From a virus, in IMG/VR virus record IMGVR_UViG_3300047462_000308, positions 1 through 37,670 of that record: a stretch of DNA of 37,670 nucleotides. One strand, given 5' to 3'. The notes under the pieces were generated by a model that was not told the origin of the DNA, did not search any database, and worked only from the letters and a program-made list of their open reading frames with translations. Shown here piece by piece: positions 1 to 37,670 of the stretch (the first letter of the stretch is position 1; the number at the start of each line of letters is the position of its first letter). The position numbers and the translations under genes were made by a program.

Positions 1-165
1 TTTAGTGCTTAAGCGTTTTAGAGATTTTCCGGGTTTCCTTCTATAGACACTATTGATATTACTATTTTACAAGTATATATATATAGATAGAGGAGCTAAA
101 GCTATAAAAAAATTCAAATATATATATATAAGTGCTTCAGTGCTAAGGGTTTACGTCGTTTACAG
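1..165. other. AT-rich non-coding left edge
   Basis: This stretch is much richer in A+T than the GC-rich remainder. It includes two TATATATATA runs (around 74-85 and 118-130) and a run of A near 108. I see no gene in it. AGTGCTT occurs near 4 and again near 131. It may be the end of a neighbouring mobile element or an AT-rich regulatory or origin-like tract; nothing here decides which. Confidence 0.5.
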
Positions 166-195
166 ATTTGTTTAGTCGGGGGTTACCGTTTTGGC

Positions 196-255
196 GCTGT
201 ACACTTTCTGTCCACGCTGTACACTTTCTGTCCACGCTGTACACTTTCTGTCCAC
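196..255. repeat. three perfect 20-bp tandem repeats
   Basis: The unit GCTGTACACTTTCTGTCCAC occurs three times head to tail at 196-215, 216-235 and 236-255. It is followed at once by two heptamer arrays. Short terminal arrays of this kind occur at the ends of some insertion sequences (IS21-like elements have multiple terminal repeats), but no transposase is visible, so the link is only a guess. Confidence 0.85.
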
Positions 256-277
256 GCTGGTCGCGGCCTGGCTCGCC

Positions 278-329
278 GACGCCCGACGCCCGACGCCCGA
301 CGCCCGACGCCCGACGCCCGACGCCCGAC
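278..329. repeat. GACGCCC heptamer array
   Basis: Seven perfect GACGCCC units (278-326) are followed by a partial GAC. Heptamer tandem arrays (short tandemly repeated repetitive sequences) are known from several bacterial groups. A 7-bp unit is out of phase with codons, so open frames across it are artefacts. Confidence 0.9.
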
Positions 330-358
330 CGCTCCCAAGTACCTGTAAACACGGAGCT

Positions 359-393
359 TGCGGCCTGCGGCCTGCGGCCTGCGGCCTGCGGCC
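359..393. repeat. TGCGGCC heptamer array
   Basis: Five perfect TGCGGCC units lie 29 bp after the GACGCCC array. Two unrelated heptamer arrays this close suggest a replication-slippage hotspot in an unselected spacer. Confidence 0.9.
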
Positions 394-673
394 ACGCCGT
401 TAAGCGCGCCACAACACCGGGCGCCACGCTCGCGGTTATAGCGCGCTTCTCAACCCCCTGCTAGGGCCCCGATTCGATCGACTTTGACGCTTGCACCGGT
501 CCCACAGCATCTAGCACCTTTGCCGCTTGCACCGATACTGACGATTCTGGCGCCAAAGCCGATTGCACCGATCGCGAGCCCCAAGCCGCCAGCCCCTTGG
601 ATAAGTAGACCGCTGGCCTATCGCCTGAAAACGGGCCATTTTCGCGGGATTCTTGCGGCTTTCTGGCGTTTGG

Positions 674-715
674 CTACACCCAAAGCTACACCACTACACC
701 CGCGGGCGGGTGTAG
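674..715. repeat. CTACACC/GGTGTAG cluster, left side of Int1
   Basis: CTACACC occurs at 674-680, 686-692 and 694-700, and its complement GGTGTAG at 709-715. The last two form a 9-bp inverted repeat (694-702 with 707-715). The same heptamer is clustered upstream of Int1 at 2571-2633. Together they could be arm-type binding sites for Int1 or its HTH partner, which is inference. Confidence 0.75.
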
Positions 716-871
716 CCTGGCGGTCTGTGGCTTTGGAGTACACCCCTCTTTCGGCGAGGAGGACGTATCCTGGGTGGGTCAAATATAGCGATCGAGCGGC
801 TTTTGTCCGTTGGCACGCGGGTCGCAGCCCTTTCGACGCTGGTTGCCCGGCCGCGGGAAGGTTTGACGCGG

Positions 872-918
872 CAAACGGACGCTGGCGGGTGCGCTCGCCA
901 GCCGCCAGCGTCCGTTTG
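872..918. repeat. 17-bp perfect inverted repeat
   Basis: The arms 872-888 and 902-918 are exact reverse complements around a 13-nt loop. GTTTGACGCG occurs just left of the hairpin (861-870) and again at its right edge (914-923). There is no T-tract on either side, so it does not look like a simple terminator. It lies about 90 bp upstream of the HTH gene. Confidence 0.8.
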
Positions 919-950
919 ACGCGCGTCGCCCTCAAACAGCAAAACGGGCC

Positions 951-982
951 GCCGGGTTCCCAGAAAACGCAGGGAACCCGGC
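951..982. repeat. 11-bp inverted repeat before the HTH gene
   Basis: GCCGGGTTCCC (951-961) pairs perfectly with 972-982 around the loop AGAAAACGCA. It lies 25 bp before the start codon of the HTH gene, so it would fall in its leader or promoter. It may be an operator or mRNA structure. Confidence 0.7.
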
Positions 983-1006
983 CGGTCAAACGGCTGTTTA
1001 CGGGGT

Positions 1007-1288
1007 ATGCAGCAAGCTCTCAGCCCCTTGACGCTCGCGAAGCTCTACGGCATCGGGCCGGATAAGCTCTACGCTTGGATTGCGAGCGGCGAGCTTAGAG
1101 CGGTCAACGTCGCGAGCAACCCGCGCGGCCGCCCGCAATGGCGCATCGAGCTAGAAGAGTGGCGACGGTTCACAGCGTCGCGAGAGAATGCCCCGCCGCG
1201 GCCTGCGTCAAGCTCCCCAAGCTCGCGACGCAGGCCGGCGCCAATCGCTAGACCTTTTTTCGGAGCCAACGGCGAACGTATTCGGTAA
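1007..1288 (+). CDS. small helix-turn-helix DNA-binding protein (excisionase/MerR-like)
   Basis: This 93-residue protein has an N-terminal winged-helix-type HTH of the excisionase/HTH_17 kind. TLAKLYGIGPDKLYAWIASG (about residues 8-27) gives the two helices, followed by LRAVN and a basic RGRPQWR segment typical of the wing. The C-terminal third is Pro/Ser/Arg-rich and looks disordered. It converges on Int1 and overlaps the 3' end of Int1 by 41 bp, so the two may form an Int/Xis pair, although Xis genes usually lie in the same direction as int. No good Shine-Dalgarno is visible before the ATG. An inverted repeat lies just upstream and may control it. The HTH call is fairly safe; the excisionase role is inference. 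Confidence 0.7.
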   Translation: MQQALSPLTLAKLYGIGPDKLYAWIASGELRAVNVASNPRGRPQWRIELEEWRRFTASRENAPPRPASSSPSSRRRPAPIARPFFGANGERIR

Positions 1289-2558
1289 CGGCCGCCAACC
1301 GTTCGTCGCCAATTGCCTCTTCGGTGTAGGCAACGGCCAGCATATCGCCGGCTTGCTCAACGTGCCCCATGATTGCCCGGACGGCATCCTTATCGCGCGT
1401 GCGCTGGCCAATTGTCGCGAACGTATGACGCAGCCCGTAAAACCCCAATCCAGGTCGTTTGATCCCAAGCTTGCGGAGCAGCTTGCCCATCTCTTTCGAG
1501 ATTGGGTTGTCGCGAGGATGCTCGCCCTTAGAACCCCAATGGTTGCCCCGCTTCGTGACAAAAACGATGTCCGATTCATCCTTCGGGGTCTTACGCTTCT
1601 CCAGAACGGTTGCAAGCGCTTCGATGGTTTCAGGCCACAGTGGACAACGCCGATTGATGCCGGTCTTCGGCCGCGGGAAGTTGAGCCAGCCGTTTTCAAG
1701 GTCTAGGTGCCTGCGTTCCAGGTTGACTAGATCGGAGTTGCCGAGTCCCGCATTGATGCCCAGTAAAATCATTGCCCGAAGCTGGGGGCCGGCGCTCGCG
1801 AGCATGGCCCGTATCTCTGCAGCCTCAAACATGCGGGGGCCGTTCTGATTCCGAAGCTTTCGCAGGGCAACGCGGCTCGGTCGCTGAAACTCCGGCCCGG
1901 ATCGGATAGGGCGGTCAACCAGCTCTGAATCGTAGGCGTACTTGAACAGCGTGCGGACGCACGTAATGTCTTTGCAGAGCCGGACGGCCCCATGAGTCCT
2001 CGAAAAGTGCGCCCGTAGCCCCTCAAAGTCGGCCGGCCGCAACGTGGTCACGTGTCGTTGTGGACCCAGAGCAGTCAAGACTTGCTGGCACACGTTGGCA
2101 TAGTCGTCCAACGTTCGGGGCGAAAGCTCCCCGCTTTCAACCCGCTTTTCCTTCGCTGCGAGAAACGCATTGACCAGATCGACAAGCTTCAAGCTCCCCG
2201 TCACGGTCTGCCGGCCCGCGAGCTTGTCCGTATAGCGCTGCAATGCCTCTTCGCCCTTGGGGTCTCTGGCCACCGATCCGAAATACTTTGTCTGGCCGTC
2301 AACTTTCTTCGCCCACTGGCCGGACGCATGCGGGAACAAGGGGAAGCCTTTCGACGGCTTTTGCGGCTTGACGATGCGTGCTACCTTTGCGGGTGTAGCA
2401 GTGCCGAGATACCTTGCCAGCGCTCCCTGTGGGTCATCCCATGAACCGAAGTAGCGAAGCTTGCCGTCAACTTTCTTCGCCCACTGGCCGGACGCATGCG
2501 GGAACAAGGGGAAGCCTTTCGACGGCTTTTGCGGCTTGGGACTGGCGGCTTTGCTCAT
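1248..2558 (-). CDS. tyrosine recombinase/integrase Int1 with duplicated N-terminal domain
   Basis: I place the start at 2558 (MSKAASPKPQ), giving 436 residues; the reading frame is open to 2627, but that extension is encoded by the GGTGTAG repeats. The N-terminus carries two copies of a KPSKGFPLFPHASGQW-type arm-binding module, encoded in part by an exact 76-bp direct repeat. A core-binding helical domain (LSPRTLDDYANVCQQVL) follows. The catalytic domain shows LRHTF (R377, H378), MGH (H399) and the nucleophile candidate Y411 in AVAYTEE. The usual first catalytic Arg (GLRxSE) reads GLGNSD, and the box II first His reads Tyr. I believe variants of this kind occur in planctomycete integrases. 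It is a neighbour of tRNA-Arg and probably drives a different element from Int2. Confidence 0.88.
   Translation of the reverse strand: MSKAASPKPQKPSKGFPLFPHASGQWAKKVDGKLRYFGSWDDPQGALARYLGTATPAKVARIVKPQKPSKGFPLFPHASGQWAKKVDGQTKYFGSVARDPKGEEALQRYTDKLAGRQTVTGSLKLVDLVNAFLAAKEKRVESGELSPRTLDDYANVCQQVLTALGPQRHVTTLRPADFEGLRAHFSRTHGAVRLCKDITCVRTLFKYAYDSELVDRPIRSGPEFQRPSRVALRKLRNQNGPRMFEAAEIRAMLASAGPQLRAMILLGINAGLGNSDLVNLERRHLDLENGWLNFPRPKTGINRRCPLWPETIEALATVLEKRKTPKDESDIVFVTKRGNHWGSKGEHPRDNPISKEMGKLLRKLGIKRPGLGFYGLRHTFATIGQRTRDKDAVRAIMGHVEQAGDMLAVAYTEEAIGDERLAAVTEYVRRWLRKKV
2295..2538 (-). repeat. 76-bp perfect direct repeat inside Int1
   Basis: Positions 2295-2370 and 2463-2538 are identical over 76 bp, offset by 168 bp (56 codons), so the frame is kept. 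The flanking codons of the two modules have diverged, while the 76 bp have not. This implies a recent duplication or gene conversion. Confidence 0.9.
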
Positions 2559-2570
2559 GGTGCTTGACGG

Positions 2571-2633
2571 GGTGTAGTGCCGGGTGTAGAAGTGGTGTAG
2601 TCGGTGTAGTCTTCGGTGTAGCTTCACTACACC
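2571..2633. promoter_or_regulatory. GGTGTAG repeat array upstream of Int1
   Basis: GGTGTAG occurs at 2571-2577, 2583-2589, 2594-2600, 2603-2609 and 2615-2621, and inverted (CTACACC) at 2627-2633. The last two form a 7-bp hairpin with a 5-nt loop. The array sits directly before the preferred Int1 start and 50 bp from the tRNA. Repeated short sites of this kind suit arm-type integrase or excisionase binding, or autoregulation of int1. Confidence 0.7.
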
Positions 2634-2684
2634 ACTACTCTAGGGTACTACAAAAATCGGCAGAATCAAGGCAAAAACAAGCAC

Positions 2685-2758
2685 GCGCCCGTAGCTCAAT
2701 AGGATAGAGCAGCGGATTTCTAATCCGCCGGTTACAGGTTCGAGTCCTGTCGGGCGTG
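2685..2758 (+). tRNA. tRNA-Arg (anticodon UCU)
   Basis: A full cloverleaf can be drawn. The acceptor GCGCCCG pairs with CGGGCGT (first pair G-U), the D stem GCTC with GAGC, the anticodon stem GCGGA with TCCGC, and the T stem ACAGG with CCTGT around TTCGAGT. The loop TTTCTAA gives anticodon TCT, which reads AGA. CCA is not encoded. AGA is a rare codon in GC-rich genomes, and such tRNA genes are common integration targets. It sits between Int1 and Int2, with its 3' end facing Int2. Confidence 0.95.
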
Positions 2759-2762
2759 CTCG

Positions 2763-2808
2763 AAAAAACGCGGCTCCCCCGCCTCCGCTCGCAAGCAGGC
2801 GGGTCCGC
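2763..2808 (-). terminator. intrinsic terminator of Int2
   Basis: On the minus strand a GC-rich stem (CCCGCCT with AGGCGGG at 2778-2784/2797-2803, extended by GCGG/CCGC across a small internal loop) is followed by GCG and six T (2763-2768). It lies 36 bp past the Int2 stop codon and stops transcription before the tRNA gene. Confidence 0.85.
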
Positions 2809-2843
2809 TGTACACAAAGCGTACACGAAAGCCGTTCCGAGGC

Positions 2844-4112
2844 TCACGCCAACCCCTCCGGAATCGGCAGAGCCGGCAGCCCCCGCCGGATCGTCTCAGT
2901 CTCCTCGTCATCAGTGTGCGTGTACCGACTCAATAGCTCGACCGACGAGTGCCGCGTCAGCTTGAGCACAGCCTTAAGCGGGATACCAGCCTTCGCCGCC
3001 GCTCGGACACAGCCCGTGCAGTAGTAATGTCTCAGGCTGTGGAAATCCAAAAACTTGCCCTGCTCCGTCTTGTACGGCAGGCCGGCCTCGGCGAGATCGC
3101 GCTGGATCATCTTAGCGGTGTCCTTCTCGTTCTCGTCGGTGATTAGACCAGGGAACAGCCTGGAGCCAGGCGGTAGCGAATCGAACCGCGCCTTGACCAT
3201 CTGAGCGAGTCGGGCATCGAGGCGTAGCTCGTCCTCTTGTCGGTGCTTGCTCCAATCTGGCTCCAGGCTCGCAAGAGGTTGCTTACCGTCGAGACCACGG
3301 AAATTCTGGCTCGTCAAACTCGACAGCTCCCGACGACGGAAGCCTAGGCCGACAGCCAGCAGATAGAGCAGAGCGCGGGTCCGGCCGTCGTAATCCTCGA
3401 CGATCGTTTGCGAGGCATAGGTGGTTGCGATGAGTTGCTGGAATTGATTCTCGGTCAGCACATCACGGGGGTGCTTGGCAGCATTACTCTTCCAAACCCT
3501 GTTCGGCTTGAGGCCATAGAGGGGATCGCGTGGTGCTCGGTTCTGAGCGACCAACCACGCGCTGAACTGTCTGACGGCTCGCAGACAGTACCGTCGAGTC
3601 TGGTTGAGTAAGGTCGGGCGTGCTTCGGGTTTTTTGTACCTCCTCTTCCCAGCCCGCTGGGTGCGGTAGCGAAAGCCTGCGATCGTCACCTGGACGAGTG
3701 TGGCATCGAGTTGATCCCACGTGGTGATCTTGGCGGCGATCAGCACCTTAAGCGTTCGCTCGCGGGTGTCGCGGACATGCTTCTTGCTCCGTCCAGCGGT
3801 CCGAAGGGTCTCGATCAAATCGAACAGGTGGCCGCCAACAAGATTGCTGTCCTCATCGAGCTGGTAGAGCGGCTTGGATCGGTGGTCGGCGTAGGCGTCG
3901 GCCTTGCGGGCAGCCGCCTCGATCCTTTCTTTCGCCTCCTCGATCTCCAGCTCGCGTGCCCACTTCTCGGCGACGGAGCGGTCGGTAGTGGAGTAGGTGG
4001 TGGGATAGTAGATGGCGTGACCTGTGCCGTCCTTGCGTCGATAGAGTCGGTAGACTCCGCGGCGTTTGGTTATACGGATACGATTGTCGACGGTCTTGCG
4101 TGGTTTGCTCAT
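2844..4112 (-). CDS. int: tyrosine recombinase/integrase Int2 (probable prophage integrase)
   Basis: The start at 4112 (MSKPRKTVDN) gives 422 residues and has GGAGA about 10 nt upstream; an in-frame extension to 4145 has no better signal. The N-terminus (RITKRRGVYRLYRRKDGTG) resembles an arm-type DNA-binding domain. A core-binding domain follows, then a complete catalytic domain: Arg in GLGFRRRELSSL, HSLRH (H358, R361), H388 in LTRHSS and Tyr397 in SRYTHTD. Its 3' end lies 86 bp from the 3' end of tRNA-Arg, the classic layout for an integrase using that tRNA as attB. An HTH gene of excisionase type lies 80 bp upstream. It is clearly different from Int1. Confidence 0.92.
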   Translation of the reverse strand: MSKPRKTVDNRIRITKRRGVYRLYRRKDGTGHAIYYPTTYSTTDRSVAEKWARELEIEEAKERIEAAARKADAYADHRSKPLYQLDEDSNLVGGHLFDLIETLRTAGRSKKHVRDTRERTLKVLIAAKITTWDQLDATLVQVTIAGFRYRTQRAGKRRYKKPEARPTLLNQTRRYCLRAVRQFSAWLVAQNRAPRDPLYGLKPNRVWKSNAAKHPRDVLTENQFQQLIATTYASQTIVEDYDGRTRALLYLLAVGLGFRRRELSSLTSQNFRGLDGKQPLASLEPDWSKHRQEDELRLDARLAQMVKARFDSLPPGSRLFPGLITDENEKDTAKMIQRDLAEAGLPYKTEQGKFLDFHSLRHYYCTGCVRAAAKAGIPLKAVLKLTRHSSVELLSRYTHTDDEETETIRRGLPALPIPEGLA

Positions 4113-4192
4113 GGGATTTGGTCTCCGGGGTTGCGGCGGCACCACGCCGCCACCCCCAGGGAATCAGACGAGAAGGCCGGCAGGCAGCTTTC

Positions 4193-4420
4193 TTAGGTTG
4201 AATGGGGCTTACGCTGTTCGGTCTTGGCGCGCCGGAAGTTGGCCATCGAACAGCCGACTGAGACGAACAGCTCGATGTCGTCTGTCCTCCACACGGCGCG
4301 ACCACCGAGCTTGTAGGGCTTGGGGAATTCGCCGCTAGCCACCCGGCGCTGGATCGTGCGTTTGCCGATGCCAGCGCCGAGTAACTCAGCGACCTGTGGC
4401 AGTGATAAGAGAAGCGGCAT
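4193..4420 (-). CDS. AlpA/excisionase-like HTH protein
   Basis: This is a 75-residue protein. LSLPQVAELLGAGIGKRTIQ (residues 6-25) is a MerR/HTH_17-type helix-turn-helix, followed by the wing FPKPYKLGGRAVWRTDDIELF, a pattern shared by AlpA regulators and phage excisionases (here in two overlapping segments). It sits directly upstream of Int2 in the same direction, so an Xis role is likely. The C-terminal tail is basic and short. The Shine-Dalgarno is weak. The alternative is a transcription activator of int2. Confidence 0.8.
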   Translation of the reverse strand: MPLLLSLPQVAELLGAGIGKRTIQRRVASGEFPKPYKLGGRAVWRTDDIELFVSVGCSMANFRRAKTEQRKPHST

Positions 4421-4439
4421 GGGCGAGTGTGGCAGGTGG

Positions 4440-4631
4440 TTAAACCAGCTCGCTCACCGTTGAAATCCGCAGCGGTGGCTCTTCTCCGCTCTTGGCGAAG
4501 TTGGCCGCAATCAGCAGGATGTCGTCGGCTCGCGCCTGCGTCAGCTCGCGGTGCGGGAACATCTGACGGTCAACTGCCAAGTGGTAGTCATACCAGCGAA
4601 ACAGCAGAGCCTCGCGATCGGCCTCGGTCAT
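4440..4631 (-). CDS. small hypothetical protein
   Basis: This 63-residue protein starts at 4631 (MTEADREALLF). The start is supported by GGAGGT 6 nt upstream and by an ATGA overlap with the stop of the preceding gene. A longer frame to 4691 is therefore not used. The sequence is mainly helical with acidic and aromatic residues (FRWYDYHLAVDRQMF), and I recognise no domain. The tight coupling suggests it works with the 197-residue protein before it. Confidence 0.65.
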   Translation of the reverse strand: MTEADREALLFRWYDYHLAVDRQMFPHRELTQARADDILLIAANFAKSGEEPPLRISTVSELV

Positions 4632-5221
4632 GCGGCACCTCCGTCCTGAGGCTCGCCACGGAATAGGAGGTTCTCGCTGTCCGTCGTCCACAACGACGCC
4701 GCCAGGGTCGGCAGTTCCGGGTCAATCGGGAGCAGCTCTGGATTCTTGATGCCGAGGTATTGGCAGACAGCAGGATACATCTTCGTCGCCCACAGACGCA
4801 GGGAGACGACGACCCGATAGCCCTCGATCAAACAATGGAGTTGGGTGGGCTCTCGGAAGCGCAATCCTCCGGCGCCTGCGAAGTCGAACAAGGCCGGCAT
4901 CGGCAGGTTTGTCGGGAGGTTCGACAGGCGGACGGCACCCACCCAAGTCCGCTCGATGACGTAGAGGTAGTCGGGGAAGGCACCTTGGTCGGTCCCCTCT
5001 TTCGCGATGAGGCGCTCGATTTCCTGGTGCCCTCCTCGCAGGACCGCTGAGATGGTCCCTATAGTGTTGGCCAACAGCTCGGCCGCGCTTTCTCTTCCTG
5101 CGTCTGCGGCGTTGCCTCGCAGCCTCTCGATGTGGCAGAGTAGTTGCTCGGTGTGGCATGCCCACGCCTGCAAAAAATCTGTCGCGGGTGCAGGGCTAGG
5201 CGGTAGTGAGTAGTTCCTCAT
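4628..5221 (-). CDS. hypothetical protein, coupled to the next small gene
   Basis: The start at 5221 (MRNYSLPPSP) gives 197 residues. The open frame extends to 5320, but the extra N-terminus is Arg/Pro-rich and runs into low-complexity spacer. A purine-rich AAGAGAG lies before the chosen ATG. The protein has a helical N-terminal half (FLQAWACHTEQLLCHIERL) and a more mixed C-terminal half rich in Trp, Tyr and Leu. There are no signal peptide or membrane segments and no recognised family. It overlaps the next gene by 4 bp. Confidence 0.65.
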   Translation of the reverse strand: MRNYSLPPSPAPATDFLQAWACHTEQLLCHIERLRGNAADAGRESAAELLANTIGTISAVLRGGHQEIERLIAKEGTDQGAFPDYLYVIERTWVGAVRLSNLPTNLPMPALFDFAGAGGLRFREPTQLHCLIEGYRVVVSLRLWATKMYPAVCQYLGIKNPELLPIDPELPTLAASLWTTDSENLLFRGEPQDGGAA

Positions 5222-5602
5222 GTCGGGGCTCTCTTTCGCGTCGTATTGACGCTCTTGTGGTTCGCTCGCGGGGGCTGACCTGCACAGTCGCAAGCCCCCG
5301 CGGGCCACCGGGGCGCGCACGCCGCGGCTAACCAGTACAATACGCGCGGAGAGTAATTCCCCTCCGGGGGGCGAGCGGGGGGCGTCCGCCTCGTCGCAAG
5401 GCCAAGAGTGGCAAGGGGCTGCGACACGGATGGGGTGGCATGCGGGGGCCTTCGCCCTCTCGCGGGGGCAGCCAGCCGAGGTGGACCCTCCCCCACCCCC
5501 TCCGGCCGCTGGCGCATGAAAAAGGCCGGCGTGCTGCCCCGCACGTCGGCCCTCCTGACTCGGCCCGCTTCCCCGCTGTGGGTCCGGTCCCCTTATCTTC
5601 GA
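5222..5602. other. non-coding spacer between two early transcription units
   Basis: I see no credible gene here. The left part is C/G-rich with runs such as CCCCTCCGGGGGGCGAGCGGGGG near 5367-5390; the right part holds an intrinsic terminator for the genes on its right. A promoter for the 5221-2844 unit should lie here, but no clear -35/-10 pair is visible. Confidence 0.5.
5519..5551 (-). terminator. intrinsic terminator after the 86-residue gene
   Basis: On the minus strand, GGCCGACGTGC (5551-5541), loop GGGGCA, and GCACGCCGGCC (5534-5524) form an 11-bp stem with one G-T pair, followed by five T (5523-5519). It lies about 50 bp past the stop codon at 5603, so it ends the 6243-5603 unit. Confidence 0.85.
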
Positions 5603-5863
5603 TTAGTCGTCACACCTGCCCTCCATCCCGGCGGCGTAGTGGCGGTAGTCAGCTACTGCGTGCCTGATCCCCTCATCGCCCAGACCTTCCCATTCGGAGT
5701 CGCAACCCATCGCACGGTCGATCGCCTTGAGGGCGCGACCCCAAATAGCCACAGGCTCCGCATCGTCCATCAGGATTTCGTGGGCGAGCCGGAACAGGTC
5801 TTGATCGTGGTAGGCATTGCCGACGATCTCCATCGCTTCGAGTCGCTCGATCTTGCTGGTCAT
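5603..5863 (-). CDS. small hypothetical protein
   Basis: This acidic protein of 86 residues is mostly helical (KIERLEAMEIVGNAYHDQDL). It has no recognised domain. Its ATG overlaps the stop of the preceding gene as ATGA, so the two are translationally coupled. An intrinsic terminator follows about 50 bp after its stop. Confidence 0.7.
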   Translation of the reverse strand: MTSKIERLEAMEIVGNAYHDQDLFRLAHEILMDDAEPVAIWGRALKAIDRAMGCDSEWEGLGDEGIRHAVADYRHYAAGMEGRCDD

Positions 5864-6243
5864 GACTTGCCTCCCTTCTTGGCGGGGCGACGACCGCGAC
5901 GAGGCCGCTCGGTCGTGACCTTGCCGGCGTAGCGAGCGAGGCAGATTCGCAATAAAGCAACGGCAGGGATGTGGACCTGCTCACTCGCCGTCTTGAGTGC
6001 CGACAGAACGCTGTCGTCGAACGGCAGCCTGCACGGGCCGGCATCAACCAAGGGCTCGATGCCGATGGCAGCCAGCTCATCCAGCAGGCCAGCCAGCTCC
6101 TGCTCCACCGACAGGCGGATGAACTCCTTATTAGTCAGCTCTCGCAGATCGCGGGCAGAGCGAATCAGGTCGCGTTGTCGGCAACCGATTTTGATTACGC
6201 GGAACGTCTCCGAGGCTTGGGCGGGAACCTTCGTCTTTCTCAT
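5860..6243 (-). CDS. hypothetical protein with basic tail, possible DNA-binding protein
   Basis: This is a 127-residue protein. The N-terminal part (ETFRVIKIGCRQRDLIRSAR) and the stretch up to LSVEQELAGLLDELA are helical and could form a ribbon-helix-helix-like dimer. The C-terminus is strongly basic (RPRRGRRPAKKGGK), as in nucleic-acid-binding tails. The start at 6243 has GGAG 9 nt upstream, within GGAGATGCTGCCATGAG, which is nearly identical to the leader of the plus-strand gene at 7653. It is the first gene of a two-gene unit. The function is unknown; DNA binding is inferred from composition only. Confidence 0.65.
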   Translation of the reverse strand: MRKTKVPAQASETFRVIKIGCRQRDLIRSARDLRELTNKEFIRLSVEQELAGLLDELAAIGIEPLVDAGPCRLPFDDSVLSALKTASEQVHIPAVALLRICLARYAGKVTTERPRRGRRPAKKGGKS

Positions 6244-6274
6244 GGCAGCATCTCCATCTTCTGGGAGGATTTCG

Positions 6275-6345
6275 TGCTGAGCGTCTCAGCATCAGCCGCC
6301 ATTGGAATTCTGCAAGAACTCTCACACAATTTATAGAGTTGTCAA
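6275..6345 (-). promoter_or_regulatory. probable promoter/operator region of the 6243 gene
   Basis: Read on the minus strand, this AT-rich stretch has TTGACA (6345-6340) and TATAAA (6335-6330), too close together to be one promoter. The inverted repeat AACTCT-N12-AGAGTT (6317-6322 with 6335-6340) overlaps both. A 7-bp hairpin TGCTGAG/CTCAGCA (6275-6281 with 6285-6291) lies in the leader. This looks like an operator-controlled start, but the actual -35/-10 pair is not clear. Confidence 0.4.
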
Positions 6346-7019
6346 TTCCCCTCAGGTTCCACCGATGAATGCTCGTGCAATAATTCCTCCACACCATCCG
6401 CCGGTGCGAGCTTGCGGAAGTGCTTGGTGAATGGCCAGTCGGCCAGACCGCACAAGACGACGCGAGACAGCTCCTCCGCCGTCAGGTGATTCGCGACCGC
6501 ATCATCCCACCATTTCGCCTCGATCGAGAACTTGGCCGCACGCTGGTGTGGCAGATTGTTCGGCTCTGGACTCGGCCCATACCAGCAGTACCCATCGGTC
6601 GGCCGCATGTCGAGGCCGAAGAAGTAGACGCGCTCGAAGCCAAGTCCGATGCCGAATTGCAGCGCGATATACGAGCACGACCGTCCCAGGAATAGGCCGT
6701 CAAACGGCTCGCGAGAGAATCCGTAGCCTCGCAACGCTTTGAAGTCCATCACGTGCTTCGCTGGCACATTGGTACAAGTGAGAATCGTCCCCTCGTACTC
6801 CGGCCAGAGATCGGGGTGCCGCTCCGTCCAGATGTGCTGATCTGCGAAGAGCCAGTACGTCGAAGGCCAGAGACAGGGCAACGGCGTGTTTAACGCCATC
6901 GTCGCCACCGGCAGCCCCTTGATCCGCTCAAGGCCCGCGGAAAGCAAGGAAGGGCCTTGAGCGAGGACGACCAACGTGTCAGGCCGACAGCCGTTCGAGA
7001 CGAGTGAGCCTCTGCTCAT
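6342..7019 (-). CDS. MptE-like (DUF115-type) Rossmann protein
   Basis: This is a 225-residue protein. LVVLAQGPSLL (residues 16-26) is the nucleotide-binding loop typical of the 6-hydroxymethylpterin diphosphokinase MptE-like/DUF115 fold. It is followed by a conserved-looking Asn (ALN, 44) and a Asp (FADQHIW, 60). The second half has GRSCSYIALQFGIGLGFERV and the end of a beta strand, FFGLDM (134-138), again typical of the fold. In archaea MptE makes a pterin cofactor; bacterial and phage members mostly act near surface glycans or have unknown roles. Here it lies between the distal tail genes and the early genes, so modification of the host surface or virion is possible. The start overlaps the upstream small membrane protein by 41 bp and has a weak Shine-Dalgarno. 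Confidence 0.7.
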   Translation of the reverse strand: MSRGSLVSNGCRPDTLVVLAQGPSLLSAGLERIKGLPVATMALNTPLPCLWPSTYWLFADQHIWTERHPDLWPEYEGTILTCTNVPAKHVMDFKALRGYGFSREPFDGLFLGRSCSYIALQFGIGLGFERVYFFGLDMRPTDGYCWYGPSPEPNNLPHQRAAKFSIEAKWWDDAVANHLTAEELSRVVLCGLADWPFTKHFRKLAPADGVEELLHEHSSVEPEGN

Positions 7020-7170
7020 GATTATCCAGACGTGAGAGAGCGGAAGAGATACTCTGATTCATCTTTCGTAAGCCTGTGTCAATACTCGACAGCTTCCGAT
7101 ATATGGCAGTCAAAAGGAGCACCACCGCCACACAAGCCAGAGAGAACGCCGTGACACCCAGCCCTAACAT
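6979..7170 (-). CDS. small membrane protein, holin-like candidate
   Basis: This 63-residue protein has one N-terminal membrane segment (VTAFSLACVAVVLLLTAIY, residues 6-24), then a coiled-coil C-terminus (KLSSIDTGLRKMNQSI through LDNHEQRLTRLERL). A good Shine-Dalgarno (GGGAGG, 4 nt before ATG) supports the start at 7170. The stop overlaps the next gene. Size and topology would suit a class III-like holin or a lysis accessory protein, but small membrane proteins are common in prophages and no endolysin is recognisable nearby. Confidence 0.65.
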   Translation of the reverse strand: MLGLGVTAFSLACVAVVLLLTAIYRKLSSIDTGLRKMNQSISSALSRLDNHEQRLTRLERLSA

Positions 7171-7553
7171 TGTGCCTCCCTGGTTCTATGCGGCCCATCG
7201 CCCACGCCCAACCAAAAAACACACTCGTCCGTAACAAACATCAGAGGCTGACCAGCGATTTGCTTCAATCCATCGTGAATTTGCTGCACCGCATCCTCTA
7301 TCTCGCGCCGAGAGAGTCGCCCGCCTAGAGCGACGTGCAACTTGCCGATCGGGTGCTCGCTCCAGGCACATCCCAATCGTCGCAGTACCTCCTTGCAGAC
7401 ACGGTACTCACGATCAGCCGTGCTGCCGGGCAGGTATTGCATCTGCTGCGTGAGGAACTCGACTAGCTCGTACCGCGCAGCCTTCTCTGGATCGGGGTCC
7501 GGCCCATAGAAGGCAGGACCGTCAGGGGGAGGTTGTACTGGAGAAAATTCCAC
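7164..7553 (-). CDS. hypothetical protein
   Basis: This is a 129-residue soluble protein that starts with GTG (7553). The N-terminus is Pro-rich (SPVQPPPDGPAFYGPDPDP); helices follow (KAARYELVEFLTQQMQYL; RLSRREIEDAVQQIHDGL) and a beta-like end. There is no signal peptide and no recognised family. It overlaps the next gene by 7 bp. Its start lies about 100 bp from the divergent gene at 7653. Confidence 0.6.
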   Translation of the reverse strand: MEFSPVQPPPDGPAFYGPDPDPEKAARYELVEFLTQQMQYLPGSTADREYRVCKEVLRRLGCAWSEHPIGKLHVALGGRLSRREIEDAVQQIHDGLKQIAGQPLMFVTDECVFWLGVGDGPHRTREAQC

Positions 7554-7652
7554 GTGAGCGTCTCGTGCGGTTTCATGAATTTTGACCGCCCGTCATTAAC
7601 GCCCTGCCAAAAAGGGCGGGGCGACCACAACAAACACAACGGAGACGCTGCC

Positions 7653-7997
7653 ATGAGAATCGTAACCTCGCTCGGACTTGTTGCCGCACTCGCCCTCGCC
7701 CTCTGGCTCGGGAGACCCCGCCACGAGCTGGAAGCGTACAAGACACCCTCTGGGCCACTCAGTCTCGCCGAGCAGCTAGAGGACGAACGCCAGCACCTCG
7801 ACCAAATCCGCTGGCTCTGGAGACAGGAGTGTGCGATCATCAAACAAGAAGTCCACGACCCCGAGGAGCAGGCCCGCCAGCTACAGGAGGCAGAAGATCG
7901 CGTCATGCCCGAAGTCCGCGACACTCTCCACAAGATCGCCAAGCTGCAAGCAGACGCCCTCGCTCCGTCCACACAAGAGCAAGAAGGGTGGCACTAA
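7653..7997 (+). CDS. membrane-anchored coiled-coil protein, spanin-like candidate
   Basis: The start at 7653 has GGAG 8 nt upstream and gives 114 residues; the frame is open to 7533, but that part looks unused. Residues 1-20 (MRIVTSLGLVAALALALWLG) are a signal anchor. The rest is charged helix with heptad character (EQLEDERQHLDQIRWLW; EEQARQLQEAEDRVM). A single anchor plus coiled coil resembles i-spanins (Rz), which would suit a lysis role beside the holin-like gene. It is on the plus strand, opposite to its neighbours, so it could equally be an independently expressed accessory gene. The leader GGAGACGCTGCCATGAGAA nearly repeats that of the gene at 6243. Confidence 0.65.
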   Translation: MRIVTSLGLVAALALALWLGRPRHELEAYKTPSGPLSLAEQLEDERQHLDQIRWLWRQECAIIKQEVHDPEEQARQLQEAEDRVMPEVRDTLHKIAKLQADALAPSTQEQEGWH

Positions 7998-8031
7998 CTG
8001 TGAGCCCGCGGGCAGAACTCGGGGGCTTCTC

Positions 8032-8769
8032 TCAATCGCTAACCACCGAGCCAAAGCCGATCGCGCCCTCCCCAATCCAAAAGATCTTCCCTGAATACTC
8101 GAACTGCCCCTTAGGCAGATCGAAGTTCAGCATCGGGTGCTGGCCAATTACCACATAAGGCATCGAAGACACGAGCAGATTCCCGGAGCCGCCCCCAGGC
8201 AGAGAGAAGTTGGCGATAGAGAACATGTTCTGAGGGATGATGCTCTGTCCCAGAATGATATCGCCAGCCGGATGCAGAGCCCAGCTCCCGCTCACGTAGC
8301 CAAGCAAGTTGCCGATGATGCCAAAGCCGTTGGCCGTCTGGCTATTCGGAACAATCGTGCCGACGTTCCCATAGAGGGTCGGCTGATCCACTGTGACATC
8401 AACTAGTGCGGGACATGGCAGTTGATTCGTCGCCTCCGTCATTCCGCCCAACGGAATCGAGGTTGGCCCATTGATAAAATGAAAGCCTCGTGCCTGCACC
8501 GCGAAGCTCTGATCATCAGGCCGACACACAGGCCAGCAAATGCGCTGGCTCTCACCATCCTGCACGATAATCGGGTTGTTGATCACGCGCATCGCCGCAA
8601 AAGCAGGGATGGTCTCTCCCTTGTAGGTGGAAGAGGGGTCCGGCGGGAATTGCTCGTTCACGAGGGGAGGCAGGGCACCCTCATAACCCACGACACCATT
8701 GTTGAGCAGCAGATCGGTACGATTCCAGACGAGATGCTCGTATTTCACGCCCATAAAGGTGGTCGGCAT
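8032..8769 (-). CDS. virion-associated hypothetical protein (distal tail)
   Basis: This is a 245-residue protein, the last gene of the structural operon. Its composition is beta-rich, with many Gly, Asn and Pro residues and repeated hydrophobic strands; it has few helices and no signal peptide. The start codon overlaps the stop of the hub-like gene as TGATG. Position after the hub and fibre genes suggests a distal tail, fibre or adhesin-associated component. I recognise no family. Confidence 0.65.
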   Translation of the reverse strand: MPTTFMGVKYEHLVWNRTDLLLNNGVVGYEGALPPLVNEQFPPDPSSTYKGETIPAFAAMRVINNPIIVQDGESQRICWPVCRPDDQSFAVQARGFHFINGPTSIPLGGMTEATNQLPCPALVDVTVDQPTLYGNVGTIVPNSQTANGFGIIGNLLGYVSGSWALHPAGDIILGQSIIPQNMFSIANFSLPGGGSGNLLVSSMPYVVIGQHPMLNFDLPKGQFEYSGKIFWIGEGAIGFGSVVSD

Positions 8770-10850
8770 CAGAATACACCTCCCGCATTGGGCTGCTGTG
8801 GCGGCGTCGGGTCAGGCTTATGGTTCAGTATTGCCCTCGTCCGCTCGGCCAGACGCCGCTCAGCGTAGTCTTGATGCCACACCAGATACTCCTGGTCGCG
8901 GGAGACGCGGGTACGTGCGAAACCCTGCTCGTCGGTGTACCAAGTGATCTCCCTAATTGCCCCATCTAGGTCTAGCGGGATGAAACCGATATAGACGACC
9001 GACTGTGGCGTCCGATTCTGGTACCTTGCTTCGATTTCGTCGAGGTAGGCATCCGCAGCCGCACTGACCACGTCCCAATTGCTCTCGATCTTCGCCTTGT
9101 TGAAGGTCGGTGGGACCACGGTCGTGTTGGGCGGTCCCTTGAACCGATAGGTCATCTTCAGGAAAATGTCGTCCCGAACCGCGTACTCGACAACAGGATT
9201 GCTCTTGTCGAGGACCCGCACTCGCTCCGCCCGCACCCAGCCGCGGGTCTGCGGATCGCGCAGGAACATCCGCGTTCGCAGCCAGAGGGTCGCGGGGTAG
9301 TTGTTGTAGCTGCCCGGCAAGGGGTCGCCATTAGCCAGCTTCCAGGTGGTGCCATCCTTCTTCGGAGCGCAGAGCTGAAAGACGGGCTCGGAGAACTTCA
9401 CGAGTCCCCACTCCGGGATGATGGTGAAGCTGCCGTTGTAGAAACCACTGCTGGCCACCTTCCGGCTCACGGTCGTGGGGGCGTCGTAGCCGGGAGCCGT
9501 CGAGGCATTCAACTTGGCCGTGCTGACGATGAGGCTGGGATCGAGCTTCTTGAGCCCAGACCCGGCGATGAAGTTGCCATCCTCATCCAGGCTGTCAAGC
9601 AGCACGTTGCCGCTGATGTCATTTGCGCTGTAGTATTGCCCATATACCCAGGCCGGCAGAGCGGAAGAGGAGACTTCCTGGTTGAATTCGTCGTACTGCG
9701 AGTTCAAGGGGCTGGCCAGCTTGTCGAGCCTGTCATTCTGCTCGCTCTGAAGTGCCAGCCGCCACAACCACGAGCCAGCACTCACCTGCGATACGTCGGG
9801 GAAGGTCTCCAGGTCGGTCTGTGCCGTCCCCTCCGCCTTCTTCTTGCGGGAGTCGCCCCACGCCGCGTTGAGGCCGGTGAACTTCTGGGGCGGGTGAATC
9901 CGCCACAATCGGTAGACGTTCTCCGCCGCCAGGTGACGCAGATAAGGAGCCGGCTGCCCATACAGGTCGAGGCCCAGCCAGGGCCAGTATCCGCACACTT
10001 TGTCGATGTACGGAACGCCCGTCTTCAGGTCGGGGGGCGGATTTCCTACAGCGACCTTGTTCCCCTTGGCATCGCGGAAGGTCCCATCCGGCGCGTAGGA
10101 GAGCTTGGGCAGAGACCTGATAGTCGCGTCCACGTCGACGCCGACTGGGTCTAGGGGGGTATCCGACTGCACACTCGTCGGCCCCATTTGGACAACGATC
10201 GTGCCTGGCACCTCCGGCGGGTCCCACGTGAGGCTGTTGTACTCATAGGGGATGTCGCCAGAGACATCGAGCTGCGCCCCCACGCCGACTTGGACGATCC
10301 AGACGCTGTTGGTGCTCCACCGATAGATTGCCCGGCAGCCGTACCGTTCGCAGAGGGCCTGCAGGGCCTGCGACGGGTTCACACAGTTCCAGGAGATTTC
10401 CGGGTAGGACAGACCATCGAAAGCAGTGATGGCCCCGAGGACGTAGCCTGTCTCCCCCATCGCCCTCAGGCAGATAGCGGCGAGCTGGCTAGGTGTCTGG
10501 ATTGTCTCCTTCCGGAGTTCCGTGCCGCTCTTCCACCGCTGGTTGTAGAGACCGGAGATCGAGCCATTTTTCCACCGCCACCGCCTGTCCAGGATGGTGA
10601 TATCCCATTCCAGCTTCTCGTCGTCCGGCCGCTCAATCTTGGCGACGGTGCAATTCGGCAGCGTGATCGTGGTCGATCCATAACTGAGGATCAGGTTGCC
10701 GTTCTTGAGGAATCCGGTCGGCGGGATGATGATGCGAGCGCTGATGATGTTCGGCGTGAGACCATGCTGCAAGGATGCCGAGAAATAGAGGACCTGTGCA
10801 GGTGTGATGCCGCCCGCGTACGTGAGGGTCCCCTGTGGGGCGTTGGCCAT
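8769..10850 (-). CDS. tail hub/baseplate-like protein
   Basis: This is a 693-residue protein. The first 200 residues resemble tail hub domains: a beta region, then EWDITILDRRWRWKNGSISG and NPSQALQALCERYGCRAIYR, as in gp27/late-control-D-like hubs, where a barrel domain contacts the tail tube end. The central part is rich in Asp, Tyr and Trp. The C-terminal part has a helical segment (DAYLDEIEARYQ; DYAERRLAERTRAIL). It follows the giant fibre/tip gene by 15 bp and couples to the next gene by TGATG. The hub role is inferred from this similarity and from gene order after tape measure and Dit-like genes. Confidence 0.65.
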   Translation of the reverse strand: MANAPQGTLTYAGGITPAQVLYFSASLQHGLTPNIISARIIIPPTGFLKNGNLILSYGSTTITLPNCTVAKIERPDDEKLEWDITILDRRWRWKNGSISGLYNQRWKSGTELRKETIQTPSQLAAICLRAMGETGYVLGAITAFDGLSYPEISWNCVNPSQALQALCERYGCRAIYRWSTNSVWIVQVGVGAQLDVSGDIPYEYNSLTWDPPEVPGTIVVQMGPTSVQSDTPLDPVGVDVDATIRSLPKLSYAPDGTFRDAKGNKVAVGNPPPDLKTGVPYIDKVCGYWPWLGLDLYGQPAPYLRHLAAENVYRLWRIHPPQKFTGLNAAWGDSRKKKAEGTAQTDLETFPDVSQVSAGSWLWRLALQSEQNDRLDKLASPLNSQYDEFNQEVSSSALPAWVYGQYYSANDISGNVLLDSLDEDGNFIAGSGLKKLDPSLIVSTAKLNASTAPGYDAPTTVSRKVASSGFYNGSFTIIPEWGLVKFSEPVFQLCAPKKDGTTWKLANGDPLPGSYNNYPATLWLRTRMFLRDPQTRGWVRAERVRVLDKSNPVVEYAVRDDIFLKMTYRFKGPPNTTVVPPTFNKAKIESNWDVVSAAADAYLDEIEARYQNRTPQSVVYIGFIPLDLDGAIREITWYTDEQGFARTRVSRDQEYLVWHQDYAERRLAERTRAILNHKPDPTPPQQPNAGGVF

Positions 10851-10865
10851 TTCCTACCCTGCCTA

Positions 10866-13800
10866 TCAGCCTAGTTGCGTGCTCTGAATCACCAGATTCT
10901 TGCCGAGCTTCAGCGTCACGTCGTCGTCGCCGCACTGCACCGTGTTGAGCTGGATGTACGGCTGTCCGGCCGTCGTGACCGTCCCATTCGGATCGAGGAA
11001 GCTGGCACCGCTGTAGAGCGTGACCTGTCCAATCTGGAGAGCACGGGTATCGGAAGAGCGATCGAAGACGCCGCCAGAGGAAACAGTCAGCGAGTCAATC
11101 TCACCCGTCGACTTGCTGGTATAGGTGCAGTTCACGAGCGTAATTACCACCGCCCCGCCGCCGTCCTGCAAGATCGTGCCCGCGCTCCCCTTGATCGTCG
11201 TGATGGTCGAGGAAGCGAATGCCTCCCCGCCATTCAGTACAAGAAGAGACACTGCTGCTCCCGCCCCGATGTAGAGCGTGGTGTCGGTGTTCTGATTCGT
11301 CGTGTACCCCTGCCGCACCGTGCCCAGCGCAGCCGTCTGCCCGGGCAGGCTCGCGATGCCCACGATGCCGTAGGCTAGGTCGATCTCACTATTCGCATTG
11401 TTCCCGATCCAGGAGAGAGCGACCTCGGTGGCAGCCGGGACAGCCAGCTTGGCGATATTCATGGCGATCTGGCACGTGCCCGTGTCTAGGCTGATGTAGC
11501 CAGAGCCGCCGCTCGTCCCTGTGCCGATGGAAATGCTGAAGATGCCACCCGGCGGTCCCTGGATCGTCAGGTTCAGCGGGCGGTACTCAGCGTAGCCATT
11601 CGTGTTCTGTGGGAATAGGCCGATAAAGCCAGTGAAGGTCGAGTCAGCCGTAAGCGAGGCCACCTGCCCGTAGTTCAGGCCCCGATATCCGCCGTGGATC
11701 GAATAGCCGCTGCTTGGATCGGAGGCGATGCCGTACAGGCAGGATACGTCGGAGTTGGTGAAGATCAGGTTGTCCCCATCCGCCGTGCCTACCTGGAACG
11801 ATCCGCCTGGCAGCGGCTCCGCCGTCGTCGTGTAGGTGCCGTCGTCGATAAACAGTGTTTGGTCCGGATTCGTAATAGTCGTGACCATGTACTCCGGACC
11901 CGACGCTCCGGCGGAAGTGTCGGTGCCGCCTCCCATGACGCGGTAGACCCGGTAGCCTGTGGCTCCGTAGACGTAGTTCCACGACACCGCCAGCGAGCGC
12001 ATATCGGTGTTGTAGATGCTGATGGTGGCACCCTGGAGTCCGACCGGAGTTACGGCCAGCGCCGTCGGTGACTTGCCCGCGAGGGCACCAGCCAACTCGA
12101 ACCAGAAGGGGCTCGATTGCGTGCCCGCGCCGATCACCGTGCAGCCGCCTGGACCGATAGACAGCAGGCTCTGTAGGTTGGCCTGGATTGTTGCCGCGTT
12201 AGCATTGTAGGAGATAGAGCCAGTCGTCAGTCCGCCATATGAGAGAGTGTAGGCACCCCCTGTCGGCGTTCCGTTAAAATAAATCTTCGCTCCAGCGAAT
12301 GGCACACCGGCTGCCGTCTGGCTCGCCTCGGACTCACCGTTCGCGTTCAAAGCCGTGATGTTGTAGTAATAGGTGGCCCCCGAAATTAGCGAGCCGTGCG
12401 TTCCTGCGATCAACGAGGCGTTGGTTGCGGTAGGTGCGACGATGTTGATTGTCGGTGGCAAGAGATATAGGGCAGGGAGCGTGTGGCCTGACCAATTGGC
12501 CGGAGCGTCATAAAAATTGGGTCCAGTCGCCAGCGAGAAGACCTGCGGATACACAGGTGCCGTCGATGAGATGCCGATCAGGTCCGAGCCATCACCTGTG
12601 AGAGTGAAGCCTTGCGTTTGTGCAGTGGGCGTGATCGTGATCTGCCACGATCCGACCCCGCCTGCGAAACCTCCCACCACCGTCACACTGCCACCAACGT
12701 TTGTGGGAGCCAAAGCTGCCTGCACCTGAGCCGCGGTCGCGTCGTAGGGCAGCACGACCGTTCTCCCGTAGCTGAGAGAGAAGGTCCCAGCATCAGAATT
12801 CTGAGTTAGCACCGTGTAGACATTCGGCGTGGTCCCACTTGCCTGACCGCCTTGAGATACGACCTCCCCGGACAGCGTGCCTGTAGTGCAGGTGGCCTGG
12901 GAAAATGCGACGCTCCAGGGCAGGCTTCCCGTCACAGTCACGTTGCTGGTACCCACGCTACTGAGGGCTGCCAAGGCTGATTGGACGGTGCCCGCACTGG
13001 CATTATAGATTAGCTGCGGCGTCGTGCTGGCACCGAAACTGAGGGTGATATAATCCGGGGTTCCCTGGTAATTGACGAGATACGTCGAGCCTCCCTGCAA
13101 AGTGTTCTGCGGCGTGCTGGTTCCGTCATCAAGGAACCCAGGGACCGCCACTACGCCGATAAGCTGGTTTTCCAGTCCAGAGGCTATTCCGCGGTACACC
13201 TTGTACCCCGTGGCCCCACTTACCGCAGCCCAGTACAAGTCGATCGAGCGGTTCGCCTCGCTGGGGCCGAACGATTGGGCATTGCACTCGTTGCTTGGTG
13301 TCGTCTCCCCGTTCGGGCCAAAAGCCGTGACGACATAGTAGTATATGCCTGCCGGCAGGCTGCCGCCTATACTTTCGATCGGAGTCAGCCCGATTGGTGC
13401 CTGCAAGAAGCTGTTGTTCACAGTCGGCGGGAACACAAACCCAATACCATTAGCCGATAATATCCCCTGTCCAATCGTTGCCAGTTGCCCGACGAAGGAG
13501 ATCGTGTAAGTGGCAAGACCATTGGAGACAGCCGACGTGACCACTACGTTGCCGCTCCCTACCAGACCAGCCAAGGCGGTCTGTAAGGCCCCCGCGCTAA
13601 TGTTCCAGGCCAGCGGGCCGGTCGTCTGATTCTCCAACGTGAGGGTGAAGGTCCCGCTTCCCGCATTGGCGACAGCCAACTGCTGGGTGTCGTTCAGAGG
13701 GGTAAGGCCGGTGATTAGGGCCGTGATTGAGAAGGTGGCGAAGGCGTTGCCAATATCGACAAAGCTCGTGACGCCCGATCCCACCGTAGCCAGCCGATTG

Positions 13801-16800
13801 TTCTCGCTTCCAGAACTCGTCCCGCGATACACTTTGTACCCGTCGGCGCCCGTGACGGCGTCCCACACGAGAGTCACGTCGCCGGTCGAACCGCTCGTAG
13901 TCGCACTCACTTCGTTGCTGGCGACCGTCTCCCCCGCGTTCGTGTAGGCCGTCACCTCATAATAATAGGTGTTCGACGCCAGCACGCCGCCGCTCGTTGC
14001 AGGGGTGGCACTGACCAGAACAGGGGCCGAGATAATGGCAGTGTTGCCGCCCGGCGGGCTGGCCGACGTGTCGATGGGACCAGAATCATCAAAGGACGTG
14101 ACGGTGCCACTCGTGATTGTGGCAACAAGGACGTTCTCGCTCCCCGCACTCGTTCCGCGGTAGATTTTGTAGCCCGTGGCCCCCGTGTCCGTGGTCCATA
14201 TGATCTGCGGGACTTGAGGTGCGGTGATCGAGAGTGACTCCTCATTGCTGCCCGTCGTCTCGCCCGCAGAAGTCGTGGCAGTCACTTTGTAGTAGTAGGT
14301 TCCCGTTGCCAGCGCCCCGCCACTGGACACGACATTGGGGCCGGTCTGCGTCGGTACGGCAATCGAGGTTGTGTTGCTGCTTGGTGGGCTGGCGGAGGTA
14401 TGCAATCCACCGTAGTCGTAGAAATAAGCGTTCCAATCGGCCGGCTCCCCCGGTGTACTGATGTTGTCCGCTTGCGAGGGCGTGACCGAGCCGATCAAGA
14501 CGTTCTCACCCCCAGAGGAGGTCCCACGATAGAAATTCGTGGTGATCGTCGATCCGTCCGCGTTGCCGAGCAATTGCACGCTCTGCCCATACGCCGTGAT
14601 CGTGACCGCGACCTCGTTGCCGGGGCCTGACTCGACACCGCTGAGCGTGTTTGTCGTCTTGTAATAGTAGGTGCCCGGTGCAAGCACGCCGATCTGCGGA
14701 CTCCCTAGGTTCGCAACTACGGCATCAATGAAGGGAGCACCAGGACCGCCAGAGACCGGCGGAGACTGGCTCGTATTCACCGGCCCAGAATCAGTGAAGC
14801 CATAGGAGCTGCCCGACCCAGCACTGCTGGGGATGTTCGCCACCAAAACGTTCTCGCTCCCCGAACTCGTTCCGCGGTAAATCTTATACCCGGACGCTCC
14901 CGCCACGGTGTTGACCGTGATAAAGACCGAGTAATTGCCAGGAGATGGGACGGTCACGGACACCTCGCTGCCCGCATTTGTCTCCCCCGTCGTCGTGTAG
15001 GCGGTCGCCTTGTAGTAGAAAGTCCCGGTCCCGATCACGCTCCCATATTGGTAGGACAGGGAAGCGGTCATAGTCGGCGGAGTCAGACCAGCCGTGTTGC
15101 TGCTCGGAGGACTGGCCGAGGTGTGCAAGCCGCCATAATCTGTGTACGAAGTCGTCGTCACATTGACGATCTTGAGATTCTCGCCGCCAGAACTCGTCCC
15201 CCGGTAGACGCTATAGGAGGTAGCAGTCGGCACCGAATTCCAGGAGAGAGCCACGCTGCCGGTGGGGCCGGTTACAGCACAAGAGACTTCGTTACCGGTC
15301 GTCTCCCCGTTTGCATTGACCGCTGTCACCTTGTAATAGTACGTGTCCGTCGCTAAGATGCCTCCCAGCGAGGCGGGCAGTAGCGTCACGATCGGTGGGT
15401 CGACGCCCGCACCATTCGAGCCTGGAGGAGAGCCACTTGGCGGGGAGCCAACACTCAAGCTGCTAGTGGCGCCCCAAACAACCTTTTGGGCTGCCGCTTC
15501 GCCGACCGCCTCGATCGTGTAAGGGCCACCAGCATTACCGCTGACATTGACGGTGCCCGCCGGGAATGCCGCTTGCAGCGTTGCAGCACTCGCATTATAG
15601 GCGACCCCCGTGGCCGAAATGGTGTTGCCGGTGCTCAGTGTCCCTGTGAGGCTGAAGGTCCCGCTGCTCGGATTATCGTTCTGTGTGACGACGACGATCT
15701 CGTTGCGCCCCACGGGGGAACCTTGTGCCGCTCGCACGTTGTACGCGGTGAGCGTGTCACCCGGTGCGGGTGTCATTCCAGCCACATTCACAACGGCTAG
15801 CGACATTTCCCGTAGAGCGAGCCCTCCGGTGTAGGTCAGTGCAACGATGCTGCCAGCGTTGTTGAGTTTCACTCCTGTGGCAGTGATGTCGAAATAGTGC
15901 TGTAGGGGCAGAACGGCCTGAAGGGCGTTCAAGACTCCAGCAGCACTAGCACTCCAGGGGATCGGTCCCGTGGTGACGTTCAGGTCTGGAAGCGAGATCG
16001 TGTAGGTGCTGGAGTTACCCGGCTGCGAGATGCCATACTTCTGCACCCATCCGACCGCTTGTATCTCGTTCTGGACGGGGAACCCCGATTGTGACTCAAC
16101 GATCGTGACGGTTGGTAGAACCGTCACACCGGTGAAGTTGCCCTGTAGCAAGGCTTGGGGTGCATTGCCGAGACTGTTGATGAATTCGACAAAATAGCTG
16201 ATCGGAGTCGGCGAGGTGCCGTAATCTGTGAAGGTCGTGCCGGAGGTGACGCCGACCAGGACATTCTCCTGGCTTGGGGCAATCCCTCGGTAGATGCGGT
16301 AGCCGAGGGCACCAGTAACGGCACTCCACGAGAAGGTGACTCGGCCGGTCGGCCCCTCGACGAAAACCACCACCTCCGAGCCAGGCAGCGTCTCCCCTTG
16401 CGCGTCGATCGAAGTCGCGACGTAATAGTAGGTGCCCGTGGAAAGCGTGCCGCCATTCGCACTTGCCACAGCCAGCAGACCCGGCTTGCTGGTGATGGCA
16501 GCCGTAGGGATTACTGGTGGACTGGCTGGGAAGGTGGTCTGCATGGCCATGCCGCTCGTTGCGACAAAGTTAGCGCCGCTCACCTGAACATTCCCTACGC
16601 CGACAGCGGTGAGTGCCTCCAATTCTCCTTGCAAGACGCCATTTGTGGTGGGCGGTTGTGGGTTGGTCGCGATTGAGGCGTCGGTGTTATTGTCCGTATA
16701 GCTTGTGGTCGTGTTGTCCGCAACAGTTGTCACGAGGAAGTAGGGGCCGGTGATTGCCCCACCCGCCTTGGTGCGATAGATGCGTTTGCCTGTCACGACG

Positions 16801-18260
16801 GACGGGCCGTTCGCAATCGTGACGGTGACCTCCTGCGCAGAGGGCGAAATGACTAGTGAGGGTGCTGATGACTCCGTCTCCCCTGTGCTCGTGAGGTAGG
16901 TGTAGACGTAATAGTAGTTGCCGGTCAGATTGTCCGAGCTTCCTGTGGTTGCCAAAGTCGGTGGCTTGGGCGGGAGGGGAATGCTGTTGGTCGTCTCGTT
17001 CTCGAAGGAGACGGCGAAATATGAGCCGTTTAGGGCGTCGGGGGAGATGCTTATCTGCTGCACCTCGTTCGATCCCTTTCGAGCCTGTTGTAGGCGGATG
17101 ATATTTAGGGACGGAGGCACGACGTTGACTGACAACACATTCTGCTGCTGTTGCTGGCCCCAACTCGCGATCTGATTCAGAGTAAACGTCGGTTGGACCG
17201 TACCCGCTACCGCACTCGTCAGGTAGAACGGAATGCCTAAGGTGCCGACCAGCAAAAGTGTGTTTCCGTCTTGGGGTGCCGGTGCGTTTGGCGTCAGACC
17301 TTTCTGGACCTCCGTCACGATCAAAGTCGGCGGGCTGCCAGCCGGGATGGTGATTGGGTAGACGTAGGATTGCAGCCCAGTCTTGATGAGCTTCTGCTGT
17401 TGTGCGCCAAGCATATTGGCGAACTGCACCAGCCAGGGCGAGACGGCCGTCCCGTTGCCGCTGACAACCACGTTGCCGGGGCCGAATGGTTCCAAGGATT
17501 GCAAGATCGCTTGCAACTGTGTGGCCGTGGCATTCCACGGGATCCCTGTGGTGTTGCTTGTCGGCTGCGGTGCACCTAGCAAGTTGTCAAGCAGGCTGTC
17601 CGTGTAAAGCGTGGTCGAGTTGTCCCAGATCGTGGTGACAAGCCGCTCCGAGCCCTTCGCGCCAGCGGCAGGTGAACGATAGATGCGGCGACCGATGCAG
17701 CCCGTGTTGGCCGGGGCAGGCGGGATCGTCAACACAACGGTCTGATTCGTGGCCGAGATCACTCCCTCGATCGGGACGGGTGCTGTCTCGCCCACCTCTC
17801 CCAGCGGATTCAGGTTGAGCCAGGTGTAGGTATAACGGTAGGTCCCATTGAGGACGCCAGCGTGGCCGCTTGGGGTTGCGGCAATTGCTACGGCCGGATC
17901 GGGCAAGAAAGGTGTGGTCGCGCCTCCCCACGAGATTTGGTAACTGCCACCGGTCGGGTTGCCAACGAGATATAGGGCCTGAATCTCGTTGGTGCCCGGC
18001 CCCTGTGGATTGTCCGCCGGGTTGGACGCGGTAGGGACGCTGACGGTGATCTCCTGGAATTCTGGCTCGGCACTGTTCTGCCAGAGGGTGAGCATTTGGC
18101 TCACAGCATCTCCGGCCGTCCCATTGCTAAGGACAGAGAGGGTCTTCCCGTTGAGGGTGAGATTCCAGGTGGGTGCTAATGCTGTGACGGGCGGGGAGAT
18201 TGCCCACACCGTGGATTTTGAGGCGGCGTTGCCGAGCCATCTCTTTGTTTGCGAGCCCAT
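10866..18260 (-). CDS. giant modular tail fibre/tip protein with FN3-like repeats
   Basis: This is a 2464-residue protein. The N-terminus (MGSQTKRWLGNAASK) is a type I associate with planctomycete phage-like proteins. The body has ten FN3-like modules, each with a GTYYYKVTA..NANGET strand pair and later a GYKVYRGTSSGSEN hairpin. Between them are about eight modules of the type GTFTLT...YNASAATVQAAL...GNVTVSG. The last 400 residues lack these modules and are Gly/Ser/Thr-rich with short strands (GGSGYISLDTGTCQIAMNIA), compatible with a beta-helix tip. Several middle modules are close at DNA level (about 13.8-15.3 kb), so copy number can probably change by recombination. Position suggests a receptor-binding or tip fibre. 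Confidence 0.8.
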   Translation of the reverse strand: MGSQTKRWLGNAASKSTVWAISPPVTALAPTWNLTLNGKTLSVLSNGTAGDAVSQMLTLWQNSAEPEFQEITVSVPTASNPADNPQGPGTNEIQALYLVGNPTGGSYQISWGGATTPFLPDPAVAIAATPSGHAGVLNGTYRYTYTWLNLNPLGEVGETAPVPIEGVISATNQTVVLTIPPAPANTGCIGRRIYRSPAAGAKGSERLVTTIWDNSTTLYTDSLLDNLLGAPQPTSNTTGIPWNATATQLQAILQSLEPFGPGNVVVSGNGTAVSPWLVQFANMLGAQQQKLIKTGLQSYVYPITIPAGSPPTLIVTEVQKGLTPNAPAPQDGNTLLLVGTLGIPFYLTSAVAGTVQPTFTLNQIASWGQQQQQNVLSVNVVPPSLNIIRLQQARKGSNEVQQISISPDALNGSYFAVSFENETTNSIPLPPKPPTLATTGSSDNLTGNYYYVYTYLTSTGETESSAPSLVISPSAQEVTVTIANGPSVVTGKRIYRTKAGGAITGPYFLVTTVADNTTTSYTDNNTDASIATNPQPPTTNGVLQGELEALTAVGVGNVQVSGANFVATSGMAMQTTFPASPPVIPTAAITSKPGLLAVASANGGTLSTGTYYYVATSIDAQGETLPGSEVVVFVEGPTGRVTFSWSAVTGALGYRIYRGIAPSQENVLVGVTSGTTFTDYGTSPTPISYFVEFINSLGNAPQALLQGNFTGVTVLPTVTIVESQSGFPVQNEIQAVGWVQKYGISQPGNSSTYTISLPDLNVTTGPIPWSASAAGVLNALQAVLPLQHYFDITATGVKLNNAGSIVALTYTGGLALREMSLAVVNVAGMTPAPGDTLTAYNVRAAQGSPVGRNEIVVVTQNDNPSSGTFSLTGTLSTGNTISATGVAYNASAATLQAAFPAGTVNVSGNAGGPYTIEAVGEAAAQKVVWGATSSLSVGSPPSGSPPGSNGAGVDPPIVTLLPASLGGILATDTYYYKVTAVNANGETTGNEVSCAVTGPTGSVALSWNSVPTATSYSVYRGTSSGGENLKIVNVTTTSYTDYGGLHTSASPPSSNTAGLTPPTMTASLSYQYGSVIGTGTFYYKATAYTTTGETNAGSEVSVTVPSPGNYSVFITVNTVAGASGYKIYRGTSSGSENVLVANIPSSAGSGSSYGFTDSGPVNTSQSPPVSGGPGAPFIDAVVANLGSPQIGVLAPGTYYYKTTNTLSGVESGPGNEVAVTITAYGQSVQLLGNADGSTITTNFYRGTSSGGENVLIGSVTPSQADNISTPGEPADWNAYFYDYGGLHTSASPPSSNTTSIAVPTQTGPNVVSSGGALATGTYYYKVTATTSAGETTGSNEESLSITAPQVPQIIWTTDTGATGYKIYRGTSAGSENVLVATITSGTVTSFDDSGPIDTSASPPGGNTAIISAPVLVSATPATSGGVLASNTYYYEVTAYTNAGETVASNEVSATTSGSTGDVTLVWDAVTGADGYKVYRGTSSGSENNRLATVGSGVTSFVDIGNAFATFSITALITGLTPLNDTQQLAVANAGSGTFTLTLENQTTGPLAWNISAGALQTALAGLVGSGNVVVTSAVSNGLATYTISFVGQLATIGQGILSANGIGFVFPPTVNNSFLQAPIGLTPIESIGGSLPAGIYYYVVTAFGPNGETTPSNECNAQSFGPSEANRSIDLYWAAVSGATGYKVYRGIASGLENQLIGVVAVPGFLDDGTSTPQNTLQGGSTYLVNYQGTPDYITLSFGASTTPQLIYNASAGTVQSALAALSSVGTSNVTVTGSLPWSVAFSQATCTTGTLSGEVVSQGGQASGTTPNVYTVLTQNSDAGTFSLSYGRTVVLPYDATAAQVQAALAPTNVGGSVTVVGGFAGGVGSWQITITPTAQTQGFTLTGDGSDLIGISSTAPVYPQVFSLATGPNFYDAPANWSGHTLPALYLLPPTINIVAPTATNASLIAGTHGSLISGATYYYNITALNANGESEASQTAAGVPFAGAKIYFNGTPTGGAYTLSYGGLTTGSISYNANAATIQANLQSLLSIGPGGCTVIGAGTQSSPFWFELAGALAGKSPTALAVTPVGLQGATISIYNTDMRSLAVSWNYVYGATGYRVYRVMGGGTDTSAGASGPEYMVTTITNPDQTLFIDDGTYTTTAEPLPGGSFQVGTADGDNLIFTNSDVSCLYGIASDPSSGYSIHGGYRGLNYGQVASLTADSTFTGFIGLFPQNTNGYAEYRPLNLTIQGPPGGIFSISIGTGTSGGSGYISLDTGTCQIAMNIAKLAVPAATEVALSWIGNNANSEIDLAYGIVGIASLPGQTAALGTVRQGYTTNQNTDTTLYIGAGAAVSLLVLNGGEAFASSTITTIKGSAGTILQDGGGAVVITLVNCTYTSKSTGEIDSLTVSSGGVFDRSSDTRALQIGQVTLYSGASFLDPNGTVTTAGQPYIQLNTVQCGDDDVTLKLGKNLVIQSTQLG

Positions 18261-18305
18261 GTCGATACCTGAGAGAATTGTTTCTCCCTAGGTTTGGGCG
18301 GCCGG

Positions 18306-19085
18306 CTACTGGTTCGTCGGCCACAGAGTCGGATCAGCATCCAGAGGCGTCGGGCTGACGAAGTGATACTCCCAGGATCGGGAATACAGCTTGTACGCTC
18401 TGTCCTTCCCCCTGCCGATTGCATGCGGCGTGACCTTGCCGAGCTTCGTGTACTGCCCCTGGTAGATGGGGCGGGGCCACAGAGGCGACGGCACAGTAGG
18501 CTTGTAGAGATAACCTACTACCTCTCCTCGCTGCACGGCACGCATGGGTGTGAACTGTTTGAGTGTCTGCGGGACTGGCAGCCCCGTCTGAGGAACAAGC
18601 ACATCGGTAGCCGAGCCGCCGTCCCCCTCGAATTCCAACGACTCCGTAAACGACCAGAGGAAACTTGCCGCACCAGTCACGGGCACTTCGGCCTCCAGGG
18701 TGATGGCGTAATCCAGAATCGCAGCGTACTGAGCCTTCCCCAAATCGGGAAACTCTGGCCCCCTGACGACCCGCACGCCACCGAGGGTCTTGCCATCGAA
18801 GACAGACAGGGGGCTGGTCGAGCCAGCATTCAGCGTCATCAGGAAGTTGCCACCGCTGACGTATGCCTGCCGCAGAGCGTTGATTTGGCTGGTGAAGTAG
18901 ACTTGCGGTTCCGACCCGGTCGGGGCACTGCTGGCCAGGAGCCGCCCTTCAAGCTCGATGCGGATGAGCTGGGCGATTGGGTACTCCGCCTCGTTCTTGA
19001 GCATCTCAATATGGAAGGCAGCCTTCACCTCTCCGGGCAGATGGGTGTAACCGTTGTAGGAGTAGAAGGTGCCAGGTGTGGCCAT
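18306..19085 (-). CDS. tail protein, Dit-like position
   Basis: This is a 259-residue protein lying directly downstream of the tape measure gene (gap 9 bp), where siphophages carry the distal tail (Dit) protein. It is beta-rich with a central stretch of strands (EPQVYFTSQINALRQAYVSG; FLMTLNAG) and no membrane segment. The sequence gives no firm family match, so the Dit call rests on order. An imperfect Shine-Dalgarno precedes the ATG. Confidence 0.6.
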   Translation of the reverse strand: MATPGTFYSYNGYTHLPGEVKAAFHIEMLKNEAEYPIAQLIRIELEGRLLASSAPTGSEPQVYFTSQINALRQAYVSGGNFLMTLNAGSTSPLSVFDGKTLGGVRVVRGPEFPDLGKAQYAAILDYAITLEAEVPVTGAASFLWSFTESLEFEGDGGSATDVLVPQTGLPVPQTLKQFTPMRAVQRGEVVGYLYKPTVPSPLWPRPIYQGQYTKLGKVTPHAIGRGKDRAYKLYSRSWEYHFVSPTPLDADPTLWPTNQ

Positions 19086-19094
19086 ACTCTATCT

Positions 19095-21572
19095 TCAGCC
19101 GCCGGCATTGACGCGGTGTTGAGTGTTCACCTGCCGCATTGCATTCTCAAGCATCTTGCGGACGGCCTTGAGGATTCGAGCCTCTAGCCCATCGAATTTC
19201 TTCTCCAACTCGACACCGGTCTGTTCGGCGAGTTGTATATCATCCCGCACATCGACAGCCCCGTTCACCTCGTAGCTGCCCTCGACAACGAAACGGTGCA
19301 CAACCACTTGTGGTGCTCCGCCCGCGGGAGCAGCCCCGGTAGGTGCCGGTGGTGAGAACGAAGGAGGGACCACAGTGGGAGGAGCACCCGGCGGCACAAC
19401 AGCTCCGGCCGCGGCGGCCGGAGCAGGAGCGGTCTCGGCCACCCGCCTTTGTGCCTCCTCAGCCTCTTGCTGTGCCTGGCGTCGTTGGGTGTTCCGCTCG
19501 TCGCGACGAGCACTCTTCGTCCCAGCTTCGGTCTGGGCTGCCGCTTCCTTCTGCCTCTCGACGTTGCCGATGAGTCCCTGTTGGTCATATTGACCGAGAT
19601 ATTGGCGAGCACGGCGTCTGGCGTCTTGCTTAGCCAGTTCGCTACTGCGTTCGTCGCCCACCTGCCGCAGAATGTCCCTGTCCTCCTTGCTGAGCTGTTC
19701 TCCTCTCTCGGCACGTTGACGAGCCTGGACAGCGTGAGCGATCGCCTGAGGCGACATTTCGCCGATGCGTTCCTCGACGCCCTGGCTCGCCTCGATGCGT
19801 TGGTTGAGCTTCTCCTTGGCAGCGTTCGCCTCCTCTTGGGCGTAATGGTATCGCTCCTTCGCCAGATCGAGCTGCTGTTTGGCGACCTCCAGCCCCTCCT
19901 TCTCCCGCTCCAGGATTTCGCCCTGCAGTTCGTCGATCTTCCGCTGGATTGCTAAGGCAGCCTCATAGCGATTGCCCTTATCATCGGCACCAATCGGAAT
20001 CCGGCCGCCCTCGAAGGGCGTCCCGGTTCGTGTCTCCAGCCTCTGTCGCTCTTCGCCGTATCTCGTCTGCTGCTCTTGGAGCTGCTGCCGTGCAAATTCC
20101 AGCCGCTGCTCATTCGCACGCTTCTCAGATTCGAGTGCCCTGGCAGACTGAGCCTGTTGTTGCTCTGTCTCGGACAAGAAACGGCCATTCGGTGCGGTTC
20201 TGATGCGGGTGACGGGAGCCGTATTGCGCCGCTCGATGTCGCGGAAGGCACTGCTCCTCTCGAACCCGACTTCCAATTGCCGGTTGCTGAATTCGAGGAG
20301 GGACCGCTCGTCCGCCTGGCGGCGCTGGTCGATTTGCTTCTGTGTCTTCTCCGCCAGGATTTCGGTGTTGTTCCGTGTCGCGACCGCTCCCCGGAAGGCC
20401 CCCCACCCAGCCGACAGGCGACCGAAGAAACCTCTATCCTCTTCCCCAGGCTTCTTGAATCCGGCGGACACGTCCCAAGGCTGGAAGCGGGTCTCTCGCT
20501 GGTATTGCAGCTTCTCTGGCTCGGACATAGTAGCCACGCGAGCCGCAATCGCCAATTTCGTGGCGTTGTAGAGGGCACTTTCGAGGCCGCCAGCCAGCTT
20601 CTTGGTCAGACCCGTGGTGACTCGGCCGCCGTTGAAAGCCTGATCGGCAGCCAGAGCGAGAGCGGCAGCGGTACCCGCGATAATGATGCCAGCCGGGTGG
20701 CGCATCGCCGTGGTGACGGCACCCCTCGTGATAGCCGTGCCCGCCGTAGCCGCCGCACTCGTCGCCTCGGCCGCGGTTGCCCCCGTGGTCGCCACACCGC
20801 TGGCCGTCGTGGCGGCCTTGGCAGCTTCTGCCGCCTTCGTGGCCACGCGTGCCTCCCGGAGCCCGTTAACGACGCCCGATATGCTCCGGAAGGTGTCGAT
20901 GCCCCCACGGATCGAATCAATCGTCCCCTGCACCGCCAGCAGGTTATCGAGAATCTTCTTCGTGTCCGACTCGCCCGTCGAACCCAGCAGGACGAACCCG
21001 CGGACGAGCTTCAGCACCCCATCGGCACTCTTGTCGAGATCATCCCGCAGTCGCTCCTGTGCCAGCTTGGCCTTCTCGGTCCCCTCCCGCTGGGCAGCCT
21101 CCTGCTCCTTCAGGTACTTGTCGACGGCTTTGCTGTTATCCTTGCCCCGCTTCTCCTTCTCACGTTCGGCAAGCTTCTTGTCGCGTGCCTCCTCTGCCTC
21201 CGCTTGCTTCTTCCACTGGGCAATCTGGCGATCGGCTGCCTCTCGTTGCTTCTGGGCGTCCCGATCGGCCGCGTTGGTGTCCTTCTCCTCCCGCTTGGTC
21301 TTACTCTTGCGGCCATAGGTCTCGAAACTGTCCCAGAATTTCTTCTCCTTCTCTTGGGCGCGTTGGAGGTCGCGGAGCCGCTTCTCCTGAATCTGGGCAG
21401 TGTTATCGCGAGGGACCGCACCGGCAGAGGAGCCGGGTTGCATGGCCCGATTGATGCGACTCTGGACCTGTGCCGCCTGCCGGGCGAAATTGTCCAAAGC
21501 GCTTCTAGAACTTGCATCGGCTGCTACGCCGAGGCGGTAGACTATGCGGCGATCGTTAGATGCTGCGACCAT
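19095..21572 (-). CDS. tape measure protein
   Basis: This is an 825-residue protein. The N-terminus (RRIVYRLGVAADASSRSAL) is typical of tail tape measures. Long charged coiled-coil segments follow (about 65-180: QIQEKRLRDLQRAQEKEKKF and others), then an Ala/Thr-rich hydrophobic region (about 245-310: TASGVATTGATAAEATSAAA), then more Gln/Arg/Glu-rich coiled coil (about 400-700). A Pro/Ala linker and a short C-terminal domain end it. Tape measures set tail length and can insert into the host membrane through the hydrophobic part. At about 1.5 angstroms per residue it would give a tail of roughly 120 nm. It is preceded by the frameshifting chaperone genes, as expected. Confidence 0.88.
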   Translation of the reverse strand: MVAASNDRRIVYRLGVAADASSRSALDNFARQAAQVQSRINRAMQPGSSAGAVPRDNTAQIQEKRLRDLQRAQEKEKKFWDSFETYGRKSKTKREEKDTNAADRDAQKQREAADRQIAQWKKQAEAEEARDKKLAEREKEKRGKDNSKAVDKYLKEQEAAQREGTEKAKLAQERLRDDLDKSADGVLKLVRGFVLLGSTGESDTKKILDNLLAVQGTIDSIRGGIDTFRSISGVVNGLREARVATKAAEAAKAATTASGVATTGATAAEATSAAATAGTAITRGAVTTAMRHPAGIIIAGTAAALALAADQAFNGGRVTTGLTKKLAGGLESALYNATKLAIAARVATMSEPEKLQYQRETRFQPWDVSAGFKKPGEEDRGFFGRLSAGWGAFRGAVATRNNTEILAEKTQKQIDQRRQADERSLLEFSNRQLEVGFERSSAFRDIERRNTAPVTRIRTAPNGRFLSETEQQQAQSARALESEKRANEQRLEFARQQLQEQQTRYGEERQRLETRTGTPFEGGRIPIGADDKGNRYEAALAIQRKIDELQGEILEREKEGLEVAKQQLDLAKERYHYAQEEANAAKEKLNQRIEASQGVEERIGEMSPQAIAHAVQARQRAERGEQLSKEDRDILRQVGDERSSELAKQDARRRARQYLGQYDQQGLIGNVERQKEAAAQTEAGTKSARRDERNTQRRQAQQEAEEAQRRVAETAPAPAAAAGAVVPPGAPPTVVPPSFSPPAPTGAAPAGGAPQVVVHRFVVEGSYEVNGAVDVRDDIQLAEQTGVELEKKFDGLEARILKAVRKMLENAMRQVNTQHRVNAGG

Positions 21573-21590
21573 ACTTTAGGTTCGCATGCC

Positions 21591-22426
21591 TCAACTACGC
21601 GGCGCTGCCAGGAGAACAGCCTGAGTGAGCTGGTACTGCTCATACTGCCGCGTGACCTCCTCCACGACCGCCAGATTCTGGAGGAGGATCGGATCGGTGC
21701 GAGCCCGCTCCGAGAGACAAGCACCGCATGTGGCCTTCACCGCCTGTGCGAAACGGTAGGTCTGCCAGTTCTTCTCCGATAGCACGACCTCGGATTCGTG
21801 CTCCGGCCCCATTTTCGGGCAGTCTTTGCAGGGAGGGGGACCGCCGATGCGTGGCAGGGGTTTGCCATCGCGATCATCGAGCGTCTCGCCAGTCCCGTGC
21901 TGCTTGCTCCAATCCTTATCCCAATGCCAGTCCACCATGAACTTCTGGCATTGGGAGCAGGGGTTGTTCCGGGCTAACCCTGGATAATAGAGGAGAAGGG
22001 TTAGCCCGTTTCGGAGTTTCCCAAGTCGGCCACCTGCCTCGCGTCCTCTCCCTCAAGGGAGGCGACGTAACCATCGACATCTTCCTGGCTGGCCGTCTCG
22101 TCCAGATCGGTCGGACTGTAGCCAGCCACGATGTTCTCCAGCTTCGTGGAGAGGGCCGGTTGCAGCCGTCTCAGCGTCTCGTTGTCGATCGGCAACTCCT
22201 TCTCATCATGCTTGGCATCCCAGCTCACGAGCTGCTTGACCAGCATCTTGCGGATGAGACCGTTGAACTCGGCGGGCGATCGCTTGTTCGACTCGCGATA
22301 GAGTGCCTCCCGCTCGTCACGAAGGAGGGGGCGATACTCGAACTTCAGGGCGCCATGCAGGCCGGGGACGGCGGCGATCAGGCCCTTGCGGGTGTAGCCA
22401 TCTGGGATATAGGTCGGGTCGCTCAT
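21591..22426 (-). CDS. tail assembly chaperone G-T frameshift fusion (predicted)
   Basis: Translation starts at 22426 and shifts -1 at G GGA AAC (22022-22016). It yields 137 residues of the upstream frame, then 141 residues ending at 21591, for 278 in total. The new part begins LRNGLTLLLYYPG. It contains CSQC before the only ATG of the downstream frame (21938), plus CKDC and CGAC after it, so three CxxC motifs could bind zinc. That ATG has no Shine-Dalgarno (CAGAAGTTC precedes it), which argues against independent initiation. In many long-tailed phages a chaperone and its frameshifted form load the tape measure protein, and this pair lies directly upstream of the tape measure gene. Confidence 0.8.
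21971..22022 (-). promoter_or_regulatory. -1 programmed ribosomal frameshift signal
   Basis: On the minus strand the codons TTG GGA AAC contain GGGAAAC (22022-22016) in the X XXY YYZ frame. An 8-nt spacer TCCGAAAC (22015-22008) follows. Then comes a perfect 10-bp stem, GGGCTAACCC (22007-21998) with GGGTTAGCCC (21980-21971), around a 17-nt loop. The zero-frame TAA lies inside the stem. The -1 frame is open from here to the end of the downstream gene. All three parts of a classic signal are present at the usual distances. Confidence 0.88.
22001..22426 (-). CDS. tail assembly chaperone, short form (G-like)
   Basis: This is a 141-residue protein. It begins MSDPTYIPDGYTRKGLIAAV, a typical phage tail chaperone start, and has a helical acidic body (RDEREALYRESNKRSPAEFN; NETLRRLQPALSTKLENI). 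The C-terminus is acidic. GGAG lies 6 nt before the ATG, and the start overlaps the stop of the preceding gene as ATGA. It is the zero-frame product; the same start gives the fusion through the frameshift four codons before the stop. Location after the tail tube and before the tape measure supports the call. Confidence 0.75.
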   Translation of the reverse strand: MSDPTYIPDGYTRKGLIAAVPGLHGALKFEYRPLLRDEREALYRESNKRSPAEFNGLIRKMLVKQLVSWDAKHDEKELPIDNETLRRLQPALSTKLENIVAGYSPTDLDETASQEDVDGYVASLEGEDARQVADLGNSETG

Positions 22427-22695
22427 GATTGCTCCGGTGGTTGTCCATCATAGTTTTGAGCCGCAATTTCTGCCGCGTACTCCGCCGCGGGACTGCTGAT
22501 GCGCGGCAGGCTGGACTGGCGATTCGCGGGCCGGAGGACAAGCATGACGGTGGTTGTGTCCACCGCCTCCGTGACGCTGAAATCCCACTCCCAGCTCAGC
22601 CAGTCGTCCAGCAGAGACTTCACCTCCCGCAGATGCTGCTCCAATTGGAACTTCGCATCCCGCCGAGAGGTCGACGAGAACTGAATCTTGGGCAT
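22423..22695 (-). CDS. small tail-module hypothetical protein
   Basis: The start at 22695 (MPKIQFSSTS) gives 90 residues. It overlaps the stop of the tail tube gene as TAATG, which decides it over the longer frame to 23103. That longer frame would translate the tail tube gene out of frame. The protein has a beta-helix-beta look (FSVTEAVDTTTVMLVLRPAN) and no known family. Its place between tail tube and chaperones is common for small tail proteins. Confidence 0.65.
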   Translation of the reverse strand: MPKIQFSSTSRRDAKFQLEQHLREVKSLLDDWLSWEWDFSVTEAVDTTTVMLVLRPANRQSSLPRISSPAAEYAAEIAAQNYDGQPPEQS

Positions 22696-23593
22696 TACGA
22701 TGTCGACTCGACCACCAATTCCAAGGTGCTGCCCAGCTTGCGGACCACACCCTCCAACGGCAGCAAGATTTCCTTCTTCTTCCCTTGAATGACTGGCGTC
22801 TTTGCAGGAATGATGAGGCTCGCCATGTTGAACGCAAGCGTGTTGCTCCCATTCGTGAACACGACCGACGCCGCCACGCCAGGCGGATTCATCGCATTGT
22901 ACAGAGCCAGTTCCGTGCTCGTAAAAGGCAACATCGCCTTGAACGTCACATCCCGATCGAGAGCCGGGATGGCGGTGCGGACTTGGCTGTTGAAAAACCG
23001 CTCCTTGTCCACCATATTGTCGATCACCAGCTCCCACTCGTCGGCCAGAATATTGCCGGTACCGTTGAGCGTGATGCCGGCCGCCGAGGCGAAGAACTGC
23101 CAAGGCTGCTCCGTCGAGAGCGACAGGCTGGGGAAGCTACCCGCGGCCCCCTGGCTCTCGTCGACGCCCGCGATCTCGATCTCCGCCTCCACGTGTTCGC
23201 CCTTCCGGCCGCGGAAGGTGGCCTTGCTGACCACGCAGCCGTTGTAGGTGTAGACAGCGGTGGAGAGATCCTTCACGAGATAGAACGTGGGCAGCGTGTC
23301 CGTCAGCGTGTACTGGGTGCCAAAGGTGCCCGAGGTGCCAGTAGCACCCAGGATGTAGGGCAAGAAAGCCTGCATGAGGCTGGGAAGGGCTTCGTCTTGA
23401 AGGAGCCATCCACGGCGCGGGTGCCCGGCACCATGTTGTCGGCGATGCGGGAGCGGCTGCCGCGGATGCCTTCCGTCTCCAGGTTGGTACGGATGCACTG
23501 GATGTTCTCATCCGTGAACTCGAAGCGTGTCGTGACGGGCAGGGAGGCACCGATGCCCATCTGGCCCTTTGCACCGATTGCGGGGACGCCCAT
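22695..23593 (-). pseudogene. major tail tube protein gene with apparent 1-nt frameshift
   Basis: Two overlapping frames make one protein. The first (from 23593, MGVPAIGAKGQMGIG, GGAG 9 nt upstream) reads LETEGIRGSRSRIADNMVPG and then continues out of sense after FKTKPFP (to 23303). The second continues SLMQAFLPYILG, FYLVKDLSTAVYTYNGCVVS and ends at 22695. Adding one C at CCC (plus-strand GGG, 23382-23384) joins them perfectly into 299 residues. The sequence pattern fits phage tail tube proteins (ETEGIRG and a LLPYILG-like segment, a beta-barrel core). Either a real mutation or a homopolymer sequencing error is possible. There is no slippery heptamer at the join. A defective tube gene would block virion assembly. 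Confidence 0.8.
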
Positions 23594-23638
23594 TTAATCT
23601 CTCCCTATGGTTCTTCCTATGAGAGATTTGCTGAGTGG

Positions 23639-24160
23639 CTAGCCACCACGCGGGAGGCGGGTCACGAATTTCACCACGAGCTGGCTAATCTGATAGCCAG
23701 CCAGCCACGCTTCGAGACCCTCAGGCACATTGCCACCGAAGACCGGATTGATGACATCCGACTTGAAAAACTGCGTGTTCGGCGGCCCTTGCGGATTCGT
23801 GTACCTGTGCCGCCAGTAAGAATGAAGCTCCTCAGTCCAGAGGCAGAAGAGGTCGTCATTCGTCGGATTCGGCTGCTGGTTGTTGGCCATGACAACCTCG
23901 ATGCTCACCGGGAACATGATGTCGTCCCTGGCGTTCGTCCCCTCGTTCGGGTCCTCCTGCAAGCCGGCCGCGGGAGCGATCACGATTGCTGGGAAGGGGA
24001 TGGAGGGGGTCTTGCTCACGCCGAGCTGCCGCAACGTGGGGACCAGCATCACCAGCACGGCATTCGAGGCGATATTCGGCAGTTTGTCTGCCGTGATGAG
24101 AGCCTGAATCTCCGTCTGCACGTCGGTCAACAGGTTATAGAAGATGCTCCGGTACGGCAT
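23639..24160 (-). CDS. tail terminator/completion-like protein
   Basis: The ATG at 24160 (MPYRSIFYNLL) overlaps the stop of the preceding gene as TGATG; a TTG 12 bp upstream would be the alternative. The 173 residues begin with a helix (LLTDVQTEIQALITA) followed by strands (FPAIVIAPAAG; FPVSIEVVMAN), as in tail terminator proteins of siphophages. Position before the tail tube gene fits. Sequence identity to any family is not certain. Confidence 0.6.
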   Translation of the reverse strand: MPYRSIFYNLLTDVQTEIQALITADKLPNIASNAVLVMLVPTLRQLGVSKTPSIPFPAIVIAPAAGLQEDPNEGTNARDDIMFPVSIEVVMANNQQPNPTNDDLFCLWTEELHSYWRHRYTNPQGPPNTQFFKSDVINPVFGGNVPEGLEAWLAGYQISQLVVKFVTRLPRGG

Positions 24161-25119
24161 CAGACCCTCCAAGCCTTCACGACCTGCGTCGGCACCACAC
24201 CCAGCGTGCTCAGATAGCTCCGCAAAGAAGCCTCAAGCAGCGGAGCCAGCAGATTAGCCAGAGCCGTCGCGTTGAACTGCTCGATCGAGTTGATCACCGC
24301 CCCTATCGTCCCCGGGTTGTCATGGGCAGACTGTAGAGCCTCCAGCACCATCGTGGCCGGATCGAGACCTTGGGCGTACCCGGTCACCACACCGCCACCC
24401 CCGCCCCCTCCTCCAACAGAGAGACCGGACAGGTATTTGCCGATGCTGTTCGTGACGCTGAAATCGCCACCCGTCACCAAGTCTTGCCAGATCGCCGAAG
24501 CGATCGCCGCCACAGTCGGTGGGGCCGTGTAGCCAGAGGAGAGCAACCAGTCGCCCTTGCCATTCAAGGCACCAGAGGCGATCGCCGCGGCCGTCAGCAC
24601 GTTAGAGCCCATCGAGCTGACCGAGGCCGGCACGGCGCCAGAGCTGAGCACCGGCAGGCCGCCGTTGGCTCCCGAGGCCGCGTTGGGTACGGCTGGACTT
24701 GCTGAGTTCGTTCCGTCAGCCAGGTTGACGGTGGGGAGCTGGACCACCCCATCCTCCTGCGTGACGCCGCTCACGCCGGAGACCGTGATATAGAGAGCAC
24801 GAGCCCCGCTGACTGCCCAGCGAGCGTTCGCGATCTGAATCTCGTACAGGCCGGGATGGTTGGTGCTGTCGACCTGCTGGAAGCGACAGTGTCCGTTGGT
24901 TGGGGTCGCGAATGTGCCGAGAGTCGCGATCGTGTCGATCGTCGAACCGGCCGACGTGTAGGCCGTGGCCGTCGCCTCTACATCCGAAATGGTGGAAATG
25001 ATGAGACCCGTGGACGTGTTCGAGAGGCCGGTCTTGCCGCCATTATTGGAGAGGGTCGTATCGCGCAGCTTGAACCGCACGATCACGCTGTTGATCCCGT
25101 TCCAGAATGTGAGCATCAT
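24160..25119 (-). CDS. structural hypothetical protein with glycine-rich segment
   Basis: This is a 319-residue protein. The N-terminal part (about 1-120) looks like a beta-sandwich (SVIVRFKLRDTTLSNNGGKT; GLYEIQIANARWAVSGARA), similar in style to receptor-binding or baseplate beta domains. The middle is Ala/Ser/Gly-rich with a run of eight Gly (GLSVGGGGGGGG, about 240). The C-terminus is helical. Two ATG codons start it (25119 and 25116), overlapping the previous stop. The function is unknown; it lies between head-tail and tail genes, so a virion role is likely. Confidence 0.6.
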   Translation of the reverse strand: MMLTFWNGINSVIVRFKLRDTTLSNNGGKTGLSNTSTGLIISTISDVEATATAYTSAGSTIDTIATLGTFATPTNGHCRFQQVDSTNHPGLYEIQIANARWAVSGARALYITVSGVSGVTQEDGVVQLPTVNLADGTNSASPAVPNAASGANGGLPVLSSGAVPASVSSMGSNVLTAAAIASGALNGKGDWLLSSGYTAPPTVAAIASAIWQDLVTGGDFSVTNSIGKYLSGLSVGGGGGGGGVVTGYAQGLDPATMVLEALQSAHDNPGTIGAVINSIEQFNATALANLLAPLLEASLRSYLSTLGVVPTQVVKAWRV

Positions 25120-26420
25120 GCGGCGAGTCCTCCTGTCAGTTGGTCGCCCAGAGACGAGAACATGGGCGAGAAAGGAAGGCCGGAGGACCCTCCCGTATAG
25201 GTCACGCTCAACGTTGCCAGATCGGCGGGCGTGCCGTGGTAGCCGTGATAGTCGGCAAAGTTGGTTATCCCCTCGACGTTCGTGGGAATTCCGAAGAGGC
25301 TTATGAAGTTGCCATTGACCCAGCCGGAGCGGCTCACGACATCCTGCACGATGTTGGTGACGGTGACGGTCTGAGCGCCGCTCGCATTGTGGAAGATCAC
25401 CGTAGCGTTGTGGGCCGTCTTTGTCTGCTGGCTAGGACGGTTCGAGCTGCCCCAAGCCGCCGCGTTGTCCGCCGCCACGCCGTAGATGGTTGCATGCTGA
25501 TAGAACCCGGTACTGTGGCTGACGGCATAGATAGAGAGCGTGGCGGATGAGATCGTCGCGCCCTGCGGGACGGCCAATGCCCAGCGCCAGCCTGGGTTTT
25601 GTCCGTAGGTAGCGTCGGTGCCACTATTGCAGCCGAACTTGTCGGCACTAAGGGACGAGTACCACTTCGACCCGTACATGTACTCGAAACCGTCGTTCGC
25701 ATCGGCAGCAATGGCTGCCGTCACGGTCGGGTCGATATCCACCGGGTAAGTCGGTGTCGGCTGCCAGCTCGCGTTCCGGCTCGTCGGGTTGACGACCCTC
25801 ACATTGCCGCTGAAGGTGTACGTCACACTCGTGACCGTCTGCCCATCTGCGTTGGTGGTCGGCGTCGACTCGCTTGCCGTCACCTGGCAAGTGAGACCGG
25901 CCGCGTCGGTACCATTCGCCGTCATGTCGACGACCGTGCTCGTCAACGAGGCCGGCTGCGTGTACTGCACCGTAAAGGAAGTCGGTGCCGTCGCCGACTT
26001 GATGATCGCATGAAAGCGAGCACCTGCCGGCATGGCCTCCAGGTAGATGTCGACACCGGGCACCACGTCTGACCAGGTGGCCGTGTTGCCACTGATGGCC
26101 GGCGTGCCAATGTTGAACTGCGAGGCAGGCGTATCGCCGATGGCCGTGAGGCTGACCGTCACGCTGTCGCCACTGATCTTGTCGGAATAGCCGATCCCAC
26201 TTGCCGAGATGGTGATATCGTACTGGGTGCTGTTGGGGCTTCCCGTCTCGTCGAGGGTGGTGTCGATCTCCTGCCAGGTACCGTCTATATCCTGCCAGTG
26301 AATGGGGCAGATGGCGTGGATGGCCGTAAAGACACCTGCTCCCATGTCAAATGTCTTGCTGTTGACGGTGCGGAGGGTCTCGATTTCAGCGAGGGAATTG
26401 GGTGGAGGAGTCAGCGTCAC
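25116..26420 (-). CDS. virion structural protein with C-terminal DNRLRE-like domain
   Basis: This is a 434-residue protein starting with GTG at 26420, overlapping the preceding stop as GTGA. It contains many short beta strands. The N-terminal segment (FDMGAGVFTAIHAICPIHW; GTWQEIDTTL) resembles wall-associated repeats, and the C-terminal part (VPQGATISSATLSIYA; VTNIVQDVVSRSGW) resembles DNRLRE/carbohydrate-binding jelly-roll domains of surface proteins. These features suggest glycan binding at the capsid or tail surface. There is no signal peptide, so it is not a secreted host protein. Confidence 0.6.
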   Translation of the reverse strand: MTLTPPPNSLAEIETLRTVNSKTFDMGAGVFTAIHAICPIHWQDIDGTWQEIDTTLDETGSPNSTQYDITISASGIGYSDKISGDSVTVSLTAIGDTPASQFNIGTPAISGNTATWSDVVPGVDIYLEAMPAGARFHAIIKSATAPTSFTVQYTQPASLTSTVVDMTANGTDAAGLTCQVTASESTPTTNADGQTVTSVTYTFSGNVRVVNPTSRNASWQPTPTYPVDIDPTVTAAIAADANDGFEYMYGSKWYSSLSADKFGCNSGTDATYGQNPGWRWALAVPQGATISSATLSIYAVSHSTGFYQHATIYGVAADNAAAWGSSNRPSQQTKTAHNATVIFHNASGAQTVTVTNIVQDVVSRSGWVNGNFISLFGIPTNVEGITNFADYHGYHGTPADLATLSVTYTGGSSGLPFSPMFSSLGDQLTGGLAA

Positions 26421-26860
26421 GGCAGGGCCTCCGTGACCGCGTCGGCAATGTGGGCATCACACTTGTCGAGCACCTGATCGCTTAGATCAATGAAGGTGCG
26501 AGGCGGGATATTCTTGGCAGGCCAGCCGAAATTCTGGACGCCCAGATAAGGGAGCTGTGGGCTGCTCTCGACACCGACGCTCGCCTCTCGTGCCCCGATC
26601 TCCGTCACGTTCCCTTCCGCCCCCTGCTGGGTCGCAGCCTGATAGAGCCGCAGCTTCTTGCGAAGGAGAGGGTGGGGGAGCTTGTCGCGACGAGGGGGCC
26701 AGGCGCCAAAGTGCGGGCTGCCATCGTTCGCGAAGTTCTGGGCGTAGCCCGACCGTATCTCCTGTGCGCACTTCTCCAACGCAGGCGAGACGGGGGCAGA
26801 ATCGAGAGCCCGCCAGAACCTTTCAAAGTGGTCGTGAATCTGGTCCGCCAGTATGTCCAT
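26417..26860 (-). CDS. phage virion morphogenesis/tail completion protein (Mu G-like)
   Basis: This is a 147-residue protein. The pattern IRSGYAQNFANDGSPHFGAW with a basic region (PPRRDKLPHPLLRKKLRL) and PYLGVQNFG followed by IPPRTFIDLSD matches the phage virion morphogenesis family (Mu gpG-like), where the conserved F..G..W and IP.R.F motifs stand out. Such proteins complete the head or tail joint. It overlaps the next gene by 4 bp. Confidence 0.75.
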   Translation of the reverse strand: MDILADQIHDHFERFWRALDSAPVSPALEKCAQEIRSGYAQNFANDGSPHFGAWPPRRDKLPHPLLRKKLRLYQAATQQGAEGNVTEIGAREASVGVESSPQLPYLGVQNFGWPAKNIPPRTFIDLSDQVLDKCDAHIADAVTEALP

Positions 26861-26893
26861 ACAAGAGATTTGGCGGATTAGCCAGCCGAAAGA

Positions 26894-27214
26894 TCAGCCG
26901 ACTTGGGCGTAGCAATAGCAGCAGTAGCGAGTAGCCAGCGTCTCAAGATCGTTGTAGACGATGGTGTATTTCTGACCGCTCGCGTCCTGGATCGCGTCTC
27001 CATTGGCGGGGATCGCGCCATTCAACGTCGACACCCAGAGATTGAACGTGATGGCCTTCGGTTCGAGGCCCAGAGCATTTAGCTTCAGCAACGACGCGAC
27101 CTGCCGCAGAGCCGTCACCCCAGACACAGGAGAGCCTTGCTGGGGAGTGAAGGTCACGGTCTCGACAAAATCAAAATCCGCGCCGTCGTTCGCTATATCC
27201 TGCTGGAGAGTCAA
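26894..27214 (-). CDS. head-tail connector-like small protein
   Basis: This is a 106-residue protein that begins with TTG at 27214. The start is decided by a perfect AGGAGGTG a few nucleotides upstream and by a TTGA overlap with the stop of the preceding gene. The sequence is beta-rich (FDFVETVTFTPQQG; ITFNLWVSTLNGAIPA) and ends TRYCCYCYAQVG, an unusual Cys cluster. Position between capsid and completion genes suggests a head-closure or connector protein. No family can be named with certainty. Confidence 0.65.
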   Translation of the reverse strand: MTLQQDIANDGADFDFVETVTFTPQQGSPVSGVTALRQVASLLKLNALGLEPKAITFNLWVSTLNGAIPANGDAIQDASGQKYTIVYNDLETLATRYCCYCYAQVG

Positions 27215-27867
27215 TAGCCACCTCCTGATTGCCCACCTGGCACGAAAGGAGAGCCGCCATAATCCCGACGGTAGTGGTTCCTATAGTGAGCAAGCCGACC
27301 CGGTACGCTGTCGCTATTCGCCCGCCGAATGCGAGTCTCGACCATCGCCAGCTCCTCTTGCAGGCCCATGCGGTACTCGGTCGACTGCACACTCTGGCCG
27401 TTGATCGAGTAGGACGGCTTGTAGTAGGTCAGATCATTGAGCTTGGCAATGATGTTGAGCCTGATCTGCTCCAGCACATTGACGCTTCCGTCCGTGGAGA
27501 AACTGCTGGCTCCCACCAGCGTCACAACGTCCGGCGCAAGCATCTCCGTCGACACGTCAACACCAGTATCCGCCGGGAGCCCCTGCACAAAGATGGACAC
27601 CACATCGTTCGTCGCGAGGATAACCGGCCGCGATTGAAAAAGTGTCTGCTGGGTGCCTGATTCTACGGCTATAGCCGGGTCGGGACTGAGCAGAATGCCG
27701 TTGAGGTACACCCTCACGAAATAATTGCCGCCGCCCACGATGGGATCGACCTGACTGCCGACCACCACATTAAACAGAACGGAGACCGGATCATTCCGCC
27801 AGGTATAGGAGAAGACCTCGTAGGGAGAGGCAATGTTGATATCGGTGAGAGTGTTGGCGACAAGCAT
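27211..27867 (-). CDS. structural hypothetical protein downstream of the capsid gene
   Basis: This is a 218-residue protein with a strong Shine-Dalgarno (AGGAGG, 6 nt before ATG). The first 140 residues are beta-rich (PVSVLFNVVVGSQVDPIVGG; GNYFVRVYLNGILLSPDP), the later part helical, and the C-terminus Gly/Tyr/Arg-rich. It may be a connector, a minor head protein or a second decoration protein. Nothing more can be seen. Confidence 0.6.
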   Translation of the reverse strand: MLVANTLTDINIASPYEVFSYTWRNDPVSVLFNVVVGSQVDPIVGGGNYFVRVYLNGILLSPDPAIAVESGTQQTLFQSRPVILATNDVVSIFVQGLPADTGVDVSTEMLAPDVVTLVGASSFSTDGSVNVLEQIRLNIIAKLNDLTYYKPSYSINGQSVQSTEYRMGLQEELAMVETRIRRANSDSVPGRLAHYRNHYRRDYGGSPFVPGGQSGGGY

Positions 27868-27908
27868 GGGGGCCTCCTGCTAGAGGTTTGATCCCCACTA
27901 GGAAACAG

Positions 27909-27938
27909 GACGAGCCAGCCGATTAGGGCTGGCTCGTC
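27909..27938 (-). terminator. 12-bp hairpin after the major capsid gene
   Basis: GACGAGCCAGCC (27909-27920) pairs perfectly with 27927-27938 around the 6-nt loop GATTAG. On the minus strand the stem is followed by CTGTTTCCTAG, a weak T-tract. It lies 32 bp past the capsid stop and 42 bp before the next gene. It may be an attenuating terminator or an mRNA-stabilising hairpin that raises capsid expression. Confidence 0.5.
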
Positions 27939-27969
27939 TGCATGTGTCCCGGCACAACAGGAGTTCGCT

Positions 27970-29052
27970 TTACTGGCAACCCGTAATGCAATAACCGCTC
28001 GTGGGGGCGGTGAGCTGTAGGTCGAAGTCGTCGGTCACGGATCCCTCCGTCAGCCGGTCCCACTGCTCGGTCTTCGACTCGACCGTCATGTTCTCCTTCT
28101 CGAACATCGTGATCGTGCTGAACAATTCCGTCGAGACCGCATCCACCAGTTCGCCCACGCGGCTCACGAGCGTGGCCACGGTGTTCGGGAAGATGCGGGA
28201 CTGGACTTGGGCTTCACCAATCGGAGTCGTGACCACTACGGCATCCTCGACGACCACCTTCACGCCGTACAGCATCTCCGGCAGACCGTAGCCACCGTAG
28301 CCGAGATTGGTGCCAGGACCGAGACCCTGCATCAAAATCTGTGGCGCGCTCGCCTGGCTCTTGACGTAGTTCCGAATCTCGTCCGTAGGCGCAATCGCGA
28401 TCGCCAGCTCCGGCGCCAGAACCAACTGCAAGTCGGACGTTTGCACGACCCCGTTCGTCGCCAAGCTGATCTGAGCGACAGCCGCCAGGATCGACTGCTG
28501 GATATAGGGGGTGGCGCTCGCCGCAGAGGTCCACTTGCCGCCAGCGAGAGCCGTAGCCGTTGCCGTGTTATTGCCGAAATTGCCAGGAGTCGACAGCAAC
28601 CAAGAAGCAAACTGCGAACGAATCGTCATCGCCTTCTGGGCGGCAGACTTCGCGTTCTGTGCCACAATGTTCCAGTCGGCCTCCTGCTCGTCCTTCAGGT
28701 CAAGGATGAACGGATAGGTCCGCCGCTGCGTGGTGTACTGCTTCGGCGACCAGCCAGCCAGGTTGTTGACGCCCTTTGGTCGCGGGCGGTTACGTGGCCA
28801 CAGGTACTCGGAGCCGAACGAGCCAGCCGGGACGTTGGGCAGGCTGGTGACGCGGGCAGGCGTGTAGGGATCGAGCTGCATGAAGTAGTCGGTCGACACC
28901 TTGACCGGCCGAATCTGCACGTACTTGTTCAACGCGAACCTTGTCACGTCCCGCGTGTAGCTGACCTGCAACGCATCCGACGCCAGACGGGCGATGTGGG
29001 TAGACGGGGCACCGCTGCCACCGCCGGCCGGATAGTAATACGTAGTTGTCAT
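27970..29052 (-). CDS. major capsid protein (HK97-fold, Mu T/E-type)
   Basis: This is a 360-residue protein. The segments AGSFGSEYLWPRNRPRPKGV, RRTYPFILDLKDEQEADWN and LPEMLYGVKVVVEDAVVVT are typical of HK97-fold capsids of the Mu T or phage E-like groups. They include the N-arm, a long helix (WNIVAQNAKSAAQKAMTIRS) and the P-domain. There is no delta-domain or protease site at the N-terminus, so the separate scaffold/protease acts upstream. Its place follows portal, F-like, scaffold and decoration genes, as in Mu-type heads. A GAGG lies 12 nt before the ATG. Confidence 0.8.
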   Translation of the reverse strand: MTTTYYYPAGGGSGAPSTHIARLASDALQVSYTRDVTRFALNKYVQIRPVKVSTDYFMQLDPYTPARVTSLPNVPAGSFGSEYLWPRNRPRPKGVNNLAGWSPKQYTTQRRTYPFILDLKDEQEADWNIVAQNAKSAAQKAMTIRSQFASWLLSTPGNFGNNTATATALAGGKWTSAASATPYIQQSILAAVAQISLATNGVVQTSDLQLVLAPELAIAIAPTDEIRNYVKSQASAPQILMQGLGPGTNLGYGGYGLPEMLYGVKVVVEDAVVVTTPIGEAQVQSRIFPNTVATLVSRVGELVDAVSTELFSTITMFEKENMTVESKTEQWDRLTEGSVTDDFDLQLTAPTSGYCITGCQ

Positions 29053-29074
29053 TCTGAAAATGCCTCGCTAAGAA

Positions 29075-29506
29075 TTACCCACGGAACCGGACGATCTGGA
29101 CCATCACGACAGCGCCCGCCGTACCGCCCTGCTTGGCCTGGGCGCCATAAGGGGCGCTCCCGCCACCCGAGATGTCCGTGTTCCCGCACACCACGCCGTT
29201 GCCGTTGGCATCCGGCTTTAGGAAGTCGCCGGCATTGCAGCCGCCCGCACCGAGCGTCAGAGGGGCCGTCTCGCCGTCTTGGTAGATGGTGATTTCCTGT
29301 CCGGTCAGAGCGCAGGGAATCGGGTTTGGCGCGTAAGCCTGCACGAGTGCGGGAATAGGGGCCTGGTAGGGTGCGAACGCACTAATGCCTACGGGGCAGT
29401 CTCCCACCACGCTCTGCACCACCGTGTTGTCGGTGCCGTGGAGCTGCGTGACGAAGACCGCCGGGTTGATCTGTCCGCCGGCCACCCAGGATGAATCTCT
29501 GAACAT
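29075..29506 (-). CDS. capsid decoration/cement protein
   Basis: This is a 143-residue protein directly upstream of the capsid gene. The C-terminal half (GCNAGDFLKPDANGNGVVC; AQAKQGGTAGAVVMVQI) resembles DUF2190-like decoration proteins, with GD-hairpins and a final beta strand. Four Cys residues occur and could form disulphides. Such proteins stabilise the expanded capsid. The N-terminal FRDSSWVAGGQINPAVFV is a likely capsid-binding arm. Confidence 0.7.
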   Translation of the reverse strand: MFRDSSWVAGGQINPAVFVTQLHGTDNTVVQSVVGDCPVGISAFAPYQAPIPALVQAYAPNPIPCALTGQEITIYQDGETAPLTLGAGGCNAGDFLKPDANGNGVVCGNTDISGGGSAPYGAQAKQGGTAGAVVMVQIVRFRG

Positions 29507-29566
29507 TGTCGTTGTCTCTTAAGGCCCGTCTCTATCCAGTAGCCCAGATACCTGCCGTGAATTGTC

Positions 29567-30205
29567 TTACAGCTTCAGCCGCCCGGCTTGTGCATCGGCG
29601 AACACCACCCCGAACTGGCTCCCCGGATGCTGGAAGCAGTATTCCTTCACCTTGGCCGAGAGCTGGATGAGGTCCTCGCTCCCCTTGTCCGGGGCAGCTA
29701 GACGAGTGGCCCCAACCGGCACGCGGCCGAGTGTGACCTTCGCGTAGTTCTTCTTGATCCGCTCCACGTGCTTGCCCCACTGCGCGTCGTCCATGTCGAC
29801 GACATCCTCCAATTCCGCTGCGGCGTCGAATTGGTAGCCGTCCACGTTGACGAGCTGCAGGAGCACCGCCGAACGCTCGCTCAAGCGGATGCGACGGGCA
29901 GAATCTTCCGCCATGCGGCGGAGCTGCGTGACCTCGGTCTTGAGCTGGTCGCGCTCCAACTTGATGCGTTGTTCGGCGTGCAGTTTTGCCAGGTTGGCCT
30001 TGTCGTCGCCCAGTTCCGGCACGTGAGTGGCGGGGGCGCCACCGCCGCCACCCGTGCCGCCATCCGCCATAGCGGCTGGGGGCGTCTTGGTTTCCTCAGG
30101 AGTCGTCGCCGCTGTCTCCTCGGCCATCTTCTTCGCGAAGTATTGCCCCATCGGGCTAGCTTCGAGGCACTTGGTGAACATCGCGGCGAACTGAGTCTCG
30201 TCCAT
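29567..30205 (-). CDS. nested scaffold protein from an internal start (predicted)
   Basis: Inside the protease/scaffold gene an in-frame ATG at 30205 (MDETQFAAMFTKCL) follows AGAGGA with 7-nt spacing (AGGAAACAGCAATG). It would give a 212-residue scaffold with the acidic, Ala-rich segment and the coiled coil (LERDQLKTEVTQLRRM). The signal is stronger than that of the full-length start. Nested scaffold genes are known in Mu (Z within I) and lambda (Nu3 within C). Confidence 0.6.
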   Translation of the reverse strand: MDETQFAAMFTKCLEASPMGQYFAKKMAEETAATTPEETKTPPAAMADGGTGGGGGAPATHVPELGDDKANLAKLHAEQRIKLERDQLKTEVTQLRRMAEDSARRIRLSERSAVLLQLVNVDGYQFDAAAELEDVVDMDDAQWGKHVERIKKNYAKVTLGRVPVGATRLAAPDKGSEDLIQLSAKVKEYCFQHPGSQFGVVFADAQAGRLKL

Positions 30206-30781
30206 TGCTGTTTCCTCTGTTGCGGCGGCAGGAATTGCTGCTGCGAGCTTGCTAACCAGATCTTTGCTGTGGGGCTGTGATTCAGAGTCATCCAACACGA
30301 CCCGCTGACGCTTCCCATCCTTCGACAGCATCAAACCGATATCGAGATGCGGCGTGCTTGCACCAAGCAGAGCGATCGGATCGACCGTCCCGTCGATATG
30401 CAGTTCCGGACTGCAACGCGGATATTCCTTGGCAAGCCCGATCATGGCGGGATAGAACAAAAATTCGGCCTCGACAGCAGGCGTCGGGTTCACCGCGCCG
30501 AACATCGTAAGTCGGAAATTTCGAGCGAACCCGACAACCGGCGGCCGTTCTGTCTCCGGCAGATCGAAGTCGATATGGCCAATAACCAACGCACTCATAT
30601 CCCCCGAATCGAGATAGCGTGTGTTATTGACGGTGATGATCCGCTGGAGATCATCCTCCGTCAGATTACCGCCAAAGATCGCGAACTTCGGGTCGTCATG
30701 CACCTCCCGCAAGATAGTCCGATAGCCCACCGACACGAGATCGGTGTCAGGAAGCTGAGCGTGCAGGACATTGATTGCCAT
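29567..30781 (-). CDS. head maturation protease/scaffold fusion (Mu I/Z-like)
   Basis: This is a 404-residue protein. The N-terminal 190 residues are the protease-like part (LVIGHIDFDLPETERPPVVG; HLDIGLMLSKDGKRQRVVL), with His and Ser residues but no catalytic triad I can assign with confidence. From about 193 the sequence becomes acidic and coiled, with a Gly-rich linker, then KLHAEQRIKLERDQLKTEVT, as in scaffolds. The layout matches Mu, where the protease gene contains a nested scaffold gene. Position between the F-like and decoration/capsid genes fits. The Shine-Dalgarno at 30781 is weak. Confidence 0.7.
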   Translation of the reverse strand: MAINVLHAQLPDTDLVSVGYRTILREVHDDPKFAIFGGNLTEDDLQRIITVNNTRYLDSGDMSALVIGHIDFDLPETERPPVVGFARNFRLTMFGAVNPTPAVEAEFLFYPAMIGLAKEYPRCSPELHIDGTVDPIALLGASTPHLDIGLMLSKDGKRQRVVLDDSESQPHSKDLVSKLAAAIPAAATEETAMDETQFAAMFTKCLEASPMGQYFAKKMAEETAATTPEETKTPPAAMADGGTGGGGGAPATHVPELGDDKANLAKLHAEQRIKLERDQLKTEVTQLRRMAEDSARRIRLSERSAVLLQLVNVDGYQFDAAAELEDVVDMDDAQWGKHVERIKKNYAKVTLGRVPVGATRLAAPDKGSEDLIQLSAKVKEYCFQHPGSQFGVVFADAQAGRLKL

Positions 30782-30800
30782 ACACTCTAGACTTTGCCGA

Positions 30801-31427
30801 CTAGTGCCAAGTCAGATAGCACTGGCAGTTATGGTGCAGAGGGGGACCATTCCTTGCGTACTCCGGCCACTTATGCTCTGGCAGGCCCGCCACCTTCACG
30901 CAGACAGGGCAAGGCCCGCTCTTGCTCTCCCCCAGCCGCCAGAAAGCGACGAGCTTTGTTCGCCGCATCGTGTGCTGCTCCCCCGCCGTCGTGCCCCGAG
31001 TCGTCTCCGTCGTGGCATGACCCCTCGCCCTAGCAGGACCAAACATGTCCGACATCTGCGGCAGAAGAATAAGACCGATGCTCGTGCCCTGCCTCCTCGC
31101 CTCCTCATGAGCATCAGAGATTCGCCGCTGAATCGAAGCAGTAATCCGCTGCGCCAGATCATCAGCCGCCCCCACCGCCCACTGCCGAGCCGCCGCAGCA
31201 ACAGCGACATGATCCAGGAAGGTCCCCGTGTCGCGGGCAGCCTGCCAGGCAGCAGTCTGGTAAATGTGCTCCAGGCTCGGGATGAGAACAACTCGGGTCA
31301 AGCCAGTCGCTGACGACCAGTCCCGCCGCGGATTGTAGAGAGTCGCCGCCGCGAACTGTTGGAACAGAATAGCGAGATCGGCAGCTAGAACCTCCTCATA
31401 CCGCTCGCGATTGGCCAGAGGAGGCAC
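30801..31427 (-). CDS. head morphogenesis protein, Mu F/SPP1 gp7-like
   Basis: This is a 208-residue protein starting with GTG at 31427, 3 bp after the preceding stop. The helical N-terminus (LANRERYEEVLAADLAILFQ) and the C-terminal metal-binding pattern CPVC (173-176) with HHNCQC (198-203) are hallmarks of the phage Mu protein F/minor head family. The protein sits on or near the portal during assembly and packaging. Confidence 0.82.
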   Translation of the reverse strand: MPPLANRERYEEVLAADLAILFQQFAAATLYNPRRDWSSATGLTRVVLIPSLEHIYQTAAWQAARDTGTFLDHVAVAAAARQWAVGAADDLAQRITASIQRRISDAHEEARRQGTSIGLILLPQMSDMFGPARARGHATTETTRGTTAGEQHTMRRTKLVAFWRLGESKSGPCPVCVKVAGLPEHKWPEYARNGPPLHHNCQCYLTWH

Positions 31428-31430
31428 GGA

Positions 31431-31724
31431 TTACTCCAGGCCGTGCTCACGAGCGTAGCGGATCGCGTCGTTGACGTTCTGCAGCTTCTTGGCCGCCTGC
31501 TCGTGCCGCTGCTCTGCCGGGATCAGCACGTCCTGCCGCAAGCGATCTACCTGCTTCTTGGCGTCCCGCACTGAGGACTCCGCCCACCGCAAATTATGCA
31601 CGGCATCATCCAGGATGTGCCGCAGATTCCGCTCCGTCAGGCCGATGAATTGGTTGTCAGCGAGATTCTTCCCACAAGTCGGGCAAAAGCCCGTGCTACG
31701 ATCTTCGCCACAGCAGACAGGCAT
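31431..31724 (-). CDS. Zn-ribbon plus coiled-coil small protein
   Basis: This is a 97-residue protein. Cys4/Cys5 and CPTC (14-17) make a short zinc ribbon (CCGEDRSTGFCPTCGKN), followed by about 75 residues of coiled coil (WAESSVRDAKKQVDRLRQDV; EQRHEQAAKKLQNV). The start overlaps the portal stop as TGATG. Similar small Zn-ribbon proteins beside portals have no assigned role; it may help connector assembly or bind DNA ends. Confidence 0.7.
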   Translation of the reverse strand: MPVCCGEDRSTGFCPTCGKNLADNQFIGLTERNLRHILDDAVHNLRWAESSVRDAKKQVDRLRQDVLIPAEQRHEQAAKKLQNVNDAIRYAREHGLE

Positions 31725-33298
31725 CAGTCATCCTCCCAGAGCAGCAGCTTGGCAATAGCGTCGATCTTCTCGCGACGACTCAACTTCGCCAGAGAAAGCA
31801 ACTGCGACTGATCCGATGCCACCGGAAGTGCAGAAGACAAAGGCTTCGACAAATTCGCCAGACCACGCAGCTCGTCGTGATCCAACTCGACACCCATGTC
31901 GAACAGAATCTTCGCCGCCTCCAGCGTGTCCTTCGGATTCGACTCATCAATCGCGAAGAGGAACTTGAGCTGGCACTTCGGCCACTCCGGATGGAAGACA
32001 CGGTTGTACTGGATGATCGGCGCGACAAGCTGCTTCGTCAGCGTCTCCTGCAAACTGGTACTGTCGCGACGAACCAGATCGCTCTTCGTCTCCCGATGGA
32101 GATCGGCAACACCGCTGCCTAGGCCCGTCCCCTTCGTCTCCGACGAGAGGTTCTGCCCGATGATGTAAGTCTCAATCTTCTTGTCGAAATAGTCCTGCAC
32201 GGCCCGGAGCATGAACTCCAAGCCGACACCAGGAGGCTCCTTGATCTCGAACGACGGACCCTGCGTGTCCCCCTCCATCGGCCGCGGCAAGAGCAGAGCG
32301 GCACCCTGATTCAGGTTCTCCGCATTCTTCATCGCCGCCTGCTCGCTGGTGGTGTTCCCTTCCGTGTAATAGAAGACCGCCACACCCGAGCCAAACCGCT
32401 GCATCGCATCCTGCAACCAGCCGAGGGCGTCATTCTTGTACCGCCACGCCCAATAGACGCGCGTGCGGATGCCCAGACCGTTGCGATAGCCCGCACTGAA
32501 GAAATCCTCCAGGGCAGCGTCACGAATCTGGTGCTTGTGAATGACGTAGTAATTGATAAGGTCCGCACCGAACGGGCTGCGGCCAACCATGTCCGGCCGG
32601 GGAGTATGAGCCGCTCCGCCTCCCGCGATGTTCTTGGCCTTGTTCAGCCAGATCACGCGACCCTCGCTGGTCATGTCGATCTCGAACTCGTCGATCTCGT
32701 CAAACCAGCCGATCCGCAGACCTATCCCCCCATCCACGTCGAACAAGAACTTGTCGCCGTGGATCGGGTCCCATTGGTTCACGGTGATTGCCCGCTGCCC
32801 CATCACGTCCGCCCAATCGTAGGCGTGGCCGACCCCGCTCCTCCCGTGGAAGGTGGCCATCAACAACTGTTCCTTATACTCCAGGAAGGTAGGGATGGCG
32901 TCGATGATGGCGGTCACATCCTTCGCCATCTGAACCTGTGCCGCGTCAGACTTGTCTGGTGGTTCAATGTGCCATTTGAGCAGAGAGGTAGACCGGATTC
33001 GCTCGTCCAGGGGCTCGCTGATCGTGGGGTCCTGGAGCATCACCTCCGCCTCCTCGCGAGAGCGGCGGACGGCAGCGTCAGGATTCAGGTAGATGTTCCG
33101 CCCCTGTGACGAGTAGAGCCGCATCAGGAAGGCGGAGGGGCGGGGAATGCCAGGGAGACCGAGATTGGGAGCGAGGGCGAAGACGCCATTCGGGTTCTTG
33201 CTGTCCAGGCGAACGACCCCACTTTCTGCCGGAGGCACGGGGCCACGGGGACGGATGGTGCGGGGCAGAACTCGTTGCAAGAAGTTGGGCAGGGCCAT
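31724..33298 (-). CDS. portal protein (DUF935, Mu gp29-like)
   Basis: This is a 524-residue protein. EEAEVMLQDPTISEPLDERI and LLKWHIEPPD (early part), MATFHGRSGVGHAYDWADV, and HKHQIRDAALEDFFSAGYRN with YWAWRYKNDALGWLQDAMQ match the Mu gp29/DUF935 portal family. The usual length is about 500 residues. The dodecameric portal forms the DNA entry channel. The gene starts about 100 bp from the opposite-strand DUF4145-like gene, so this part of the operon may have its own promoter. Confidence 0.88.
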   Translation of the reverse strand: MALPNFLQRVLPRTIRPRGPVPPAESGVVRLDSKNPNGVFALAPNLGLPGIPRPSAFLMRLYSSQGRNIYLNPDAAVRRSREEAEVMLQDPTISEPLDERIRSTSLLKWHIEPPDKSDAAQVQMAKDVTAIIDAIPTFLEYKEQLLMATFHGRSGVGHAYDWADVMGQRAITVNQWDPIHGDKFLFDVDGGIGLRIGWFDEIDEFEIDMTSEGRVIWLNKAKNIAGGGAAHTPRPDMVGRSPFGADLINYYVIHKHQIRDAALEDFFSAGYRNGLGIRTRVYWAWRYKNDALGWLQDAMQRFGSGVAVFYYTEGNTTSEQAAMKNAENLNQGAALLLPRPMEGDTQGPSFEIKEPPGVGLEFMLRAVQDYFDKKIETYIIGQNLSSETKGTGLGSGVADLHRETKSDLVRRDSTSLQETLTKQLVAPIIQYNRVFHPEWPKCQLKFLFAIDESNPKDTLEAAKILFDMGVELDHDELRGLANLSKPLSSALPVASDQSQLLSLAKLSRREKIDAIAKLLLWEDD

Positions 33299-33394
33299 AC
33301 AGCGTCTCTAGGGAATCACGCTGTAGGTTTGCCGCCTCGGAATTGTAATGCCGAGGGGGTGGCGTTATGCTGCTCGAAACCGAGGCTAAATCGA
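33299..33394. promoter_or_regulatory. divergent spacer between portal and DUF4145-like gene
   Basis: This 96-bp gap separates two divergent starts, so it should contain promoters for both. It has a 6-bp inverted repeat, CCTCGG (33335-33340) with CCGAGG (33351-33356). On the plus strand, TTGTAA and TTATGC are separated by 16 bp and could be a weak promoter for the plus-strand gene. The evidence is modest. Confidence 0.35.
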
Positions 33395-34024
33395 ATGATC
33401 TCCGAATTAGAACAGAGACTGGTCCCCTACATCACCAGCCTCATCGAACAAGGAAACCTGCTGCTCTCCAGTACCCGCATCGACGACCGACTTTTTTCAA
33501 GCTTTAAGACGGGATGTCTCAACGTGAACAGGCTGCTCGGCTCCCAAGGCGCCCCCTGGCGTACCGCGTTCGACCTGATCGCTAGCGCTCGTCGCTCTAG
33601 GGTCGAGGAAATGGTGGGAGCGCTAGAATCCGTGCGGCACGCGATTTTGTCCAACGTGTTCGTACGGATCGAGGATCTTGTTGCCGGAAAGGTCTTCGAT
33701 GATATGTTGGAGCAGGCCGAATATCTGCACGAGAAAGTACACGATGTCGCCGCCGCCGTCATCGCACGGGGAGTCCTGGAAGAGCATCTACGCCGTTGGT
33801 GCAGATTCGCGGACTTCACACCCACGTCCAATATGATCGACGGGTTCAACGTAGCCCTCTGCAAGGGGCCACCATCGAAATACGACAAGGCCGTGATGCA
33901 ACACGTCACGGCGATGGCGGCGATCGGCAACAAGGCCGCACACGAGCTAGTAGCGACGAAGGAGGACACAAAGCGGATGCTGGAAGACGTTCGCCGCTTC
34001 CTCGCCCAACACCCGATCTCCTAG
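33395..34024 (+). CDS. DUF4145/HEPN-like moron protein
   Basis: The start at 33395 (MISELEQRLV, GAGG about 11 nt upstream) gives 209 residues; the longer frame to 33275 overlaps the portal start and is not favoured. The protein is all-helical: an N-terminal half of RIDDRLFSSFKTGCLNVNRL type, a middle with VAAAVIARGVLEEHLRRWC, and the C-terminal IGNKAAHELV (177-186), which matches the conserved N..AAH of DUF4145/HEPN-type domains. HEPN proteins include RNases and abortive-infection effectors; the RxxxxH catalytic motif is not clear here. It is on the plus strand inside a minus-strand operon and converges on the terminase gene, with a 4-bp overlap. This fits a lysogenic moron, perhaps for superinfection exclusion. 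Confidence 0.7.
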   Translation: MISELEQRLVPYITSLIEQGNLLLSSTRIDDRLFSSFKTGCLNVNRLLGSQGAPWRTAFDLIASARRSRVEEMVGALESVRHAILSNVFVRIEDLVAGKVFDDMLEQAEYLHEKVHDVAAAVIARGVLEEHLRRWCRFADFTPTSNMIDGFNVALCKGPPSKYDKAVMQHVTAMAAIGNKAAHELVATKEDTKRMLEDVRRFLAQHPIS

Positions 34025-35565
34025 CGCCACAGTCGCCGCCGCCTCCGCTGCTGAGTTCGTTCCGGTGGGCAAACCGGCAACCCAGAGCCAGTTTGCTCCG
34101 CCGTAGGCTCAAACCCGAACGACGCCCGATGCTGAGCGATCGGGATCGAGGGAGGCACCCACACCTCCCTGGCCGACGTCTTCCCCCTTGCGACCGTCGC
34201 CATTGCGAAAGCCATCGCATAATCATCATGCTCCCCCTTGGGAGCACGCAGAGTCGAACCCTCGACGCTCGCGAGCTGCTGGAACGTCTCCAGATTGTGA
34301 ACGACGCAATTCTCCTCCCGCACGACATCCACCAGATCAGAGAACATGCGGGCCTTCGAGACGGCGTTCGTCAGCCAACCCGATTTCTGGTCCAGACCAC
34401 ACAGGCACCGCACTTGCCCGCGAAGACAGACAAGCACCGCGTGGCCGTGGTTGTTTCTTTCGACCAGGACCGGTGCACCGCCATAGAAGCCAGACAACTG
34501 TGTGATATACGTCGCAAAGACGGACGGCTCTATCTTGCCAGCCAGAGTTGCCGCCTCTTCGCCGGTGTCGGCCTCAACGACGATAGCAACCGAGTCGTCG
34601 GAGGTGGGCGAGTCCTCGGCCGGATCAGCACCAATCACATACTTCCGCCCCTCCCCAGGCAGACAGAACACCTTCAGACCCGGCAGAAACAGCGGAGGAG
34701 CGGCTTGCGGAACCTGCTCGAAATAGCACTTCACCAACCAAGCAGGAGGAATCCTCTTATCGAGAGACCGAGGAGCCAAAGCCTCCGCATCCGTCGACGG
34801 ATACTGCTCATGCAGATCATCCTCCGCCCCCGTCCGAGACAGAGAATCCCGCCTCTGCTCCTCATGCCAAGCAGCATCCCGATCAGGCCGAGCGGACCAA
34901 GGCAAGAAGACCGGAGCCCAAGCATTCTCCCCCCGCTTCGCAGCCAAATAAATCTTCTTGAACGGCGACTGAGGCTTCCCCTTATCCACACGAGACAGCA
35001 ACACCAGCTTATTCCCAGGAGCATCAATCGTCGGCTTCACCGCCCCCATTAAGCGATCAAGATCAGGCACCAAATCAGCCTCATCCACAATCGCCAGATT
35101 CGCCGTATAAGAGTCGCCCGCCGTCGTAGGGAAAGCCTTCACACGAGACTGATTCGCAATCGCAAACTCGTGGTCATTCGAGACAAGCACCTGCTTGCTC
35201 TGAAGCCACGAAGGCAGATGGTTGTACATCCCCACAAACCGACGCTTCAGCAACTCCACCGCCTCATCATCCCGGCGAGAGAACAATAGAATCAAACTGT
35301 TCGGCCGGAAGAGGAGCATCCAGAGAGCGTAAGAGAGGCAGAGCCAAGTGAGCCCCAACTGCCGAGCCTTCAGAATGACCGACAGCTTAGAATCGTGAAT
35401 CGCCTGCAGGGTCTCCCGCTGGGCAGGCCAGAGACCGAACGGCACCCAAGCCCGCTCCTCCCCGGACTCGATCTGTACATAAGTCCCGATGAAGTAGAGC
35501 GGATCGAGGTAGCACTTCCTCATCTCCTCCCGAACCGTCGAGATAGCGGAGGCAGAATCGGACAT
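34021..35565 (-). CDS. terL: large terminase subunit (Mu gp28-like)
   Basis: The start at 35565 (MSDSASAIST, TGATG overlap with the small terminase) gives 514 residues; five more codons upstream are possible. The ATPase domain has the Walker A-like KARQLGLTW (66-74) and Walker B LAIVDEAD (157-164). The nuclease domain has GADPAED (312-318), VERNNHGHAV (368-377) and HDDYAMA (446-452), placing acidic metal ligands as in RNase H-fold terminases. The last 40 residues are Gln/Arg-rich and end in RRRRRLWR. The enzyme cuts and pumps DNA through the portal. Confidence 0.92.
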   Translation of the reverse strand: MSDSASAISTVREEMRKCYLDPLYFIGTYVQIESGEERAWVPFGLWPAQRETLQAIHDSKLSVILKARQLGLTWLCLSYALWMLLFRPNSLILLFSRRDDEAVELLKRRFVGMYNHLPSWLQSKQVLVSNDHEFAIANQSRVKAFPTTAGDSYTANLAIVDEADLVPDLDRLMGAVKPTIDAPGNKLVLLSRVDKGKPQSPFKKIYLAAKRGENAWAPVFLPWSARPDRDAAWHEEQRRDSLSRTGAEDDLHEQYPSTDAEALAPRSLDKRIPPAWLVKCYFEQVPQAAPPLFLPGLKVFCLPGEGRKYVIGADPAEDSPTSDDSVAIVVEADTGEEAATLAGKIEPSVFATYITQLSGFYGGAPVLVERNNHGHAVLVCLRGQVRCLCGLDQKSGWLTNAVSKARMFSDLVDVVREENCVVHNLETFQQLASVEGSTLRAPKGEHDDYAMAFAMATVARGKTSAREVWVPPSIPIAQHRASFGFEPTAEQTGSGLPVCPPERTQQRRRRRLWR

Positions 35566-36227
35566 CAGACCTCGTCGCAAAGGTCATCATCGTCCCAAGA
35601 GACAGGACCCTGCTGGCTCACCTTCGGCTTTGGTGCAGGCTTCGGTGCGGGCTTCGGAGAGGCAGGCTTCGCAGCAGGAGCCACAGGCTTCAACACCGGC
35701 CGAGGTTCCTGCTCCGCCACAATGGCCTCGATCTCCTCCAGCTCGATCTCCTCCTCAGTCTGAATCGGCAGCACCGGCAGAACATCGGGCTCCGGAGCAG
35801 GCAGGGCAGCAACAGGCTCAACGTCAATGATCTCACCAGCCCGCCGCTTCTGTTCCAAATCCGCCACCACATCATCCAGGGAGACCGTCACATTCACCTG
35901 ATGCTGCTCCGGAGCGACGAACCCTAACAGTTTCGCCTGCGTCTCGGCGGCACGCAGACGATTCCGCGTGTTCTCGCCCTCGTCGGCCATCGTCGAATCG
36001 AGGAAGGTCAGCACCTCCGCCTTGGCGGCCTCCGGGTCCGTCAATAGCTCGGCCGCCCGCCTCTTCTGGGCCGCGGCAATGATGTCCTGCGCCCCGCGGA
36101 AGCCAATGTTGAACTTCTCCTTCAGGGCCTTCTTGATCTTGCTCTTACGCCAGCCGAGACGGAGGCCCCAATAGGCGACCTCTACGCGATCGGGGGAGAG
36201 ATCAGTGACGCGGGGATGGGCAGGCAT
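35565..36227 (-). CDS. small terminase subunit-like protein
   Basis: This is a 220-residue protein. The N-terminus (RVEVAYWGLRLGWRKSKIKK; IGFRGAQDIIAAAQKRRAAE) forms helices of a DNA-binding HTH-like domain, as in small terminases of the Mu gp27/DUF group. A helical middle is followed by an acidic stretch (QTEEEIELEEIEAIVAEQE) and a Pro/Lys/Ala tail (AKPASPKPAPKPAPKPK). The tail ends acidic (DDDDLCDEV) and probably contacts TerL. It is the first gene of the virion operon, and its ATG lies about 70 bp from the palindromic region at 36.3 kb. Confidence 0.75.
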   Translation of the reverse strand: MPAHPRVTDLSPDRVEVAYWGLRLGWRKSKIKKALKEKFNIGFRGAQDIIAAAQKRRAAELLTDPEAAKAEVLTFLDSTMADEGENTRNRLRAAETQAKLLGFVAPEQHQVNVTVSLDDVVADLEQKRRAGEIIDVEPVAALPAPEPDVLPVLPIQTEEEIELEEIEAIVAEQEPRPVLKPVAPAAKPASPKPAPKPAPKPKVSQQGPVSWDDDDLCDEV

Positions 36228-36299
36228 GCCCTAGCTTTGACAGGTTCCACGGGCTGGAACCCCCCAAAGAGACGTTTCGCAAGGGGAACACGTGTCCTT

Positions 36300-36332
36300 T
36301 TGACAGATGCTAACAATGCTAGTATCTGTCAA
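36300..36332. promoter_or_regulatory. palindromic operator overlapping a consensus -35
   Basis: TTGACAGAT (36300-36308) is repeated as its reverse complement at 36324-36332 around 15 nt. Because the arms contain TTGACA, a -35 box is present on both strands. On the plus strand TTGACA is followed after 17 bp by TATCTG. ATGCTA occurs twice (36307-36312 and 36316-36321), the same core as in the 36380 palindrome. It looks like a regulated, possibly bidirectional promoter. Confidence 0.6.
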
Positions 36333-36379
36333 CGTAAATCATTATGTTGACTGTGTTTGCGATAAATGCCCAAGAAAAT

Positions 36380-36399
36380 TACACATGCTAGCATGTGTA
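36380..36399. promoter_or_regulatory. 20-bp perfect palindrome
   Basis: TACACATGCTAGCATGTGTA is a perfect palindrome of 20 bp. It contains the ATGCTA core seen twice in the operator 70-80 bp to the left. Homodimeric repressor or activator binding is likely; no T-tract follows, so it is not a terminator. Confidence 0.7.
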
Positions 36400-36495
36400 G
36401 CTCTTGCCTTTCCATCACCGACCGGGACACTTCTTATTGCAACCGGACCTCAAGCACACAGATTTAAGTCGGATTGTGCGCTTGGAGAACGGTCA

Positions 36496-36879
36496 ATGCA
36501 CCGCATCATTGGCGTCATCTGCCTCTTGCCCCTTCTCGCGGTCTTCGGGTCGGTGCCGGTGCACGGCTGCTCCCCATCGTCGATCGGCATGGGGATCATG
36601 GCCCTCTTGTTCGCCGTGATTGGCCTCAAGTTGCTCCTTCCTGCCGGGGACCACGAGATGATCGACGAGGTACTGTTGGAACAGCAGCCGGGAATCAACC
36701 TGATCCACTCGCTCGGCCGCGCCTGGCGTGCCTTTAAGCAGGCTGAGCCACCCGATCAAGCACCCGCTTTACCTGCACAGCATTCCAGGGCCTCCCGCCC
36801 CGCGTTGTCTGGCCCATCTGATTCAGACGATCCGCCACGGCCGCTAGGGACAGGCCAAAACCCCGCCATTCCCTCATAA
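36496..36879 (+). CDS. small membrane protein
   Basis: The start at 36496 has GGAG 8 nt upstream (GGAGAACGGTCAATG) and gives 127 residues; upstream codons in the same frame cross the palindromes and are not favoured. Residues 1-22 (MHRIIGVICLLPLLAVFGSV) are a membrane segment or signal peptide, and SSIGMGIMALLFAVIGLKLL (about 28-47) is a second one. The C-terminal half is Pro/Ser/Ala-rich and may be cytoplasmic. Its last 146 bp overlap the end of the convergent serine recombinase gene. That large overlap makes the C-terminus less certain. The function is unknown. Confidence 0.6.
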   Translation: MHRIIGVICLLPLLAVFGSVPVHGCSPSSIGMGIMALLFAVIGLKLLLPAGDHEMIDEVLLEQQPGINLIHSLGRAWRAFKQAEPPDQAPALPAQHSRASRPALSGPSDSDDPPRPLGTGQNPAIPS

Positions 36880-37447
36880 CGGGGAGTAAGTCCGTGTAGG
36901 CATTGGCCGCCTTGGCGTGGTTGGCGGACGAGCCCGCCCTCTGGAACCTCGTGGATGTGTCTTTCGGGGCCTCCTCTTGCCACTTCGCGTTCTGTGAACC
37001 CAGGAGGCCGCCCTTGGCCTTGTAGGCAGCGAGAGCGGCTTTCGTGCGGTCGGAGATGGCCTTCGCTTCCCCCTCCGCGATAGCGGCGATGATGTGGATG
37101 GTCCTCTTGTCAGCGTCCGGCATGTCACAGCAGACGAACTCGACACCCGACTCCATCAGGGCAGAAGTGAAGGCCACGTTGCGAGCCAGGCGATCGAGCT
37201 TGGCGATCACGAGGATCGCCCCCACCTGCTTGGCGTGGGCGATGGCCTTGGCCAGCTCTGGGCGGTCTTTCCGTTTGCCGGACTCGACTTCTTTATAGCT
37301 GGCGACCAGGGAGCCGTGGCCGTTGACGTGGCGGAGGACGGCTGCCTGTTGGGCCTCCATGCCGAGGCCGTCGATGCCTTGGTAGCGCTTGCGTTTCTGG
37401 TTTGGCTTGCCTGTGGAGACGCGGTAGTAGGCGACGTAGAGCTTCAT
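36734..37447 (-). CDS. serine recombinase (resolvase/invertase family)
   Basis: The start at 37447 (MKLYVAYYRVSTG) gives 237 residues; the frame is open to 37573, but that part runs into the spacer. The catalytic Ser is S11 in YYRVST, with R9. LDRLARN (84-90) and EGEAKAISDRTKAALAAYKA (125-144) follow, and then a C-terminal HTH-like part (LAAVADRLNQMGQTTRGGRP). It is a small serine recombinase without the large recombinase domain. Three CTCACGATCGTGAG palindromes lie 120-200 bp upstream. Function could be resolution, inversion or element movement; it may be a host gene or the right-hand part of the prophage. Confidence 0.85.
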   Translation of the reverse strand: MKLYVAYYRVSTGKPNQKRKRYQGIDGLGMEAQQAAVLRHVNGHGSLVASYKEVESGKRKDRPELAKAIAHAKQVGAILVIAKLDRLARNVAFTSALMESGVEFVCCDMPDADKRTIHIIAAIAEGEAKAISDRTKAALAAYKAKGGLLGSQNAKWQEEAPKDTSTRFQRAGSSANHAKAANAYTDLLPVMREWRGFGLSLAAVADRLNQMGQTTRGGRPWNAVQVKRVLDRVAQPA

Positions 37448-37670
37448 GTTCAGTGGTTCGTTACAGGTTGTTGGTGGGTATTGACCGCCTGTTACGTACA
37501 TTTGAATACAGGCCGACACTCGCCACAATTTCCCTCGCGGGTGGTGAAAATCGCGACCTGTTGGCAACCTCACGATCGTGAGATCGAAAACGTTGCCGTC
37601 TCACGATCGTGAGACGATAGCGACAGCCTGCTCATCTCACGATCGTGAGGTCAGGACGCCTCGTGTCAGC
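37448..37670. other. upstream region of the serine recombinase, right edge
   Basis: This 223-bp stretch lies before the recombinase start at 37447 and has no gene I can support. It holds the three palindromes described separately. A short AT-richer part (37450-37520) could carry the promoter, but no -35/-10 pair stands out. Confidence 0.5.
37569..37649. repeat. three copies of the palindrome CTCACGATCGTGAG
   Basis: Perfect 14-bp palindromes lie at 37569-37582, 37600-37613 and 37636-37649 (start-to-start 31 and 36 bp). The middle one extends to a 20-bp perfect palindrome, CGTCTCACGATCGTGAGACG (37597-37616). Three paired sites upstream of a resolvase-type gene recall the three subsites of res-type resolution sites. 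An operator cluster is the other option. Confidence 0.8.

Follow-up and report, generated by a model that had tools for sequence, protein, structure and literature searches.

The slippery site of phage lambda is G_GGA_AAG, and in frameshifting of its G/GT type a downstream stimulatory structure is supportive and not required; some known cases have none. The lambda proteins gpG and gpGT arise through a -1 shift of frame ahead of the tape measure gene (Levin 1993, Xu 2004 and 2013; reviewed in PMC5009743). In the haloarchaeal tailed viruses HCTV-1 and HCTV-2 the heptamers G_GGA_AAC and A_AAA_AAC serve g-t frameshifting (PMC5009743). With mammalian ribosomes both heptamers were found to be among the most prone to shifting, and in E. 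coli A_AAA_AAC was far less shift-prone than A_AAA_AAG (PMC5009743).

Here we describe a similar locus in a virus record, analysed over its whole stretch of 37,670 nt (the window, to which all positions refer). As in lambda, two overlapping frames stand between the genes for tail tube and tape measure, with a putative -1 slip shortly before the first frame ends, and the short product is expected to be common and the fusion rare, as they are in lambda. In contrast to the lambda G_GGA_AAG, the window and its relatives use G_GGA_AAC or A_AAA_AAC; the window further differs from lambda by a clear downstream hairpin, a four-cysteine domain in the -1 frame and no detectable sequence match to a known chaperone. 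HCTV-1 and HCTV-2 resemble the window family in both heptamers; their hosts are archaeal, and the comparison covers heptamers and purpose. We concluded that the site is of a kind already known, the lambda G/GT type. A literature search found no G/GT-type case for Pirellulales prophages, to which the lambda frameshift is here extended by conservation evidence and not by eye. Programmed -1 ribosomal frameshifting of a tail-assembly-chaperone gene, in a long-tailed phage with relatives among Pirellulales prophages, is in our judgement very probably the explanation of the locus. The first-pass annotation of the record had proposed the same reading, which is supported by the signal, its phase, the excess over synonymous chance, the conservation, the -1 peptide and the gene order; the shift itself, and how often it would occur, are inferred.

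Slippery site and hairpin in the window

The minus strand at the site reads GTG GCC GAC TTG GGA AAC TCC GAA ACG GGC TAA. The frame of a 141-aa ORF (22001..22426, minus) sets TTG GGA AAC and thereby the X_XXY_YYZ phase of GGGAAAC (G_GGA_AAC, 22016..22022, minus), and four sense codons (TCC GAA ACG GGC) separate the heptamer from the TAA stop. This ORF would encode the short chaperone-like product (G-like, TAC-N). After an 8-nt spacer (TCCGAAAC, 22008..22015, minus) follow the arms of the putative stimulatory hairpin, GGGCTAACCC on the 5' side (21998..22007, minus), which holds the 0-frame TAA, and GGGTTAGCCC on the 3' side (21971..21980, minus). The arms form a perfect 10-bp stem with a 17-nt loop. 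The RNAfold energy minimum extends the stem by a pair at either end, giving 12 bp, a 7-nt spacer and a 15-nt loop. A hairpin distance of 5-8 bases has been given (PMC4066793), with which the window spacer agrees. The -1 frame (21591..22016, minus) runs without a stop over 141 codons down to its stop codon at 21591 and contains the putative C-terminal extension (T-like, TAC-C) with the motif CxxC...CxxCPK, which would be reached via the shift. The fusion made by a -1 slip would have 278 aa. When coordinates and phase were read again, the description of the heptamer, spacer, stem, loop and open -1 frame in the first-pass annotation proved correct, with the 12-bp form as the only refinement.

To judge the signal against chance, in-phase X_XXY_YYZ heptamers (Y=A/T) were counted in the genes of the window. 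Six were found in 10,326 codon positions (5.8e-4 per codon), which corresponds to a probability of about 0.3% for an in-phase heptamer to fall among the final five codons of any one gene. Compared with dinucleotide shuffles the hairpin had a z of -3.67, with 1 of 200 shuffles as good, and compared with synonymous shuffles in which -1 peptide and codon set are retained a z of -4.5; none of 8,000 synonymous-codon shuffles keeping the -1 peptide folded as stably. We concluded that the signal in the window is not due to chance. We also considered whether a Shine-Dalgarno-like sequence ahead of the heptamer acts as a stimulator (p 0.006 in the window) and rejected this for want of conservation (family Stouffer -1.3).

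In the proposed mechanism most ribosomes would read on to the TAA and release the 141-aa protein. A minority would be held up by the hairpin while Gly-tRNA occupies GGA and Asn-tRNA occupies AAC; the two tRNAs would slip one base back to GGG and AAA, and translation would resume as LRNG..., yielding the fusion with the junction ...DLGN-LRNG.... By analogy with lambda gpG/gpGT, the part shared by both products would cover the tape-measure protein and the rare extension would bring in tail-tube subunits, so that the shift would set the product ratio needed for tail assembly.

Relatives of the locus and a capsid-related clade

With the 141-aa protein as direct query no relatives were found in viral contigs, genome contigs or phage records. 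Relatives were instead reached via the capsid protein, which led to the viral contig L009, and then via an alignment of the fusions. L009 is colinear with the window in terminase (58%), portal (46%), head and tail genes. Its TAC-N homologue is 35% identical to the 141-aa protein and ends TTG GGA AAC TGA, so that GGGAAAC has the same place and phase as in the window; seven bases on, at an equal distance, stands a stem with one bulge. Other relatives found by terminase had that gene alone in common with the window and yielded no chaperone, and portal relatives in planctomycete genomes offered no clear homologous site.

A profile built from the two fusions (window and L009) was run against 396 Pirellulales genomes and matched 19 loci in 17 of them. 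At 16 of the 19 loci an in-phase heptamer lies exactly between both halves, at the same alignment position; it is A_AAA_AAC in 15 and G_GGA_AAC, in the same phase as in the window, in one (L192). The stop is the very next codon after the heptamer in 13 of the 16 and comes 6 or 8 codons later in the other three, a range that includes the four-codon gap of the window. No heptamer was present at L188, L194 and L203. In L188 it is lost and both halves are fused in one frame, L194 has AAGAAAC at the position, and in L203 the C half was not found. The chaperone locus of L188 (5501 bases) lies near 2306-3049 on the reverse strand, and the genome that carries it has a second locus, L189, with the usual A_AAA_AAC arrangement. 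Lack of queuosine was considered as a reason for the AAC sites and found no support, with tRNA-guanine transglycosylase present in 17/17 host genomes.

We then compared the folding downstream of the heptamer across the family with synonymous shuffles that preserve the -1 protein. In the 48 bases directly after the heptamer the mean z was -2.16 and the Stouffer value -8.35 over 15 non-identical sites, which are related, so that this value is no strict probability. Elsewhere at these 15 sites the excess was near zero for most of the offsets examined, which ranged from -90 to +270. A second, weaker excess was seen about 195 nt past the heptamer in the C half (around 21820 in the window; Stouffer -4.4). 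Individually strong excess was found for L192, L196, L202 and L193. Downstream structure beyond chance was found in the window and in the family, save for 5 of 18 family sites (L189, L195, L199, L200, L201), where the fold was no better than shuffles. The longest helix was centred at i+j = 42, 44, 50, 52 or 54, in a numbering that begins at the base following the heptamer. Because the pairing register differs in this way between relatives, the hairpins appear to have been rebuilt at the same place and not inherited pair by pair; the comparison indicates a stem kept as a structure at a place, not base by base. The first-pass annotation had set conservation of heptamer and stem in homologues as the test of its proposal, and the proposal passed it, with L009, 16/19 Pirellulales loci and a sharp local hairpin signal.

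A similar arrangement was found in a clade of IMG/VR contigs (L010-L095) that shares the major capsid protein of the window at ~38% identity. GGGAAAC or GGGAAAA stands in phase at the end of a short ORF, followed by a stem and with the -1 frame open, in 52 of the 53 contigs reaching the region, which represent 15 distinct site sequences. The stop follows the heptamer directly, except for one site with one codon between. Stem pair 17-51 changes in a compensatory manner, being G-C in eleven, C-G in three and A-U in one. Within the stem, 7 cells were changed on both sides versus 2.2 expected, and the covariation score was 0.211 versus 0.119; 0/500 shuffles scored as high as 0.211, and sliding the stem gave <=0.10. 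Unlike that of the window, the chaperone candidate of this clade belongs to another family (~84 + 86 versus 137 + 141 residues); homology between the two was not detected, and the profile comparison returned only a 14-column match around the junction.

Among the roughly 18 sites of the window family, heptamers have been exchanged and stems re-paired by nature, and in one case the halves are fused in frame. Such a family makes it testable on which heptamers planctomycete ribosomes slip, and whether a phage builds tails with the fused chaperone alone.

The -1 half and other possible origins of a long product

The -1 frame is long and open, and its protein is conserved from the slip site on. In the family alignment L1, G4, P12, C20 and C23 are conserved, beginning with the first codon after the heptamer. 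Four cysteines are invariant (C20/C23 and C63/C66), the second pair within CxxCPK or CxxCPR, and the half could possibly adopt a zinc-binding fold.

The two frames could instead be separate genes, the downstream one starting at its own ATG or at a non-ATG start, with heptamer and hairpin incidental. The -1 frame of the window does have an ATG, at codon 27 (21938), and GTG, TTG or ATG codons occur early in the C half of many relatives. However, the window ATG comes after the first invariant CxxC, the residues preceding it are conserved, and neither in the window nor in L196 is there any ATG, GTG or TTG between the heptamer and the first CxxC. The complete conserved domain could therefore be made in these two only via the shift. 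In L192 the -1 half has its first Cys at residue 3, and its first start codon comes at residue 9, still before the conserved pair. Also the heptamer kept in phase across relatives and the natural in-frame fusion of both halves in L188 speak against two genes, and we regard this reading as very improbable. The first-pass annotation had argued from the lack of a ribosome-binding site at the downstream ATG, which is a weak argument by itself; what carries weight is the conservation upstream of the ATG.

Transcriptional slippage on the heptamer, in place of ribosomal slippage, could likewise produce a long product, and six or seven consecutive A's stand at fifteen of the Pirellulales sites. Against this, GGGAAAC in the window, L009 and L192 offers runs of only three bases, and the hairpin and its spacing suit a ribosomal stimulator. 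Exchange between A_AAA_AAC and G_GGA_AAC interrupts the A-run and retains the two-tRNA slip geometry, and therefore ribosomal slippage is favoured; we give transcriptional slippage hardly any credence.

Gene neighbourhood, host and other features of the record

With programmed ribosomal frameshifting as the preferred reading, names can be given to the two adjoining ORFs, which an annotation pipeline would otherwise report as two separate hypothetical proteins. The pair lies between a tail tube and a probable tape measure gene. In L009 the order is tail tube, TAC-N, TAC-C and tape-measure candidate, and the protein directly upstream of the chaperone frames matches Phage_tube_2 (E 1.5e-22). The homologous tail tube gene of the window (22695..23593, minus) likewise lies upstream, and between it and TAC-N there is a small ORF ending at 22423. 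Downstream, 18 nt past the end of the -1 frame, starts the probable tape-measure protein (19095..21572, minus; 825 aa with long charged helical stretches), which had no family match and was assigned by length, composition and position alone. The window, L009 and several relatives all have a long helical, coiled-coil-like candidate directly downstream. In L193, L196, L197 and L202 the ORF after the chaperone pair has only 180-297 aa instead; these may possibly be decayed prophages or encode short tail-like particles.

Neither chaperone half gave a confident Pfam, PHROG or PDB match, and the thresholds for Phage_TAC_* and PHROG chaperone families were not reached; the best chaperone-family match was Phage_TAC_4 (E 0.03), in 1 of 13 relatives. 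Structure prediction from two-sequence alignments (mean pLDDT 52 and 43) was too poor to use and gave no usable PDB match. That the two frames are a tail assembly chaperone pair before the tape measure gene, as the first-pass annotation had suggested, is supported by the gene order and the overlapping-frame architecture, not by similarity to a known chaperone, and the function is accordingly a putative one. As judged by sequence, the family is conserved, unnamed in the libraries searched and in this respect new.

The tail tube gene of the window is itself split between two frames. Its break carries no canonical slippery heptamer, and an assembly error or a prophage lesion is likely there. This apparent indel, at least one in the record, would suit a sequencing or assembly error or decayed-prophage lesion in a truly single-frame chaperone gene as well, a reading with practically no probability left and already refuted because the chaperone break is conserved: L009 and 16 Pirellulales loci share its position and have a heptamer there, and 52/53 contigs of the L010-L095 clade show an analogous break.

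The first-pass annotation called the record a planctomycete prophage. The planctomycete link is backed by the Pirellulales relatives and by integrase matches, those nearest to the window integrase coming from planctomycetes (54% with a Pirellulales bacterium). Since the window is an isolated viral contig, its host is presumed. A tRNA-Arg gene adjoins the integrase. Two integrase genes on the same strand (1248-4145) flank this tRNA-Arg (TCT, 2685-2759), which likely marks an attachment site or else the border of two elements. One of them (1248-2627) contains an in-phase A_AAA_AAG at 1254-1260 (minus), one codon before the stop and followed by a very stable stem. It was rejected as a frameshift site, being not kept in five homologues, and is probably a chance occurrence beside a terminator-like structure.

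A fifth of the record is taken up by a gene for a 2464-aa protein (10866-18260, minus). Segments of head, tail and esterase families match it repeatedly, which suggests a mosaic adhesin-like tail protein.
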